64,000 bases of DNA from Deltaproteobacteria bacterium (GTDB lineage: Bacteria; Myxococcota_A; UBA9160; JAJDAL01), in the NCBI GenBank assembly GCA_029261875.1, contig JAJDAL010000012.1, forward strand, positions 62,001-126,000. Reading direction: 5' to 3'. This document shows positions 1-64,000 of the stretch, piece after piece. Positions within the stretch are counted from its first letter, which is position 1; each line of letters begins with the position of its first letter. The notes beneath the pieces were generated by a model, which was given only the letters and a program-made list of their open reading frames with translations, made no database searches and had not been told where the DNA came from. Position numbers and translations under genes: made by a program.

Positions 1-1
1 C

Positions 2-2044
2 CGCGAGCTTCGGTTGGAACGCCTGGGCCACAGTGAGATCGAAGCCCTCGTGACGCAGCTGCCCGACCATTCGACCAGCCTGGAGCTGGCGAGCACGCTG
101 TTCAACCTGAGTAGCGGCAACCCGTTCTTCCTGACCCAGCTCCTGCAACAGGTGACCCTCGATGGACGCGTCTCGGACTTGAGCCAGGGTGTAATCGGTA
201 CGGTCCGGGGGCGCATGTCCCAGCTTCCGGACGACTGCGTCGAGGCGCTCGCGGTGGCGTCCGTGGTGGGCCGAGACTTCGAAGTCCCGGTTCTGGCCCG
301 AGCGCTCGAAATCGAAGCGACGCAGGTGTTGACCCGGATGGACGCCGCCGCGGGGGCGGGCTTCGTGACGCCGTCGGGAGCGGCGCGCTACCGCTTCAGT
401 CACGCACTCGTCGCCCAATGTCTCTACGAAGATCTCCCGCGAACACGGCAGGTCGAGCTGCACGGACGGATCGGTCGCATCCTGGAAGAGCGCATGGGGG
501 AAACCAGCGAGGGACTCGCGCGGGTCGCGAATCATTTCTACGAGAATGCCGCCGGCGGTGACGCCGCCGCTGCACTGGTGTTCTGCGAGCGCGCGGCCCG
601 GGATTCGCTGGAGCGATCCGCCTTCGAGGAATCCGCACGGCAGTACGCGCGGGCCCTCGAGATGGTGGAGGTCGCTGAACCCGCCAACGAAGCGCGACGC
701 TGCGAGCTGTTGATCGCCAAGGCGGACGCGGAGCTCTGCGCCGGCGAACAGGAACGCTCGCGGGAGACGTTGGAACGCGCAGCGGCGATTGCCAAGCGAT
801 TGGCGCGCTGGGACCTCGCGGCCCGAGCCGCGGACGGGGCCCTGGGACCCGTGTGGACCATCAACGCCGACGAGCGCTACCGGGGCCTGCTCGAGGACGC
901 GCTGGAAATGCTTCCCGAGTCGGAGCTCGGACTCCGTTCGCGTTTTCTGAGCGACCTATTACTGCTGCCCCCCTACGCGCTCTCCGAGGAGAGTCGACTC
1001 GGAATGTCGTCCGAAGCCCTGGAGCTGGCGGAGAAGGACGGCGACCCCATCGTTCTCGGAAACGCGCTGCGCGCTCGCTACTGGGCCCTGCTCGGCACCA
1101 CCCGGGTGGCCGAACTGCTGGAGCTCGGCGATCGCCTGCTCTCACTTGCAAACGCGAGAACCACACGCAGCTGGAGCCGCACGAATCTGGATCCGGACTT
1201 CTCCGGGCACCTGATCCGCTACAGCACCTTCCTCACCCTCGCGGATCCCCAGGGGCTCGCCCACGAAGCGGAGCAGCTGCAACTCGCCATCGTGCGGCTC
1301 AAGCAACCCATGTACGACTGGTACGGCCTGTTCGTGCGCATCGGGCAAGCGATGTGCGAAGGCCGCTGGGAAGACGTCGCGCAGCACCAGAAGGAGCTTC
1401 TCCGCTACCGGCAGTTCGTAACCACGGAACGCATGTATCACTCCCAGTGTCTTCTGACTGCGCTCCAATCCGGCCCCTATGAAGAGTCCCTGCGTATTCA
1501 TGGTCCCTACGTGGCCGAGGATCGCGTCATCCGAGACGCTGCCGCCGCCCTGACAGGCGTGTTCATGCACGCCGAAGGCAAACTGGAGGAAGCGCGTGGA
1601 CTCTACAACCAGACTTCCTACAACGACCTACCGAGCGGTGAAGACTGGTTGATGTTTGCGACGCTCGGCGTCGAGATCGCTGAACTCGATCCACGCGAGG
1701 CAGGCCTGATGCGGGAGCGCCTGCTTCCGTTCGAACGCTACGCCGCCTCCATGCAGACTCTTCACTACTGCTTCGGGTCCGTGGCGGGAGCCCTGGGCCA
1801 GCTGGAGCACATCCTCGAGATGGATACCGCGGAGCTTCACTTCGAAGCCGCCCTCGAGATGGACAGCCGCATCAACGCCCGCCCCGCCCTGGTCCGCGAC
1901 CTGTTCTACTACGCCCGCTTCCAACGCGACGCCGGCCGCAGCGCCAAGGCCCGCTCCCTCCTCACCGCAGCGCAGAAGCTGGCAGATGAAGTCCGCATGC
2001 CCCGCCGTCAGCGGGAGATCGCGGCGTTCAAGAAGCGACTCTGA
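2..2044 (+). CDS. Partial large AAA/STAND-type ATPase with C-terminal TPR-like repeats
   Basis: The reading frame is open from the window edge, so the N-terminus is missing; the visible part is about 680 residues. The first 150 residues look like the winged-helix end of a STAND/AAA ATPase module: a GNPFFL motif, then an ASVVGRDF motif and an RFSHALVAQ motif. These are typical of the large ATPase proteins that also carry an N-terminal adenylate cyclase or kinase domain, or a C-terminal LuxR domain. The remainder is helical, with repeated Ala/Leu/Glu-rich pairs consistent with degenerate TPR repeats. No DNA-binding domain is seen at the C-terminus. The likely role is a signal-transduction ATPase; the sensor or effector domain would lie upstream of the window. 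The family call is by motif style, not by search. Confidence 0.7.
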   Translation, partial: RELRLERLGHSEIEALVTQLPDHSTSLELASTLFNLSSGNPFFLTQLLQQVTLDGRVSDLSQGVIGTVRGRMSQLPDDCVEALAVASVVGRDFEVPVLARALEIEATQVLTRMDAAAGAGFVTPSGAARYRFSHALVAQCLYEDLPRTRQVELHGRIGRILEERMGETSEGLARVANHFYENAAGGDAAAALVFCERAARDSLERSAFEESARQYARALEMVEVAEPANEARRCELLIAKADAELCAGEQERSRETLERAAAIAKRLARWDLAARAADGALGPVWTINADERYRGLLEDALEMLPESELGLRSRFLSDLLLLPPYALSEESRLGMSSEALELAEKDGDPIVLGNALRARYWALLGTTRVAELLELGDRLLSLANARTTRSWSRTNLDPDFSGHLIRYSTFLTLADPQGLAHEAEQLQLAIVRLKQPMYDWYGLFVRIGQAMCEGRWEDVAQHQKELLRYRQFVTTERMYHSQCLLTALQSGPYEESLRIHGPYVAEDRVIRDAAAALTGVFMHAEGKLEEARGLYNQTSYNDLPSGEDWLMFATLGVEIAELDPREAGLMRERLLPFERYAASMQTLHYCFGSVAGALGQLEHILEMDTAELHFEAALEMDSRINARPALVRDLFYYARFQRDAGRSAKARSLLTAAQKLADEVRMPRRQREIAAFKKRL

Positions 2045-2101
2045 ACGAATCGCTTTCGTTTTCACTTGGCTTCTCCGGAGCGGAGACTCTTTGTGATCCC
2101 G

Positions 2102-2636
2102 CTAGCGGCCTGCCCTTTCATCAGCTCGCCACACTTCTTCTTCGTTGCGCAGGCCGGGCCCTCGCATTCGAGGGGACATGCGTCGCAGCACGAGCGGTGT
2201 GAAGGCGACCCCGACAGTTCCGCTCGACGCGAAAATCATGTCGAAGCTGTGGAAGTCGACTGCGTTGTGGACCTGATCGCTAGCGGATCCGAGAAATCCC
2301 ACCGACGCCGTGGCGAGTCCGTTGACGCCCAATGGGGACGCGGTATCGGCGAGGCCGCCGAGGGTATTGGATTGAACCGTCAGGCCGAGCCCCGCAGTCA
2401 GCCCGGCGGGAAAGACGCTGTTGGCGACGCCCGAGGAGAGCGAGTCGTCGAGTTCGGTCATGCCGAACGCGGGCAAGGGTGCTGGACTCGAAGTTCTCGC
2501 TTCCGAGGAAGTTGGATCCGGCCATGGCCGCGTCGAACGCCCCCTGGTTGTCGATGAAGAGCGTCGCCGCCCAGGCGGGGATTGCGAAAAAGACGGCGAG
2601 AAGGGAAAGGATGGGTACGTGTCGACTCAGGCGCAT
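2102..2636 (-). pseudogene. Frameshifted secreted protein gene (PEP-CTERM-like N-terminal domain)
   Basis: The gene starts with a good Shine-Dalgarno (GGAGGAG, 7 nt before the ATG at 2636) and a clear signal peptide ending AIPAWA, then about 35 residues through ENFESSTLA. At about 2465-2480 the sensible protein sequence jumps to another frame (PAFGMTELDDSL onward). It continues with a conserved-looking secreted domain (GVNGLATASVGFLG, then FDMIFASSGTVGVAFTPL) before losing coding character and stopping at 2102. The two frames join cleanly with a one-base loss. The pattern resembles N-terminal domains of exported PEP-CTERM-type proteins, but no sorting tail is present. It is therefore either a decayed gene or a sequencing frameshift plus truncation. 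Confidence 0.6.
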
Positions 2637-2821
2637 GTTCGAACTCCTCCGCTGCAGACTCCCATGCCGGAACGGGTGGGAATTAACCCATGATTGTGGC
2701 TCAAGGAAGCTTCCGTGAGCGCAAAATCTCCGCCCGGCTTCACACGCGCCGGCAACGTCTAAGGGCGCGCCTTCGGTGACCGATTCATAGTGGATCCACC
2801 CTGGTATGGATGAGGTGTTTG

Positions 2822-4132
2822 ATGAGGGTTCTCGTCGGTCTTCGATTTCTATGGGTCCTTCTCATTGCGGTCTCCACGACGGCATGCCTGGACATCCGCT
2901 TTGGACAAGACGGTTTCGCCCAGGTGCGATTCGAGCACGAGGGAGAGTCTGTCGCGGTGCGCGGAAGCCATATCGTGGTTCACGAAGATGGGCGCGTCTT
3001 TGGCATTGGAAGCTTCGCCGCGGATCCTGCCGGTATCGCGATCGCGGCGTTTCTGCCTGACGGGACTTTGGACGAGGCCTTCGCTGAAGACGGCACGCTG
3101 ACCTGGAGAGCGGGCGGCCCCGTCGTGACATCTCCGGTGGGCGCGTTCCTTCAGAACGGGATGCTGACGGTGGTTTCGGCGACCGCCACGACGCCGGATG
3201 GTGTGTTCGTGGCGTTCCTGCGTGTCGATCTGGAAACGGGCGAAGTCGCCGAGTTGACGTTGTCCGATGTGGGCTCGATGCGCTTTTTCGCGAACGACGC
3301 GAAAGCAGACCCGGACGGAAACATCCTCGTGTCGGGCTGCATGCAGGCAGGTCCGAATACTCTCAAGGCCGATACGGCCGTCGCACGTTTTACACCGGAT
3401 TTCGTGCCGGATTCGACCTTCGGGACCGATGGCGTCAGCGTGGTGAACGTTTCAACGGATTTCGGGGACTGTGGGTCGGAAGTGCATCTCGCAGGCGAAC
3501 ACATCTACGTCTTCTCCGCGCCCCACGATGGAGCGGCTGTGCTGAGATTCACCCGGAGCGGGACCCTCGACCCCTCCTTTGGACAAGACGGCTTGTTGCA
3601 ACTCTCTTCTGTCATTCCCTCGGGCGAGTCTTTCAAGACGGCGAGCCACGGTGTGCTTGCTGTGGACGTCACCGAGCATCGTTTGCTCGTGGCGGGGGCC
3701 CTGGGGGATCAACCCGAGCGTGACTTCGGAGTGGTTGCGATCTCCACGCACGACTTCGAACGCGATGTGGCCTTTGGCGTAAACGGAATCGCACGGGTTG
3801 GTTTCGCCGACTTGACCGGGGTTCCGACCGACGATCTGGCGGGTTTGATTCTGCTCGATCACGATGGCCGCATCGTCGTGACGGGAGTGAGTTTCTTATG
3901 GTCCGAAGACGACACGGTCACGCGGCTCTCTCACGGGGCGCGCCTGACGAGTACAGGTGCGGTTGAAATCGACGCCAATGGCCACCCAAGAAAGCAGCGC
4001 GTGATGGTTGGCGACGAAAGCCCCTTCGCGGCGGCCTTCGGGCTGCGGCCCTCGCCGCACCGCGGTCTCGTCTTTCTCGGCCGGACCCTGCCCTGGGCCG
4101 AAGCGTCGATGTTTCTCGCCCGCTACTACTAG
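2822..4132 (+). CDS. Delta-60 repeat beta-propeller lipoprotein
   Basis: This encodes an exported lipoprotein of about 436 residues. The start at 2822 is preferred because GAGG lies 6 nt upstream; an in-frame ATG at 2810 would add four residues. The N-terminus is a lipoprotein signal with the lipobox STTAC. The rest carries repeats of the form LDPSFGQDG, FGTDGV, FGVNGIARV and LDIRFGQDGF, which are the signature of delta-60 repeats (predicted beta-propeller blades) found in secreted proteins of deltaproteobacteria and Bacteroidetes. No catalytic residues are recognisable. It probably sits at the outer membrane surface. It converges on the FG-GAP gene downstream. Confidence 0.75.
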   Translation: MRVLVGLRFLWVLLIAVSTTACLDIRFGQDGFAQVRFEHEGESVAVRGSHIVVHEDGRVFGIGSFAADPAGIAIAAFLPDGTLDEAFAEDGTLTWRAGGPVVTSPVGAFLQNGMLTVVSATATTPDGVFVAFLRVDLETGEVAELTLSDVGSMRFFANDAKADPDGNILVSGCMQAGPNTLKADTAVARFTPDFVPDSTFGTDGVSVVNVSTDFGDCGSEVHLAGEHIYVFSAPHDGAAVLRFTRSGTLDPSFGQDGLLQLSSVIPSGESFKTASHGVLAVDVTEHRLLVAGALGDQPERDFGVVAISTHDFERDVAFGVNGIARVGFADLTGVPTDDLAGLILLDHDGRIVVTGVSFLWSEDDTVTRLSHGARLTSTGAVEIDANGHPRKQRVMVGDESPFAAAFGLRPSPHRGLVFLGRTLPWAEASMFLARYY

Positions 4133-4205
4133 CGTCGCCCGGGGCGAAAGCGATGGACGGACGCGCCCTCCCCCAGCAGCGGACGCTCGGGCAATCTCGC
4201 AACGG

Positions 4206-6896
4206 CTAGGGGCAGTTCGCTCCGTCGCAGGGCAGCGGGCAAGCATCGCATTTGGGTCCAGGGGCGCGGTTGAAGAGCTGGAACGTGCGTCCGATGTCAC
4301 TGCCGCTGATGAATTTTCCGTTGTTGTCGAGATCGAACTGCGCGCACGGCGTCTGACCATCGGTTCCGCAGTTCTGGCCTTCCCGGTCCTTGTTGAAGGA
4401 CGAGAAGTGTTCGAGGACGTCGCTGCCGCTGACGACCAGCCCGCCGGTTCCGAATTTGGCGTCGCACGCGTTGCCGAATCCGTCGGCGTCGTCGTCGAGT
4501 TGCCCGCCGGTCGTGGTTTGAAACGACTGGGCGGCGGGATCACCCAGGGTTCCCAACGTTCCGTTCGCGACGTCGACGCAATTGTCCGCGTCGTCGCAGA
4601 CACCGTCCCCGTCTCGATCCTGGCCAGCCGCGCAACCGGAAAGGTCGCGCCGGTCGAGATCGAGAACGGCGACGAGTCCGTTTCCGGTGGCGACCACGAT
4701 CTCGGGGATCGGGGCCGAATCGAGCGCTGCGGGAACCCCGTGACCCCCGCTCGAAGGAATCTGGCTGGGCGTCGGCTCGAAGCTCCCATCCCCTTTACCG
4801 AAGAAGATCGAAAGCGTGGACGTGTCCTGGGTGATGGCGAGGTCCAGGAAGCCGTCGAGATTCAGGTCCTCGGCAAACAGGCCGGATGCAAAGTTGCTGG
4901 AGCCGAGACCGAGGCTCGACGGAGACTGGAAGGATCCATCCCCGTTGCCGAGAAAGATCTCGATGGTGGGCGTGAAGGCTTGCAGTTTCGCTACGAGGGC
5001 GAGATCGACCTCGCCATCTTGATTCCAGTCGCCGGTCGCGATGGAGTCGCCTTCGATCCCGGAGATCAGCGTCGATGCCGGGGCGAAGCTGCCATCTCCG
5101 TTTCCGAGGGCCACGGAAACGCTCCCGTTCATCTGTGCGAAGTCTCCACGGGACGCCACCACGAGATCGAGGTGCGCGTCGTCGTTGAAGAGCCCGCTGG
5201 CGATCGAGCGCGGCGAGATTCCGACGGGCACCGTGGGCTGCGCGGCGAACCCACCGTTCCCGTTGCCGAGGAAAACCGAGACTTCGTTGGTGCTCGCGTC
5301 CGAGACGAGTAGATCGACGGTCGTTCCCGCGTCGACGAATGCAGTGGAGATCGCGTGGGTGTCGCTGTCGCCGGGCAGGGGGAGCGTGACGGGATTCCCG
5401 AACGTGAAGTCGCCGTTGCCGAGGCGAACATCGAGGGCCCCGCGGCGGGTAAAGACGAGATCCGGGTCGAGATCGGCGTCGAAGAGACCCGCAACCACAC
5501 GCGTACCCCTCTGACCCGAAATCGAAATGCGGGAATCCAGTGTCGCGTCACCGTTGCCGGGCAACACCGCCGCGTCGGTGAACTCGCTCGTGGCAAGAAC
5601 GTCCACAGCGCCGTTTCGGTCGAAGTCGGCGATCGCCACGCCGTCCGCGCCCAGGCGGCTGCCGAGGTTCGGGACCGCGGGATAGGCGCGGTTGCCTTCG
5701 AAGGTCCCGTCGCCGCGACCCGCGAAGTGGAGCAAGATCTCGTCCCCTTCGTGGGACACGAACAGGTTCGCGGGGAACGTTCCGGCGTCCGCGATCGCCA
5801 CGCGGTTCGCGAGGTTGCCGGTGACGTAGAAGTCCGGTGGACCGAGGGTCCCGTCGCCGTTTCCCAGGAAGGTCGCCATGGTGCTGTTGTCGCGGTTGAC
5901 GGTCGCGAGATCGAGGTGCGGGTCGGAATCCAGCTTTCCGACGAATACGAAGCTCACCGAGAAGTTCGGGGTGAAGGAAATCGGCGGCGCGAAGGCGCCC
6001 TCTCCATCTCCCAGGCGAATAGAACCGTTGGTAACGAGGTCGAGGTTGTCGTCGCCGTTCATGTCGGCGGAAACGACCGATCCGGGAAAGTCCGCGGCCG
6101 ACAGGACCTGGGGCGCCGCGAAACTCCCATCGCCATTTCCGAACAACAACACGATCTCGCCGATGGCGCCGTCCACGCTGACGATGTCGAGATGCGGATC
6201 GTCGTCGAATTTGCCCGCCGTCGCGTCGAAGGGGTTCGAGCCCGCCGCGATCGGGGTCGCGGCTCCGAAGGTTCCGTCCCCGGCGTTGAGGAGCAGCGAG
6301 AGGTTTCGATCGAAGGCATTGACGGTCACGAGATCGGGACCATTGACTCCATCGAAGTCTCCAATGAGGAGCTCGTCCGGCCCGTTTCCGGTGGGATAGT
6401 GGGTCACATTCGCGGACCCGTCGGTGTCGAGCAACGCCACGGTGACTTCATCCGAACCAAAATTCGCGATGGCGGCGTCCACATTCCCGTTGTTATCGAG
6501 GTCGGCGAGCAAAGCGAGCGACGGAATCAGCCCAGCCTGGAAGTTCCATTGCGTGTCTGTCTCGAACAGCGGTGTCGGGTGCCCACCCGCGCCCGCCGAC
6601 AGCGGAGCACCGCTCCCACCGAAGACGCAAAAGAGTAGGAGCTTCGTTGCGAAATCGCGGATTCCTTCTTCGGTTTTCGGAATCACATCGAAGATGGAGA
6701 TGACTTTTCCGGCCTTGGTCGCGAACGTGCCAAGGAAGCGGATCTCATCCTCGGTTTCGGAAACCATCGTGTCGAACGTGCCACGGGGGCAAGAAAACTT
6801 GTGGTTCGTCGTCCGCGTGTCACTGCGCGCGATGCCGGCAGCAAAGAGGAACACAACCGCAAGAACACCGAAACTGATCCGCATGATCCGAATCAC
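4206..6896 (-). CDS. Secreted FG-GAP (VCBS) repeat protein with thrombospondin-3 and Cys-rich C-terminal module
   Basis: This is an 896-residue exported protein. It starts at GTG 6896, with GAGGAG 6 nt upstream; an ATG at 6884 is an alternative. A signal peptide is followed by a short unique domain. About 11 FG-GAP-like units come next, each with a core like FLGNGDGSF and an Asp-rich calcium loop (for example DLDNNGNVD), consistent with an integrin-type beta-propeller. Near the C-terminus are a thrombospondin type 3 loop (DRDGDGVCDDADNC), then a DDDADGFGNACD stretch, a dockerin/EF-hand-like segment (FDLDNNGKFISGSD) and a Cys-rich tail (CDACPLPCDGANCP). The last roughly 130 residues recur in the protein encoded at 21289-22326. 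It is likely a surface or extracellular adhesion protein. Confidence 0.85.
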   Translation of the reverse strand: MIRIMRISFGVLAVVFLFAAGIARSDTRTTNHKFSCPRGTFDTMVSETEDEIRFLGTFATKAGKVISIFDVIPKTEEGIRDFATKLLLFCVFGGSGAPLSAGAGGHPTPLFETDTQWNFQAGLIPSLALLADLDNNGNVDAAIANFGSDEVTVALLDTDGSANVTHYPTGNGPDELLIGDFDGVNGPDLVTVNAFDRNLSLLLNAGDGTFGAATPIAAGSNPFDATAGKFDDDPHLDIVSVDGAIGEIVLLFGNGDGSFAAPQVLSAADFPGSVVSADMNGDDNLDLVTNGSIRLGDGEGAFAPPISFTPNFSVSFVFVGKLDSDPHLDLATVNRDNSTMATFLGNGDGTLGPPDFYVTGNLANRVAIADAGTFPANLFVSHEGDEILLHFAGRGDGTFEGNRAYPAVPNLGSRLGADGVAIADFDRNGAVDVLATSEFTDAAVLPGNGDATLDSRISISGQRGTRVVAGLFDADLDPDLVFTRRGALDVRLGNGDFTFGNPVTLPLPGDSDTHAISTAFVDAGTTVDLLVSDASTNEVSVFLGNGNGGFAAQPTVPVGISPRSIASGLFNDDAHLDLVVASRGDFAQMNGSVSVALGNGDGSFAPASTLISGIEGDSIATGDWNQDGEVDLALVAKLQAFTPTIEIFLGNGDGSFQSPSSLGLGSSNFASGLFAEDLNLDGFLDLAITQDTSTLSIFFGKGDGSFEPTPSQIPSSGGHGVPAALDSAPIPEIVVATGNGLVAVLDLDRRDLSGCAAGQDRDGDGVCDDADNCVDVANGTLGTLGDPAAQSFQTTTGGQLDDDADGFGNACDAKFGTGGLVVSGSDVLEHFSSFNKDREGQNCGTDGQTPCAQFDLDNNGKFISGSDIGRTFQLFNRAPGPKCDACPLPCDGANCP

Positions 6897-7321
6897 TGGA
6901 GACTCCTCGCTCCCACCCGCCGCACTGCTGCGCCGTCATTATATGGATCTCTTTCCATCGGATGCAGTGCGTCACTTGGGTCGGGGCGGTCCGAACCGGC
7001 AGAAACCCGCGGTAACTGCGGATCGCCAATAGATTATTTTCTTCCCCTCGAAGGCGCACCGCCAATCCTCCGGGCCAAGCGAGGAAACGCGCGAGCGATT
7101 CGCAGGTTCGATACGCCTTGCGCAAACCGTGACTGTGCTCAGCCCGCTCACCCAATCCCCGGAAGTTCTTTCTTCCCAACGATCCAGTTCCCCCGCCGAT
7201 CCCGAAACCCAGTAGAAACCCGGCTGGCGCAGCCTGCGGCGGGTCGGGAGAGACAGCGGCCGTCTTGTGAATTTAAAACCTAAAAGATTCAGATAATTAC
7301 GGACGCACTTGCCGGTCGGAG
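6897..7321. other. Intergenic region between the FG-GAP gene and the nucleotidyltransferase cassette
   Basis: About 425 bases separate two divergent genes. On the minus strand a perfect TATAAT lies at 6938-6943, about 42 bases before the GTG of the FG-GAP gene, without a convincing -35 box. A short inverted repeat (ATGGA, 6 nt, TCCAT) overlaps it. The segment near 7265-7320 is locally AT-rich compared with its surroundings and leads into the promoter of the cassette. No convincing ORF or structured RNA is seen. Confidence 0.4.
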
Positions 7322-7350
7322 TTGGAACCCATTGGATGTAGTACTATTAT
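7322..7350 (+). promoter_or_regulatory. Sigma-70-like promoter of the nucleotidyltransferase cassette
   Basis: TTGGAA at 7322-7327 is separated by exactly 17 bases from TATTAT at 7345-7350. It is 41 bases upstream of the first cassette start codon, in an unusually AT-rich patch for this genome. It overlaps the inverted repeat at 7337-7358. Confidence 0.5.
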
Positions 7351-7358
7351 ACACTACA
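7337..7358. promoter_or_regulatory. Inverted repeat over the -10 box, candidate operator
   Basis: TGTAGT and ACTACA form perfect 6-base arms around a 10-base AT-rich spacer that contains the -10 box. A protein bound here would block the promoter, as expected for autoregulation of a two-gene toxin-antitoxin-like cassette. The same arms recur with a 4-base spacer at 63485-63500. Confidence 0.45.
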
Positions 7359-7391
7359 AGATGTTCCGAAGAATTGGAGGGGAGAGACCAA

Positions 7392-7892
7392 ATGGCGTCG
7401 ATTCGAAAACAGGGGGCCGTGTATGAAATCCGTGAATGCCGCCGTACGGAGCGGGGCCCGCGGCAGTTTGCGCTGGCCCGTTTTCGAGGCGCCCTCACAC
7501 CCGAAGTCATCGAGCAGGCTCGCGCTTCAGCGCGAACCTCCTTCGCTGCCGAGCAGCTGATCGACTATGCGACGTCCCGCGGCATTCCGGTCTGCATGAA
7601 ACGCCAAAGTTCCGCCGCGCGCCGATTGATTGGGGAACTTCAGCACGGTCGTGCGCTCGACCCCACACTCGTTGCGCTCCTCAAACAGAGCCTGGAAACC
7701 CTCGAAGGCGAACCGCTTCCGGTCCACTTGAGTGAGGCCGCCGATTGGCTTGGGAGGTCGGAGACCACGCGCGGCAGAGCGCTTCGCGGACTCCTGCGTT
7801 CGGCCAGTCGAATCGCCCGTTCGCGCGGACCCACGAAACCCCTTCCAGAGCCACCGTTCCCGCGCTTCACCTCGCGTGAAGCCGCCCAATAA
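7392..7892 (+). CDS. Small basic protein, putative antitoxin-like partner of a nucleotidyltransferase
   Basis: This is a 166-residue protein starting at ATG 7392, with GGAGAG 5 nt upstream. It opens with a short beta-rich segment (ASIRKQGAVYEIRECRRTE), has an Arg/Ala-rich middle and a segment around residues 110-135 (LSEAADWLGRSETTRGRAL) that could fold as a helix-turn-helix. The C-terminus is basic and proline-rich. It lies 15 bases upstream of the nucleotidyltransferase and is transcribed from a promoter overlapped by an inverted repeat. That layout fits a DNA-binding, self-regulating partner of the downstream enzyme. I do not recognise a named family, so the antitoxin role is inference from context. 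Confidence 0.6.
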   Translation: MASIRKQGAVYEIRECRRTERGPRQFALARFRGALTPEVIEQARASARTSFAAEQLIDYATSRGIPVCMKRQSSAARRLIGELQHGRALDPTLVALLKQSLETLEGEPLPVHLSEAADWLGRSETTRGRALRGLLRSASRIARSRGPTKPLPEPPFPRFTSREAAQ

Positions 7893-7907
7893 CCGAGCGT
7901 TACGCCA

Positions 7908-8474
7908 ATGCTCCTGGACGAACAGATCGTCAAGATCGAAGGCGCGTTCACCGAAGCGGGGATCCCCCACGCGTTCGGCGGCGCCCAGGCCCTCGCCTAC
8001 TACGGTGCCGTTCGCGCGACGTTGGACATCGACGTCAATGTGTTCGTGCCGACGACCGAGGCAGGGTCCGTGTTCTCGGTGTTGGGGAGCCTCGGTGCCG
8101 ATAGCCGCAATCCTGGCCTCCAGACCCTCGTTCAGCGCGATGGGCAGGTTCGCATTTTCTGGATCGACACACCGATCGATCTGTTCTTTTCCTACGACGC
8201 ACTTCATCACAGCTCGTACGAGCGGCGCCGCAAAGTCGACTTCTACGGGGATTCCATCCATATCCTGAGCCCGGAAGACCTCGTCACCTACAAGGTGATC
8301 TTCAACCGCGAAAAAGATTGGACGGACGTGGCGGGGATCCTCTTCGCCAGCGAGGTTCCGATCGATTTTGGCTACGTCCAAGACTGGGTGAGCCGGATCG
8401 ATGACCCCGAAAAGAAGCGAATGACGCGGCTCGCTCGCTTGATCGAATCCGGCGGCAAAGATCTCGGCGGTTGA
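7908..8474 (+). CDS. MNT/AbiEii-type nucleotidyltransferase
   Basis: This is a 188-residue protein. Residues 20-48 read PHAFGGAQALAYYGAVR followed by TLDIDVNVFV. This is the glycine/alanine-rich helix plus D-x-D metal-binding strand of the polymerase-beta-like minimal nucleotidyltransferase fold. Further acidic and aromatic residues (WIDTPIDLFF) would complete the active site. The C-terminal half (SPEDLVTYKVIFNREKDWTDV) resembles AbiEii/DUF6036-type enzymes, which often act as toxins that modify tRNA or protein when paired with a small antitoxin. It is the second gene of a two-gene cassette, 15 bases after the upstream gene. Whether it is a toxin or a housekeeping modifier cannot be told from sequence. 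Confidence 0.7.
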   Translation: MLLDEQIVKIEGAFTEAGIPHAFGGAQALAYYGAVRATLDIDVNVFVPTTEAGSVFSVLGSLGADSRNPGLQTLVQRDGQVRIFWIDTPIDLFFSYDALHHSSYERRRKVDFYGDSIHILSPEDLVTYKVIFNREKDWTDVAGILFASEVPIDFGYVQDWVSRIDDPEKKRMTRLARLIESGGKDLGG

Positions 8475-8521
8475 TCCCAACCACGCCATCGCCGACACGC
8501 GCCGGTAGCTCTACCCGCTCG

Positions 8522-9406
8522 CTACGAAGCGGCTGTCGGGTTCAGCTCGGGACTCGGGCGAAACGGTTCGATCAGTTGCGGCAGGTACGCCACCGGGTAA
8601 TTGGGTTCGGCGCCGATTCCAAGCTGTTCGGAGGTAAAGCGTTCCGGTCGGGTCTCGTAGTGGAACGTTCCGAGCAGGTGATCCCACAGCGTCGTGAAGA
8701 GGCCGAAATTCACATCGCCTTGCGCGGGATCCTTTTGGTGATGGAAACGGTGCACTTCGTTGACCGCCAGGACGTAGCGGAGAGGTCCAACCCAATAGTC
8801 GACGTTCGAGTGCTGCAGAAGCAGTTGGAGCGCAACGGCAGAGACCAGGGCCGTTGCGACGTCGGCCGGAAGTCCAAGCAGAATCAGCGGAAGCGTTCCG
8901 GATACGGTTTCGATCGCCTGATGAACGGGGTGCTTCATGAGACCGTTGAAGCCGTACATGCGTTTGACGCTGTGGTGAACGGCGTGAAACCTCCAGAGGA
9001 GGTTGAACCGATGGCTGGCGAAGTGCGCAAGGGTGATCCCCAGATCGAGCACGAGAATCGAGAGTAGGAACTGAAGCGCGAACGGCCAGTCGCTGGGCCA
9101 TCCCCCGTCGATGGCGAGCAACCCGGTGAAGACGGGGAGCAGCAGAAGCGTCGAGAAATTGGCCGATTCATTCACAAAGGCATGAAGGGTGTCGCGCAGA
9201 GAATCGCCATGCGTTCGATTCCAGGCGGCCGCGTAAGGCAGCACCCGCTCGGCACCGAAAGACAGCGCAACGGCCACAAGAAGCAGAAGGAGCAACCACG
9301 TCTTGGACGCGTCGTTCTGAACCAGCCCGATGACAGCCGCATTCATTCCGATCAGCATCAGGGGCAGGAAACCGAAGCGGACCAGCGCGCGCGTCGTGAC
9401 CTGCAC
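8522..9406 (-). CDS. Sterol desaturase / fatty acid hydroxylase family membrane protein
   Basis: This is an integral membrane di-iron oxygenase-like protein of about 294 residues. The start is placed at GTG 9406, one base after the stop of the upstream csoR-like gene; the longer open frame upstream runs through csoR out of frame. At least four hydrophobic helices are visible. The three histidine boxes of the superfamily are all present: HFASH (HX3H), HAVHH (HX2HH) and HRFHH (HX2HH), plus QHSN near the third helix. These ligate two iron atoms for C-H hydroxylation or desaturation of lipids. Close coupling to a copper-sensing repressor gene is unusual and suggests membrane-lipid remodelling in the metal response, which is inference. 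Confidence 0.85.
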   Translation of the reverse strand: MQVTTRALVRFGFLPLMLIGMNAAVIGLVQNDASKTWLLLLLLVAVALSFGAERVLPYAAAWNRTHGDSLRDTLHAFVNESANFSTLLLLPVFTGLLAIDGGWPSDWPFALQFLLSILVLDLGITLAHFASHRFNLLWRFHAVHHSVKRMYGFNGLMKHPVHQAIETVSGTLPLILLGLPADVATALVSAVALQLLLQHSNVDYWVGPLRYVLAVNEVHRFHHQKDPAQGDVNFGLFTTLWDHLLGTFHYETRPERFTSEQLGIGAEPNYPVAYLPQLIEPFRPSPELNPTAAS

Positions 9407-9407
9407 C

Positions 9408-9692
9408 CTAGGGGCGCACTCGCCCGAACTTCGAGAAAACATCCAACAACTCGTCCATCTTCTTCTTGCGGTCGCGGGGTCGGCCGCTTTCGAGCGCCGT
9501 GGCGACGCAGGTTTCGATGTGGGAACCCAGCACGAGGTGCCCGACCCGGTCCAGCGCGGCCTCTGCGGCGGCGACCTGGAGCAGCACATCGACGCAATAA
9601 CGGTCCTCCTCGACCATCCGCTGGATGCCGGAAACCTGCCCCGAAACGCGTTTCAGCCGCGCCATCACGTCCTTTCGAAGATCTTCCTTCAA
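9408..9692 (-). CDS. csoR: CsoR-family copper-sensing transcriptional repressor
   Basis: This is a 94-residue all-helical DUF156 protein. The Cu(I) ligand set of CsoR is present as C33 (in DRYCVDVL), H58 and C62 (in GSHIETCV). This Cys-His-Cys fingerprint separates copper sensors from RcnR (nickel/cobalt) and FrmR (formaldehyde). In known CsoR proteins Cu(I) binding releases DNA. The gene is divergent from the cus-type efflux operon. The intergenic region contains a GC-tract palindrome (9752-9770) of the kind bound by this family, lying in the spacer of this gene's own promoter, which predicts autoregulation. The tightly following gene encodes a sterol-desaturase-like protein. Confidence 0.9.
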   Translation of the reverse strand: MKEDLRKDVMARLKRVSGQVSGIQRMVEEDRYCVDVLLQVAAAEAALDRVGHLVLGSHIETCVATALESGRPRDRKKKMDELLDVFSKFGRVRP

Positions 9693-9719
9693 ATCTACTG
9701 CCCCATTCTCCCCGAGCGC

Positions 9720-9748
9720 TTGCTTGTTGCGACCTGGGCTCGTATTCT
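9720..9748 (+). promoter_or_regulatory. Promoter of the copper efflux operon
   Basis: TTGCTT (9720-9725) and TATTCT (9743-9748) are spaced by 17 bases. The expected transcription start falls at about 9755, inside the CsoR-like palindrome, so a bound repressor would block initiation toward the cus operon. Confidence 0.5.
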
Positions 9749-9772
9749 ACGGATACCCCCTAGGGGTATCAA
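9744..9772 (-). promoter_or_regulatory. Promoter of the csoR-like gene
   Basis: Read on the minus strand, TTGATA (9772-9767) and TAGAAT (9749-9744) are separated by 17 bases. The 19-bp palindrome lies almost wholly inside the spacer, and the -10 box overlaps that of the divergent promoter. Confidence 0.5.
9752..9770. promoter_or_regulatory. CsoR-type operator palindrome
   Basis: GATACCCCCTAGGGGTATC has perfect 8-base arms around a 3-base centre. G/C tracts flanked by AT-rich ends are the known recognition pattern of the CsoR/RcnR family. It lies between the divergent csoR-like gene and the efflux operon and overlaps both predicted promoters. Confidence 0.75.
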
Positions 9773-9814
9773 GGCAATGGGTCGGCCAACCGAAAGAGAA
9801 CCTGTAGGACGTCC

Positions 9815-10222
9815 ATGCGATCGGTGAAGCAACACACTTGGCTCATCATCACCTGCGCGGCTCTTTTCGGGCTTCGCGGGCCGCTTTGCGTCTACGCGTG
9901 TCTCGAAACCAATCCGGGGATCCAAGTCGCCAGCGCACAGGAACACCCGGGCGAACGTCCCCCGTGCCACGGCGGTGGATCCGAAGTTCCCGAGCCCTCG
10001 GATTCGAACGATCACGAGTGCGATTGCGATCGTCTCCGAGTCATCATCGGAAACACCGAAGCCAAGAAAGTGCTCGGCGATGTCGAGGTTCCAACGCCTT
10101 CCTGGTCGACGGTGATCGCTTCCCTCCCCCAGGCGAGGACGACTTCGATCCCCTCCGGAAGCTGGCGCAATCCTCTCCCACCACCCGACATCCTACTTCT
10201 CCACTCGACACTACTTCTCTGA
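9815..10222 (+). CDS. Small exported Cys/His-containing protein, first gene of the copper operon
   Basis: This is a 135-residue protein with a hydrophobic N-terminal segment ending near CVYACLE, so it is exported or membrane-anchored. The mature part holds a cluster of potential metal ligands (PPCHGGG, then DHECDCDR). The C-terminus is PPPDILLLHSTLLL, a proline-rich hydrophobic ending that I have seen on small exported proteins encoded next to heavy-metal RND pumps. It is the first gene after the CsoR-like operator, with AGGA 7 nt before the ATG. A role in periplasmic copper handling is likely from context. No named family is recognised with certainty. Confidence 0.65.
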   Translation: MRSVKQHTWLIITCAALFGLRGPLCVYACLETNPGIQVASAQEHPGERPPCHGGGSEVPEPSDSNDHECDCDRLRVIIGNTEAKKVLGDVEVPTPSWSTVIASLPQARTTSIPSGSWRNPLPPPDILLLHSTLLL

Positions 10223-10240
10223 GAACGCAGCGATCCTCGT

Positions 10241-10260
10241 CCCTGCCAACGATGGCAGGG
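10241..10260. repeat. Perfect hairpin between the first and second copper-operon genes
   Basis: CCCTGCCA and TGGCAGGG form an 8-bp stem around a 4-base ACGA loop. It lies 19 bases after the first gene and about 100 bases before the second. There is no T-run on the plus strand, so it is more likely an RNA-stability or attenuating stem than a classical terminator. A second, weaker stem (GTTTCGG with CCGAAAC) follows directly. Confidence 0.5.
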
Positions 10261-10358
10261 GCCGGTGACGTTTCGGGCGTGCGCCTCCGGTGCGCTTCCG
10301 AAACAAGTTGCCGCGCATCGCGCGGCGCTCGGACCGCAATGAGACTCGGAGAAGAAGC

Positions 10359-11012
10359 ATGGGAATTGAATCCCAGAAGCTCGCTAGTGCAAAGATAGGC
10401 GTCGGATGGCTGGTACTTGCGACGATTGCGGCATCGATCGCCGTGACCGCTGCAACCGGTACGCTTGCCCACGGAGCCGAAGCGAAAGCTGCGGAAAGTC
10501 TCCACGTCGCGGTTGCGGTACACGAGCACGCAACACCCCATTTGGACCCGGACGATTCAGCGCATGCCTATCCGCCAGAGGGCGTGCCCGTACCGCTTGC
10601 TTGGCTCGGAAAGTTTCACCCGGTAGCGACCCATTTTCCGATCGCTCTTTTCTCGGTTGCGGCGCTTGCCGAGCTGCTCCTGATTTGGAGGCCTCGGGAC
10701 GGCCTGCGAGAGGTGGTGCGCTTCAGCCTCTGGGTAGGGGCTGTTGGAGCCTTGCTCGCTGCACCCTTTGGGTGGTTCTTTGCCGGCCTGCGCATGGTCG
10801 ACGACGAATGGGTAATGACCGCCCATCGCTGGGCAGGAACCGCGACCGCAATCTGGGCGCTTGTAATCCTTTCGCTTTGCGAGCGGACACATCGACGGGG
10901 CGCCGACCGAAGTGCGCTCCGAACGACGATTTTCCTGGGGGCCGCCCTCGTAGGAGTCACCGGTTTTCTCGGGGGCTCCCTCATCTACGGCCTCGATCAC
11001 TACGCGTGGTAA
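10359..11012 (+). CDS. DUF2231-type integral membrane protein
   Basis: This is a 217-residue protein. It has an N-terminal hydrophobic segment, a periplasmic stretch rich in His and Asp (EHATPHLDPDDSAH), then four predicted transmembrane helices. The motif LGKFHPVATHFPIALF is the hallmark of DUF2231 proteins, which appear in heavy-metal and cytochrome-linked clusters. A conserved His sits in the second half (MTAHRWAGTATA). The start at 10359 is chosen for the purine-rich GGAGAAGAAG just upstream. The stop lies 5 bases before the efflux outer-membrane gene, so it is part of the same operon. The biochemical role is unknown. Confidence 0.75.
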   Translation: MGIESQKLASAKIGVGWLVLATIAASIAVTAATGTLAHGAEAKAAESLHVAVAVHEHATPHLDPDDSAHAYPPEGVPVPLAWLGKFHPVATHFPIALFSVAALAELLLIWRPRDGLREVVRFSLWVGAVGALLAAPFGWFFAGLRMVDDEWVMTAHRWAGTATAIWALVILSLCERTHRRGADRSALRTTIFLGAALVGVTGFLGGSLIYGLDHYAW

Positions 11013-11017
11013 CGACG

Positions 11018-12280
11018 ATGCGAACATTCCTGGTTCTGCTCATCCTTCTCGGCACCGTCGCGTCAGGCGCGGAAACAATGCCGTCGCCCTTGCCGCTTGC
11101 ATGGTGTCTCGAGCGCGCCCGTGCAGAAAACCCCGTGATCGCCGCGGACGTCGCAGCGAGAGACGCGGCTCGGGAACGGATCGTGCCTGCGGGAGCGCTG
11201 GATGACCCGCGCTTTCGCTACGAGGCGAGCAACATCCCAACAGGGAATTTCGACTTCGAGTCGACTCCCCTTTCGGGCCACCAGCTGGGCCTCAATCAAC
11301 GCCTCCCCTTTCCGGGTCTGCTTTCGAAGCGGGAGGCCGCGGCAACCGCACGATCCCATGCAGCGACATTCGCCCTGGGCGACCGTCAACTCCGTGTCGC
11401 GTCGGCTACGGAGGCCGCTTGGGCGGAACTCGGATTTTCCCAACGCGCGCTTCGAATCACCGAGCGGAACATCGATCTCCTGCGACAGCTCGTCCAGATT
11501 GCCGAAGCGAAGTACCGCGTCGGGACCGGCCTCCAGCAGGACGTACTCCGGGCTCAGGTCGAACTCACGGCACTCCTCGATGAAAAGCTGTCCCGAGAAG
11601 CCGCCATCGAACACGCTTCGGCGCGACTGTCGGTGCTCCTGGATCTCCCGGTGGAGACGCGCTTTCCGGAGACCGAAGACCTCGAGGACGATTCCGAGAT
11701 CCCCGGATTTTCCCAACTTGCGACTTCGCTCGAAGCGAACAGCTCCCAGCTTCTGTCGCTACGCGCCTCCGTCGAAGAGGCGCGGCACCAAGTGCGTGTT
11801 GCAGAGCTCGAAGGGTACCCCGACTTCGATCTCGGAGTCGGTTACCGCTTGCGCGAACACGTTGCCGGTGACCCGGTTCGCGGCGATGACTTCGTGGGCG
11901 CTTCCGTCGCCGTTCGAATGCCCGTGAATCGCTCGAAGTGGAACGCGGTGATCGCCGAGAAACGCGCTGTGCTTCGGCATTCGGAAGCAACCTACCGCGG
12001 GGCGCGGGCGGAACTCTACGGAAGCCTGCGCTCCGCGTACGCCGAACTCACGCGCGCCGATCTGGAATCCGCCTTGCTTCGAACCGGCCTGGTTCCGCAA
12101 GCGCAGCAGTCACTGAACTCGAGCCGCTCCGGATACGAAGTGGGCCGTGTCGATTTCCTGAGTCTGCTCGATAGCCAGGTCAGATCCTTGAACGCAGAGC
12201 TTCGATTCGTCCGCGCCGAAGCGGATCGACGACGCGCCTTCGCGGCCCTCGAGGCTGCCGCCGGGGAGACACTCCGATGA
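11018..12280 (+). CDS. cusC: TolC/CusC-family outer membrane efflux protein
   Basis: This is a 420-residue outer-membrane channel subunit. A signal peptide (to ASGAET) is followed by two internally similar coiled-coil halves rich in Ala, Glu, Leu and Arg. Typical outer-membrane-factor motifs are ALDDPRFRYEASN, the LRAQVEL helix and SRSGYEVGRVDFLSLLDSQ near the C-terminus. The ORF is open much further upstream, but ATG 11018 follows the previous stop by 5 bases and gives a proper signal peptide. It overlaps the adaptor gene by ATGA at 12277-12280. It forms the exit duct of the pump. Confidence 0.88.
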   Translation: MRTFLVLLILLGTVASGAETMPSPLPLAWCLERARAENPVIAADVAARDAARERIVPAGALDDPRFRYEASNIPTGNFDFESTPLSGHQLGLNQRLPFPGLLSKREAAATARSHAATFALGDRQLRVASATEAAWAELGFSQRALRITERNIDLLRQLVQIAEAKYRVGTGLQQDVLRAQVELTALLDEKLSREAAIEHASARLSVLLDLPVETRFPETEDLEDDSEIPGFSQLATSLEANSSQLLSLRASVEEARHQVRVAELEGYPDFDLGVGYRLREHVAGDPVRGDDFVGASVAVRMPVNRSKWNAVIAEKRAVLRHSEATYRGARAELYGSLRSAYAELTRADLESALLRTGLVPQAQQSLNSSRSGYEVGRVDFLSLLDSQVRSLNAELRFVRAEADRRRAFAALEAAAGETLR

Positions 12281-13749
12281 CTCAGAGAACGATTCTCACC
12301 TTCTTCGCCATTGCAGTCGCACTCGCGGTGGGTTGGTGGGGGCGGGGCTTTCTCGAAAACCCCATGCCCATGGAGATGTCCTCGATGAATGCCGCCGACG
12401 GCCCCTGCCCGGACGGCGCTCCCGCCGAATACTGGAAGGCGCCGATGGACCCGACCTACATCCGCGACGAACCGGGAAAGTCTCCGATGGGAATGGATCT
12501 CGTACCCGTCTGCCCGGGACAGGGTGGCGTCCCGGCCGAGGGCATCGTCGAAATCGACCCGCAGACGGTCCAGAACATCGGCGTTCGCACCGAGATGGTG
12601 TCGCGCCGCGATCTCGCACGCTCGATTCGGGCCGTTGGACGGGTGGCGTACGACGAGCGGCGCGTCGAACACGTTCACACGAAGATCCAGGGCTGGGTCG
12701 AAAAGCTCGACGTCGATTTCGTGGGTCAGCAAGTCCAGCGCGGCCAACCGCTGCTGGAGGTCTATTCGCCGGAACTCGTTGCAACCCAGGAGGAGTTGCT
12801 GGTTGCCGCGCGCTATCGGGGTGCCACGAAAGCAAGTCCCTTCGCCGATGTGCGGGGCGGCGGCGCTTCCCTTTACGCAGCCACGAAACGTCGCCTCGCG
12901 CTTTGGGACGTATCGGATTCGGACATCAAGCGCCTGATCGAGACCGGCAAGATCCAGAAAACCGTGACCCTCTACGCACCCGCGAGCGGCGTCGTCACTT
13001 CGCTGGGTGTCCGCGCCGGAATGGAGGTCGGACCGAATCACAATCTCTACACCATCGCGGATCTGTCGACGGTCTGGGTGCTCGCCAACGTTTATGAGTA
13101 CGAGCTTCCGTGGCTCGAGCTCGGTCAAATCGGAACCGTCGAGCTTCCTTATCTGCCGGGACGCGAGTTCTCGGGTCCCATCACCTACATCGCTCCGTTC
13201 CTCGACCCGAAGACACGCACCGTCGAGGTGCGACTCGAGCTCGCCAACCCGAACGGGGAACTGCGCCCCGAAATGTTCGGAGACATTCGCATCCAAGGCG
13301 CTCCGCGGGAATCCGTCGTCGCGGTTCCGTCCGAAGCCGTGATTCGCTCGGGACGAAGGAGCCTCATCATTGTCGCGCTTGGCGACGGGCGCTTCTCCCC
13401 CAGGCCGGTATCGCTCGGGATCGATTCCGGAGACGGCTGGGTCGAGGTCCGCGACGGACTCTCGTCCGGCGAAGAGATCGTGGTCTCGAGTCAATTCCTC
13501 ATCGACAGCGAGAGCAACCTACAGGAAGCCGTTCGAAAACTCCTGGCAAGTCCGAAACCCGAGGACGATCCGCACGCCGGACACGATATGGAACACGCGA
13601 TGCCCCGGGATTCCGTTCCCGACGCGACGGAGATGGATCACTCGGCCCACCACGACATGGAGCACGAGATGGCCCCGGAACCGGACTCCGACGCCGGCGC
13701 GATGGACCACTCGAAACACCATGGCCACGAAGAGCACGGCGGGGAGTAG
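12277..13749 (+). CDS. cusB: CusB-type periplasmic adaptor with heavy-metal-binding domain and His/Met-rich tail
   Basis: This 490-residue membrane-fusion protein starts with an N-terminal anchor. A Met-rich segment (PMPMEMSSM) and a heavy-metal-binding domain (YWKAPMDPTYIRDEPGKSPM, then GMDLVPVC) follow at about residues 29-85. The central part has barrel-sandwich and beta-barrel sequences (VDFVGQQVQRGQPLLEVYSP, KTVTLYAPASGVV). The C-terminal 60 residues are exceptionally rich in His, Met and Asp (repeats of DHSAHH, DMEHEM, DHSKHHGH), a likely soft-metal sponge. It connects the outer-membrane channel and the RND pump and may hand Cu(I)/Ag(I) to the pump. It is translationally coupled to cusC and ends 4 bases before cusA. 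Confidence 0.9.
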   Translation: MTQRTILTFFAIAVALAVGWWGRGFLENPMPMEMSSMNAADGPCPDGAPAEYWKAPMDPTYIRDEPGKSPMGMDLVPVCPGQGGVPAEGIVEIDPQTVQNIGVRTEMVSRRDLARSIRAVGRVAYDERRVEHVHTKIQGWVEKLDVDFVGQQVQRGQPLLEVYSPELVATQEELLVAARYRGATKASPFADVRGGGASLYAATKRRLALWDVSDSDIKRLIETGKIQKTVTLYAPASGVVTSLGVRAGMEVGPNHNLYTIADLSTVWVLANVYEYELPWLELGQIGTVELPYLPGREFSGPITYIAPFLDPKTRTVEVRLELANPNGELRPEMFGDIRIQGAPRESVVAVPSEAVIRSGRRSLIIVALGDGRFSPRPVSLGIDSGDGWVEVRDGLSSGEEIVVSSQFLIDSESNLQEAVRKLLASPKPEDDPHAGHDMEHAMPRDSVPDATEMDHSAHHDMEHEMAPEPDSDAGAMDHSKHHGHEEHGGE

Positions 13750-13753
13750 TGGC

Positions 13754-16700
13754 ATGCTGAAGCAGATCGTTGCGGCCTCGGCTCGGAACCCGTTCTTCGT
13801 GGCGCTTGGCGTTTCGGCGCTCATCGCGTGGGGCCTCTATGCGATTTTGAATACTCCACTCGACGCGATCCCGGATCTCTCCGACGTTCAAGTCATCGTC
13901 TTCACCGAGTACCCGGGCCAGTCGCCGCAAGTGGTGGAGGACCAGGTCACCTACCCGCTCTCGACCGCAATGCTCTCGGTCCCCTACGCCAACGTCGTTC
14001 GGGGCTACTCGTTCTTCGGCCTCTCCTTCGTCTACGTCATCTTCGAAGATGGAACCGATCTCTACTGGGCCCGGAGCCGTGTCCTCGAATCCCTGAACTT
14101 CGTTTCCGCTCGACTCCCCCAAGGCATTTCGCCGACGCTCGGACCCGACGCCACCGGTGTGGGATGGATTTACGAGTATGCGCTCGTTGACCGTACCGGA
14201 AAACACGACCTCGCCGAGCTCCGCTCGATTCAGGATTGGCATCTGCGCTACGCGCTGCAAACGGTCCCGGGTGTCGCGGAAGTCGCCAGCGTGGGTGGCT
14301 ACGTTCGCCAGTATCAGATCGAACTCGATCCGAACAAGCTCGCGGCCTACAACGTTTCCCTGAGCCACGTCCGACACGCCATCCAGCGAAGCAACAACGA
14401 CGTGGGGGGCCGACTCATCGAAATGGCCGAGACCGAGTTCATGATTCGCGGGCGCGGCTACGTCCAGGGGATCGAGGATTTGGAAGAAGTGGTGATCCGC
14501 GCCGACGAACACGGCACCCCCATCCTGATTCGAAACCTGGGCACGGTTTCTCTGGGTCCCGAGCTGCGACGGGGGCTCACGGATCTCGACGGAGAAGGAG
14601 AAGTCGCGGCCGGCGTCGTCATCATGCGTTTCGGCGAAAACGCGCTCGATACGATTCGCGGAGTTCGACAACGGCTCGCTGAACTCGCCGAGACGCTTCC
14701 CGAGGGAGTCGAGATCGTCCCGGTCTACGATCGAGGTCCCCTGATCGAGCGCGCGATCGACAACCTCCAGGAGAAGCTTCTCCAGCAGGGCCTGATCGTC
14801 GCGCTCGTCTGTTTCGTCTTTCTGGTTCACTTCCGAAGCGCGCTGGTTGCGATCCTTCTGCTGCCGCTCGGAATTCTGTTTTCGTTCATCGTCATGTACT
14901 ACCAGGGCATCAATGCCAACATCATGTCCCTCGCTGGAATCGCCATCGCGATGGGTACGATGATCGATGCTGGAATCGTAATGGTCGAGAACGCGCACAA
15001 GCACCTCGAGCGCGACGGAAACAAGCGGCCCCGACTCGAGATTCTGATCGATGCAGCGTCGGAGGTTGGGCCCTCTCTCTTCTTTTCTTTGTTGATTGTC
15101 ACGGCTTCGTTCCTTCCGATCTTCGCGCTCGAAGCCCAGGAAGGACGACTCTTCAAACCGTTGGCTTTCACCAAGACCTATGCCATGGCGGGAGCGGCTC
15201 TGCTCTCGATTACCGTCGTGCCTGCGCTCATGGTGTGGCTGGTTCGCGGTCGTATTCTATCCGAAGAACGAAACCTCTTGAGCCGAGCCATCCTTTGGCT
15301 GTACCGGCCCGCCGTCCGCGGCGCGCTGCGATTTCGCTGGGGAGTACTGCTCGTCGCGGTGCTCTTGCTCGCGGCGAGCCTGGTTCCGCTTCGCCAGCTC
15401 GGTAGCGAGTTCATGCCTCCCCTCGACGAAGGTGACCTCCTCTACATGCCCACGACGCTCCCCGGCGTGTCGATTACCAAGGCGAAGGAACTCCTCCAAC
15501 AGACCGACCGAATCATTGCGAGCTTTCCCGAGGTCGAACGCGTGTTTGGGAAAGTCGGCCGCGCGGAAACGGCAACTGACCCGGCACCGCTGTCCATGAT
15601 CGAAACGACCATCACCCTGCGTCCACGCGCGCAATGGCGCGAAGGGATGACGACGCAGAAGCTCATTGCCGAGCTCGACCAGGCGATCCCGTTTCCGGGC
15701 GTCACCAATGCGTGGACGATGCCGATCAAGACGCGAATCGACATGCTCTCGACCGGTATCAAGACGCCCGTCGGGATCAAGATCGCCGGACCCGATCTGT
15801 CCGAACTCGAACGGATCGGTTCCGAAGTCGAAGCGACGCTGCGGGGTGTCCCGGGAACCCTGAGTGTCTACGCGGAGCGCGTGGTTGGCGGAAACTTCCT
15901 CGACTTCGAGATCGACCGCCGGCGCATCGCTCGCTACGGACTGACGGTGGGTGACGTGCAGGACGTCATCCAGACCGCGATCGGCGGGATGAACGTCAGC
16001 CAGACGGTCGAAGGCCTCGAACGTTACCCCGTGAACATCCGCTACAGCCGAGAATTGAGGCACGACATGGCGTCTCTGGAACGCGTGCTCGTTCCCACTC
16101 CGGGCGGTGCTCAGGTTCCGATCGGACAGCTCGCCCGCCTCGAAATCCGAAAAGGCCCCCCTTCGATCAAGACCGAGAACGCCCGGCCCAACGCCTGGGT
16201 CTACATCGATATCGAGGACATCGACATCGGTACCTATGTCAGAGAGGCCAGAAAAGTCATCGAAGACGGCGTGGCGCTACCGCCCGGCTACACACTCGCC
16301 TGGAGTGGCCAATACGAATACATGGCGCGGGCGGCTGCCCGGCTCACGCTCATCGTCCCCATCACGCTCGGGATCATCTTCCTGCTCCTCTACCTGAACT
16401 TCCGCCGCGTTGGCGACACGCTGATCGTGATTGCCTGTATCCCCTTCGCTCTCGTTGGCGGCGTCGTTCTGCTTTGGCTGCTCGACTACGACTTCAGCGT
16501 GGCGGTCGGCGTGGGCTTTCTCGCGTTGGCGGGGCTCACCGCCGAAACCGGCGTCATCATGTTGCTGTTCCTCAACCAGTCCCGCGACCGATACCTTGCA
16601 GAGGGCCGCCTTCAGACCCGAGCCGACCTGTGGGACTCGATCGTCGACGGTGCCACTTCCCGCGCGCGCCCACTCCTCATGACCGTCGCTTCGGATGTGA

Positions 16701-16873
16701 TCGGATTGCTGCCGATCATGTGGGGTTCAGGTACGGGCTCGGAGACGATGCGCCGGATTGCCGCACCAATGGTTGGCGGAGTTCTCTCGGCCACTCTCGT
16801 GACCCTCATCGTCATCCCGATTTTCTTTGCACTCGTTCACGGGCGACGCCTTCCGGAGAGACCAGAAGGATAG
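13754..16873 (+). CDS. cusA: CusA/CzcA-family heavy-metal RND efflux pump
   Basis: This is a 1039-residue inner-membrane proton-driven antiporter with 12 expected helices. The heavy-metal RND signature is clear: TPLDAIPDLSDVQVIV near the N-terminus and the proton-relay helix GTMIDAGIVMVENAHKHLE. RIDMLSTGIKTPVGIKIAG matches the Cu/Ag (CusA) branch, not the divalent-cation (CzcA) branch. Of the three methionines that bind Cu(I) in E. coli CusA, the first (in RIDMLSTG) is present. The second is shifted one place (AIGGMNVSQTVEG). The third appears to be Ser in GPPSIKTENARP. This alignment is from memory. The pump expels Cu(I)/Ag(I) from periplasm or cytoplasm through CusBC. Confidence 0.9.
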   Translation: MLKQIVAASARNPFFVALGVSALIAWGLYAILNTPLDAIPDLSDVQVIVFTEYPGQSPQVVEDQVTYPLSTAMLSVPYANVVRGYSFFGLSFVYVIFEDGTDLYWARSRVLESLNFVSARLPQGISPTLGPDATGVGWIYEYALVDRTGKHDLAELRSIQDWHLRYALQTVPGVAEVASVGGYVRQYQIELDPNKLAAYNVSLSHVRHAIQRSNNDVGGRLIEMAETEFMIRGRGYVQGIEDLEEVVIRADEHGTPILIRNLGTVSLGPELRRGLTDLDGEGEVAAGVVIMRFGENALDTIRGVRQRLAELAETLPEGVEIVPVYDRGPLIERAIDNLQEKLLQQGLIVALVCFVFLVHFRSALVAILLLPLGILFSFIVMYYQGINANIMSLAGIAIAMGTMIDAGIVMVENAHKHLERDGNKRPRLEILIDAASEVGPSLFFSLLIVTASFLPIFALEAQEGRLFKPLAFTKTYAMAGAALLSITVVPALMVWLVRGRILSEERNLLSRAILWLYRPAVRGALRFRWGVLLVAVLLLAASLVPLRQLGSEFMPPLDEGDLLYMPTTLPGVSITKAKELLQQTDRIIASFPEVERVFGKVGRAETATDPAPLSMIETTITLRPRAQWREGMTTQKLIAELDQAIPFPGVTNAWTMPIKTRIDMLSTGIKTPVGIKIAGPDLSELERIGSEVEATLRGVPGTLSVYAERVVGGNFLDFEIDRRRIARYGLTVGDVQDVIQTAIGGMNVSQTVEGLERYPVNIRYSRELRHDMASLERVLVPTPGGAQVPIGQLARLEIRKGPPSIKTENARPNAWVYIDIEDIDIGTYVREARKVIEDGVALPPGYTLAWSGQYEYMARAAARLTLIVPITLGIIFLLLYLNFRRVGDTLIVIACIPFALVGGVVLLWLLDYDFSVAVGVGFLALAGLTAETGVIMLLFLNQSRDRYLAEGRLQTRADLWDSIVDGATSRARPLLMTVASDVIGLLPIMWGSGTGSETMRRIAAPMVGGVLSATLVTLIVIPIFFALVHGRRLPERPEG

Positions 16874-16900
16874 TCCCGACAGCAATCAACGGAGAACGAC

Positions 16901-17209
16901 ATGGTTCAGACGATGATTACACTTCTTTCTATCATCACCCTCTCCATGGCTACCCAAACGGATGCCATGGCGGTGGAAGGACACGACGGCCACGACCATG
17001 AGGGCCATCAAGAACATCCGTCGACCGGTGAAGATGGACAAAACCCAGGGAGCCCCCCCGAGACAGAGGGTCCGAGCGACCCCCATGCTGGCCATTCGAC
17101 CCAGGGACACGATCACGAACGCAGCGAAGCAACGGCGGAGAGCGAAAACCATCGAGGCACTGGCGATGATCACGAGAAGCATCACTCGGGCGAGCACAAG
17201 GGTCACTGA
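16901..17209 (+). CDS. Exported His/Asp/Glu-rich metal-binding peptide
   Basis: This is a 102-residue protein with a signal peptide (first about 22 residues). The mature part is built almost entirely of His, Asp, Glu, Gly and Ser (VEGHDGHDHEGHQEH, DHEKHHSGEHKGH). The ATG is preceded by GGAG at 9 nt and lies 27 bases after cusA. Composition predicts a disordered periplasmic metal buffer, comparable in role (not by homology) to the small periplasmic metallochaperones of cus-type operons. It has no cysteine. Confidence 0.75.
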   Translation: MVQTMITLLSIITLSMATQTDAMAVEGHDGHDHEGHQEHPSTGEDGQNPGSPPETEGPSDPHAGHSTQGHDHERSEATAESENHRGTGDDHEKHHSGEHKGH

Positions 17210-17281
17210 AGGCGTCTGCTTCCCGCTCGTGGCATCCTTTGTGTCAGCGAGACAGCAACTTGCCGAGGAGGGAACCTGTCC

Positions 17282-17377
17282 ATGAGCACCCGTGACGCCC
17301 TCGCACGAATCGATCCACAACGCTTCGTTGTGGGGCTGAAGCACCGGCCGGTGCGCTACAAACTCCGGCGAGCGTAA
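17282..17377 (+). CDS. Possible 31-residue small ORF after the copper operon
   Basis: An ATG at 17282 is preceded by a strong GAGGAGGG at 9 nt and opens a 31-codon frame. It encodes a basic peptide (STRDALARIDPQRFVVGL then KHRPVRYKLRRA). It is in the roughly 200-base gap between the His-rich gene and the GT-C gene. The ribosome-binding site is better than that of many neighbours, but such a short ORF could arise by chance. Confidence 0.3.
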   Translation: MSTRDALARIDPQRFVVGLKHRPVRYKLRRA

Positions 17378-17409
17378 CGCCACCGGAGGCCGTCGAAAGC
17401 TTGGTCAAC

Positions 17410-19116
17410 ATGACGACAACCTCTCGTGTGTGGAGGTTCGGAAAGCACGCGGCGCTACTCGTCGTTCCGTTGTGCGTGGCATTCTTCTCCTTTCTCTTTC
17501 GCGCAGAGAGCGGACCTTTTTGGTTGGGCTCCAATTTGGATCCCGAGTATGCCTACCTCGCCAACTCACTGGCCTTGAGTGCGTGGCTGCCCGTGGGACA
17601 CGGTGATCATCCGGGCTCAACGCTGCAATGGCTGGGAAGTCCGGTTCTCACACTCACCCACTGGATTACGGGGCAAGGGAGCCTCGTCTCCGATGTACTC
17701 ACCCGTTCCGAGTTCTACCTACACGTACTCCATGGGCTGTTGGTGTTGCTGCTTTGTGGAGCGCTTTGGATGTTCGGTTGGATGGCCACCCAGAGTGGGG
17801 GCAGCCTGTGGATCGGTAGCGCGAGCCAGGCGGTGATTCTCTTCGGCATGGCAGCGCGATCGGCGTTGCCCCGCATGTCGCCCGAGCCCTTGCTGCTCAC
17901 GTTGGTGCTGTGTTTCGCGGGGCTGGTTCTCTACCACCAGCGTCTGGGCGCACAGCCGGACGGTAAAGGACCCGACTGGCAATACGGTTTCGTGAGCGGA
18001 CTGGGCGTGGCACTGAAGCTCACCTTTCTACCGCTGCTTGTGATCCCGTTGATCCTGCTTCGCGGCCTTCGACAGCGCCTGGTTTTTTTCGCGAGCTTCG
18101 TCGCCACACTCCTCACGCTGACCGCAAACCCCATGATGAAAACCGATGTATACAAGCCATTCCTCGGCTCACTCGTCACACGCACGGGGTACAACGCGCC
18201 GCAAACACCGGGTGCGGACCGGCTACAGGCCATGCTGGACGGCATGGAGCAACTGGCTTCCCGATCTTGGATCTACGAGAAGCCCCTGCTGCTGCTCCTG
18301 GTCCTTTTTGGGATCACCGGCTTTCTGTTGTTGAAGTCCCAAGGCGCCCCGAAAGCTGCGCAATTTCGGCGGCGGGTCTGGCTCGGGATCTTGATTGCTT
18401 TTGTCGGCCAGTTTGTGCTCGTCGCGAACGCTCCCCGCGCGAGCCATCACTACATCACGCCGGTGTTGGGACTGTTGGGGCTCGTGGTTGTGTTGGCGAG
18501 GCAGGCGCTCACCCACGCGGAGCGATCGAAAGTTATTTTGGGAAGTCTGAAGTGGAGCTTTGTCTCCGTCTTCGCCCTCGCCCTGCTCCTAGCCATGGCT
18601 GACCTGGAATCGCATCGTCGCAAAATGATCCACACATCCGATGATTGGTTGGAAGCCGCGCAGTTTCGAAAAGATCATCAACTGACAGAGCGCGCGACCG
18701 TGTTCTTCTACCGAGCGTCCCACCCTGCATTCGCGTGGGAGTTCGGAAACTACAGCTCCCGTAGAGGTTTCGCGCGAGAGCTGAAAGCGCTTCATCCCAA
18801 CATCTACCGTCTCAACACCTGGAACGGGAGAATCCATACCGGCTTCGAAGCGGTCCACGTGCCCCTCGACGCACTGCTAGAGCGATACGGAGAAATCTTG
18901 ATTCAGGGAAGCAGGGCTGACATGCCGAAGATCGCAACCGATCGCAGCCTGAGAACCGCCACCGGTCGTGTGCTTCAGATGGATGACCCGATGCTCGTAT
19001 CCTCGGAGATCCTGTTCGAGGGTTCGGTGGAGAGCATCATGGCGCTCCGGCTAGGGGAGCCGCCGCTTCCGGAGCATGAACACGTTCCCGTTCCCCCTTC
19101 TGGGGTGGGCGATTAA
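17410..19116 (+). CDS. Multi-pass membrane protein, probable GT-C-type glycosyltransferase
   Basis: This is about 568 residues with roughly ten hydrophobic helices in the first 410, then a soluble periplasmic C-terminal domain. The first loop holds LGSNLDPEYAYLANS, an acidic loop motif (D-x-E) in the position of the catalytic Asp of GT-C polyprenyl-phosphate-sugar transferases (ArnT/PMT fold). PRMSPEPLLLTLVL and ANAPRASHHYITPVLGL are other conserved-looking loops. ATG 17410 is used; a TTG at 17401 is in frame and nearer to a GGAGG. It converges tail to tail with the quinoprotein gene, with overlapping stops. A transferred sugar or acceptor cannot be named. Confidence 0.55.
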   Translation: MTTTSRVWRFGKHAALLVVPLCVAFFSFLFRAESGPFWLGSNLDPEYAYLANSLALSAWLPVGHGDHPGSTLQWLGSPVLTLTHWITGQGSLVSDVLTRSEFYLHVLHGLLVLLLCGALWMFGWMATQSGGSLWIGSASQAVILFGMAARSALPRMSPEPLLLTLVLCFAGLVLYHQRLGAQPDGKGPDWQYGFVSGLGVALKLTFLPLLVIPLILLRGLRQRLVFFASFVATLLTLTANPMMKTDVYKPFLGSLVTRTGYNAPQTPGADRLQAMLDGMEQLASRSWIYEKPLLLLLVLFGITGFLLLKSQGAPKAAQFRRRVWLGILIAFVGQFVLVANAPRASHHYITPVLGLLGLVVVLARQALTHAERSKVILGSLKWSFVSVFALALLLAMADLESHRRKMIHTSDDWLEAAQFRKDHQLTERATVFFYRASHPAFAWEFGNYSSRRGFARELKALHPNIYRLNTWNGRIHTGFEAVHVPLDALLERYGEILIQGSRADMPKIATDRSLRTATGRVLQMDDPMLVSSEILFEGSVESIMALRLGEPPLPEHEHVPVPPSGVGD

Positions 19117-21248
19117 TCGGTCATCCACTTCGTGGGCACGCAGGCGTTGTCGATGGCCCAGTCGAGAAGGCGTTCGGCCACGCCGGGTTCGCGCCAGGCT
19201 CGTTCGAGCACATAGGCCTGGATCGCGCGGGCATCCTCGGCGGATACCAGATCGGCGAAGGAGGCCATTCCCCGATCGGCTCGGATACCCCCCAGAACGA
19301 TGTCGTTCCACTGCGCGTGGGTCTCAGCGGATGCAAAACGCAGATCGGGGTAGAGGCCGCTGCTCACGGCGGCAAAGCCGTGGCAGAACATGCAGGCTTC
19401 CGCGTAGGCCGCACGACCGCGCGCAATCACGTCGTCCGATACGGCGAGCCGCTCTCGCCCCACGCTGGCAGGGGGTCTCTTCTCGACGACGGGGATGGGG
19501 AGCGAACCGCCGAGTTTGAATGCGAGAAGTCGGCCGTCGTTGGTGTGCCGGAAACGTGTCTGATGTCCGCCCTGACTGCCTCCAACACCCACCAACACAG
19601 CGACGTACTGCTCTTCTCCCACGCGGTAGGTCACGGGGGGCGCCATGACCGCGATCCCCACTTCCGCCCGCCACAGGCGTTTGCCGTTGCCCGCGTCATA
19701 GGCGGCGAACCCGCCTTCGCCGTTTCCCTGGAACACGAGCCCGCCCGCGGTCGCGAGCGTTCCACCGGGCACGCCCGAGTCGTGGCTCACCGACCAGACT
19801 TTCTGTTGTCGAACCGGGTCCCAGGCAAGCAGCTGTGTCCAATCGCATGCGATGAAGCGCACGTCGCCGAAGTTCTCGCCGAACTCCGTAAGGGCCGGCA
19901 TATCTTCTCCCGTGTTCCAGCCATTCCGGCGGTAACGGAATTCCGGATCCATCTGGTAGACGTAGATCGATTCGACGGCCGGGATGTAGACGAGGCCCGT
20001 CCCCGGGTGAAAGCTCATCGGGTGCCAGTTGTGCCCCCCGACGATGCTCGGGGCGATCGCGGCAGACTCCGCGTCCCAGGTCGCTTCCGCACGCTCGATG
20101 GGTCGGCCGGACGTGGGATCCACGTGACTCGCCCAACTCACGTGTACGTATTTCTCAGCGGAGATCAGGGCGCCGGATTCCCGGTCCAGCACATAGAAGA
20201 AACCATTCTTCGGCGCCTGCATGAGAACCTTGCGCAGGCGTCCTTCGATTTCGAGATCGGCGAGGATCATGTGTTGGGTCGCGGTGTAGTCCCATTGTTC
20301 ACCGGGCGTCGTCTGGTAGTGCCAGACGAGTTCGCCGCTGTCGGGGCGCAGCGCCAGAATCGATGCGAGAAACAGATTGTCGCCGCCGCCGGGACTTCGC
20401 AGCGCACGGGGATAGACGCTCGAGTTTCCCGTGCCCACATAGAGCAGGTCGAGCTCCGGGTCGAATGCGATGGAATCCCAGACCGTCCCACCGAGGCCTC
20501 CCGCGAAGAGCGCGTCTTCGGGCCAGGTTTCGGCGGCGTCCGCGAGTTCGCTGTGTTCGTGGGGTCCGCGCTTGCTGCCGGGTACCGTGTAGAAACGCCA
20601 GATCCGTGCACCCGATTCCGCGTCGTAGGCCGATACGTAACCGCGAACGCCCAGGTCGGCCCCACCGTTTCCAATGATGACCTTGCCTTTGACGATGCGC
20701 GGTGCGCCGGTGATCGTGTAGGGCTCTTCGAGAGGAGCGGTTCGGACGTCCCAGACAACGTCGCCGGAATCCGCGTCCAGGGCCACCAAACGCCCATCGA
20801 TCGTACCGACGTAGACCCGCCCCTCGAAAACCGCGACGCCCCGGTTCACCACATCGCAACACACGTGGCGCGCCTTCCAGCCCGGAACCTTCGGATCGTA
20901 GCGCCAGCGCTCTACACCGGTCGCCGCATCGAGGGCAAACACGCGACTCCAAGTCGAGGTGGCGTACATGACGCCGTCGACGACGATCGGAGTCGCCTCG
21001 AGCCCACGCTTCGAATCCGTCCGGTAGGACCAGGCGAGCCCCAGCTGCGCCACGTTCTCGCGCCGGATCTGATCGAGGAGACTGAAACGGGTTTCCCCCG
21101 GGTTCAGCCCATGTAGAGGCCAGTCCCCCGAATCGGTCGCGTCGTTCGCAATCTCGCGAATCGCACGAGTCGGTGATTCACCACAGCCCGTTTCAATTGC
21201 TAGGAGCAGAAACGCGAGCGCTACACAGGTCGGCAATCGCCACATCAT
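19113..21248 (-). CDS. PQQ-dependent quinohaemoprotein dehydrogenase with C-terminal cytochrome c domain
   Basis: This is a 711-residue lipoprotein or exported enzyme. The signal ends in a lipobox-like AIETGC. An eight-bladed PQQ propeller follows, with W-motif segments and the adjacent cysteine pair C130-C131 (HVCCDVVNRG) that contacts PQQ in alcohol dehydrogenases. GTGNSSVYPRA and QWDYTATQHM are typical active-site blades. At about residues 619-623 CMFCH is a haem c attachment site, followed by a cytochrome c fold ending near residue 700. It oxidises an alcohol or aldehyde in the periplasm and passes electrons through haem. The start is the first of two adjacent ATG codons, with GGAG directly upstream. 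The substrate is unknown. Confidence 0.88.
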   Translation of the reverse strand: MMWRLPTCVALAFLLLAIETGCGESPTRAIREIANDATDSGDWPLHGLNPGETRFSLLDQIRRENVAQLGLAWSYRTDSKRGLEATPIVVDGVMYATSTWSRVFALDAATGVERWRYDPKVPGWKARHVCCDVVNRGVAVFEGRVYVGTIDGRLVALDADSGDVVWDVRTAPLEEPYTITGAPRIVKGKVIIGNGGADLGVRGYVSAYDAESGARIWRFYTVPGSKRGPHEHSELADAAETWPEDALFAGGLGGTVWDSIAFDPELDLLYVGTGNSSVYPRALRSPGGGDNLFLASILALRPDSGELVWHYQTTPGEQWDYTATQHMILADLEIEGRLRKVLMQAPKNGFFYVLDRESGALISAEKYVHVSWASHVDPTSGRPIERAEATWDAESAAIAPSIVGGHNWHPMSFHPGTGLVYIPAVESIYVYQMDPEFRYRRNGWNTGEDMPALTEFGENFGDVRFIACDWTQLLAWDPVRQQKVWSVSHDSGVPGGTLATAGGLVFQGNGEGGFAAYDAGNGKRLWRAEVGIAVMAPPVTYRVGEEQYVAVLVGVGGSQGGHQTRFRHTNDGRLLAFKLGGSLPIPVVEKRPPASVGRERLAVSDDVIARGRAAYAEACMFCHGFAAVSSGLYPDLRFASAETHAQWNDIVLGGIRADRGMASFADLVSAEDARAIQAYVLERAWREPGVAERLLDWAIDNACVPTKWMTD

Positions 21249-21288
21249 CTCCGCAAAGTAGCGCCAATCTCCGCGCGCGAAGGGGTGG

Positions 21289-22326
21289 TTATGGACAACC
21301 CGGTCCGTCGCAGGCAAGTGGGCACGCGGGGCAAGCCGGTCCGGGCGGCGCGTTGAAGCGTCCGCGTCCCAGCAACAGATCGATGCCCCCGATGAAGCGG
21401 CCGTCGTTGTCGAGGTCGTAGATTTCGCAGGGCTCCAAACCGCTGCTGCCGCAGTCTTCGCCCGCGCGGTCCTTGTTGAAGGACGCCAGTTGATCCGCGA
21501 GATCGGCTCCCCCCACCACGGCACCGGTGTTGTCGAAGTCCGCGTCGCACGCGTTGCCGATGCCGTCGGCATCGCCGTCGAGCTGGCCCCCCGTCGCGGT
21601 CTGGAACCCTTCGCGCGCCGGCTCGTCCAACTCGCCCAGGCGCGGATTGAAGTCCAGCACGCAGTTGTCCTCACCGTCCAGGACATCGTCGCCATCGCTG
21701 TCGGGATTCGTGGGGTCCGACCCGACGCTCAATACTTCTTCGCCGTCTTCGATGAGATCGCTATCGGTGTCGACATCCAGGGGGTCGGTCCCCGTGTCGG
21801 TCGGCGAGACGAAGACGCCCGAGTTCGTTTCGGACCCGTCGGAAAGACCGTCGTCGTCGCTGTCGACCAAAGCGGGGTTGCGCGGGCGCGAGCGGAAGGG
21901 GAATGCGCTCACGACCGTCACCACGTCGGGCTCGTCGAGCGCCCCGCTCGAGAGATCGATCGGTCGCGGTAGGTAGTAGACCATGCGAACGGGATCGCGC
22001 ACGGAAACGCGCGAGAGCCCGACCGCCTTGCGGCGCATGACCTCGCTCGGCGTCTGACCGCCGTTGCGCTCGAGCAGTCCGGTGGCCAGGTCGTAAACCA
22101 ACGTCTCGTCCGGCCGGGCGTCGACACGGCGCTGGCGCAGTTCGCCCACGCGAAACAGGCTGCCGTCGGGAAACAGCAGCAACTCGGGCAGGGAACGACG
22201 GCTGAGCGTTTCACCGGACAGGACGACGATCGGCTCGGCTCCTGCGGAGGTCGACATGGCGACGAGCAACACCGCGAGCGCGCTCGCCCGTCGCGGGCCG
22301 CGGCGATCAGTTCGCAGGACAGCCAA
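21289..22326 (-). CDS. Secreted thrombospondin type 3 protein with shared Cys-rich C-terminal module
   Basis: This is about 345 residues with a signal peptide ending near STSAGAEP. The start is uncertain: TTG 22326 has GGGGA 8 nt upstream and overlaps the preceding gene by 20 bases, while an ATG at 22377 would add 17 residues. The middle is rich in Asp-based calcium loops ([38 protein letters not shown]), the pattern of thrombospondin type 3 repeats. The last roughly 130 residues match the C-terminus of the FG-GAP protein at 4206-6896: [43 protein letters not shown] and [14 protein letters not shown]. It is likely surface-exposed and calcium-stabilised. Confidence 0.7.
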
Positions 22327-22891
22327 GGAGATCGTCCCCGCAGGACTTGTTCGCGATACGGTCCCAGCAGCTCGCATTCTGACCGATCGCCTGTCCCGTC
22401 TCCGAATCGTAGGTGTAGACGATCATGGAGATCTTGCCGTAATCGAGGCTGATCGACTGTTGGGGAAAGCCGTCCTCGGTCGCAGCCGGCGAGAGGTTTG
22501 CCACTGCGACATTCTCCATGCCGATGGCGGAAATTTTACGAATCGACTGTCCGCTGTCGGAGTACGTCAGCAGACAACCGTCGGCGATCGTGGCCTTGTC
22601 CACCACGCGGGCGAACAGATCCGCATCGGTCTGGTCCGACGGCTTCGTGACTTCGATCGGCCGAAACTCGATCGTCCCGAACTGGGGACCGCCCGCGTCG
22701 ACCGTGACCGGAACACCGACCGCAGTCGCGTACCCCGTGACTACCGTCCAACCCTCGAAGCCATTGAGCCCGAAGTCCCCCTCGATCCCGTCCAATTTCA
22801 TGATGCTGGTTTGCGCCTGAGCGTCGCCCTGCCCGACCCATGCCAGCAACCCGATCGCGAACCCAGCCCGTAGCCGCTTCTTGAACCGCAT
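22307..22891 (-). CDS. Exported Hcp-fold (T6SS tube-like) protein
   Basis: This is a 194-residue protein starting at ATG 22891, with GGAGG 7 nt upstream. The first 27 residues are a Sec signal peptide (to GDAQAQ). The mature part follows the Hcp pattern: KLDGIEGD at the start, [20 protein letters not shown] in the middle, an [16 protein letters not shown] strand, then [17 protein letters not shown] and a final WDRIAN. These match the order of conserved blocks in type VI secretion tube proteins. Cytoplasmic Hcp proteins lack signal peptides, and no other T6SS gene is nearby. Four cysteines, three of them C-terminal ([18 protein letters not shown]), could form disulfides. Function is unknown. 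Confidence 0.65.
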
Positions 22892-23032
22892 CTTCAGTCC
22901 TCCCCCTCCCACTCTATACAAGCCGGGGGAAAACATGGGGGGTTTTTGATCCGAAATGCCGTCTCTCTCCGCCTACCATTTCTGCTAGACCTACCCTTCG
23001 ACGCCTTTCCAACCAACACAAGGAATCCCCGC

Positions 23033-23407
23033 ATGCCCGAAGCCCCGCCGGTTCCCGAAGATGTCGCAGCCCCTCCCGCCGATGCGGAACGCACGCCCTC
23101 CGGTCTCGCTTCGAAGATCCTGAAGCCCGGTTCGAGTGACCCGAAGCCCAGCGCCAGCGACACCGTCGAAGTCCACTACAGCGGCTGGACGACGGACGGC
23201 GAATTATTCGATTCTTCCGTTGTTCGCAACGAGACGATCGAGTTCGGTTTGCAACAGGTGATTGCGGGTTGGACGGAAGGTTTGCAACTGATGTGTGTGG
23301 GAGAGAAGCGGAGACTCTGGATTCCCGAGGAACTCGCCTATCAGGGACAGCCGGGGTATCCGGAAGGCATGTTGGTGTTCGACGTCGAGTTGGTATCGAT
23401 TCGCTAA
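23033..23407 (+). CDS. FKBP-type peptidyl-prolyl cis-trans isomerase
   Basis: This is a 124-residue protein. After a Pro/Ala-rich N-terminal stretch the FKBP fold runs from about residue 24: SDTVEVHYSGWTTDGELFDSS, the IEFGLQQVIAGWTEGLQLM block, GEKRRLWIPEELAYQGQPG and a final LVFDVELVSI. Residues typical of the hydrophobic active site (Y, F, D, V-I, W, Y) are present. There is no signal peptide from ATG 23033; an upstream in-frame start at 22946 would add a hydrophobic segment but has no good ribosome site. It likely assists proline isomerisation in folding. Confidence 0.9.
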   Translation: MPEAPPVPEDVAAPPADAERTPSGLASKILKPGSSDPKPSASDTVEVHYSGWTTDGELFDSSVVRNETIEFGLQQVIAGWTEGLQLMCVGEKRRLWIPEELAYQGQPGYPEGMLVFDVELVSIR

Positions 23408-23424
23408 GCGGTCCGGGGGACTCC

Positions 23425-24243
23425 ATGGCCGGACTGAAAGACGTCCGCGGCAAGGTCGCACTGGTAACCGGTGCCTCGAGTGGCATTGGAGAAGCACTGG
23501 CCCGGGCGCTCGCCCAGGCGGGCGCGAAAGTCGCCCTGGTGGCACGCCGAAGAGACCGCCTCGAATCGATCGCAAGCGACTTGTCCCAGTCGGGTTGCGA
23601 GGCGCGGGCCTACACGTGTGACATTCGAAACGCGGGATCGATCGGCGAAACCGCGGCCGCGGTGCGCAGCGCATGGGGCGAGGTCGACCTACTGATCAAC
23701 AGCGCGGGCTACGCGCGTCACATCCTGTTCGTCGATCACGATCCCGAAGACATTCAGGAGATGATGCTCACGAACTACATGGGGACCGTGCGCTGGATCA
23801 AGGAAGTCGTGCCCGCCATGCGAAAACGTCGAAGTGGTTGGATCGTCAATGTGTCCTCCTTCGCCGGCAAGGTTGGACAGGCGGATGAGGTGGCGTACTC
23901 CGCAAGCAAATTCGCCGTCACGGGGCTGTCGGCTGGGCTTTCTCAGGAGCTGGAACCCATGGGAATCCATGTTCTGTGCGTGTACCCGACCCTGGTGCGC
24001 ACCGAAATGTTCACCCCCGAGGTTCTCGCGCGCATGCCCGACGCCGCGGGGACTTTCATCGAGGCCGACGAATTCGCTCGCCGAACCCTGCGCGCCCTCG
24101 CCCAAGGGAAAACCGAGGCCGTCATTCCCAATCACATGAAGCTGCCGATGGCCCTCAACGCGCTATTTCCGCAATGGATGGGAAGGATGGTTGGGCGCGT
24201 CAAGCGCAACGCCCTGAAAAAGGCGGGGGTGGATATCGAATGA
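23425..24243 (+). CDS. Short-chain dehydrogenase/reductase
   Basis: This is a 272-residue classical SDR. TGASSGIG (residues 15-22) is the nucleotide-binding glycine motif. The following VALVARRRDR with basic residues suggests NADP(H) preference. INSAGYA is the NAG-like structural motif. Catalytic Ser144/145 (NVSS), Tyr158 and Lys162 (YSASK) are present. The C-terminal region is basic and hydrophobic, as in SDRs that associate with membranes or act on lipids. It starts 17 bases after the FKBP gene and converges on the small minus-strand membrane peptide gene 8 bases away. The substrate is not identifiable. Confidence 0.88.
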   Translation: MAGLKDVRGKVALVTGASSGIGEALARALAQAGAKVALVARRRDRLESIASDLSQSGCEARAYTCDIRNAGSIGETAAAVRSAWGEVDLLINSAGYARHILFVDHDPEDIQEMMLTNYMGTVRWIKEVVPAMRKRRSGWIVNVSSFAGKVGQADEVAYSASKFAVTGLSAGLSQELEPMGIHVLCVYPTLVRTEMFTPEVLARMPDAAGTFIEADEFARRTLRALAQGKTEAVIPNHMKLPMALNALFPQWMGRMVGRVKRNALKKAGVDIE

Positions 24244-24251
24244 CAGAACCA

Positions 24252-24428
24252 TCAATTGGTTTTGTCCCGCCGACGCAGCGCATTCTCGATGGAAATCGCC
24301 AAGAGGCTCACGTTGCTGATGAGCAACGAAATCAACGTTGGCGTCCGTTTCTCACCCTCCGACAGCGTGAAGATCACAAGCGCCACGATCACGAATGCCG
24401 CTGCGATGATGCCGTGAAATCTGCGCAT
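24252..24428 (-). CDS. 58-residue membrane peptide, last gene of the asparagine-synthetase-like operon
   Basis: A strong AGGAGG lies 6 nt before ATG 24428. The peptide has two hydrophobic helices (residues 6-22, IIAAAFVIVALVIFTL region, and 31-47, LISLLISNVSLLAISI region). They are joined by a charged turn (SEGEKRT), with a basic C-terminus (LRRRDKTN). It overlaps the 3' end of the upstream cupin gene by 40 bases in another frame, so its ribosome site lies inside that gene, suggesting coupling. It is too hydrophobic to look like a cleaved RiPP core. A small membrane subunit or anchor for the operon products is plausible. Confidence 0.6.
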   Translation of the reverse strand: MRRFHGIIAAAFVIVALVIFTLSEGEKRTPTLISLLISNVSLLAISIENALRRRDKTN

Positions 24429-25117
24429 GGTTGCCCTCCTTTCTTGCGCTCCGGGAGGAGCGTTCGGTTGAGCATGGGATGAATCTCGTCACTCGGTCCA
24501 AAATCGCTATCTGGGTGAAACGCCACGATTCGCAACTCCGATGCCTCGGTCCGAAAACGGTGTTCGCAGCCCGCCGGAATCTCGAAGAGCGAGCCCGGCT
24601 CGAGCGCGTGCACGCGACCCCTCGATTCGCACCAACCGGACCCCACAGTCACGAGACCTACGCGTAGAGAAGGATGGGTGTGTGGAGTTTGATGAATGCC
24701 GGGAGGCACGTGCAGGAAATTGAGACACGGATCGCCTCGGGTGCACGGGGGAAGCAATAGGGAGTCGGTGCAGCCGTCGATGTAGCGCAGGCGCCCGCTT
24801 GTTTCGACGGGACCACCGAGGAGAAACACGCCGCGGTCTGCGCGTTTGGTGACCACGAAGCCCGCCCCCTCACCCGCTAGTCCAAGGTCTCCGGGAACCG
24901 AGAAGTACATCCCGGCGAAGACGGGAAAGGTTCGTTTTCCGCTCGTGATCTCGACGCGCCCCCGGTGCACGAAGCCGTAGTGGGTTTCCGGTTCTCGCCC
25001 CACACGCGCGAGATCGAGGGGCGCGCCGACGAAGGTCCTCGTCGTGACCCCGGCCACCCGGTCCACGACATGCGAATCGGCCTCGAGCGCGCGAACCTTC
25101 AACGCTTCGGATTTCAT
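24389..25117 (-). CDS. Cupin-domain protein (two-cupin, RmlC-like)
   Basis: This is a 242-residue protein starting at ATG 25117, with GAGGAGAGGGAG upstream. The N-terminal half (HYGFVHRGRVEITSGKR, then FAGMYFSVPG) and the C-terminal half (HVPPGIHQTPHTHPSLRVGL, then GSLFEIPAGCEHRFRTE) each have the beta-barrel cupin pattern. The second half keeps the metal-binding H-x-H-P motif and a later His. It sits 11 bases after the second asparagine-synthetase-like gene. Cupins of this sort can be dioxygenases, isomerases or small-molecule sensors; the context suggests it modifies the same product as the operon's ligases. Confidence 0.75.
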   Translation of the reverse strand: MKSEALKVRALEADSHVVDRVAGVTTRTFVGAPLDLARVGREPETHYGFVHRGRVEITSGKRTFPVFAGMYFSVPGDLGLAGEGAGFVVTKRADRGVFLLGGPVETSGRLRYIDGCTDSLLLPPCTRGDPCLNFLHVPPGIHQTPHTHPSLRVGLVTVGSGWCESRGRVHALEPGSLFEIPAGCEHRFRTEASELRIVAFHPDSDFGPSDEIHPMLNRTLLPERKKGGQPCADFTASSQRHS

Positions 25118-25128
25118 TCTCCCTCTCC

Positions 25129-26910
25129 TCAAGCGGCAAAGACGCGACGAAGCCACGCCTCGAGTGTCACCAGCAGCCAGAGCTTCGCTCCGCGACGCGG
25201 GTGAAGCCTGCGATCCTTTCCCGCCAGAATCTTCTCCACCGCGTCCCGGCGAATGATCCCGAACGGGGCCAAACCATCGAGCAACCGCTCCTGTGCGGCC
25301 CGGCGCATCGGGCCGCGAAACCACGCCTCGACGGGGACGAGCATTCCGCTCTTCGGCCGTTCGATGATTTCGCGCGGCAACAGGTCGTCGACCGCGCGTT
25401 TGAGGACGTACTTCTCGATGTTTCCGCGAAGTCGGAACCCGGCTGGGATTCCGAAGGCCAACTCGACCACATCGCGGTCGAACAGCGGCGAGCGCGCCTC
25501 GACACCGAACGGCGCTGCAAGCTGATCGACCTTGGGAAGAATGTGGTGCGCCCCCTTCGTGCGCAGGTTCACGGTCATCAGTTTCGCCACCAAACTGCGT
25601 TGGCGCGGGTCGTCGAAGAGCGGTTCGAATCGCCTTGCAACGGGATCCGAATTCACCGCGTGCAACCAATCCTCGCTGAGTAAGTCATCGAGGTCCTCCG
25701 AGCACTTCTCGAAAGCCCGGAGGTAGATCTGCTCGCGCGTCGGCGTACCCCTGCCCGAGGGGCTCCCTACGCCCTGCACGCTCCCCGCGAGCATGGGTAG
25801 ATTCTTGGGGCCACCAAAGCAGGGGTCTCCCCCTTCTCCGTTCAACACGACATCCACATGGCGTGCCGCCTCGCGAAACAGCAACGCGTTGGGAACCGTG
25901 AGGGGATCCCCGTTCGGCTCATCGAGCGTCGCAACCACGTCGTCGAGGCACTCGAGTACGCGCCGCGCGGGAATGGTGATCACGTGATGCCGGGACCCAA
26001 TGTGATTTGCGACCCATGAACTCCAGGGCAGTTCATTCGCGTGCCCGCGGCCAAACCCGATGGAAAACGTGTGAAGCGGACCGGAGTGGAGCCGGCTCGC
26101 CAGGGCCGCCACGAGACTCGAATCGACACCACCGGACAAGGATGCCCCCACGCGCGATCTCCCATCCGGCAAGCGGCGTTCGACGGCGCGTTCGAGCTGC
26201 GCCCGCAACGTGGAGACCACCTCGAGCTCATCGCATTCCCGCGACACAGGCTCCCGGGGGAGTTCGAAGAACAGCGCGCTTTCGATCTTGCCCCTCGCAA
26301 AACGCAATCGCGTACCGGGAAGCAACTCTTCGATCCCCGCGATCGGGGTTTCGCGTCCCGGGACGAAGGCACAACACAGGTATGCGGCAATCGCAGGTTC
26401 GTGCAAGGCGCGCTGGCTGGGCGGAAAGGCGAGGAGCAGATCGCGCAGTGAGGAAGCGAAGAGTATGCCTTCATCGACGATGAAGAAATAGAGTCGTCGC
26501 TCTCCGATTGCGTCGCGCGCCAATTCGAGCGCGCCTTCTCCGTTGCGCCAAGCCAGTGCAAAGCCGCCCCGGATATCCGCCAGACGCCCCGCTCCGAGAG
26601 CCCGGCGCCACGCGTCTTCGTTCGGGAGTCGCTCGCCATCGAGCTCACAGGTATCCGCATCGACGCGCACGAGGCTCGGCCCGGGCGCGGGTTCTGCGGG
26701 TACTTCGAGCCACTTCACCCGGGAACCGAGCCCGGTACGCCAGCGCCGCAACAACGCTTCGGGAATTCTTCCCGCGCAGCCCGCGATGCGCCCCCCGGAC
26801 CGTTGCCCGCGCGCAGCGTCGGGAATCAGAGGGGACCGCAGTGTGGCGATCGATCGCCTCAGGACACCACCGAACCCATCTCGCCCTCTTGCAGTGGGGA
26901 CACCGGTCAT
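25129..26910 (-). CDS. Asparagine-synthetase-like ATP-dependent ligase, degenerate glutaminase (copy B)
   Basis: This is a 593-residue protein starting at the ATGA overlap (26907-26910) with the zinc-ribbon gene. The C-terminal synthetase half is well preserved: the PP-loop SGGVDSSLVAA, LDEPNGDPLTVPNALL, NGEGGDPCFGG, EARSPLFDRDVVELAF and RPKSGMLVPVEAWF. The N-terminal glutaminase half is weak: residue 2 is Thr, not the nucleophilic Cys of AsnB. A Cys in an AGCAG context only appears at about residue 45, and the NGEIYN loop is absent. Such proteins adenylate a carboxylate and join it to an amine without glutamine hydrolysis, as in beta-lactam or lasso-peptide cyclases. The substrate is unknown. 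Confidence 0.8.
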   Translation of the reverse strand: MTGVPTARGRDGFGGVLRRSIATLRSPLIPDAARGQRSGGRIAGCAGRIPEALLRRWRTGLGSRVKWLEVPAEPAPGPSLVRVDADTCELDGERLPNEDAWRRALGAGRLADIRGGFALAWRNGEGALELARDAIGERRLYFFIVDEGILFASSLRDLLLAFPPSQRALHEPAIAAYLCCAFVPGRETPIAGIEELLPGTRLRFARGKIESALFFELPREPVSRECDELEVVSTLRAQLERAVERRLPDGRSRVGASLSGGVDSSLVAALASRLHSGPLHTFSIGFGRGHANELPWSSWVANHIGSRHHVITIPARRVLECLDDVVATLDEPNGDPLTVPNALLFREAARHVDVVLNGEGGDPCFGGPKNLPMLAGSVQGVGSPSGRGTPTREQIYLRAFEKCSEDLDDLLSEDWLHAVNSDPVARRFEPLFDDPRQRSLVAKLMTVNLRTKGAHHILPKVDQLAAPFGVEARSPLFDRDVVELAFGIPAGFRLRGNIEKYVLKRAVDDLLPREIIERPKSGMLVPVEAWFRGPMRRAAQERLLDGLAPFGIIRRDAVEKILAGKDRRLHPRRGAKLWLLVTLEAWLRRVFAA

Positions 26911-27956
26911 CCGAAAGAGTCGCTTCCCGGATGGCCCATCGCCGCGAAGGTTCGTTTCAGGAGCGCAGCCGGTCGCAGGGCGAGAACCTCGCAGCGATAC
27001 CGGTTGAGCCAACGCAGCTCGCTTCTCTTGAGTTCGTGAGGATCCGGGACGAATCCGGGACCGGTCGCAGCATCGAAACAGCCGTTTACGATCCGCGCAT
27101 GGCGGGGTTTCAGGCCGATGTCCGTCACTTTCGCACCCGTATCAAAAAACCAGGATGGGTCTTTGCGCAGCCTTTGTGTCAACGCACAACCTTCGGGTGC
27201 GGCGTCGTGAAGAACGAACACTTCGAGCGCCGGGTTGTTGCCCATCATCGTCCGCAGCGTGTCGAATACCCGGCTCGGATAGCCATCTGCACTCACGATC
27301 GCGCAGCTGTGTTCGAAGTGAAAATCGTTCGCGACGAGGAGGTCTACCAGTTCGGGGCGCTCACAGACCACCGCTCGATCGAACGCGTAGCGCTCGAGCT
27401 CTTCGCGATCCGCCGACGACGCAGACGTCTCCTCGAGATCCGGCGCAACGGTCTCGGCGAAACCGGGCTCGACGAGTCCCGGCGGAAGCTCATGGGTGTT
27501 GCGCCACCGACTCCACAACTGTTGAAACTGCGCCTCATCCAACCGCGCTTGCGGTCCTGGGCGGAGGAAAACCCAGAACAGCGGCGAGACCACCATCCAA
27601 ACCGCAAACACGATCGCGATCGCGGTTTCGAGCGAGTACCCGTACCCCTCCATCATCCTCTGCCCGAGCGCGAGCATTGGAAAAATTCCGGGAAAAACGC
27701 TGAGGGCCAGATAGCGGCGAACCCAGTCCCGACGCGCCATTCGAAACATGCGACGGCAGACAGCGAACCGCACGTTTCGCGCGAGCCAGCGCAACTCGCC
27801 CTGGCCCGAAACCGTCGTTACTGCGCTGTGGAACATCGGGTCTGTAACGGGATCACCGTTCTTCGGCTCGAAGGCGAAGGGCTTCCGACAATGGCCACAG
27901 CGCTGGCCGGTGCGGAACTTATAGGGGGAATCCTTTTCGCAATAGATGCACCTCAT
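26907..27956 (-). CDS. Zinc-ribbon membrane protein between two asparagine-synthetase-like genes
   Basis: This is a 349-residue protein starting at ATG 27956, which overlaps the stop of the upstream gene by ATGA. Residues 1-30 form a zinc ribbon (CIYCEKD, then CGHCRKPF). Two hydrophobic helices follow (LALSVFPGIFPMLALG and IAIVFAVWMVVSPLFWVFL). The larger C-terminal domain is soluble (DRAVVCERPELVDLLVAND, then EVFVLHDAAPEGCALTQRL, then DTGAKVTDIGLKPRHARIV) and alternates strands and helices in a Rossmann-like way. I do not recognise a named family. Coupling at both ends to AsnB-like genes suggests it works with them at the inner membrane. Confidence 0.75.
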   Translation of the reverse strand: MRCIYCEKDSPYKFRTGQRCGHCRKPFAFEPKNGDPVTDPMFHSAVTTVSGQGELRWLARNVRFAVCRRMFRMARRDWVRRYLALSVFPGIFPMLALGQRMMEGYGYSLETAIAIVFAVWMVVSPLFWVFLRPGPQARLDEAQFQQLWSRWRNTHELPPGLVEPGFAETVAPDLEETSASSADREELERYAFDRAVVCERPELVDLLVANDFHFEHSCAIVSADGYPSRVFDTLRTMMGNNPALEVFVLHDAAPEGCALTQRLRKDPSWFFDTGAKVTDIGLKPRHARIVNGCFDAATGPGFVPDPHELKRSELRWLNRYRCEVLALRPAALLKRTFAAMGHPGSDSFG

Positions 27957-29710
27957 GACATCGGCGCTCCGGAGCCCGGCGCGCGACCGCGGCCGTCGAT
28001 GAAGATGCGCAGCCATGCCTCGAGCATGAGGAGCGCCCAGACCTTCTCACCGACGCGGCGCGACCGAACCTCCCCTTCGCGATCGATACCACGAGTCAAG
28101 GGCGTTACGAACTCGGGGCGGAAGAGCCCGCGCTCGCGTAGAGACCGTTCCGACAACAGCGCTCGCACCCAACCCCGCATGGGACAGCGAATCCAGCGGT
28201 TGACCGGCGGCGCCATACCGGATTTGGGGCGCTCGACGATTTCGGCTGGGAGATGGGGAAGCAAGGCCTGTTTGAGAACATGCTTCTCGCGCGCTCCCGA
28301 GAGTTTCTGGTGCGGGGAAAGGTCGAACGCCACGCGCGCGAGAGCGCGGTCGAACAGGGGTGAGCGCACATCGAGCCCAGCGCCGGCCGCCATGGATTCC
28401 GCACGCGGCAACAAGTTTCGAGCGCCGCGCGTGGCGATATCCGAGCGACGCAGGCGGTGTAGAAACGATTTGTCTCTCGGGTCCTCGAGGTAAGGCTGCA
28501 AGAATCCGGATCGGTCGTCGCGGTCTCCCAGCGCGGAACGAAACTCGGGTGTGTAGAGCTCGTTCTCGAATCCGAAGAAGCGATGGCTCGTGCGCAAAAG
28601 CGCGTGCACATCGGCGCGACCGTGGAGTGCCGCTGCGATCATGGGTTTATTGCTCCAGCCGCCGAATAATTGATCGCCTCCTTCCCCATTGAAGACGGCA
28701 TCGAGGTCCAGCGCCCGGGCTTCCTGGGCGAGCAAGTACTGTGGCGCGGTAACGGGGTCGCCATAGGGAAGATCGAGTTTGTGAACGACGTCGGGGAAAC
28801 TCGCGCGCAGAGATCGCCCCCGAACCCGAACGCTCCGCGACTTCGAACCCAGGTAGCGGGCAACCATCCGCGCTTCGCGATGCTCGACACTATGTCGTCC
28901 GAAAGACAGACTCAGGATTTCGTGGGCGACCCCCGCGTCGCGCAAGGCCCAGGCCACGGCCGACGAATCGAGCCCCCCCGAGAGGTACACGCCCAAGCGC
29001 TCGCCGGAGAAAACGCGCCGCTGCACGGCCTCGCGCACAGCCTCCAGCACGCGCTCAGCGCCGCAACCGTAGGAACCGACATGGGACACCGACTCCGGCG
29101 CCCTCAACTCCGCGTAGGGGTCGAGCTTCAGTCCACCGCTGTGCCAGCGCGCAAGGTGTCCGGGAGGAATCCGCCGAATGCCCGCTACGGGTGTCGCGTT
29201 TCCCGGTACAAAGGAGAATGTGAGGTAGTGGTGGATCGCCTCGAGATCCATTTGGACCGGCAGGGAGTCCACGCTGAGCAACGCCTTCAACTCGCTGGCG
29301 AAATAGAACGTCCCACGGTGTTGGGCGTAGAACAGGGTGCGGTGTCCGAACGGATCACTGCACAGCACGAGGTCGCGTGACGCAGGCCGGTAGGCCGCAA
29401 CGGAAAACGCACCGTCCAGGTCCCGCAGGTCCGCGGGCACCGCGCGCAGGATTTGCTCGACAACTGACGACGATGAAGTGAGGCCCAGGACGTGACCCGC
29501 GCAAAACCCGACGATCGCAGCGTCGCGATCTTCCGGTGGAGTGGCGACTTTCCCGTCCGTGCGCGCCCGCGCGATTCGGCCGAGCGCGAAGCCCGATCCC
29601 TCGACGACCACAGTCTCGCCCCCGCGATGCGCCATCGCGGCGAGCATGCGCGAAACCTGATCGGGAGAGCCGTCGCCGACCCACCCGCAAAGGCCAGCCT
29701 GCCGGCCCAT
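27953..29710 (-). CDS. Asparagine-synthetase-like ATP-dependent ligase, degenerate glutaminase (copy A)
   Basis: This is a 585-residue protein. The synthetase half is intact: PP-loop SGGLDSSAVAWAL, KLDLPYGDPVTAPQYLL, NGEGGDQLFGGW, DVRSPLFDRAL and RPKSGMAPPVNRW. The glutaminase half begins GLCGWVGDGSP, with Cys at residue 8, not residue 2, and keeps AHRGGETV. The glutamine-binding NGE loop is replaced by VGFCAGHVLG. Without N-terminal processing the Cys cannot act as an N-terminal nucleophile. It is the first gene of the operon, with a purine-rich GGGGGGAAGAG before ATG 29710. It and copy B share an order of motifs and probably arose by duplication, but their glutaminase halves have diverged. 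Confidence 0.8.
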   Translation of the reverse strand: MGRQAGLCGWVGDGSPDQVSRMLAAMAHRGGETVVVEGSGFALGRIARARTDGKVATPPEDRDAAIVGFCAGHVLGLTSSSSVVEQILRAVPADLRDLDGAFSVAAYRPASRDLVLCSDPFGHRTLFYAQHRGTFYFASELKALLSVDSLPVQMDLEAIHHYLTFSFVPGNATPVAGIRRIPPGHLARWHSGGLKLDPYAELRAPESVSHVGSYGCGAERVLEAVREAVQRRVFSGERLGVYLSGGLDSSAVAWALRDAGVAHEILSLSFGRHSVEHREARMVARYLGSKSRSVRVRGRSLRASFPDVVHKLDLPYGDPVTAPQYLLAQEARALDLDAVFNGEGGDQLFGGWSNKPMIAAALHGRADVHALLRTSHRFFGFENELYTPEFRSALGDRDDRSGFLQPYLEDPRDKSFLHRLRRSDIATRGARNLLPRAESMAAGAGLDVRSPLFDRALARVAFDLSPHQKLSGAREKHVLKQALLPHLPAEIVERPKSGMAPPVNRWIRCPMRGWVRALLSERSLRERGLFRPEFVTPLTRGIDREGEVRSRRVGEKVWALLMLEAWLRIFIDGRGRAPGSGAPMS

Positions 29711-29923
29711 GCGCTCTTCCCCCCTTCCGGAGAGTAGCGGTCTGTGCACACTTGGCCGCAAGGAATGACGTTCATGTTCGGATTTGATCGCGCGGGAAGA
29801 GGACGAGTGGGCGCCTCTCAAGCGACGAAGCGGCGTCCAACTCCCGTATCGACGGGCATCCCGCTTGCCAGGCCGCTGTAGATATCCGAGTCTACGGTTT
29901 CCTTCCTACGGAGGTTCCCACCC

Positions 29924-30397
29924 ATGCCGAAACTCGGTGACTTCTCGATGCAATCCATTTCCGGAGAGACGATCCCGCTCGCCACCTACGAAGGTCAGGT
30001 CTGCCTGATCGTCAATCTCGCAAGTCAGTGAGGCCTCACCGGCCAGTACGCAGGTCTGCGTACCCTTCACGAAAACAACGAAGGCTTCACGGTGCTCGGG
30101 TTTCCGTGCAACCAGTTCGGCGCCCAGGAGCCCGGTAGCGACGCGGAAATTCTGGAGTTCGCGCGCAGCCGATACGGCGTCGAATTTCCGCTGTTCGCCA
30201 AAGTCGAAGTCAACGGCGACGGCGCCTGTGACCTGTATCGCTTCCTCAAATCGGCCGCTCCCGGCGAGGACGGCACGGAAGACATCCCGTGGAACTTCAC
30301 GAAGTTCCTCGTGGATCGAAACGGAAGCGTAATCAAACGCTACGGGCCCAAAGTCACCCCCGAGGACATCGCGAAGGAACTCGGCAACCACCTCTGA
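29924..30397 (+). CDS. Selenocysteine-containing glutathione peroxidase (in-frame UGA at Sec36)
   Basis: Reading through TGA at 30029-30031 gives a complete 157-residue GPx. The UGA falls exactly at the catalytic chalcogen position: NLASQ-U-GLTGQY, where family members have Cys or Sec. The rest of the catalytic tetrad is Q64 (FPCNQFGAQEPGS), W123 and N124 (IPWNFTKFLVD). The ATG at 29924 has GGAGG 9 nt upstream. A perfect hairpin 15-32 bases after the UGA is suitable as a bacterial SECIS. The enzyme reduces hydroperoxides using thiols. It lacks a signal peptide, so it is cytoplasmic. An automatic caller would split it or call it a pseudogene; the intact downstream frame argues against decay. 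Confidence 0.85.
30046..30063 (+). promoter_or_regulatory. Bacterial SECIS-like hairpin after the Sec UGA
   Basis: GTACGCAGGTCTGCGTAC folds as a perfect 7-bp stem with a GGTC apical loop. The loop starts 22 bases after the UGA (30029-30031), within the short distance required by SelB. The loop has G in its first positions and a U, as in known bacterial SECIS elements. Confidence 0.75.
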
Positions 30398-30412
30398 GCG
30401 GGCGTTCGCGCG

Positions 30413-31042
30413 CTAGGAGTCGACTCCGTATTCCGCCAAGCACGTTCGAAGCGCGCGGGTCGGCACCCAGGCGCAGCGTGCGACCGGGCCGGTCGTTGTA
30501 TCGATTTCAGGACCGACGCGTTCGCAGGCCGCCTCACGAAAGCACGCGTAGTGGGGCTTGTACTGGCAGGTGGTGGCGACAGACGACTCTCCGCAGACTT
30601 CTCCCGAGCAGCCGCTCACCACGCAATCATTCCCTTCGCCGCGCACCACGAATTCGTTGCTCACGACATCGTCGAGTACGGCGCAATGGGCATCGGATAG
30701 CGGGGCTTCGGGGTCGCAATCCCAACCGGTGGGGTAGCGGAGTCTCCAAACGCCGGGACTTGCGTTGCTAAAGGGCTCGCTGATGGCAACGCCGGCTTCG
30801 ACGGGTTGTGCGTAGCCTTCCCACAGACAGCTGATTTCAGGCGCGGCCGGTGCCCACTGACCCGCCTCCCAGCGCTCCTTTTCGAAACGGGTGCAGCCAC
30901 CCAGATAGGCGGTCATTTCACTCGGGTTGTAGAAAGTCACAACGCCCGGCTCTCCTTTTGCGTAGGAGCCGCTATCGGTCCAAACGAAGCAGGCGGATAG
31001 CGACAGGCAGAGCATCGCAGCTGTCAAACGGAGCAAGAGCAT
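30413..31042 (-). CDS. Eight-cysteine-cluster lipoprotein
   Basis: This is a 209-residue lipoprotein starting at ATG 31042, with AGGGAG upstream. The lipobox is LSAC at residues 16-19. The N-terminal half has paired cysteines (GGCTRF, ISCLWEG, DCD, HCAV). The C-terminal 75 residues carry the eight-cysteine pattern CVVSGCSGEVC, TTCQYKPHYACF, ACERVG, RCAWV and TCLAEYG. This is typical of the deltaproteobacterial eight-cysteine-cluster domain. All cysteines outside the lipobox would be oxidised in the periplasm or on the surface. The role is unknown. It converges on the glutathione peroxidase gene. Confidence 0.75.
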   Translation of the reverse strand: MLLLRLTAAMLCLSLSACFVWTDSGSYAKGEPGVVTFYNPSEMTAYLGGCTRFEKERWEAGQWAPAAPEISCLWEGYAQPVEAGVAISEPFSNASPGVWRLRYPTGWDCDPEAPLSDAHCAVLDDVVSNEFVVRGEGNDCVVSGCSGEVCGESSVATTCQYKPHYACFREAACERVGPEIDTTTGPVARCAWVPTRALRTCLAEYGVDS

Positions 31043-31347
31043 CGGAGACTCCCTCGAAGTTACCGACCCATCGTACCACGCGGTCTTCTCAGGAGATCTC
31101 AGATTCAAGGCCCCGCATAGGGTGTCGACCCCTTTTCGGGGCGTTCAGCGTCGACCGCGTGCCGGTGGGCGCTCCATGATAGTCTTGATACAACGCATGG
31201 ATTCGAAACCGAATACGACGCGCATCCGGCACACTGCGCGGCCAGGCCCGGAGGCTGAAGCGTCGGATTGAGAATTGGATCGGAATCGTTCGATCGTCGC
31301 TTCGTGTCCCAGCGACTCCGTTGCGCTTCGGGTACTCTCCCGGTCGG
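31043..31347. other. Intergenic region between divergent exported-protein genes
   Basis: About 305 bases lie between the eight-cysteine lipoprotein and the FG-GAP gene. A short stem (CCCC, TTTTC, GGGG) lies at about 31123-31135. No convincing promoter pair or ORF of its own is seen. A TTG at 31321 could extend the downstream gene by nine codons. Confidence 0.35.
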
Positions 31348-32898
31348 ATGCAAACAACTCGGACGCGTGGGGCAATTTCGATTGGGTATTTCGCGTGGGT
31401 CCAGTGCCTGGTGCTCGCGGGTTCGGGTTTCGCCCTGGCCGACGACGCGCTTTTCGAGGTCCGGGAGTTCGCGAGTTCCGGGCGAAGCGTCAGCGCGGAG
31501 CTGGGCGACTTCGACGGCGACGGTCAGACGGATCTCTTCATCGTCCGCCTGACGGGCATTCCTCCCGAGGAGGAACGTATCGTGTCGGTCTACCTCCAGC
31601 GCGACGGCCGACTCCCCGAAACGCCGAGCCATAGCGTGGCGTTGCCGCGTTGGAGCGCCGTCTACGAAGTCGCCGATGTCGTGGACGCGCCGGGAGAAGA
31701 GCTGGTTCTGCTCCGCCCGGACGGAGTGACCCTTCTATCCCTCGCCGGCCCGGATGCGTTGCGGCGCGATTTGCGCGTCCCGGGCCCCAGCACCGTGAGT
31801 GTGTCCGAGGACGAACGCGGCTTCGAGCCGTTTCCGCTCGTGTACCGCGACTTCGGCCCGACGCCCTGGATCCTGGTACCGCAGCTGGGGCAGGTCACGG
31901 CCATCACGGCCACCGGCGACGTCCAGGCGCAGCTCGAGCTGGGCCGACGCGCCAACTACTACGTCACGCCGATCGGGGGTTTGGTTTCCGTCGAGAGCAA
32001 TCTCCAAGTGTTCTTCGACCACCCGAAACTCGCGGTGGGTGATGTCGACGGCGATGGGCGCGTCGACATCGCGACCTCCACCCGCCACGAGTTGCGCGTA
32101 TTCCTGCGCCGCGAAGACGGCAGCTATCCGACGGCTCCGGATCGCTCCCTCCCCCTCGAACGCGTCACGCCGCGCGATCACATCCGCGGATCCGGCGGCG
32201 TGATCAGCGACTTCGAAGACCTCGACGGCGACGGACGCCTCGACCTCGTGGTGTCTCACATCCAGGGTGCCATCACCGATGCGACGACGACCACGTACAC
32301 CTACATGAATCGCGGCGGCTGGAATCTCGCCGAGCCTGACGCAACGTTCCATTCCGCGGGTGCCGTGGGATCGAACATCACGACCGACTTCGACGGCGAC
32401 GGACGCCGGGAACTGCTTCACATCCGCGTGCGCTTCAGTCTCCTCGAGCTGGTGGAATTGCTGCTGACGCAGGAGATCGACACCGAATTCGCCCTCTATC
32501 CTTTGTCCGACCCGGGGGGCTACGGGGGCAAGCCCACGCGCACGAAGAAGTTCAGCGTACCCTTCAGCTTCGACACCTTTCGCCCCAAGGGCTTCATGCC
32601 GGTGATCGATGCGGACCTCAATCGGGATGGGCGTCTGGACTTCATCGCGTCGCGCGGCGGCGAAGCGATCGAGATCTACCTCGGCGACAAAGGCGCGCCC
32701 TTCGGAAAGCCCTCGGGTCGCCAGAAAATGGACACGCGCGGCGTCGTGCGTTTCGGCGACGTCGATAGCGACGGCCTCACGGACCTCGTTCTGTTCGACC
32801 CCCATCAATTCGACACCCCGGTGCGTTTGGCTCGCAACCTCGGACAGCTCCCGGGGACTTCGCCAAGCTTGAAATCAGCCGCCACACGACCCAGGTAA
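31348..32898 (+). CDS. Exported FG-GAP / VCBS repeat protein
   Basis: This is a 516-residue exported protein with a signal peptide ending GSGFALADD. At least six Asp-rich calcium loops of the FG-GAP type follow at regular intervals: DFDGDGQTDLFIV, DVDGDGRVDIAT, DLDGDGRLDLVV, DFDGDGRRELLH, DLNRDGRLDFIA and DVDSDGLTDLVLF. These predict one beta-propeller. It lacks the Cys-rich C-terminal module found in the two other calcium-repeat proteins of this window. The start at ATG 31348 gives the best signal peptide. It ends 10 bases before the patatin gene, so both may be co-transcribed. Confidence 0.8.
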   Translation: MQTTRTRGAISIGYFAWVQCLVLAGSGFALADDALFEVREFASSGRSVSAELGDFDGDGQTDLFIVRLTGIPPEEERIVSVYLQRDGRLPETPSHSVALPRWSAVYEVADVVDAPGEELVLLRPDGVTLLSLAGPDALRRDLRVPGPSTVSVSEDERGFEPFPLVYRDFGPTPWILVPQLGQVTAITATGDVQAQLELGRRANYYVTPIGGLVSVESNLQVFFDHPKLAVGDVDGDGRVDIATSTRHELRVFLRREDGSYPTAPDRSLPLERVTPRDHIRGSGGVISDFEDLDGDGRLDLVVSHIQGAITDATTTTYTYMNRGGWNLAEPDATFHSAGAVGSNITTDFDGDGRRELLHIRVRFSLLELVELLLTQEIDTEFALYPLSDPGGYGGKPTRTKKFSVPFSFDTFRPKGFMPVIDADLNRDGRLDFIASRGGEAIEIYLGDKGAPFGKPSGRQKMDTRGVVRFGDVDSDGLTDLVLFDPHQFDTPVRLARNLGQLPGTSPSLKSAATRPR

Positions 32899-32908
32899 GG
32901 GGTAGAAC

Positions 32909-34156
32909 ATGGCACCCAAGCGAGCGCTCGTTTTGTCTGGGGGCGGGGCTCGCGGCGCCTACGAGGCGGGCGTCCTCAAATACATTCTCGATGAGCTCCC
33001 GCGCGTGCTCGGCCATCCGCCGCGCTTTTCCATTCTGTGCGGCTCGTCAGTGGGTGCGATCCATACCTGTTACCTGGCGGCGACGCGTCATGAGCCGATC
33101 GGCGCTGGCGCCAGGCTCGCCGATATCTGGACCCGCCTCGAGTTGGATCAGGTGGCCTCGGTGCGAATGTTCGAGCTTCTGCGCACGCCGTTGCGCGCTG
33201 CCGGGCTGCTCAACCTCCTGCCGCGACGCAAGAAGGACGATCCCCTGCCCGACCGAATTCTCGGACTCCTGGACACGCGACCGCTCGAGGAGATCGTGCT
33301 GCGCCAGATTCGCTGGGACCAGATCGCGAAGAACCTGGATGCACAACACATGGACGCGGTCTGCGTATCGGCGACCGAGATTGCGACGGGCCGCGTGGTC
33401 ACTTTCGTCGAGCAGCGAGGGATGGAGGAGCCACGTTGGATCCTCGATGAAGATCACGTCGTTCAGGCCACCCATCTGGAAGTCGAGCACGCACTCGCTT
33501 CGGCCGCCATCCCGGTGTTGTTCCCAGCCGTGCGTTTGGGCAACACGTATTACGCGGACGGCGGATTGCGGCTCAACACGCCCCTGGCGCCCGCCCTGCG
33601 CCTGGGCGCAGACCGCGTACTGGTGATCGCGCTTCGCCACGGCGTTGGGTCGCGTGCCGAAGCTGCGTTGGCGGAGCAACACATTGCGTCTTACGGAAAC
33701 CCATTCTTTCTCTACGGAAAAGTCCTGAACGCGCTCCTGCTCGATCATCTCGAAACGGATCTGCGCCAAATGCGCGTGATCAACGATCTGTTGCGCAGCG
33801 GCCGGCTGGCCTTTGGCGAGGAATTCGAAACACGCATCAACGCCTCGGTTCGAGGCAGCCGGGGACAACCGTTTCGCTGGATACACGAGCTCGTAGTCCG
33901 ACCATCGGAAGATCTCGGCGAGCTGGCGGGGCGCCTCTTGCTCGACACACCGGCCCGCGACCGGATCCCCCGTTGGATCCGCATACTGCTGGGATCGCTC
34001 GGGGTGGGCGGAGAACGATTCGAAGCGGACCTACTCTCCTACCTGTTGTTCGATGAAACCTACACGGCGCCGCTAGTAGAGCTCGGCTATCGAGATGCAC
34101 GGAACCAAGAAGCGGAATTCGTCGAATTCTTCTCCGACGAGAGTCCGCAGACTTAG
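32909..34156 (+). CDS. Patatin-like phospholipase
   Basis: This is a 415-residue protein. The patatin catalytic elements are complete: oxyanion loop GGGARGAYE (residues 11-19), nucleophile Ser47 in GSSVG, and catalytic Asp217 in DGGLRLNTPL. The alpha/beta domain spans about residues 5-290. The rest is a family-variable helical extension. There is no signal peptide, so it is cytoplasmic or peripheral to the inner membrane, like RssA-type proteins. It likely hydrolyses acyl esters of phospholipids. The ATG has AAGG at 8 nt. Confidence 0.88.
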   Translation: MAPKRALVLSGGGARGAYEAGVLKYILDELPRVLGHPPRFSILCGSSVGAIHTCYLAATRHEPIGAGARLADIWTRLELDQVASVRMFELLRTPLRAAGLLNLLPRRKKDDPLPDRILGLLDTRPLEEIVLRQIRWDQIAKNLDAQHMDAVCVSATEIATGRVVTFVEQRGMEEPRWILDEDHVVQATHLEVEHALASAAIPVLFPAVRLGNTYYADGGLRLNTPLAPALRLGADRVLVIALRHGVGSRAEAALAEQHIASYGNPFFLYGKVLNALLLDHLETDLRQMRVINDLLRSGRLAFGEEFETRINASVRGSRGQPFRWIHELVVRPSEDLGELAGRLLLDTPARDRIPRWIRILLGSLGVGGERFEADLLSYLLFDETYTAPLVELGYRDARNQEAEFVEFFSDESPQT

Positions 34157-34287
34157 TGTGAGAATCGACTTCGGACTGGTGGGAAGCCGCGCGCCGCGGT
34201 ATCAATCCGCGTGGGAGCCTCGATGAAGGCAGCGACCGCCATGCAACGCCTATTTAACTTCACCGGCTCCATGCGAGTGAGGCGAAT

Positions 34288-35454
34288 TTGAATTCATTCG
34301 CGCGTATCGGGTTGCTCCTGATCGCTACGCTCGCCGCTGCTTCTGCTCCTGCTGACGACGACTCCGAGAATCCGGATCCGGCGGAAGCTGCACCGATCGA
34401 GATCACGGAACCCTGGGAAATCCTGGGAACGCAGATCCCGGCCGGCACGAAAACGGATCTGCAACTGGTCCCCAGCGAAACCTTTGGCGGGATGGCGCTC
34501 GAAACGCCGGTCTTCGTGCTACGCGGCGGCCTGCCCGGTCCGACGGTTTGTTTGACGGCCGGTGTGCACGGCGACGAACTCACCGGGATCGAGATCGTGC
34601 GGCGGATCGTGAACGAGACGGACCCGAAGACACTGCACGGTGTGGTGATCGGCGTTCCGATCGTGAACATCCACGGTTTTCGTCGCAGCTCGCGTTACCT
34701 CCCCGATCGGCGTGACTTGAACCGGTACTTCCCCGGTAATCCCCAGGGAAGCTCCGCATCCCGAATCGCACACGCAATTTTCTACCAGGTGATTCGGCAC
34801 TGCGAACACCTCGTTGATTTTCATTCCGGATCGTTTCACCGGACCAACATCGCCCAGATTCGAGGCGACCTCGAGCAGCCCGGTGTGCTGTGGCTCGCGC
34901 ACGCTTTGGGCGAGGAGCTCCTGATCAGCCACCCGGGAGGATTGGGAACCCTGCGCCGATCCGCTACGGGAATCGGAATACCAGCGATTACCTACGAAGT
35001 CGGCGAACCGATGCGATTCTACGACGACGAAATCACCCGCGGCGTCGGCGCCATGACGCGCTTGTTGCGCGCTTTGAGCGGGCGTGAACCCGACGTCCAT
35101 GCGGAGACTCCGCGTCCGACCCCCGACGTATTTTGGGACACGCGGTGGGTGCGCGCGGAGAACGGTGGATTCCTCTACGGACGCGTCGCCCTGGGGACAA
35201 CGGTCCGCAAGGGACAATTGCTGGGTGTGGTGATCAACCCCATCTCCAACGAACGCGCTGAAATCCACTCACCGGAAGCGGGCCGGTTGATCGGAATGGC
35301 GCTGAATCAAGTCGTCATTCCCGGTTTCGCGGCTTTTCACCTGGGTATCGCGCACCGGCCCGATGCGACTCGCGAATCGGGCGAAGACCGCGAAATGACG
35401 CGCGCGATCGACCCCGCAGCGGAAGGGATGGAACCGGAGGAGCGACCCGAGTAG
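34288..35454 (+). CDS. Exported M14-type deacylase/aspartoacylase (succinylglutamate desuccinylase-like)
   Basis: This is a 388-residue protein with a signal peptide (to AAASAPADD). The zinc site of the M14 AstE/ASPA family is visible: H94-x-x-E97 in GVHGDELTG and H179 in DFHSGSF. The catalytic Glu is probably in ITYEVGEP. The C-terminal part (YGRVALGTTVRKGQLLGVV) is the barrel-like domain of the family. It starts at TTG 34288, with GAGG 5 nt upstream. It leads a coupled four-gene operon with an ATP-grasp ligase, so it may cleave an amide bond of an amino-acid modification made by that ligase. This is inference from context. Confidence 0.8.
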   Translation: MNSFARIGLLLIATLAAASAPADDDSENPDPAEAAPIEITEPWEILGTQIPAGTKTDLQLVPSETFGGMALETPVFVLRGGLPGPTVCLTAGVHGDELTGIEIVRRIVNETDPKTLHGVVIGVPIVNIHGFRRSSRYLPDRRDLNRYFPGNPQGSSASRIAHAIFYQVIRHCEHLVDFHSGSFHRTNIAQIRGDLEQPGVLWLAHALGEELLISHPGGLGTLRRSATGIGIPAITYEVGEPMRFYDDEITRGVGAMTRLLRALSGREPDVHAETPRPTPDVFWDTRWVRAENGGFLYGRVALGTTVRKGQLLGVVINPISNERAEIHSPEAGRLIGMALNQVVIPGFAAFHLGIAHRPDATRESGEDREMTRAIDPAAEGMEPEERPE

Positions 35455-35466
35455 GATCCCCCCTGC

Positions 35467-37038
35467 ATGGGACGCAACGTCATCATCACCGGAGCCATCC
35501 TGCTCGCGATGGGTCTGGCATTATTCCTCTGGAAAACATTGGGTCTCGACACGCCTCTGTTGCCCACCGAGGTGGGCCGGGTTTGGCGCGTCGACCTCGA
35601 GGTCCACGCCCGAGGCGAGGGCCAACGCGGCAGCGTTTCGGCCCAGTTGCCGTCGTCCGGACCCGGACAGCAGATCCATGACGAACGAACGCGCTCAGGG
35701 GGGCTCTCGTTCCAGACGCGGTCGGAAGACGGCCAACGCGTTGGCGTCTGGAGTGGCGTGCTTCGCGGCGCTTTCAACGTCTCGCATTCCTTCCGCGTCG
35801 AACTGACGCGGGTCGACGCTGCGTTGGACGGCAGCTCCGCAACTACCCCAGCGGAAATCGCCGACCGCTACACCCAAGCCACCTCGGAATACCCGACGGA
35901 CTCTCCAGAGATCAAAGAGCGCCTTGCGACCCTCGATCCCGCCGTCGCAACGGACCCCGCGGATTGGTTGCGAGAGATCTTTGCGTTCGTATCGGACGAG
36001 ATCTCGACTGCCGATCGGGCCACAGACGATGCGCTTCTCACGCTGCGTTCGCGCGAAGGAGATGCAACGGGCAACGAGCGCTTACTCGTAACGCTTCTGC
36101 GTGCGTCGCAGATCCCCGCGCGAAACGTCGCCGGACTCGAGTTGTCCCCGGACCTCGATCCGACCCCGGTGGTATGGAGCGAGGCCTATGTGGGAGGCGG
36201 CTGGGTGCCACTGTCGAGCAGCCGAGACTTCTTCGCCTCCAAACCCGAGCGCTTCCTCACCCTGGCCACAGATACGACGACGCCGATCGTCTCCTCTGGG
36301 GTGACGGCGCTCACCTATCGCTACAGCGCGTTGCGCGAACGACTCCGTCACGTGGAGTTGACGGCGATGATGACGCCGAGCCAACCCATCCTTCGAAGCC
36401 TCTCGCTCTACCGTCTTCCCGTCCGCACCCAATCCGCACTCCGCGCCCTGCTATTGCTTCCGCTCGGTTGTCTGGTCGTCGCGATTTTTCGCAATCTGGT
36501 CGGAGTCCCGACTTTCGGAACCTTCATGCCTATCCTGATCGCCTTCGCCCTGCGCGAAGCGTCCCTGGGAGTCGGCTTGGCGATGGTGGGGGGCGTGATC
36601 GGAATCGGGATCTTGGGACGCTTGGTTCTCGACAAGCTCCACCTGCTCCTCGTGCCCAGGCTTTCGATTCTCCTCTGCGTCGTCGTGATTACGGTGCTCG
36701 GACTGGCGATCGGCGGTGGCGAACTCGCGACGGGCGACCTGACCAAAGGCGTGCTGTTTCCGATCGTGATCTTGACGATGCTCATCGAGCGGTTTTCGGT
36801 CACGATCGCCGAAGAAGGCATGCGCAATGCGCTGGTGCGCGCCGGGTGGTCGGTTCTCGTCGCCATCATGGTCTATCCCCTGTTTCGCAGCACGACGGCA
36901 GAGCATTTGCTCTTCGGCTATCCCGAACTCGTGTTTTGCATCACCGGGATACTGGTCTGGATCGGTGGCTACACGGGCTACCGCCTGGCCGACCTGATTC
37001 GCTTCCGCACCTTCGCGGACCCGGACCCTCTGGCATGA
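35467..37038 (+). CDS. Inactive-transglutaminase / seven-transmembrane (UUP1-like) protein
   Basis: This is a 523-residue protein. It has an N-terminal anchor, a periplasmic domain of about 280 residues, then about seven helices. The periplasmic part contains a transglutaminase-like segment (NERLLVTLLRASQIPARNVAGL, then WSEAYVGGGWVPL). The expected catalytic Cys is replaced (GDATGNERLL), so it is an inactive relative. The membrane part (IFRNLVGVPTFGTFMPILIA, then RLSILLCVVVITVLGLAI) matches the conserved 7TM module usually found beside RimK-like ligases. It lies 12 bases after the deacylase gene and overlaps the ligase gene by ATGA. It may present a substrate to the ligase across the membrane. 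Confidence 0.8.
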   Translation: MGRNVIITGAILLAMGLALFLWKTLGLDTPLLPTEVGRVWRVDLEVHARGEGQRGSVSAQLPSSGPGQQIHDERTRSGGLSFQTRSEDGQRVGVWSGVLRGAFNVSHSFRVELTRVDAALDGSSATTPAEIADRYTQATSEYPTDSPEIKERLATLDPAVATDPADWLREIFAFVSDEISTADRATDDALLTLRSREGDATGNERLLVTLLRASQIPARNVAGLELSPDLDPTPVVWSEAYVGGGWVPLSSSRDFFASKPERFLTLATDTTTPIVSSGVTALTYRYSALRERLRHVELTAMMTPSQPILRSLSLYRLPVRTQSALRALLLLPLGCLVVAIFRNLVGVPTFGTFMPILIAFALREASLGVGLAMVGGVIGIGILGRLVLDKLHLLLVPRLSILLCVVVITVLGLAIGGGELATGDLTKGVLFPIVILTMLIERFSVTIAEEGMRNALVRAGWSVLVAIMVYPLFRSTTAEHLLFGYPELVFCITGILVWIGGYTGYRLADLIRFRTFADPDPLA

Positions 37039-37994
37039 GCATCGCGGCCGTCCTGCGCCGTCATGGCGTCATGGGGATCAACGAGCGCAACGCGCGCTAC
37101 ACGCTTCGCTGCAACCCACGGCGCCTCTATCCCACGGTCGACAACAAACTCATCACCAAAGGCCTGTGCCAGAAAAACGACATTCCCGTGCCCCGCCCGC
37201 TGGCGGTGGTGCGAAAGCATTTCGAACTCCACACGCTGGAAGAACAGCTGAAACCCCACACGAGTTTCGTCCTCAAGCCCGTGAAGGGCGCCATGGGAAA
37301 CGGCATTCTGGTGATCACCGGGCGCGACGGCGACGACCTCGTGCGCACCGGCGACCGGCGCATCAGCCTGCGCGATTTCAGCTACCACGCGGCCAGTATC
37401 ATCTCCGGCCTGTACGCGCTGGGCGGCCAAGCCGATATCGCACTCGTCGAAGAACTCGTTCAGGTCGACTCGGCATTCGACTCCATCTCCTTCCAGGGCG
37501 TGCCGGACATCCGCGTGATCTTGTATCGGGGGATTCCCGTGATGGCGATGACGCGACTGCCGACGCGCCGCTCGGGAGGGCGGGCCAATCTTCACCAGGG
37601 AGCCCTTGCGGCCGGTGTCGATCTTTCGACGGGGCGCACGATCCACGCCATCTCCGGCGGTTCGCCGATCCGGCGCCATCCCGACACCGATACACCGGTC
37701 CTCGGCTTCACGATCCCCCATTTCGAGCGCGTCGTCGAAATTGCAACGCGCGCCACGGATTGCACCGGGTTGGGATATGTGGGGGCCGATGTCGTAATCG
37801 ATGCTACGAAGGGACCCATGATCCTCGAACTCAATGCCCGACCCGGCTTGGCCATTCAATTGGCCAATCGAGCGGGCCTCCGACCGCGCCTCGAGGCCAT
37901 CGATCGGTCCGCCCCTGTCGGTGCGCCGGTCGCGGAGCGAATCCAATGGTCTGCGGAATTGGCGGCGCGTTCGGGCAAGGTGACGGCGTTATGA
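37035..37994 (+). CDS. RimK-like ATP-grasp ligase (alpha-L-glutamate ligase-like)
   Basis: This is a 319-residue ATP-grasp enzyme. ATP-binding elements include FVLKPVKGAMGNGILVI, ALVEELVQ and the metal-binding C-terminus PMILELNARPGLAIQLAN. SFQGVPDIRVILYRGIPVMAM and GRANLHQGALAAGVDL are specific to this subfamily. ATP-grasp enzymes of the RimK group join an amino acid to an amine or carboxylate through an acyl phosphate. It has no signal peptide. It is coupled by ATGA overlaps to the 7TM gene before and the protease gene after. Target and amino acid are not known from sequence. Confidence 0.85.
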   Translation: MSIAAVLRRHGVMGINERNARYTLRCNPRRLYPTVDNKLITKGLCQKNDIPVPRPLAVVRKHFELHTLEEQLKPHTSFVLKPVKGAMGNGILVITGRDGDDLVRTGDRRISLRDFSYHAASIISGLYALGGQADIALVEELVQVDSAFDSISFQGVPDIRVILYRGIPVMAMTRLPTRRSGGRANLHQGALAAGVDLSTGRTIHAISGGSPIRRHPDTDTPVLGFTIPHFERVVEIATRATDCTGLGYVGADVVIDATKGPMILELNARPGLAIQLANRAGLRPRLEAIDRSAPVGAPVAERIQWSAELAARSGKVTAL

Positions 37995-39247
37995 TGCGAC
38001 TTCGAACCGCTCGATTCGCTTGGCTCCTCGTCATGGGCGCGGTACTCGCGATACCCGACATGGCGTTTGGCCAGGAGTCGAAGCGGGAGTTCAATGTTCT
38101 GTACGACATCCAGATCATTCCGACGGAACGATCGGCGCAAGTCGAAATCCGGGTCAAGCAACAGGAATCGCGCCTGCGCGCACTGACGCTTACGCATTGG
38201 CCGGACCGGCACACGGATTTCAGCGCCGACGGCGAGCTCGAGATCCGCGACGGCGAAGTCATCTGGAATCCGCCGAAGCAGGGGGGCGCGCTTCGCTATC
38301 GACATCGCATCGACCACAAACGCGACGAGCGGAGCTTTGATGCCCGTTGCGCAGAGAATTGGGCGATCCTGCGCGGCGACACACTCGTGCCTCCGTTCCG
38401 CGCCCGCATTCAACGCGACGCCGCCGCCCCCACGGCCATGCGACTCCGCCTCCCGACCGGTTGGAATGCGGCGACCGCGTACGAGCGAAACGACGACGGT
38501 ACCTACGCCATCCCCCGCGGCGAACGTTTGGTGGGATCGCCCTCGGGCTGGATGGTCGTTGGGCGCCTGGGCATCGTGCGGGAGTCGGTAGCGGGCACTC
38601 AACTCGCGATTGCTGGGCCCATTGGACACGATGTCCGACGCCTCGATCTCCTCGCATTGCTGCGTTGGACACTCCCGACCTTGAAGACCGCAGTGGGAAA
38701 ACTTCCGCCGAGAATACTCGTGGTCAGCGCCGGCGACCCGATGTGGCGCGGTGGCCTGTCGGGACCCGGTTCGATGTTCCTTCATGCCGAGCGTCCCTTG
38801 ATCACCGAAGACGCGACCAGCCCCGCGCTCCACGAGTTGATCCATATCGTGCTCGGCACGCGTGGGGCAGTGCAAGACGACGGACTCATCGAAGGGCTGG
38901 CCGAGTACTACTCCACGCAATTGCTGCTTCGCTCCGGAAGCCTGAGCCGAAAACGCCATGGGCGCGCCCTCGACAAGATGGCGGAAAAGGGCCGCGACGT
39001 GCGGAGCCTGCGGGTGGAACGTGCGGACGCGAACGTGGCGGCACGCGGTCTCACCGAATTGGTGGCCGTCGATCAGGAAATCCGGACCGCAACAACCGAC
39101 GAACGCGGCCTCGACGACGTAGTTCGAACGCTGGTCCTGACGCCGGGAGACCTCACGGTGGAACGCTTTCGCAGCGTGGCGGAGTTGATCGCCGGAAAGC
39201 CACTGAAGACGCTCGAGAAGCGCGTCTGGCAACTTCCGGCGAAATAA
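37991..39247 (+). CDS. Exported gluzincin metallopeptidase (M61-like)
   Basis: This is a 418-residue exported protein with a signal peptide ending MAFGQE. The zinc motif HELIH (H281, E282, H285) is followed by EGLAEYY with E305 as the third ligand, the order and spacing of gluzincins of the M61/M1 clan. The N-terminal 200 residues form a beta-rich domain comparable to the N-terminal domain of M61 glycyl aminopeptidases. It overlaps the ATP-grasp gene by ATGA. In better-known versions of this operon a retropepsin-like zinc protease occupies a similar place, so this could be a functional substitute. Confidence 0.75.
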   Translation: MMRLRTARFAWLLVMGAVLAIPDMAFGQESKREFNVLYDIQIIPTERSAQVEIRVKQQESRLRALTLTHWPDRHTDFSADGELEIRDGEVIWNPPKQGGALRYRHRIDHKRDERSFDARCAENWAILRGDTLVPPFRARIQRDAAAPTAMRLRLPTGWNAATAYERNDDGTYAIPRGERLVGSPSGWMVVGRLGIVRESVAGTQLAIAGPIGHDVRRLDLLALLRWTLPTLKTAVGKLPPRILVVSAGDPMWRGGLSGPGSMFLHAERPLITEDATSPALHELIHIVLGTRGAVQDDGLIEGLAEYYSTQLLLRSGSLSRKRHGRALDKMAEKGRDVRSLRVERADANVAARGLTELVAVDQEIRTATTDERGLDDVVRTLVLTPGDLTVERFRSVAELIAGKPLKTLEKRVWQLPAK

Positions 39248-39298
39248 CACTCGATCGAGTCGCCACTCCGTGCGCGATCGCGCTTCCGCGCCTACCCT

Positions 39299-41557
39299 GT
39301 GCGCAACGTGTCCTTCGCTTCGAAACTTCTCATCGCACTGATTCTGGGCGTCGCCACGGGTCTCTTGTTGGGCGATTTCGTCGCTCCCATTGGCTGGGTC
39401 GGCCGGGGATTCATCCTGCTGCTGCAGATGGCCGTCCTGCCCTTCGTATCGGTTGCGCTGATCGGTGGGCTCGGCGGATTGAGCCCGCAGGGCGCGCGCG
39501 CACTGCTCTTCTATGGCGGGGGTTTTCTACTCCTGATCTGGGTCGTCGTCCTCACCATCGTCGTTCAATCTCCGCTTGCGTTTCCGGATTGGCCCAAAGC
39601 CTCCTACTTCAGCGCCGCATTGATCGAGAACCGGGAAAACATCGACATCATCGACCTCTACATTCCATCCAACCCGTTTCGTTCCCTGGCGGATGGTGTG
39701 GTACCGGCCGTCGTCGTCTTCAGCTTTGCCTTCGGTCTGGCGCTGATGGGAAGCCCGCGACGCCAACCCCTACTCGACGTTTTGGCGGCCGCCCAGGATG
39801 CGCTGCGGCGGGTGACCAGTGGCGTCTTGCGCCTGGCACCCATCGGAATCTTCGCCATTGCGGCCCACGCAGCGGGAACCATGGACCCGGAGCGCCTGGC
39901 CGGTCTTCAAGTCTTCCTGGTGACCTACATCCTGTTGTCGGTTCTACTCGTGTTCATCGTGCTGCCGTTACTCGTGGTGGCGGTAACACCTTTGTCTTAT
40001 CGAGAAGCGGTTGGGCAGAGCCGAGACGTCCTCGTGACCGCATTCGCGACGGGTAGTTTCTTCGTCGTCCTCCCGCTCATCGCCGATCGCGTCAAGTCAC
40101 TCCTCGAGGCCCGTGGCGCCCATCCGGACGCGTGCCGCGAAGTGGACGTCATCGTACCGATCTCTTTCGCCCTCGCGGGATCCGGAAAACTCTTGGTTCT
40201 CGTCTTCGTCCTCTACGCAGGCTGGCAATCGGGCTATCCCATCGCACCGGTCGAGTATCCCGCGTTCGCGGCCACGGGGCTGTTCTCGCTCTTCGCCGGG
40301 AGCGCCGTGGCGTTGCCCTTCCTCCTCGAACTGTTCCAGATTCCCGCGGATATGTTCCAGTTGTACCTGGTTCTCGACAGTGTCATCGGGAACCGGTTCA
40401 GCGCGATCGCGGGGTCGTTTCACGCGTTCGCCCTCGCCCTGTTGGTGGGTTGCGGCGCCGCGGGTTGGATACGGCTGCAGGTTCCCCGGGTCCTCATCTG
40501 GTTGTTCGTGTGTGGTGTCGTGACGGCTGGCGCGCTATCGGTGACGAAGATCGCATTTTCCCGATACGACCGGCCCTACACGGGCTACCGCGCTTTCGTC
40601 GACCGCTCCTTTCTGTTGCCCACGGTCGCGTGGCGTGATCGAGAAGACGCCCCCGTCCCGAGCGTGGATTCACTCGACGCGCTCACGCGAATCCGGCGCG
40701 ACGGCGTCCTCCGGGTGGGCTATGCGGCGGACCGACTCCCCTACGCGTTTCGCAACAGCGCCGGTGAGCTGGTGGGCTTCGACATCGAGATGGCCCACGC
40801 ACTGGCCCGCGACCTGAACGTTCGCGTCGAGTTCTTCCGCAGTGGGGTCGACCGCATCGGCGACCATCTGCAATCCGGAGCGATCGACGTCGCCATGACG
40901 GGGCTCGCCATAACACCGGAACGCTTGGAGCAAATGCGTTTCTCCATCCCCTACCTCCAGGAGACGCTGGCCTTCGTCGTGCGGGACCATCGACGCGACG
41001 AGTTTCGCACCCGCAAGGCACTGCAGGAGGTCGAGAATCTCCGACTCGCCGTTCCGGGGACCGGTTACTACTCGGCCAAGACGCGCGCCTATCTCCCGAA
41101 CGCGGAGCTGCATATCATCGATTCTCCTCGCGTGTTCTTTCGTGCGGAGGAAGGCGAATACGATGCACTCGTCTATTCGGCGGAATCCGGCTCGGCGTGG
41201 ACGCTCGTGTATCCGGAGTTCAGCGTGGCGGTCCCGGCACCCGATGTCTTGCGTGTACCCATCGGCTATGCGACTGCGCGCGATGATCGGCGTACCGCGG
41301 AGTTCATCGACGCGTGGATCGGCCTCAAACGCAACGATCGCACCATCACGCAATTGTTCGAATACTGGTTCGAAGGCCGCGAGTCCCTCGAAAAACACCG
41401 GCGCCGATCGTACGTCCACGAATTCTTGAATCGCGAATCCGGTTCCCCCAAGGAAACGGAAACGCCTCTCGATGCAGTGCAGACTCCGGAGCGCGTGGAC
41501 CCGGAAGAGGACAAGCCGGCGGAACCCTTGCCGGAATCGGTTCCCCTCACGCCTTGA
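39299..41557 (+). CDS. Dicarboxylate symporter fused to a periplasmic solute-binding domain
   Basis: This is a 752-residue fusion. Residues 1-430 are a DAACS/GltP-type symporter with about eight helices and re-entrant loops. Residues 450-690 form a family 3 solute-binding protein domain: LRVGYAADRLPYAF, VGFDIEMAHALARDLNVRVEF, GAIDVAMTGLAITPERLEQM and FSIPYLQETLAFVV. The C-terminal 40 residues are acidic and Pro-rich. The start is GTG 39299; a second GTG at 39308 is possible. Binding domains normally serve ABC or TRAP systems, so a covalent link to a secondary transporter, presumably on the periplasmic side, is notable. Likely ligands are acidic amino acids or dicarboxylates. Confidence 0.85.
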   Translation: MRNVSFASKLLIALILGVATGLLLGDFVAPIGWVGRGFILLLQMAVLPFVSVALIGGLGGLSPQGARALLFYGGGFLLLIWVVVLTIVVQSPLAFPDWPKASYFSAALIENRENIDIIDLYIPSNPFRSLADGVVPAVVVFSFAFGLALMGSPRRQPLLDVLAAAQDALRRVTSGVLRLAPIGIFAIAAHAAGTMDPERLAGLQVFLVTYILLSVLLVFIVLPLLVVAVTPLSYREAVGQSRDVLVTAFATGSFFVVLPLIADRVKSLLEARGAHPDACREVDVIVPISFALAGSGKLLVLVFVLYAGWQSGYPIAPVEYPAFAATGLFSLFAGSAVALPFLLELFQIPADMFQLYLVLDSVIGNRFSAIAGSFHAFALALLVGCGAAGWIRLQVPRVLIWLFVCGVVTAGALSVTKIAFSRYDRPYTGYRAFVDRSFLLPTVAWRDREDAPVPSVDSLDALTRIRRDGVLRVGYAADRLPYAFRNSAGELVGFDIEMAHALARDLNVRVEFFRSGVDRIGDHLQSGAIDVAMTGLAITPERLEQMRFSIPYLQETLAFVVRDHRRDEFRTRKALQEVENLRLAVPGTGYYSAKTRAYLPNAELHIIDSPRVFFRAEEGEYDALVYSAESGSAWTLVYPEFSVAVPAPDVLRVPIGYATARDDRRTAEFIDAWIGLKRNDRTITQLFEYWFEGRESLEKHRRRSYVHEFLNRESGSPKETETPLDAVQTPERVDPEEDKPAEPLPESVPLTP

Positions 41558-41722
41558 GACGCCTGACGGGCACTCGTCGACCCCATCGAATACCTGGACT
41601 CCAGGGATTGGTCTTGTAGAGTCGACGTCCCGCGTTGCGGCCGAGGTTCTGGGAAGAATCGAACTTTCCGAGCGCCTCGCGGACGAGAGCCCGACAACCC
41701 CGATGATAAGGCTTCGCCCCGA

Positions 41723-42292
41723 ATGCTGAACCCGCGTATCCGCCGTTTTACCCTTTGGCTCGTTCGACTGCGCGGCTCCCCCCAGGCGATTGCCCTGGGT
41801 GCAGCGATTGGTGTGTTTGTCGCATTCACTCCAACCATCGGGTTCCAAGGGCTGATCGCCCTGGGCCTCGCCACATTGTTGAATGCGAATCGCCCGATCG
41901 CGGTGATCCCGACCTGGATTACAAACCCGATCACGATTCCGCCGATCTACGCGTTCACGTACTACCTGGGGAGTTTCTTCTGGAAGGGGCCCTCGACGGA
42001 GCGGGTGGCGGAAGCCCTCGTAGATGCGGTCAAGGAGCTCGGCTCGCTCGACGCCCTGGCGTTCCAGCAGCAACTCACAGTCTTCCTGGACATGGGCTTC
42101 GACGTATTTGTTTCCATGTGGATTGGAGGGTTGATCGTGGGCGGAGTCGTCGCCGGAGCGACCTACCCCCTCACCCTCAACGCGGTACAGCGCATGCGCG
42201 TGCGCCGCAACCGCCGACGCGAAAAACGACAGGAGCGACGGCGGAAACGGAGGCAAAAACGTCGACGTTCTGCTGAGAGTCCGTCGGATTGA
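41723..42292 (+). CDS. DUF2062 membrane protein
   Basis: This is a 189-residue protein. GSPQAIALGAAIGVFVAFTP and GFQGLIALGLA near the N-terminus are the DUF2062 signature. WITNPITIPPIYAFTYYLG is the second conserved block. Three or four helices are predicted, followed by a very basic tail (RRNRRREKRQERRRKRRQKR) that would bind nucleic acid or acidic lipid. The preceding 165 bases hold only a small palindrome (CCTGGACTCCAGG). Function in this family is not established. Confidence 0.8.
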   Translation: MLNPRIRRFTLWLVRLRGSPQAIALGAAIGVFVAFTPTIGFQGLIALGLATLLNANRPIAVIPTWITNPITIPPIYAFTYYLGSFFWKGPSTERVAEALVDAVKELGSLDALAFQQQLTVFLDMGFDVFVSMWIGGLIVGGVVAGATYPLTLNAVQRMRVRRNRRREKRQERRRKRRQKRRRSAESPSD

Positions 42293-42308
42293 AGTGCGAC
42301 ACTCGGGT

Positions 42309-42695
42309 TCAAAGCTTATCCAGATTCTCCGGCTGCAACGGCTTCGTCATGTATCCAGCCACGAGATCGGCAGCGTTTTCTTTGTCCAGCGGATTCACGG
42401 AACTCGTCAGCATGACGACCACCACTGCCTTCCGAATCGCCTCCGGTAGCTTCGCGTACTCCTCGAGAAACTCGAACCCATTCATGATCGGCATGTTGAT
42501 ATCGAGAAAAATAATGTCGGGCGGGAAATAGCCCTCGGGGTCCGGATCCTGGCTCTGCAGATATTCCAGCGCCTCGCGACCGTTCCACGCCACCTCTATC
42601 CGCTCGGCGAACTCCTCCTCTTCGAGGACCTCCCGGTGAATCAGATTGTCTGCGTCGTTGTCATCCACGAGCAGCACGGTTTTGTATCTAGCCAT
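42309..42695 (-). CDS. Single-domain response regulator (CheY-like)
   Basis: This is a 128-residue receiver domain with no output domain. The acidic pair is LLVDDND. The phosphoacceptor Asp is in IIFLDINMP. The switch Thr is in VVMLTSS and the Lys in YMTKPL. It lies 9 bases after the histidine kinase gene and is surely its partner. Single-domain regulators of this class often pair with PAS/GAF kinases and act by protein-protein contact. Confidence 0.9.
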   Translation of the reverse strand: MARYKTVLLVDDNDADNLIHREVLEEEEFAERIEVAWNGREALEYLQSQDPDPEGYFPPDIIFLDINMPIMNGFEFLEEYAKLPEAIRKAVVVVMLTSSVNPLDKENAADLVAGYMTKPLQPENLDKL

Positions 42696-42704
42696 CGAAC
42701 CCCC

Positions 42705-45290
42705 TCACTCCGCTTGACCCCTCAGGTCAACCGTAAACTCTGTTCCATCGGGACCCGTCACATAGTCGATCGAGCCACCGATCTTCGAAACCTGCTTCTT
42801 GACGAGATACAGCCCCAGTCCGGAACCAAATGCGTGATGTTTTCCCCGTGAAAACATCTCGAACGCGCGGCCGTGTTTTGACTCATCGATCCCGGTTCCG
42901 TTGTCGCGAACTCGAATCGTTGCGTGGCCCGGATTGTTCGAAGCGACCTCGACGGTAATCCGACATTTTCCTTTTTCGGGATCGCGGTACTTGATGGCGT
43001 TGGAGATCAGATTATTCAGAATCTGACGCACCCTCGGTGCTTCGAACCGGACTCCCGGCGGATTCTCCACAACCCGCTCCATCTCTACCTGATCCGTCCC
43101 TGCCATGTCGCCCAATTCGTCGAAACAATCCTGGATCATCCGGTCGAAATCGATCTCTTCCGTGCAGTCCTCCATACGATCCGCGCGACTGATGGCCAAC
43201 AGGTCCAAGACGAGCGTGTCCAGCCTCTCCACGTTGCGATCGATATGTGGAAAATACGTTTCCATGAGCTTTCCATATTGGCCTTTTCGAATCGCGCTCC
43301 GACAACGATCCATCAGGCCCACGATCGAGCGAAGCGGCGCGCGGATGTCATGAGACGCCGAATAGACGAACGAGTCGAGCTCGATGTTCGCCTTCTCCAA
43401 TTCCTCGTTTGTGGTTCGAAGCGCTTCTTCGACCTGTTTTCGCGCGGTGATATCGTGGATGACTCCCGTGTAGAGCGTTTCATCAGGGACGTCGACCTGG
43501 CTCACGGAAAGGAGTAGCGGAAACAACGAGCCGTCTTTGCGACACCCGGCTAGCTCTTGGGATCGATTGATCACATTTCCGATTCCGGTACGCTGATAGT
43601 TCGCGAGGTACTGATCGTGCGATTCGCGGTGGGGGGAAGGAACGATCATGCGCACGTTCTGCCCAATCACTTCTTCCGGTGCATACCCGAACAGAACAGC
43701 CGCCCCGCGATTGAATGTCTGAACGGTCCCGTTTCCGTCGATCGTCACAATCCCGTCGATCGAGCTATCCACGATTGCCTTGGTGCGGGCTTCGTTCCGC
43801 GTAAGGGTAACGAGGGATTCTTCGAGGTTGGATTCAGCGGCCTTCCGATCGCCCACTTCGACTTCGAGTTGACGCGCGTATTTTCGAGATCTTTCCATCA
43901 AACCCAGCACGAGAGCAATCAAGAGGGAGAACGTTGTTCCCATCAAGAGAGTCGCGGACTCGAGCGCCGAGTTCTGCTCCGCCGCAAGGGCCGGCCCCGG
44001 CCACGCGCGGAGCTCCCAGTCTGCGCCCCAAGGGGAAAACGGAATCGCGTTGACCGGACCGGCGACATGAGACATGGAACGAAAGTTGCGATAGAGCACT
44101 GTACCACCGGACAGGATCGCGAAAAACAATCGTACAGACTCATCATCCGGTGCATGCGTATCGCCCAGGGAATTCAGATTCAGGCCTACGGCCACACCCC
44201 CGAGATAGTCGCCGGGGGCCGAAGCGACCAACACCACCGAAGATTCACCCGTGGTTAGGATCGCGACTTGGCTCTCGGTTTCCGAGTTCCATCGAGCAAG
44301 TGCGTCTTGGGCCTCCGAACGCCACATTTCGTTGTCCCGATGGACTGGACCAATGTCGATGACGTTTCCGCGCGGATCGAGCGATGCGACCCAACGATGG
44401 GATTCGAAATCTTCGAGGTATTGCAGGACATCTGCTTGCCAGACTGCATCCGCCGTACCGCTCGCGAGACGCAGTGCCATCCGCTTCAGCGCGCGCCCCT
44501 CTTCGGCGAGCTGTGCCGAAATCCGTTCTGCGACGCGATTCTGTTCGGTCTGGGCGAGAAGCCGGAGGTGCCGGGATTCCGATTCTGCAATGGCTTGCCA
44601 CAAAAGCAGAGTCACGGTGCAACCCGCCAAGCCGAGGAGAGCCGGGCTCCACGCGGGTAAGCCCCCTTTGGCCCGAACGGAATCCTTCCACCCAATAGCC
44701 GAAATTCCGACTCCGACGACGATGAATCCCAACGACGTGTGAACCGCCATTCGAGTGAGGTGTCCCCATCCGTAAGCGGATTCGAAATCGAGCACGTAGC
44801 CCGCAAAGGGAACGACGCCGAGTGCCACCACCAATCCCCCAAGGATTCCAACTGCGGAGTTCCGCAGAGCGGAGGACGCAAAGGCGCCGGCAATCCACGT
44901 GGCCCCGCCGGCCAGCGAAAAACACAAAGCGGTGTTGGGCGCCATCCGTCCGGGGTGCGACGTCTTCACGGTTACGTAGTGTTCCATGAACAGCTGGTCG
45001 AGCCCGATGTCCCGCCCAAACACGTATTGGATCAGGGTAAGGAGTCCAATCGCCATGGCTACGATCGCCAGCCCGCCCCCGACCATCCAGCGCTTCGCGT
45101 CGAGCAGACGCAAGGACAGAATTGCCGCACCGCAAAGGAAGAACCCCAACGCGGTGTTGTACTGCATGGGCACGAAGGATGGGTGGACCTGGATCAGGGC
45201 CTCACTGTGCGTGTACCATCCCACCAGCACCAGCGCCCCGAGCAGGATCGATACCAACCCGGCGATGGTCGGTAGCCTTCGATCGATCAC
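42705..45290 (-). CDS. Membrane PAS histidine kinase with FixL-like PAS domain
   Basis: This is an 861-residue protein starting at GTG 45290 with AGGAG 9 nt upstream. It has six or seven N-terminal helices, an extracytoplasmic sensor region of about 180 residues, another helix at about 450-470, then a PAS domain (about 500-620), HisKA and HATPase. The phosphoacceptor is H647 (YSASHDIRAPLRS). The ATP-binding boxes are ISNAIKY, DNGTGI and GSGLGLYLVKK. The PAS resembles the haem PAS of FixL: MIVPSPHRESHDQYLANY aligns with the helix holding the proximal haem His, here H558. The FixL distal Arg appears to be Gln. An oxygen or redox sensor is possible but not shown. Confidence 0.85.
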   Translation of the reverse strand: MIDRRLPTIAGLVSILLGALVLVGWYTHSEALIQVHPSFVPMQYNTALGFFLCGAAILSLRLLDAKRWMVGGGLAIVAMAIGLLTLIQYVFGRDIGLDQLFMEHYVTVKTSHPGRMAPNTALCFSLAGGATWIAGAFASSALRNSAVGILGGLVVALGVVPFAGYVLDFESAYGWGHLTRMAVHTSLGFIVVGVGISAIGWKDSVRAKGGLPAWSPALLGLAGCTVTLLLWQAIAESESRHLRLLAQTEQNRVAERISAQLAEEGRALKRMALRLASGTADAVWQADVLQYLEDFESHRWVASLDPRGNVIDIGPVHRDNEMWRSEAQDALARWNSETESQVAILTTGESSVVLVASAPGDYLGGVAVGLNLNSLGDTHAPDDESVRLFFAILSGGTVLYRNFRSMSHVAGPVNAIPFSPWGADWELRAWPGPALAAEQNSALESATLLMGTTFSLLIALVLGLMERSRKYARQLEVEVGDRKAAESNLEESLVTLTRNEARTKAIVDSSIDGIVTIDGNGTVQTFNRGAAVLFGYAPEEVIGQNVRMIVPSPHRESHDQYLANYQRTGIGNVINRSQELAGCRKDGSLFPLLLSVSQVDVPDETLYTGVIHDITARKQVEEALRTTNEELEKANIELDSFVYSASHDIRAPLRSIVGLMDRCRSAIRKGQYGKLMETYFPHIDRNVERLDTLVLDLLAISRADRMEDCTEEIDFDRMIQDCFDELGDMAGTDQVEMERVVENPPGVRFEAPRVRQILNNLISNAIKYRDPEKGKCRITVEVASNNPGHATIRVRDNGTGIDESKHGRAFEMFSRGKHHAFGSGLGLYLVKKQVSKIGGSIDYVTGPDGTEFTVDLRGQAE

Positions 45291-45678
45291 GTCCGGGTGC
45301 TCCTGCGGGTTTCCAAGGTGTCGGGAGCCATGTTTTCTGTTTCCCGCGATGCTTCTATTCTTTGAGTCCCCGAGCGATCGCTCCGGCCCGCGGCCCTACC
45401 CTTATCGACCAAACCATCTTTTCAGCTGATCGCGGCACGCTGGGGCCAAGGCGCACCCGCCAGCCGCGCTGGCAATCTTCGGAGGTTCGGTGGAAATCCT
45501 AGAGGTGGAAGGCGTTCGACCCAGAGCGCCTGAGGGTTTCCCCCTCTCTGGTTTGGAACGCGCCGTCTGCGCGCGCGACTCCATCCGATTCCACAGAGTC
45601 ACACCCCGAAGCCATTACCGATCCTTCGATCCCGAAGTTCCGTAGATCCGCAACACGCCAATCGGATATGCTTCGGCC
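45291..45678. other. Intergenic region between the histidine kinase and the GH4 gene
   Basis: The 388 bases separate two divergent genes. A TATGCT lies 7 bases before the GH4 ATG without a matching -35 box or Shine-Dalgarno, so a leaderless transcript is possible. A minus-strand open frame at 45402-45602 has no ribosome site and an implausible composition. No riboswitch or RNA gene was recognised. Confidence 0.35.
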
Positions 45679-47151
45679 ATGCCCAAGATCGTTTTCCTTG
45701 GCGCCGGCAGCACCGTGTTTGCGAAGAACGTGCTCGGCGACGCGTTGTTGCTTCCGAGTCTCCAAGATGCGGAGATCCACCTCTACGACATCGACGGCGA
45801 GCGTCTCGCGGACTCGCGGCGCTTGATGGAAGCCATCAACGAGAACAGCAATCCGGGGCCTGCGCGCATCGCCGCGCACCTCGGAGCGGAGAACCGCAGA
45901 CAGGCCCTAGAGGGAGCCGACTATGTCGTCAATGCGATTCAAGTCGGAGGCTACGAACCCTGCACAGTCACCGATTTCGAAGTTCCGAAACGCTACGGAC
46001 TGCGCCAAACCATCGGCGACACATTGGGAATCGGGGGCATCTTCCGGGCACTTCGCACCCTCCCCGTAGTCCTCGAGATCGCGCGAGAAATGGAGCGCCT
46101 CTGCCCCGACGCATGGTTCTTGAACTACACGAATCCCATGGGAATGGTCACGGCGGGCTTGCTGCAAGGATCCGGGATTCGGACCGTGGGTTTGTGCCAC
46201 AGCGTGCAAGAGTGCGTGCCGGGTCTACTGGGGCGGATCGGAATGGCAGACATCTACCCTACGGCAGAGACGCAATGGAAGATCGCCGGCATCAACCACC
46301 AGGCATGGCTCACCCAGCTGCACAGCGGTGAACGCGATCTGTATCCGGAGATCCGGCACGTGGTCCAGGAAAGCCTTGCACGAATCGAAGCGCGCGGTGA
46401 CCCCGCGTGGCTCCGGGAACTCTCGGAAAGTCTCGGGGGATCCGACGCGGACCCGTGTTACGTCCTGCCTCTGCGTGCGTGGAACGCGCGCCGTGAGGGG
46501 CGACTCTCCAAGGAGGATGCCGTTGACATCGGTGTCGCCACCGATCGGGTTCGCTGCGAATTGATGCTCCGCTTGGGGTTCTACCTCACCGAGTCGAGCG
46601 AACACACGGCGGAATACACCCCCTGGTTCATCAAGTCCCACAAGCCGGAGCTGATCGATCGCTACTTCATTCCGCTCGACGAGTATCCGAAGCGATGTCG
46701 CGCTCAGATTGCCGGTTGGGAAGGGCTGCGCCGATTTCTAGTGGAAGATCCCAAGCTCGAGCACCGGGCGTCCGCCGAGTTCGGCGCCTACATCATGCAC
46801 GCAATGGAATCCGACACTCCCTACACGTTCGCGGGAAACGTGATGAACGATGGGTTGATCGCAAACCTTCCGCGAAACGCGTGCGTGGAGGTGCCCTGCG
46901 TCGTCGACCGCCATGGCGTTCGCCCCAACCCGGTCGGAGAACTCCCCGAGGTGTGTGCTGCGGTCAATCGAACCCAGCTGAATCCGCAAATCCTTGCACT
47001 GGACGGCTTCTTCCACCAACGGAAGGATGCGATCTACCAAGCCGCCATGCTCGACCCGCACACCGGAGCCGAATTGAGCCTGGATGAAATCGTGGCACTC
47101 TGCGATGACCTGTTCGAGGCACACGCCGATTGGATTCCGCCGTTCCACTGA
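45679..47151 (+). CDS. Glycoside hydrolase family 4 (NAD+/Mn-dependent alpha-glycosidase)
   Basis: This is a 490-residue protein. The N-terminal Rossmann fold begins KIVFLGAGSTVFAKNVLGD and includes the acidic ELYDID-type strand (IHLYDIDGERL). GH4 hallmarks follow: QVGGYEP, GLRQTIGDTLGIGGIFRALR, NYTNPMGMVT, VGLCHSVQ (metal-binding Cys-His) and INHQAWL. This order matches the alpha-galactosidase/alpha-glucosidase/galacturonidase branch. Cleavage proceeds by transient oxidation at C3 with NAD+ and a divalent metal. It is cytoplasmic, with no signal peptide. It converges on the RHS gene 12 bases away. Confidence 0.92.
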   Translation: MPKIVFLGAGSTVFAKNVLGDALLLPSLQDAEIHLYDIDGERLADSRRLMEAINENSNPGPARIAAHLGAENRRQALEGADYVVNAIQVGGYEPCTVTDFEVPKRYGLRQTIGDTLGIGGIFRALRTLPVVLEIAREMERLCPDAWFLNYTNPMGMVTAGLLQGSGIRTVGLCHSVQECVPGLLGRIGMADIYPTAETQWKIAGINHQAWLTQLHSGERDLYPEIRHVVQESLARIEARGDPAWLRELSESLGGSDADPCYVLPLRAWNARREGRLSKEDAVDIGVATDRVRCELMLRLGFYLTESSEHTAEYTPWFIKSHKPELIDRYFIPLDEYPKRCRAQIAGWEGLRRFLVEDPKLEHRASAEFGAYIMHAMESDTPYTFAGNVMNDGLIANLPRNACVEVPCVVDRHGVRPNPVGELPEVCAAVNRTQLNPQILALDGFFHQRKDAIYQAAMLDPHTGAELSLDEIVALCDDLFEAHADWIPPFH

Positions 47152-47163
47152 GGAAAGGCGCGG

Positions 47164-48216
47164 CTACCAAAGCGGCGGTTGGGATCGAATCGTCACTTCG
47201 TCGAAACGATCGCCTCGCTCGACCTCGATGTACCGATCCGGGTAGGGGCCGTAGGGATCTTCCGCGACGATTCGGTCGAGGACGCGGCGGACGCGATCAT
47301 CGGACCGGATGCGAACGGTACCACCTGCGCGATCGCGTTCCTTCGCAGGTGCATCTCTCTGAGCCTCGGCCAGCAGTCGTTCCAAGTGGGATTCGACGGC
47401 CACTTGGACTGCCTCGTCGGAGACGTTCTCGCCGATCTTCCCGAGATCCAAATATCGGTTCCCCTTCGTATCGCGAAAATCTCGGCTCGAACGATCGAGA
47501 TTCTCCAAGTCGTCCAGAAACTGTTCCTGACTGTAGGGGCGCGGAGTCGGTTCCGGAACGTCGTAGTCATTCCCGGGCGGTGTCGGTACCGGGGTGGGGG
47601 TCGGAGTCGGACCGCGCGGGCCGCGACCCTCGGGAAAGGGGATCACATTCGATGGCGGCTTCGCCTGACTCATGAAGATGATTCCAGCCGTCAACACCAG
47701 AGCTCCCCCGATGCAGACGGGGCCACACGCCGCCGCGCCGACGTATTGGGCGAACTCGCCGGTGGGATCAACCATCGCGGTGGGGCGATTCAGCGCGTAG
47801 GCGTGACCGTTCAGATTCCCTGCGTCGCGTTCGATCCCAGCGAAACTCGAACCCGCGTAGACGAGCCCCGGATCGAGGGAGAGGAAGCGTCCCACGGACG
47901 GGTCGTAGTAACGCGCTCCGAAGTAATCGAGACCACTCTCGAGGTCGCGCTCCTTGTCGGTAAAGAGATGCCGTACCGGATCCTTCTCGATGCTCGAGCC
48001 ATGCCGCGTGCCATAGGGGGACAAGACCGACCGCTCGACCACGCCACCGTCCCGGTCCGTCACGACCGAATTGGAGCCAAGCGGATCCGGGTGATAGAAA
48101 CGGTACTCGGCGGCCAATGCGGTTCCGGAGCCGAACGAACCCACCAACACCATTGCCAGACCGCGTGCCGCAAGGCGGGCCGTGTATGCGCAGATCCTGC
48201 TCTGGACGCTCGACAT
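47164..48216 (-). CDS. Short exported RHS-core protein with unique C-terminal domain
   Basis: This is a 350-residue protein with a signal peptide (to GSGTALAAE). It then has only the last part of an RHS repeat region: YRFYHPDPLGSNSVVTDRDG, LSPYGTRHG and the core-end sequence ESGLDYFGARYYDPSVGRFL, closing with NGHAYALNRPTAMVDPTGEF. After the core comes a hydrophobic segment (CGPVCIGGALVLTAGIIFM), a Thr/Pro linker (TPTPTPVPTPP) and a charged domain of about 150 residues with no recognised family. The frame is open further upstream but ATG 48216 gives the signal peptide. It may be a toxin-like relic or a functional mini-RHS. Confidence 0.75.
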   Translation of the reverse strand: MSSVQSRICAYTARLAARGLAMVLVGSFGSGTALAAEYRFYHPDPLGSNSVVTDRDGGVVERSVLSPYGTRHGSSIEKDPVRHLFTDKERDLESGLDYFGARYYDPSVGRFLSLDPGLVYAGSSFAGIERDAGNLNGHAYALNRPTAMVDPTGEFAQYVGAAACGPVCIGGALVLTAGIIFMSQAKPPSNVIPFPEGRGPRGPTPTPTPVPTPPGNDYDVPEPTPRPYSQEQFLDDLENLDRSSRDFRDTKGNRYLDLGKIGENVSDEAVQVAVESHLERLLAEAQRDAPAKERDRAGGTVRIRSDDRVRRVLDRIVAEDPYGPYPDRYIEVERGDRFDEVTIRSQPPLW

Positions 48217-48444
48217 GCCACAGTTTCCCACCGGCGAAATCGAAGTGACACAGGCCAGAGGCCGATTTGAGGCATCTTGAGAAACCGATCGCGCGCAGGA
48301 CTTCGTTGTTGCCGTTCCACGGGTGCCCCATACTGGTGCGAGAGCCTCCCGTGGCCCTGGGGGCCCGATGGCGGAGCCAAAATGATGCTGCACCTGCTGC
48401 GTTCGCCCGACGGGCGCTGTTGCCGATGACGGGCCCGCGGTCCG

Positions 48445-49779
48445 ATGGATAGCAATACCACCGCGTTTGCCGCGTCGGTCGTGGCCTTCTTGGTCTCGTA
48501 CTGGGTACTTCGCGCGCACCGGGTCGAGTTTTCGCTCTCCTGTGCCGTCGTCCTTACCCCCCTCGCCCACATCGAATTCATGCCTCAGAACACATTCGGC
48601 GTTCCCGGCATCAGCCTCGTGAACGTCGTTCTGCTGGTCGCCGCAACGAGCGTATTGCATGAGATGGGAATGCCCGATGCGATTCGGAACCTGAAACGCT
48701 ACTTCGACTGGCCCCTGCTCTTGTTTGGCCTGCTTTTCGCGGTCGCGGTTCTTCGCACCGGAATGAACGTCGACGCCCTGCTACCGGGTACTTCGGAGGC
48801 GCGCCCCACGGCATTTCGCGTGCTCGTGCTCGACGGGCTCTTGTCCGCGAAATTCCTGATCGTCGGATATCTGGTGGCCCTCTATGGCATTCGGCACCGT
48901 GCGCTCGATCCCATCGAGAAAGCACTCCTGGTACTTCCCATGGTCTTGCTCCCCATCGCCTTGGGGTACTTCGCAGAGGGGGCATCCTCCCTGGGCTTCC
49001 AGTCCGGCCAATATCACGGGCGCCGGGCCATCTCGGAGAACCTTGGCATCCACGCCAATTACCTCGGGCGAATGGCACTCTACTTATTGTTGTTTGCGTT
49101 GACTTCGAGAAACCAACCCTGGCCGCGCGTTCGCTGGGTCTCCGTACTCTGCTCCGTATCGCTCATCGCCCTGTCCTTTTCTCGAACGACCTGGGTGATG
49201 GCCCCGATCTTGATTCTGGTCGCGCTGCGGAGCGGTTCGCGTTTCGAAAGGATCGCGGTCGCGACCTGCATTCTCGTCGGAACGCTCGCACTCCTGCCGT
49301 ACCTGTCCGAACGATCGAAATATGGGCTCCGAGAAACCGACGAAGATGCGACCGCGGTAACGCTCCAAGAGCAGGTGGAAGAGGTACTCGATCGAGTCAC
49401 GGCCGGGCGGACCGGGACCATGTGGCCAACGGTTATTCCCATTTTCGTCGACCACCCAATCTTGGGACAGGGCCTCTACAGCGTCTGGAAGCCCGTCGAC
49501 CCGGAAGCGCCGCGACTCGGCTACAACCATCCCCACAACGCATACCTGGAGGTTGCGCTCGACATGGGACTCTTGGGCCTGGCCAGTTTGGGCTGGTTGC
49601 TCTGGAGTTTTTGGCAAACCAGCGCGCGTTATCGCCCGTTTCGATATCTGCTGGTGGGGTGGGCCGTGATGAGCCTGACCGGAGACAGCTTCTATCCCCA
49701 ACAACAGAACGCACTCAATTGGATCCTGTTGGGCATGGCGGTGGCAGCGAGAGAAGAAGACACCGCCGCCAACCGCTAG
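48445..49779 (+). CDS. O-antigen ligase / polymerase family membrane protein (copy 1)
   Basis: This is a 444-residue protein with about 11 helices. Typical Wzy/WaaL features are ALSFSRTTWVMAP in a central helix and the periplasmic loop motif LGYNHPHNAYLEVALDMGLLGL. The His in NHPHN is the conserved catalytic-type residue of O-antigen ligases. The helix after it (LASLGWLLWSF) is also typical. It converges with the WecG-like gene and their stops overlap. Polymerase and ligase roles cannot be separated by sequence alone. Confidence 0.8.
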   Translation: MDSNTTAFAASVVAFLVSYWVLRAHRVEFSLSCAVVLTPLAHIEFMPQNTFGVPGISLVNVVLLVAATSVLHEMGMPDAIRNLKRYFDWPLLLFGLLFAVAVLRTGMNVDALLPGTSEARPTAFRVLVLDGLLSAKFLIVGYLVALYGIRHRALDPIEKALLVLPMVLLPIALGYFAEGASSLGFQSGQYHGRRAISENLGIHANYLGRMALYLLLFALTSRNQPWPRVRWVSVLCSVSLIALSFSRTTWVMAPILILVALRSGSRFERIAVATCILVGTLALLPYLSERSKYGLRETDEDATAVTLQEQVEEVLDRVTAGRTGTMWPTVIPIFVDHPILGQGLYSVWKPVDPEAPRLGYNHPHNAYLEVALDMGLLGLASLGWLLWSFWQTSARYRPFRYLLVGWAVMSLTGDSFYPQQQNALNWILLGMAVAAREEDTAANR

Positions 49780-50534
49780 GCGGGACGACCTCCGCGCTGG
49801 CGCAGAACTCTCCAGATGAACTGGGGGTTCCCAATCAGATAGCGCCGCCACAAGTGACGCGGTTGGAGAAACAAGCGCCCGAGCCATTGGAGGCCATTAT
49901 CCCGGAGCCAACGCGGCGGAAGCTTGAGCGACCCCGCGACGAAATCGAGTGTCGCGCCCAGGGTCAGCGCGAGATTGGCATCGATCCGTTCCCAATTCTC
50001 CGACAACCAGCGCTCTTGAATGGGCATCCCCATTCCCACGAGCAAGAGATTGGGGCGGACCCGATTGATCTCTCGAACGACCCGATCGTTTTCTTCGGCG
50101 CCCGGGGTTTTGTCGAAGAATCCGTGATGTGTGCCAACGATTCGCAACCGCGGATAGCGCTCTCCGAGAACCCGTGCGGCACGCTCTGCGATTCCCGGCG
50201 GCGAGCCCAGCAGAAACACGGAAAAGCCCCGAGACTCCGCGACTTCAGCCAGATCCCAGACCAAATCCGCATAGGTGATGCGCTCGGGGATCCGGTCTCC
50301 CAGTAGGCGCGCTCCCAACATGACCCCGACACCGTCACAGAATACGATCTCAGATTCGTTCAAATAGCGACGCAGCCAGGCGCGTGTGTACGCGAGGTTC
50401 AGGCAGTGCACGTTGACGTTGAGGATCAGAGAGTGACTGTCGCTCTCGACTCGATCCGAGATCTCGCGCAACAGATCGTCGCGCCCGATCTTGTTGACCT
50501 GTACGCCAAGCACATCGATTCGTCGTTTATCCAC
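49776..50534 (-). CDS. WecG/TagA/CpsF family glycosyltransferase
   Basis: This is a 252-residue protein starting at GTG 50534, with AAGGA 8 nt upstream, overlapping the preceding gene by 8 bases. The GT26 features are clear: DVLGVQVNKIGRDDLLREI, ILNVNVHCLNLAY, VFCDGVGVMLGARLLG, ERITYADLVWDL, VFLLGSPPGIAERAA, VGMGMPIQERW and LTLGATLDFVAG. Enzymes of this family add ManNAc(A) or a similar sugar to undecaprenyl-linked glycans. The C-terminal basic and aromatic tail would associate with the membrane. It is part of a minus-strand glycan operon. Confidence 0.88.
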   Translation of the reverse strand: MDKRRIDVLGVQVNKIGRDDLLREISDRVESDSHSLILNVNVHCLNLAYTRAWLRRYLNESEIVFCDGVGVMLGARLLGDRIPERITYADLVWDLAEVAESRGFSVFLLGSPPGIAERAARVLGERYPRLRIVGTHHGFFDKTPGAEENDRVVREINRVRPNLLLVGMGMPIQERWLSENWERIDANLALTLGATLDFVAGSLKLPPRWLRDNGLQWLGRLFLQPRHLWRRYLIGNPQFIWRVLRQRGGRPA

Positions 50535-51879
50535 TCCGCTTTCCTTCGAACCCGCTCGGCAAGGAGAGTCTCGTTGCGAGCAGTAGCGCGAGTACCCACC
50601 AGAGCAGCGCGGAGGTAGTGGCATCGAGGTCGAGCACTTCCGTCAGCGCGTTGATCAGCGCCGCCACGATCACCCATCGGCCGATTTGAAGGAAGCGGAT
50701 CGACGGATCACCTGCCTGGGAGTCGGTCGGTGGCGGACGCGTATCTCGCCACACGCACCACCAAACGGCGAGGAAGACCAATAGGCCCACCGCACCCTGC
50801 TTGTAGAGAACTCCAAGATAGTAACTGTGCGAGCCCGCTCCGTAGGGGAGCCCCGCTACGTGACGTTGGGTTCCCCAGCCAAACACCGGACGCTGCTGGA
50901 AATCTTGGATCGTCTGGGCATACACCAGGCTTCTCGAGTTGACGGTGTTCGGCCCGCGCGCATAGATGAGGGAACTCGCCGTCTCGTCGACCCAATCCGG
51001 CGCCACGAGGGTTGCGGCCACGAGTACGATCACCCCCCCACCCAGTGCAATTGCGATCGGCCTTCTCAAGCGGGTGTAGAGACTGAGGTACACCGTCAGG
51101 CCTGCCAGCAGGCCCACAATGGACATGCGCGCGGTGGTGCCCGCCAGGTTGAGGAGCAACAGCAGCGTCACGCCGCCAAGCAACACGCGTTGAATCCGCT
51201 CCCGCGCCTGGCTCCACGCGAACGCGGCCACGGGAATCGTCACCACGAGCGCAGCGGCATACATCGTCGAATATAGGAACAGCCCGTTCACGCGAAAAAA
51301 TTGGATTCCAAAGAACCAGCTCTCGTCCCCGACACTGCGTATTGCGGCCGTCTCCCCGTAATCCGTCTGGAGGATCCAATCGGGCGTCACCCAGGAAATC
51401 GCACTCGCGAAATTCGGGCGCCAGATTCCCAACGCAGCAATCGCGCCAATACAACCCGCCCAGAACATCGTCAACACGAGAGCGCCGACGAGCCCCCTCA
51501 CATCTTCCCAGCTGCGCGCTTCATTGGTGATGAGCACAACCAGCAGAAACGCCGATACATAGGTCGAGATATTTCGCGCGAACGTGATGTAGCGGATGTT
51601 CTCCACGATGAAGAATCCCGAAATCAGGTGCACGACGAGGAAGACCCCAAGCCAGCGAGCCACGGGAACCAGCTTCGGAAGCGTCCCCATCGCGCCGTAG
51701 CGGAACAACGCGATTCCAAGCAACCCGACGGGCCAGACGAACTGTTCGAGCCCCAGGGCCCACCAAAGCGGAAGCAACACGAAGAGCCAGGCCACGCACC
51801 GCAGGGGGCGCTCGGACACGAACTCCGCGAGTGGAAAGAAGCGCGGTGCAGAAACATCCAGTTGGCGGGCGTCAACCAT
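50527..51879 (-). CDS. O-antigen ligase / polymerase family membrane protein (copy 2)
   Basis: This is a 450-residue protein with about 12 helices. Ligase-type motifs include NLAGTTARMSIVGLLAG in the mid-region and the periplasmic loop VFGWGTQRHVAGLPYGAGSHSYYLGVLYKQG, where GSHSYY replaces the NHPHN loop of copy 1. It overlaps the CDP-alcohol transferase gene by 8 bases upstream and the WecG-like gene downstream, so the three are coupled. Having two such proteins of different type suggests one polymerase and one ligase for the same glycan. Confidence 0.8.
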   Translation of the reverse strand: MVDARQLDVSAPRFFPLAEFVSERPLRCVAWLFVLLPLWWALGLEQFVWPVGLLGIALFRYGAMGTLPKLVPVARWLGVFLVVHLISGFFIVENIRYITFARNISTYVSAFLLVVLITNEARSWEDVRGLVGALVLTMFWAGCIGAIAALGIWRPNFASAISWVTPDWILQTDYGETAAIRSVGDESWFFGIQFFRVNGLFLYSTMYAAALVVTIPVAAFAWSQARERIQRVLLGGVTLLLLLNLAGTTARMSIVGLLAGLTVYLSLYTRLRRPIAIALGGGVIVLVAATLVAPDWVDETASSLIYARGPNTVNSRSLVYAQTIQDFQQRPVFGWGTQRHVAGLPYGAGSHSYYLGVLYKQGAVGLLVFLAVWWCVWRDTRPPPTDSQAGDPSIRFLQIGRWVIVAALINALTEVLDLDATTSALLWWVLALLLATRLSLPSGFEGKRSG

Positions 51880-52546
51880 ACCCGTACTTTCGAAGCGGAG
51901 AACCGGCCCAACGCAGCAGGTACGGGAGCAGTCGCAGCGCTACGAGGGCGGGGACGACGACAGGCAACCCGCCGAACGCGTAGGCCAACGGAAGCAGGAG
52001 CATGCCTTCTTCCACGCCCGAAATGGGTGCCAGCTTGACCCGATGTCGGTCGGCCCATCGGCTATAGCGCGCCAGAAGTCCGTCGCCCGTCGCGTAGGAG
52101 GGTTCTTCCGTGGTCTCGCTCACCAGCAACCAATTGGTCAGCCACAGGAGAACCCAGATCCCCATCGAAACGGCCAACAGCCAATCTACGGATGCCTGTG
52201 CGAGAACCCCGATGACAGCCACGAACAGGACCGTGAAGACGATGTCCCCCCACTTGTCGAGTTCGGCCCCCAGCGGAGTCACGTTTCCCGTCAAACGCGC
52301 GAGTTGGCCGTCCATGCAATCGAGCAGGAAACCCAATTGCCAGAACCCGATTCCCCACCCCGTCTCGCCGCTCCACACGAGCCAGAGGCTCAGCGACCGA
52401 ATCGAATAGGACGCCAGGGTGACCTGATTCGGCGTCACACCGAAGCGCGCGAGCCACTTCACGAGCGGTACGGAAAACCGCTCCAAAACGAATATTGCGT
52501 ACCAGGAATCGCGGCGGCGCAGCATGCGCTCTTCGGGCGTCACCAT
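51872..52546 (-). CDS. CDP-alcohol phosphotransferase
   Basis: This is a 224-residue membrane enzyme. The complete signature D79-G80-x2-A83-R84-x8-G93-x3-D97-x3-D101 is present (CMDGQLARLTGNVTPLGAEL, then DKWGD), with D76 before it. Six helices are predicted. These enzymes move the head group of a CDP- or CMP-activated compound to a lipid alcohol or similar acceptor. In this locus, with enzymes for 2-aminoethylphosphonate and its nucleotidyl activation, a CMP-phosphonate is an attractive donor. ATG 52546 is used; a GTG at 52585 is in frame but neither has a good ribosome site. Confidence 0.85.
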   Translation of the reverse strand: MVTPEERMLRRRDSWYAIFVLERFSVPLVKWLARFGVTPNQVTLASYSIRSLSLWLVWSGETGWGIGFWQLGFLLDCMDGQLARLTGNVTPLGAELDKWGDIVFTVLFVAVIGVLAQASVDWLLAVSMGIWVLLWLTNWLLVSETTEEPSYATGDGLLARYSRWADRHRVKLAPISGVEEGMLLLPLAYAFGGLPVVVPALVALRLLPYLLRWAGSPLRKYGYG

Positions 52547-52742
52547 GCGGAGAGAATACCCATCGCCCCGAGGGTTCGGTGGCACAATCTGCCGACCGTC
52601 CGCAGAAGCGGTTCAACCATGTGCAACTCTGTGAGAATCAATCCTAAAACTCCAGGGAAAACAAATTTCGTCGAAGCATGCGGGGAAGGCCCACTTCGAG
52701 GCCTTGACCGACTCCACCCTGGACCCCCTCGAACTGAACGAA

Positions 52743-54131
52743 TCATCGCTTGGGGTTCCGCGGCCCATTCGCGATGACGGCATCTACGATCGAGGTTCGC
52801 AGCTGCAAGCGGACGCGGACGATCCGATACAGCCAGAGTTGCCAGATCAGCGTCGTTGCAACCGAGGCCATCGCAGCCCCCGCAATCCCGAACGCAGGGA
52901 TCAGCAAGGCGTTGAGAGAAACGTTGATCAGCGCACCAAATCCGAGAACACGAGCGGATTCGCGATGGAGGCCCGAGACGTTCATGAGTGCCAGCGCGGG
53001 CGCAATGCCAAGATGAATCAGCTGACCCAACATCAAGAGCAGGAATTCCGATCGCGCCGCGCGAAATTCCTGACCGAACAGGCCCAGGATGGTATCCGCG
53101 AAGGCGCCAATCACGAAGACACCGAGGACTCCCGGCCAAAAGCTCCAGTGGGCCAGTTTGAAAACCAGAGCCTGCAGGCCCGACTGATCTCCCTTCGCCC
53201 GAAGCGAGGCAAACTGCGGCGTCGCGACGGTCAACACGGCGAGCAGCGGCGCGCCCATCAGATTCACGGTCCGCACCGCGGCGTGGTAGATCCCGGCCTC
53301 CCGGTTCCCCACCAGGGAACCCAGCATGATGACATCGGTGTGATCAAGCACGGCCTCGAAGAGGACGACGGCCGCGAGCGCAATCGAAACGCGCATCCAC
53401 GCTCGCATTTCGTACACCGGGCGCGCCCGGATCGCCTCCTGCGGAAGAACCGCACGAAGCCAGACACGCTGAGTCACAACGATCACCAGTAGCGCTGCGA
53501 CTGTGGCGCGGATTGCATCGGCCCCATCGAGGGTGCCGGTCGCGGTCCACCACAGAAAGCAGAAAGCGATCACGAGTACCGGACGCAGTACGCGAATTGG
53601 AAACTGGGACAGAACGATCTTCGACATCGCCCTCGCGATGGCCGCGTGCAGCTCGCTTTGCGCCAGGAGGGGGATGATCAAAACCCCCGTCAACAGGGCG
53701 CTACTCGCTACCCACAGATCACCCGCTGCGAGCCCAAGGAACACGCTGGCCGTGATCCCCGCCACTGAGATGGCCACGCCCAACGCAACGCGACGCATTC
53801 CTCGAATGACCCCGGCGACGCGTCCCCAGTCTCCCTCGGATGACAATTCCGGAAGGAAACGCAAGACCGCACGTTGGGTTCCAAGCATGCAGATGACACT
53901 TATAAGTGTCATCCATGCAATGGCATAGACGAAGCTTCCGTACTCGGCAGCACCCATCCAACGCGCGAGAAACACCCGCGAGAGGTACATCAGACTCGCG
54001 CCGGAGAGCTGCAGGATCAGGGCGGCACCGACACCGCGAGACAAATCCGACGCGGACCCGAACCGGCGGCGCAGAAGCGCCGAGAACGACGGTGCCTTCC
54101 CGTCCGGTTGTCGTTGCGGATTCAATTGCAT
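52743..54131 (-). CDS. Wzx-like polysaccharide flippase (MOP superfamily)
   Basis: This is a 462-residue protein with about 12-14 helices. The N-terminal region LSRGVGAALILQLSGASLMYLSRVFLARWMGAAEYG is typical of Wzx/MATE-like lipid-linked oligosaccharide flippases. VMLGSLVGNREAGIYHAAVR-type helices and the C-terminal NVSLNALLIPAFGIAGAAMA also match. It would flip the undecaprenyl-linked repeat unit to the periplasm for the polymerase/ligase proteins. The start at ATG 54131 is supported by the signal of the first helix rather than by a ribosome site. The coding sequence contains a perfect 22-bp palindrome (53892-53913). Confidence 0.85.
   Translation of the reverse strand: MQLNPQRQPDGKAPSFSALLRRRFGSASDLSRGVGAALILQLSGASLMYLSRVFLARWMGAAEYGSFVYAIAWMTLISVICMLGTQRAVLRFLPELSSEGDWGRVAGVIRGMRRVALGVAISVAGITASVFLGLAAGDLWVASSALLTGVLIIPLLAQSELHAAIARAMSKIVLSQFPIRVLRPVLVIAFCFLWWTATGTLDGADAIRATVAALLVIVVTQRVWLRAVLPQEAIRARPVYEMRAWMRVSIALAAVVLFEAVLDHTDVIMLGSLVGNREAGIYHAAVRTVNLMGAPLLAVLTVATPQFASLRAKGDQSGLQALVFKLAHWSFWPGVLGVFVIGAFADTILGLFGQEFRAARSEFLLLMLGQLIHLGIAPALALMNVSGLHRESARVLGFGALINVSLNALLIPAFGIAGAAMASVATTLIWQLWLYRIVRVRLQLRTSIVDAVIANGPRNPKR
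53892..53913. repeat. Perfect 22-bp palindrome inside the flippase gene
   Basis: GATGACACTTA is followed directly by its reverse complement TAAGTGTCATC. It can extend by 5 bp beyond a 2-base bulge (GCATG with CATGC). It covers codons 74-80 of the flippase (M-T-L-I-S-V-I) and uses CTT, ATA and AGT, AT-ending codons in a gene otherwise rich in GC-ending codons. Confidence 0.7.
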
Positions 54132-54256
54132 CCCGTCACTGGACCCTCGCCCCGCACACCATACGCGGAATCCCCGTAGACCGTCATGCATGCACCGAGT
54201 AGACTGTTTCGAGATTCACACTTCATGTGCAAAATGCACGCAAGTTGCGCGGCGAA

Positions 54257-55630
54257 ATGCTCGGATTTGAGACAATCGGGAATGCGACGCTGGTCTGCCA
54301 CGACGGCGCGCCAGTACTGGCCACGGACCCCTGGTTCGAGGGAAGCGCCTACTTCGGGAGCTGGGGCCTCGCAAACCAGGTGCCCGACCGGCAGCGTTCC
54401 GACATCCTCGCGTGCCCCTTCATTTGGCTTTCGCACGGCCATCCGGATCACCTCAATCTGGCCTGCCTCGACCAGGTGGCCGGAAGCACGATTCTCCTGC
54501 CCGATCATGTGGGAGGACGGATTCAGGCGGATCTGACGCAAGCCGGATTCTCGGTCCGCGTTCTGAGAGACCGAACCTGGAATGCGCTCTCGGATCGCAT
54601 TCAAGTCATGAGCCTGTCGGACGCCAATCAAGATGCGGCGTTGCTGGTGAACATCCATGGTCGGCTGATCGTCAACTTGAACGATTGCAGCCAGGAGCAT
54701 TTCTTCTGGAAGCATTTCGTTCGCAACGTCATGTCCAAGTTCGAGACCCGTTTTCTGCTCAAGATCGCCGGTTACGGCGATGCCAACATGATCAACTATT
54801 TCGACGACCGTGGACATCGCATCGAGCCGCGGATCAAGAATATCCAGGTCGGGGCGAAAATTCAGTTCTTCACCGACTATTACCGGCCTACGTATTTTCT
54901 GCCCTTCAGCTCCTTCCATCGCTACCAACGCAGCGACAGCCTCTGGGCAAACGAATACACGACCCCCCTATCCGCCTATCGCGACGGCTGGTCGTCCACG
55001 CGCACGCAGATGCTCCCGCCCCACATCGCCTACAACTGCGAGGACGACACGTGGACCGCGATTTCCCCGCCATCCCTCGAGGCGGTCGAGTGCGCGCCCG
55101 AAGAGTTTGGAGATTGCTGGAGTGATCCCCTCGAGTCGAGCGAGGAGCGCGCGCTCCGCGCCTACTTCGAACGGGTCGAAAACCTCTGGGAGGCACTGGA
55201 TTTCGTCACCTTGCGCGTGGGCGGCCGGGAAACGACGGTATCCCCCCGTACGCGGCGCTTCGAACGCGGCGTCACGTTCGAGCTGCCGCGACAGTCGTTG
55301 ATGACTGCGGTCGAACACCGGGTCTTCGACGACCTCCTGATCGGAAATTTCATGAAGACGACGCTCCATGGCCACTGGGAGACCCAGACGGTGTATCCCC
55401 ACTTGGCCCCGACGCTTTCCAAGTACGCCGACAACGCCGGCGTATTGAACCGCGCCCAATTCCAGCACTACCTGGCGCAATACAAACGCCGCGCACCCAT
55501 CACCTATTTGTTGCACCGCCTGGGTAGCCAGAGCCAGGCGCGGATTCGTCCGTTTCTAGAGAATCACCCGGACCTGCTCCACACCGCATTGCGGGGTTAC
55601 CAATGGGTGCGCGGCGGCTGGCGCGCCTGA
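54257..55630 (+). CDS. MBL-fold metallohydrolase (CMAH/UlaG-like)
   Basis: This is a 457-residue protein. The opening GFETIGNATLVCHDGAPVLATDPWF is typical of the metallo-beta-lactamase fold in the UlaG/CMP-NeuAc hydroxylase branch. The metal motif is SHGHPDHLN (H60, H62, D64, H65). A second His region follows (VNLNDCSQEHFFWKHF). The C-terminal 200 residues form an extra domain with TYFLPFSSFHRYQRSD and repeated aromatic clusters. A GTG at 54227 would add ten residues. It stands between the flippase (divergent) and the phosphonate operon (convergent), so it may process a nucleotide-sugar or phosphonate intermediate. Confidence 0.75.
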   Translation: MLGFETIGNATLVCHDGAPVLATDPWFEGSAYFGSWGLANQVPDRQRSDILACPFIWLSHGHPDHLNLACLDQVAGSTILLPDHVGGRIQADLTQAGFSVRVLRDRTWNALSDRIQVMSLSDANQDAALLVNIHGRLIVNLNDCSQEHFFWKHFVRNVMSKFETRFLLKIAGYGDANMINYFDDRGHRIEPRIKNIQVGAKIQFFTDYYRPTYFLPFSSFHRYQRSDSLWANEYTTPLSAYRDGWSSTRTQMLPPHIAYNCEDDTWTAISPPSLEAVECAPEEFGDCWSDPLESSEERALRAYFERVENLWEALDFVTLRVGGRETTVSPRTRRFERGVTFELPRQSLMTAVEHRVFDDLLIGNFMKTTLHGHWETQTVYPHLAPTLSKYADNAGVLNRAQFQHYLAQYKRRAPITYLLHRLGSQSQARIRPFLENHPDLLHTALRGYQWVRGGWRA

Positions 55631-55642
55631 GCAACTCCGGGA

Positions 55643-56752
55643 TCAGTCGGTCGCGTACAGCGGCGGCGCAACGCCCAGGGCTTCGAGAACGCGCAGATTG
55701 GCGGCCAAGAACGCGCGGATGTCGGACTCGCCTATCGCGCCGATGTTCCCGAGCCGAAAGCTGGGGCCAGCGTGCGGTTTTCCGGGGTAAATCACGAAGC
55801 CCTCGTCGAGCAACCGGTCGTGATGCGCTTCGAACGCGTATCCGGGATGGTCGGGAATCCGATAGGTGGTGAGCAAGCGGGATTCGATTGCATCCGGCAG
55901 GAGTTTTCGAAATCCCGCCGAAGCCATGCCGGACTGAAGCACGCTCCAGTTTCGGGAGTAGCGCGCGGATCGACCCTCGACGGTCTCCTTCTCCAACTCC
56001 GCGAGCGCACGCCTGAGCGCGAATGCGACCTGCACGGCGGGAGTGAATCGCATCTGCCCGGTCGTTCGAACCGCATGGAATTCGCCCAAGAGATCCGTGT
56101 AGAACGATCGAGCGGGCCAGGCGTCCATCTGCTCCAACACGGCGCGACGGACGATGACGAACGAGAGGCCGGGCATGCCTTGGAGACACTTGTTCGCACT
56201 ACCGATCAAGAGATCCACGGGAGTCTCGGCCAGGTCGATCGCACGGCCTCCAAAACTCGAGATCGCGTCCACGATGAGCGCGACTCCGTGCTCCTCCGCA
56301 AGCGCTGCGATCTCTTCCAGGGGATTGAGCAGGCCGGTCGTCGTTTCGTGGTGCACGATTGCCAGGTGAGTGAACCGTCCCGTCGCCAAGGCTTCCGCCA
56401 AGGCGGCCAAGGAGAGCGCCGCATCGGGTCGGCTTTCCAGGGACTCGCAGGGAACGCCGAGAATCGCGGACATCTCCACCATGCGTTTCCCGTAGTCGCC
56501 TTGGCAAAGCACCAGCAAGCGACCACTCGGCGGTACGGCGCGGCCAATCGCCGCTTCGACCGCACAGGTTCCCGAACCGGTAAAGAGCACGGCCTCATGA
56601 CTTCCGAGCCCCCCCGCAAGGCGCACCAGGTCGTTGCGGATCTTCTCGAGCAACGCGCAGAACGCGCGCTCTCGGTGGCAGGTGTCTTCCACGCAGAGTG
56701 ATCGCTTGACCTCCTCCGTGGTGTTGGCCGGCCCCGGGGTCAGAAGGATCAT
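55643..56752 (-). CDS. phnW: 2-aminoethylphosphonate:pyruvate transaminase
   Basis: This is a 369-residue class V PLP aminotransferase. TPGPANTTEEVKRSL at the N-terminus, FTGSGTCAVEAAIG, HHETTTGLLNPLEEI, VDAISSFGG (PLP-contacting D162) and SANKCLQGMPG (PLP Lys188) are characteristic of PhnW. The enzyme interconverts phosphonoacetaldehyde and 2-aminoethylphosphonate. In this operon, with PEP mutase and phosphonopyruvate decarboxylase, it would run in the biosynthetic direction. ATG 56752 overlaps the stop of the nucleotidyltransferase gene by ATGA, which settles the start although the frame is open upstream. Confidence 0.92.
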   Translation of the reverse strand: MILLTPGPANTTEEVKRSLCVEDTCHRERAFCALLEKIRNDLVRLAGGLGSHEAVLFTGSGTCAVEAAIGRAVPPSGRLLVLCQGDYGKRMVEMSAILGVPCESLESRPDAALSLAALAEALATGRFTHLAIVHHETTTGLLNPLEEIAALAEEHGVALIVDAISSFGGRAIDLAETPVDLLIGSANKCLQGMPGLSFVIVRRAVLEQMDAWPARSFYTDLLGEFHAVRTTGQMRFTPAVQVAFALRRALAELEKETVEGRSARYSRNWSVLQSGMASAGFRKLLPDAIESRLLTTYRIPDHPGYAFEAHHDRLLDEGFVIYPGKPHAGPSFRLGNIGAIGESDIRAFLAANLRVLEALGVAPPLYATD

Positions 56753-57591
56753 GACGCCTGCTTCTCCCTCTCCCGATCGCGTTCGAGGATCCGCGGGTAG
56801 ACGTCTTCGCGCAGATGTTGCCATTCCCGCTGGAAGTCGATTTCCATGAAGAGAAGATCCCGCGACATGACCGTGGCTCCGAGCCGGCCGAGCGTCATCA
56901 AATACTGCGCGAGTTCCTCGTGCTCGGACGCAATCCCCGCAAATCCGAAACCCCGCCCGCGCGGCCCCTCTTCCCCGGGTCTTCCCACCAACCAATCCAA
57001 GAGACTCCGCACCAGGGCGTGGTCGCGGGGCTCGATGCGCACGATGCCCGTGGCCTCGCCAAGCCCGGTCAACCCGTCGGTAAGCGGCGAACGGAGTCCT
57101 TTCCCCAGAAGGCGCGGACCCTTTCCGTCCGCATAGACGCGAACCTCCTCGGAGTCCTCATCCGTCGTCGGCGAAACGAGAAGACGAGTGGTGGCGGGGC
57201 CCGAGACGATCTCCTCCAGCACACGCTGCTCGTAGGCCAAGTCGCCATCCAGGTAGAGGAGCGGCTCTTTTCCATCCAGTGGGTTCCAGTCCGAACATGC
57301 GGCGAACTGAAGGCTGTGACTGGTACCCGATTTCGAGATATCCGGATGGCGGTTTGCGACGAACGTGACACCGAGATCGCGCACCGCATCCATCACTTCT
57401 TCCGCATGCCATCCGACGACGACGCCCACGTCGTCGACACCGTGATGGTGGAGACAGTGAATCTGACGCTCGAGCAGGGAAACGGGCGTCGAATCGCGAC
57501 AACTGCGGGGACCGATCTCCCATAGGGGCTTGGGCAATCGATCGGCGCCCAATCGCGAACCCCGACCCGCTGCAAGCAAAATCGCCCTCAC
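56749..57591 (-). CDS. Sugar/phosphonate nucleotidyltransferase (PntC-like)
   Basis: This is a 280-residue protein. The NTP-binding signature is intact: LLAAGRGSRLGADRLPKPLWEIG. Later motifs are VVVGWHAEEVMDAV, SKSGTSHSLQFA and LLYLDGDLAYEQRVLEEIV. They resemble LicC/PntC-type enzymes that make CDP-choline or CMP-2-aminoethylphosphonate. It overlaps both neighbours by ATGA, with the decarboxylase gene upstream and phnW downstream, so it is locked into the phosphonate operon. The likely reaction is CTP plus 2-aminoethylphosphonate to CMP-AEP, an inference from context. Confidence 0.75.
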   Translation of the reverse strand: MRAILLAAGRGSRLGADRLPKPLWEIGPRSCRDSTPVSLLERQIHCLHHHGVDDVGVVVGWHAEEVMDAVRDLGVTFVANRHPDISKSGTSHSLQFAACSDWNPLDGKEPLLYLDGDLAYEQRVLEEIVSGPATTRLLVSPTTDEDSEEVRVYADGKGPRLLGKGLRSPLTDGLTGLGEATGIVRIEPRDHALVRSLLDWLVGRPGEEGPRGRGFGFAGIASEHEELAQYLMTLGRLGATVMSRDLLFMEIDFQREWQHLREDVYPRILERDREREKQAS

Positions 57592-58787
57592 GAAGTTCTC
57601 TCCTGCACGACTTCAGAATCCGCGGTTTCGTCTCCGGCGAGCCAATTGCGAAACCGCCGCGCGACCTGGGCAGGGGCGATCTCCGGCCGACCCAGTGATG
57701 CGTCGGTACTCACCGCCACTTTCTGATGAATCAAGATCGGTCCCGGAAGCGCGTGCGCACGTTCCAATGCTTCTTTCAGATCCTCTGCACTCTCTCCTGC
57801 AGCGACATAGCGGTAGCCGACACCCGCGGCGAGTTCCGCAAAGCGGACGCTGCTGGAGGAAGTCCACTGTCCACCGGTGGATTCGTGCCTTTCGTTGTCG
57901 AAAACGACGTGTACGAGATTTTCGGGCCGCCAATGACCGATCGTCGCCAGATTTCCGAGCTTCATCAGGAGAGACCCGTCGCCGTCCAACACCACCACGC
58001 GACGTTCGGGTCGCGCCAGCGCCACGCCGAGACCGATCGCCGAGACGCACCCCATGGCACCCACGTTGTAGAAATTCCGAAATCCATCCCCATGCGTGTA
58101 AAGCTCGCGCCCGAGCTTTCCCGTCGTGGCGAGATACGCGCACTCGGTACCCAATGAATCGACCACGGCCGCCAGGGCGTCCGCACGCGCGAGCTCCGGC
58201 ACCCGGCCCCGAAGTCGCGAAGCAAACAACCAGGCCGTCTCCGGGACACGCGATGGCGCGCCCGATCGGCGGGCCACTCCCCGGCTCGGAGCCAGGCTGC
58301 CTTTGCGGACCACGAACGCGTAGGGTCTTTGGGTCGCGCGCAACGTCGCGTCGGCGCGGTCGAAGGCCGCCCCCAGATCCTCGGGCGCGGACGGGAGCAG
58401 CGCATGCGGAAGTTCCAGGGTGTCGAGCAGCGACTCGAGCGTTCGCCCCATCAGTTCGTGCTGCGGTTCGTCCCCAAGGCCCGGTTGGCCGCGCCAGGTG
58501 ATCGCCAACAAATGTGGAATCTGGAAGGTCCAGCTCAAGGACGTCAGTGGGTTCACCATGTTTCCGAACCCGCTGTTCTGACCGATCACGACCGGTCGTC
58601 GCCCGCCGAGCCACGCACCGCACGCAAGCGCCACAGCCTCGCCTTCACTGGCAGCACCGATGTAGCGTGCCGCTGCGGATTCGATGGCCGCATCGATCAC
58701 GGATCCCATCAGCGAACACGGAACACCCGCGTAGAAATCGAATCCGTGGGCCTGTGCGGAAGCGATCCAATCCTCCGCGTCAATCAC
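57588..58787 (-). CDS. ppd: Phosphonopyruvate decarboxylase
   Basis: This is a 399-residue ThDP enzyme combining the PYR and PP domains. The N-terminal domain has FYAGVPCSLMGSVIDAAI and ASEGEAVALACGAWLGG (with the ThDP-activating Glu). VVIGQNSGFGNMVNPLTSL is specific to phosphonopyruvate and sulfopyruvate decarboxylases. The ThDP-binding motif is LDGDGSLLMKLGNLATIG, followed by VVFDNERHESTGGQ. It converts phosphonopyruvate to phosphonoacetaldehyde, making the unfavourable PEP mutase step go forward. It follows pepM by 30 bases and overlaps the next gene by ATGA. Confidence 0.93.
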   Translation of the reverse strand: MIDAEDWIASAQAHGFDFYAGVPCSLMGSVIDAAIESAAARYIGAASEGEAVALACGAWLGGRRPVVIGQNSGFGNMVNPLTSLSWTFQIPHLLAITWRGQPGLGDEPQHELMGRTLESLLDTLELPHALLPSAPEDLGAAFDRADATLRATQRPYAFVVRKGSLAPSRGVARRSGAPSRVPETAWLFASRLRGRVPELARADALAAVVDSLGTECAYLATTGKLGRELYTHGDGFRNFYNVGAMGCVSAIGLGVALARPERRVVVLDGDGSLLMKLGNLATIGHWRPENLVHVVFDNERHESTGGQWTSSSSVRFAELAAGVGYRYVAAGESAEDLKEALERAHALPGPILIHQKVAVSTDASLGRPEIAPAQVARRFRNWLAGDETADSEVVQERTS

Positions 58788-58817
58788 GACGGCCGCTCCT
58801 GCGCGACCGCACCGAAT

Positions 58818-60419
58818 TCAATACTCCGCGGCATCGACCAAATCTCTCAACTCATTGACATCCACCCAATGCCCGTGGATCGGTACCGCGGCAACCGGGT
58901 GACCACACTGCACGACGGCTTCGATCAGATCCGCCAGCTTCGCCGTCCGCGCTCGGCCCGCGGACGCGAGGGAACCGATTGCTTCGTGCAGCCAACCCAC
59001 GCCCACAGGACTCGCGCGCAAGAGTCCGATCATCTCGCCATCGGGTTCATCGCGGGAGGCTCCCAGAACCCGGGGCGGTGCCTCTTCGAGTAACCCCCCG
59101 AGACCCTCCTGATGAGAAAGCTTCACGAAGTCGCCCCTCGGACTCGCATCCGTGTCCCGGGAATCGAGGTCCACGACAACCGCCAAGTCCGCGGACTCGT
59201 CCAACAAACACTGAAGCAAGAATTTTCGGTACACGATGTCGCCGAAGGATGCGATCAAGGCGTCGCCGGGAGGATGTTGTTCCAATGCGAGCGCCAGGGA
59301 GTGCGTGACGCCCGTCGACGCATAGTCGGGATTCTCCACGAACTCGACGCCCTCGACGTCGATCGCCTGGCTTTGCCAGCCGCGAACAATCGAGATCCGA
59401 TAGAATCCGCAAGCCCGGATCAACTCGAGCTGCCGGACCAGCAGCGGCCGCCCGTTGACTTCGAGCATGCACTTGGGGCGCTCCCGCGTGAGCGCTCCAA
59501 ATTCCTCGTCCTTCGACGCCGCAAGAATGACGACGCGCTCCTGGCTGTTCGGCCGCAAATATCGCGCGTTCGCGGCAGAAAGTTCATCCATGCCCTGCAG
59601 CTGGAACACGCGTGAAAGTGAAGCGATCTCTCCCTCGACGTTGAAGAGGGATTCATCGCGGGCGATCGTCTTTGCGTTCTTCTCCATCGCGGTGATGGCG
59701 GTCCGCAGCATGTGGTTTGCCCAGATCACCAGGCTGAAGCCCGCTCGCTTGAAGACGTCGGTCGGAGTCGCGTAATAGGTCGTCGGAACGATCACCACGG
59801 GACCGCGATCTCCCCACGATTGCGCAAACTCCAAGACCTCACGGGCTGTGGTCTGCCGACTGTGAATGAGAATGGCGTCCGCCCCGGCTTCGCGGTAGAT
59901 CTCCGCGCGGCGAAAGGCCTCTCCCATCGGCATTCCACTGACGAGGGCTTCGGTTCGGGCAACGATGCAGAAGTCATCGTCGGCCTGGCTGTCGCGAGCC
60001 GCTTTGAGGCGGCCGGCGAACTCGTAGGGATCCGCCAAGGGCTGGGGTTCACCGGGCAGCAATGAGTTGGTTTTCGGAAAGATCTTGTCTTCCAAACACA
60101 CGCCCGCGATGCCGCGCTGCTCGAGCTTTCGAACGAAGCGTCGAACGTTGTTGAAATTTCCGTGTCCCGTGTCGCCGTCGAGCAGGATCGGAAGGCCACT
60201 GGCATCCGCCATGAATTCAACGTGATCGATAACTTGTGTCCAGGAGATTTCGTTGTTGTCCCGCACGCCGAGCGATGCGGACAACGCCAGGCCACTCGCC
60301 CAGATTCCCGCGAACCCCGCGTCCTCGACGATCCGCGCGCTCACACCGTCGTGCGCCTCCAGGATGAAGTCCAACTCCGGTCGTTGCAGAATCTGTTTCA
60401 GGCGTGTGGTGCGTTTCAT
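58818..60419 (-). CDS. pepM: Phosphoenolpyruvate mutase fused to a nucleotidyltransferase domain
   Basis: This is a 533-residue fusion. Residues 1-285 are a PEP mutase of the isocitrate lyase superfamily: DGDTGHGNFNN with metal ligands at 81-83 and the diagnostic EDK-x5-NS (EDKIFPKTNS, residues 110-119) that separates PepM from lyases. Residues 296-533 are a nucleotidyltransferase beginning VVILAASKDEEFGALTRERP, then KCMLEVNGRPLL and ending with HGHWVDVNELRDL. The G-x-G-x-R loop of the fused domain is degraded (SKDEE). PepM makes phosphonopyruvate, the first C-P bond. PepM-nucleotidyltransferase fusions are known and suggest activation of the phosphonate by CTP. Confidence 0.93.
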   Translation of the reverse strand: MKRTTRLKQILQRPELDFILEAHDGVSARIVEDAGFAGIWASGLALSASLGVRDNNEISWTQVIDHVEFMADASGLPILLDGDTGHGNFNNVRRFVRKLEQRGIAGVCLEDKIFPKTNSLLPGEPQPLADPYEFAGRLKAARDSQADDDFCIVARTEALVSGMPMGEAFRRAEIYREAGADAILIHSRQTTAREVLEFAQSWGDRGPVVIVPTTYYATPTDVFKRAGFSLVIWANHMLRTAITAMEKNAKTIARDESLFNVEGEIASLSRVFQLQGMDELSAANARYLRPNSQERVVILAASKDEEFGALTRERPKCMLEVNGRPLLVRQLELIRACGFYRISIVRGWQSQAIDVEGVEFVENPDYASTGVTHSLALALEQHPPGDALIASFGDIVYRKFLLQCLLDESADLAVVVDLDSRDTDASPRGDFVKLSHQEGLGGLLEEAPPRVLGASRDEPDGEMIGLLRASPVGVGWLHEAIGSLASAGRARTAKLADLIEAVVQCGHPVAAVPIHGHWVDVNELRDLVDAAEY

Positions 60420-60447
60420 GGCGGTGAAGCGGCTCGAACCCGATCCA

Positions 60448-62004
60448 TCATTCACCCCGCATATGGTGTATGGCGTGGGGTGTGCGCAGCAGAATCGACA
60501 GGTCGCGCCAGAGTGACCACCGATCGATGTACTCGAGGTCCAATCGAACCCATTCATCGAACTCGTTGTTGTCGCGCGCGGTAACCTGCCACAGGCCCGT
60601 GATCCCCGGCGGCATCGCAAGGCGACGTCGGTGCCAGAGATCGTAGTGACGCACTTCCTCGAGAGGTTGCGGTCGGGGGCCGACGAGCGACATCTCCCCG
60701 CGCATCACATTCACGAGTTGGGGCAGCTCGTCGAGACTCCAACGCCGAAGGAAGCGTCCCACGCGCGTGACGCGCGGGTCCCCCGTAATCTTGAATGCCG
60801 GCCCGATGCGCTCGTTTCGACTCGCAAGCGTCGATTTCTTGAGCTCCGCATCGCGTACCATGGTGCGGAATTTCAGCAATGTAAACGGACGCCCGTGGAG
60901 ACCGGCACGCGATTGTCGGAACAACACGGGACGCCCCTCGGCAATCGCGATCACAAGGGCAATCGCCACGAGCAACGGACTGAGCAGAACGAGCAGGGAA
61001 AACGCCGTGAGTGCGTCGAAGATTCGCTTCAGCCGATAGGCCGGCGTACCGCGATAATCGCTGGCCAGGGTGAGTACCGGGAGCCCCTGGATCAGCTGTG
61101 TCTTTCCCACGGACAGCCAGCGACTCGAACCGGGAAACACAACTCGAACTCCCTTGCCTTGCGCGATTGCCATCTGCATGGCGCGATCGACGTTGGCCAG
61201 ATCCGCGTGTTCCTCGCAGATGGCGATTTGATCGATCGCCAGCTCTTCGAACAGGTGAGGGATGTCGTCGACTCGACCGAGGTGAGGTAGGTCCAGATCC
61301 GAGGGGCGATCATCGACGTAGCCCACGATCGAGATTCCGAAATCGGGACGCTGAGAGAGCGCGCTCACCAGGGCACGCGCCTCGCGACCGCTACCGACCA
61401 ATAGAACGCGGTCGAGCGCGCCGGACTGGGTCTCTATCCGTCTCGCCCAACGGTCCCAGATCACTCGATGGATGCAGCCAATCGCGAACGCCTTCACCGC
61501 AATGCTGGACGCCACAGCGAGGCGACTCACTTCTTCTACGCCCAATATCCAGAGTGCGGCGGCGAGCAGAACGAAGAGCAGGCATTCTGCCTCGATGACG
61601 ACGCGCAAGGGTCCGCGACCGGTTTCCGCAGCCGCTCGATACACGCCGACACTTCGATAGACCGCCAGCGTCGCGAAACCGATCAGCGCTGCGAGGGCCA
61701 GCGATTCGACCAGCGGCCACGCGCGCAAGGCCGTGAAACCCAAGGCGTGGATTCGCTCGTGGATATTCTGCAGTTCGCCACGCCAAAGGCCGGCACCGCG
61801 CGCCCAACCGATCGCGGCGAAAGTGATGGGTGCGGCCACGAAGTCGATCGAAGCCAGCTTCAAGCCGAGACGCTGGCGCGGGCGAAGCCCGTGTACCGAG
61901 CGCCGAACCGCTCCGGCATCCGACGGCACGGCGTCCGGTACGACGTCGAGACGGCGCACTGCCGCGTTTCCGCCTTCCGGGCGGTGCAGGGGGGTAGAGG
62001 CCAT
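60448..62004 (-). CDS. Undecaprenyl-phosphate sugar-1-phosphate transferase (WcaJ/PHPT family)
   Basis: This is a 518-residue protein. It has N-terminal helices, a central Rossmann-like CoA-binding-type domain (DRVLLVGSGREARALVSAL, then ISIVGYVDDRP), another helix and the catalytic bacterial sugar transferase domain. The latter has RQSRAGLHGRPFTLLKFRTM, NERIGPAFKITGDPRVTRVG, LRRWSLDELPQLVNVMRGEM, SLVGPRPQP and PGITGLWQV. It starts glycan assembly by moving a sugar phosphate to undecaprenyl phosphate at the inner membrane. It lies 28 bases before pepM and heads the phosphonate operon, linking phosphonate synthesis to a lipid-linked glycan. ATG 62004 is chosen; upstream codons lack coding character. 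Confidence 0.9.
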   Translation of the reverse strand: MASTPLHRPEGGNAAVRRLDVVPDAVPSDAGAVRRSVHGLRPRQRLGLKLASIDFVAAPITFAAIGWARGAGLWRGELQNIHERIHALGFTALRAWPLVESLALAALIGFATLAVYRSVGVYRAAAETGRGPLRVVIEAECLLFVLLAAALWILGVEEVSRLAVASSIAVKAFAIGCIHRVIWDRWARRIETQSGALDRVLLVGSGREARALVSALSQRPDFGISIVGYVDDRPSDLDLPHLGRVDDIPHLFEELAIDQIAICEEHADLANVDRAMQMAIAQGKGVRVVFPGSSRWLSVGKTQLIQGLPVLTLASDYRGTPAYRLKRIFDALTAFSLLVLLSPLLVAIALVIAIAEGRPVLFRQSRAGLHGRPFTLLKFRTMVRDAELKKSTLASRNERIGPAFKITGDPRVTRVGRFLRRWSLDELPQLVNVMRGEMSLVGPRPQPLEEVRHYDLWHRRRLAMPPGITGLWQVTARDNNEFDEWVRLDLEYIDRWSLWRDLSILLRTPHAIHHMRGE

Positions 62005-62167
62005 AAGAACCCATGTTACAACGATGGGTGGAGATCGACTCAACCTGAATCGCATGGGTCGACTTCCGTAATTTTTGCAGGGGGTTGAAGATCGAGTTGC
62101 CTCCTGACCGGGACCGCCCACGTCGCCGACTTGTGCCAGAATGGCCGCAAGACGAGGAGAGCCGCCG

Positions 62168-63226
62168 TTGGAAATCCCGAAGACCATGCGCGCGTGGCGT
62201 GTTCACGCATACGGCCAGCCGTCGGAGGTGCTCGTGATCGACGAAGTGCCCGTGCCCTCGCCGGGGCCGGGTGAGTTGCTCGTTCGCGCCCTCGGGATTC
62301 CCTTGAACCTGAACGACATCGACCGCATCACGGGCGAGAACATGCTGGTCCCCCCGCCCCTGCCCACGATTCCCGGCATGGAGGTGATGGGGATCGTCGA
62401 TGCGTGTGGCGACGGCGTCGCGGACTGGCAAGGGAAACGCGTCGTCGCCCTTGCGAAGCAAGCGTTCGGAGGCTTTGCGCAATACGCCATCTGTCCCGTG
62501 ACAGCGACGTTCGAGATCCCCGAGGAGATCGCGCTACCGGACGCGGCGGCGCTGTATTTTCCGTTTCATCTCGCGTGGCTGGGCCTTCATGACCGAGCGG
62601 GACTCGAAGCCGGCGAAAGTGTGCTGATCCACGCGGCCGCCGGCGGGTCGGGCTCGGCGGCGATTCAACTGGCGAAACTCGCGGGCGCACGCGTGTTTGC
62701 AACAGCGAGTACCGAGGAGAAGCTCGACCTTTGTCGCGACCTCGGAGCGGACGTCGCAATCAACTACACGGACGATGATTTCGCACAGGTCGTGCTCGAC
62801 GAAACCCAGGGCCGGGGTGTCGACGTCGTGTTCGACAACGTGGGCGAAGCCGTCCTGCAGAAGTCGATTCATTGCACGGCGTACAACGGTCGCTACTTGA
62901 TGATGGGATTCGCGTCGGACAAACACTACGCGGATGAGAAATTGATCGTTCCGCGTGCCCTCTCGACCGGCAACCTCAAGCTCTGCGGCGTCATGCTCGC
63001 TTATGCGCCCGCCGCCATCGCCCCGGTCATGAAGCGGGGCATGGGCTGGAACTTCGTGCCCGATACCCTCGGACAGCACATCGCGAGCGAGATCCACGGC
63101 CTGTACGCGAGCAAGCAGATCCGGGCCGTCGTGGGACGGGTCGCGCGATTCGAGGAACTCCCCGGTGCCATCGAATCACTCGGAAATCGCGAGACCCTGG
63201 GCCGCACGATCCTTGGCATGGGGTGA
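62168..63226 (+). CDS. MDR-superfamily quinone reductase / alcohol dehydrogenase-like oxidoreductase
   Basis: This is about 352 residues. The start at TTG 62168 is supported by GAGGAG 8 nt upstream; ATG 62141 and ATG 62186 are in frame. The GroES-like domain (VPSPGPGELLVRALGIPLNLNDI) lacks the zinc-binding Cys set, as in zinc-free NADPH:quinone reductases. The nucleotide-binding domain has VLIHAAAGGSGSAAIQLAKLAGARV, with the AAGGSGSA glycine loop. VDVVFDNVGEAVLQKSI and GRYLMMGFASDKH follow. It probably reduces a quinone or enone with NADPH. The neighbouring TetR gene may control it. Confidence 0.88.
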   Translation: MEIPKTMRAWRVHAYGQPSEVLVIDEVPVPSPGPGELLVRALGIPLNLNDIDRITGENMLVPPPLPTIPGMEVMGIVDACGDGVADWQGKRVVALAKQAFGGFAQYAICPVTATFEIPEEIALPDAAALYFPFHLAWLGLHDRAGLEAGESVLIHAAAGGSGSAAIQLAKLAGARVFATASTEEKLDLCRDLGADVAINYTDDDFAQVVLDETQGRGVDVVFDNVGEAVLQKSIHCTAYNGRYLMMGFASDKHYADEKLIVPRALSTGNLKLCGVMLAYAPAAIAPVMKRGMGWNFVPDTLGQHIASEIHGLYASKQIRAVVGRVARFEELPGAIESLGNRETLGRTILGMG

Positions 63227-63531
63227 GCCCGAGGGAACCAAGGCCATGCCAAGCGCGGAGAACCTGAAGAATTGCGCGGCCGCGGAACTTCCGAAACGCC
63301 AGCGCGCAGTCTGACCGGGTTCGCGTCTCGGCGGGCACCTTCCCCAGTCCAAGCCAGCGATATCCGAAGCTTTTTCCCACGACGCCAAACATTGGGGAAG
63401 CCGCACGGGCAGCAGCCAGGCGCCCTCCTCCCCCTGAGGGCGCTTTCCCTCTCTTTAGTGGCCCGGCCGGGAATCCGATGCTAATGTAGTGATCACTACA
63501 GAGCGCCCACGCTGTAGGAGCCAATCCAGAC
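63227..63531. other. Intergenic region upstream of the TetR gene
   Basis: The 305 bases hold a palindromic operator candidate at 63485-63500 and GC-rich sequence otherwise. Minus-strand open frames here have no ribosome site. No terminator with a T-run is seen after the oxidoreductase gene. Confidence 0.4.
63485..63500. promoter_or_regulatory. TetR-type operator palindrome
   Basis: TGTAGTGATCACTACA is a perfect 16-bp palindrome 31 bases before the TetR start codon. Placement and length fit autoregulation by the downstream repressor. The TGTAGT/ACTACA arms are the same as those of the inverted repeat at 7337-7358. Confidence 0.65.
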
Positions 63532-64000
63532 ATGACGACGACTGAGCCCACACCCGGGCGAGCCGCGACTCGCCCCGACGGCGCGCGTTCGCGAGCGCGC
63601 ATTCTCGACGCGGCCGAGCAACTGCTCGCGGAACGGGGTTATGCGGGCACCGGGATCTCCGCCATCAGTCGGGCTTCCGGCCTGCCCGCCAGCTCCATCT
63701 ATTGGTTCTTCCAGAACAAACAGGACCTTACCGCCGCCGTCATCGAACGTTCCGCGGAAGCCTGGCTCGACGATCTGGGAAAGGCCGACCTCGAGGGGCA
63801 GCCCGGCTCCCCGCTGGCCCGCTTATTCGGGTTCGCAATGGACAAGAGCGGCGCGACGCTCCCGGTATTCGGGCGGCTCGCCATCCTGCTCGCATTGGAA
63901 CTGGGCGACCGCGATCCCGACACCCTCGAGCGCTTACGCAAACTGCGCCGCCGCGGAAACGAATTGGTGGGGGATGCGCTGGAAGGTGCCCTGGCGGACC
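63532..64000 (+). CDS. TetR-family transcriptional regulator (C-terminally cut by the window)
   Basis: The first 156 residues are visible. After a Thr/Pro/Arg-rich leader, residues 19-70 form the TetR helix-turn-helix domain: RARILDAAEQLLAERGYAGT, then ISAISRASGLPASSIYWFF and QNKQDLTAAVIERS. The ligand domain begins at about residue 75. The gene runs off the end of the window. A perfect palindrome lies 31 bases upstream. The adjacent oxidoreductase gene on the same strand is a possible co-regulated target. Confidence 0.92.
   Translation, partial: MTTTEPTPGRAATRPDGARSRARILDAAEQLLAERGYAGTGISAISRASGLPASSIYWFFQNKQDLTAAVIERSAEAWLDDLGKADLEGQPGSPLARLFGFAMDKSGATLPVFGRLAILLALELGDRDPDTLERLRKLRRRGNELVGDALEGALAD

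Follow-up and report, generated by a model that had tools for sequence, protein, structure and literature searches.

A putative selenocysteine glutathione peroxidase with an in-gene SECIS hairpin in an uncultured member of the Myxococcota

Glutathione peroxidases (GPxs) that carry selenocysteine (Sec) have been known from bacteria since about 2005 (PMC1088965; PMC2398784); they were reported, together with a bacterial SECIS element (bSECIS), from the Sargasso Sea and GOS metagenomes (PMC1088965; PMC2398784) and are listed in a 2026 catalogue (PMC13188914). Published constraints describe the bSECIS as a stem of 4-16 bp with a loop of 3-9 nt, a G within the first two loop positions, a distance of 16-37 nt from the UGA and a minimum free energy (MFE) of at most -7.5 (PMC13188914). 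A 2021 analysis of how GPxs evolved states that those of bacteria possess both cysteines and that in animals Sec made the resolving one dispensable (PMC8614756). A myxococcotal host order for bacterial Sec-GPx was not found stated in the papers searched. This article describes such a gene in a stretch of 64,000 nucleotides from a member of that phylum (the window, meaning the whole stretch of DNA that was analysed) and compares it with its relatives.

The gene and its in-frame UGA

The features of the locus are as follows, numbered from the first letter of the window.

29910..29914, + strand: probable Shine-Dalgarno sequence GGAGG, 9 nt 5' of the ATG, from direct reading
29924..30397, + strand: GPx (GSHPx) gene, 157 aa, with predicted Sec at residue 36 (PF00255; read-through translation; TGA at the same codon across the 58-gene Sec set)
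30029..30031, + strand: in-frame TGA, U36, at the catalytic Cys/Sec position (TGA in 58 genes, the window's included; TGC/TGT in 50)
30046..30063, + strand: bSECIS apical hairpin, 7-bp stem GUACGCA/UGCGUAC, loop GGUC (fold, covariation, collapse of third-position entropy in codons +5 to +10, absence in Cys homologues)
30113..30115, + strand: Q64 codon, catalytic tetrad (invariant, 108/108 aligned GPxs)
30161..30163, + strand: codon 80, Ala, the resolving-cysteine site of Cys-type GPx (Cys in 48/50 Cys-GPx, 0/58 Sec-GPx)
30290..30295, + strand: W123 and N124 codons, catalytic tetrad (invariant, 108/108)

The reading frame starts with ATG, passes through the TGA at codon 36 and terminates at a second TGA (30395-30397). 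Its product matches the Pfam profile PF00255 at E=3.7e-37 (126.7 bits against a gathering cut-off of 27), includes animal GPX4 among its PDB relatives (E about 1e-38) and has the complete catalytic tetrad of U36, Q64, W123 and N124; no other GPx gene in its own genome scores above the cut-off. A preceding sequence-only reading of this DNA had placed the TGA at the catalytic Cys/Sec codon, which is borne out by TGC or TGT at codon 36 of Cys homologues, and had numbered Q64, W123 and N124 correctly. It had also expected automatic annotation to lose the first 35 residues. The loss would instead be 56 residues if annotation stops at the UGA, because the first in-frame start downstream is the GTG at 30092.

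The relatives used for comparison comprise 108 GPx genes, taken from a one-genome-per-species scan and from 61 genomes of the window's order, and were divided into 58 with TGA at the catalytic codon (the Sec set, with the window's gene) and 50 with TGC or TGT (the Cys set). Two genes were each reached twice (L023/L114 and L034/L124), leaving 56 distinct genes among the 58 Sec rows. L023 and L034 belong to MAGs named as Myxococcota, and their DNA is identical to loci of G038 and G032, both of the window's order, which places the window in this phylum. The Sec set spans Myxococcota, Actinomycetota and Pseudomonadota.

The hairpin and its imprint on the protein

The stem behind the UGA is a perfect 7 bp, with arms at 30046-30052 and 30057-30063 enclosing the loop GGTC at 30053-30056. 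The sequence-only reading described it accurately, as starting 15 bases past the UGA, with 14 nt lying between and 21 nt separating UGA and loop. The RNA of 30029-30076 has an MFE of -16.7 kcal/mol (z = -2.4 against shuffles), and the hairpin falls within all of the published bSECIS constraints (7 bp, a 4-nt loop GGUC starting with G, 21 nt, -16.7 kcal/mol). The same reading judged the coincidence of stop and hairpin very unlikely by chance, which proved too strong: when the downstream peptide is recoded synonymously under window codon usage, 2.7% of draws contain a perfect stem of 7 bp or more in bSECIS geometry, and of all TGAs on the + strand of the window 7.6% are followed by an equally long stem in this geometry. 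By itself the hairpin is thus weak evidence, and comparative evidence is required; its significance comes from conservation across homologues. A search of the 64-kb window against Rfam at the gathering threshold gave no match, and scanning the genome of the same organism with the SECIS model for GPx and the pattern TGA...GCAGGTCTGC gave no second convincing element of the GPx type.

Conservation across the Sec set is extensive. All seven stem pairs form in 52 of the 58 genes and six of seven in the remaining 6, against 0-5 of 7 pairs in the 50 Cys genes. Only the hairpin codons, +5 to +10, show a collapse of third-position entropy, to about 0-0.5 bit; most codons flanking the hairpin on either side have 1.2-1.9 bits. 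Compensatory changes on both sides of a pair (C-G to U-A and G-C to A-U) are found in 10 of 55 distinct Sec sequences, a number reached by 0 of 500 shuffles. When the stem partners are slid by 2 columns, pairing is still 73% owing to the near-palindromic nature of the element, and the covariation score alone is therefore not to be over-read. The six Sec sequences that break one pair (L026, L033, L044, L049, L061 and L068) form a Gammaproteobacterial subgroup with the SECIS apex GCCGGGUUGC in place of GCAGGUCUGC, an alteration that may go with an altered SelB. A later match, L146, which stands outside all counts, likewise combines TGA with the hairpin variant GUAUGCAGGUCUGCAUAC and lacks the resolving cysteine.

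The hairpin lies within the coding region, and its codons vary in concert. Only four combinations of codons 42/43/46 occur in the Sec set, namely TAC/GCA/CGT (40), TAC/ACA/TGT (7), TAC/GCC/CGT (6) and TAT/GCA/CAT (5), such that A43T is always paired with R46C, and R46H is paired with a change from TAC to TAT. Residue 46 is Glu or Gln in 48 of the 50 Cys-GPxs and Arg, Cys or His in Sec-GPxs. On the simplest reading of these alignments, the 3' arm of the hairpin determines which amino acid stands at position 46, and keeping the hairpin would appear to force paired changes in the protein such as A43T with R46C. A limited search of papers gave no statement of such a coupling between residues 43 and 46 and the RNA in bacteria.

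Selenocysteine machinery, host range and rival readings of the UGA

The machinery for Sec insertion is encoded in the same genome, as the sequence-only reading had implied, with all four components above curated cut-offs. These are selA (525 bits, contig G000:C11), selB (314.5 bits, C27, with a full-length C-terminal region), selD (333.6 bits, C39) and selC, the tRNA-Sec with anticodon UCA (72.7 bits, C19). They lie on four separate contigs, so no two are seen together in one cluster. Apart from the one on C19, the RF01852 matches that were inspected proved to be ordinary genes for tRNAs (Ser, Thr, Tyr, Gly, Arg). SelD of this genome (L018 1501-2424, on G000:C39) has an in-frame UGA in GGGUARKLG followed by a hairpin GACCUG-GUU-CAGGUC with the loop GUU, and is predicted to be a selenoprotein itself.

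In an even sample of the phylum, TGA-containing GPx genes were found in 14 of 141 genomes, all 14 in the window's class, and they occur in 24 of the 61 genomes of the window's order when the fragmentary G043 is included. All 24 have selA, and the five genomes of the order without selA have no TGA GPx; this co-occurrence is weak, since 56 of the 61 genomes have selA (hypergeometric chance about 0.07). That Actinomycetota and Pseudomonadota have similar genes points to horizontal transfer or ancient retention, with the tree too weakly resolved to favour either. Searches with tblastn for the flanking proteins of the window in the surroundings of the relatives' GPx genes gave no matches, and no conserved operon therefore backs a function. 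On the - strand at 25129-29821, a 369-aa ORF lies between two asparagine-synthase-like genes (25129-27012 and 27953-29821), with a cupin gene (24389-25669) beside them, a region that could be a biosynthetic cluster.

A single base separates TGA from TGC and TGT, and the source assembly consists of 60 contigs at 94% completeness, so that a Cys-GPx gene broken by mutation or misread in sequencing has to be considered. What refutes this is that 58 genes from three phyla conserve the TGA at the same codon together with the hairpin. The frame also stays intact for 121 codons past the TGA with the catalytic residues invariant, and we regard such an error as very improbable. A conserved gene holding an in-frame TGA might also be expected where UGA has been reassigned genome-wide to an ordinary amino acid, as in the Trp or Gly codes. 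UGA is not reassigned here, however, because selA, selB and the GPx gene itself each terminate at TGA; moreover, the in-frame TGA stands at the Cys/Sec catalytic position rather than at Trp or Gly positions, where only Cys or Sec fits, and the chance of reassignment is negligible. The sequence-only reading had named an absence of Sec machinery, or TGC/TGT in place of the TGA, as grounds for abandoning it. Instead selA, selB, selD and tRNA-Sec(UCA) are present, and TGA at this codon is common to 58 genes in three phyla.

Given this evidence, the gene almost certainly encodes a Sec-containing, monomeric PHGPx-like GPx, a one-selenol peroxidase that would depend on SelB for decoding of its UGA via the hairpin and is probably reduced by glutathione. 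SelB with Sec-tRNA(Sec) and GTP would bind the mRNA hairpin at 30046-30063 and deliver Sec at the UGA at 30029-30031, while the terminal UGA, with no hairpin behind it, would act as a normal stop. The U36 selenol, held by Q64, W123 and N124, is expected to reduce H2O2 or organic/lipid hydroperoxides.

Resolving cysteine, reductant and comparison with known systems

Residue 80, in the FC motif, is Cys in 48 of 50 Cys-GPxs and in none of the 58 Sec-GPxs (Fisher value 1e-28, in which independence is overstated as the sequences are related). The window GPx has A80 and thus lacks the FC-motif resolving cysteine by which thioredoxin-type (2-Cys) GPxs are recognized. In a tree from which the SECIS, active-site and residue-80 columns were omitted, a 96% branch separates the Sec and Cys forms, and the fewest Sec/Cys changes number 3 compared with about 36 in shuffles. 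Only L025 and L039, both with TGT, fall inside the Sec side. These Gammaproteobacterial GPxs (L025 2367 and L039 3106) are probable Sec-to-Cys revertants, because they lie within the Sec branch and retain a decayed hairpin and no resolving cysteine.

Since residue 80 provides no resolving cysteine, the most likely route for the selenenic acid would be direct reduction by a pair of low-molecular-weight thiols, probably of glutathione, instead of a path through an internal disulfide and thioredoxin. The genome is predicted to support glutathione synthesis, with gshB (365 bits) and a GCS2 glutamate-cysteine ligase homologue (218.9 bits, from a broad family that alone is no proof of GshA) both above cut-off; glutathione is for this reason the likely reductant. 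It might be argued that Sec is inserted into a thioredoxin-type peroxidase in which C102 or C62 has taken over as resolving residue, since position 102 is Cys in 36 of 58 Sec-GPxs and mostly His in Cys-GPxs, and C62 is invariant in both kinds. Position 102 is nevertheless not conserved (Ala in 14 and Ser in 7 of 58), and C62 occurs just as regularly in enzymes that resolve through Cys80. All 58 Sec-GPxs have lost the cysteine at the established resolving position, as has animal Sec-GPx (PMC8614756). We therefore consider a substitute resolving cysteine unlikely and favour direct reduction of the selenenic acid.

In bacteria, the Sec-GPx clade thus seems to mirror the loss of the resolving cysteine in animals, where it is likewise missing from Sec-GPx (PMC8614756). 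Taken jointly, the data make it probable that one clade of bacterial Sec-GPxs, distributed over Myxococcota, Actinomycetota and Pseudomonadota, lost this residue in parallel to animal GPX4, that the in-gene SECIS dictates residues (A43 with R46 to T/C; R46 to H with a synonymous Tyr change) and that loss of Sec leaves one-Cys enzymes in which the old mechanism is not regained (L025, L039). In a limited search of papers, no statement was found that couples Sec to systematic resolving-cysteine loss in bacterial Sec-GPx. With the two apparent revertants, the 58 Sec and 50 Cys genes amount to a clean natural experiment on the constraint that an RNA element within a gene places on the protein, and on whether bacterial enzymes with Sec can dispense with a resolving cysteine, as has been proposed for animals. 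The gene further indicates that uncultured Myxococcota of one class use Sec to defend themselves against peroxides; genes of this kind are easily cut short by automatic annotation.

Among described systems, the SECIS of E. coli fdhF shares the stem-loop decamer GCAGGUCUGC with the window hairpin, but has a bulged U that is missing from the latter, carries the decamer 3 nt nearer the UGA and has an unlike lower stem; without the bulged U, SelB contacts may differ from those in fdhF. Cys-type bacterial GPxs (BtuE/Gpx7-like, thioredoxin-type) show roughly 45-60% full-length identity and the same Q, W and N catalytic residues, but have an active-site Cys, the FC-motif resolving Cys (48/50) and no hairpin. 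Animal GPX4 (PHGPx) resembles the window GPx in its active-site Sec, lack of a resolving Cys and monomeric-type length, but relies on a eukaryotic SECIS in the 3'UTR, whereas the window hairpin lies within the coding region. Closest of all are the bacterial Sec-GPxs of the GPX-like selenoprotein family, which share the GSHPx fold family, the catalytic UGA in a UxxT context and a bacterial SECIS immediately downstream, and from which the window gene has no described difference in kind.
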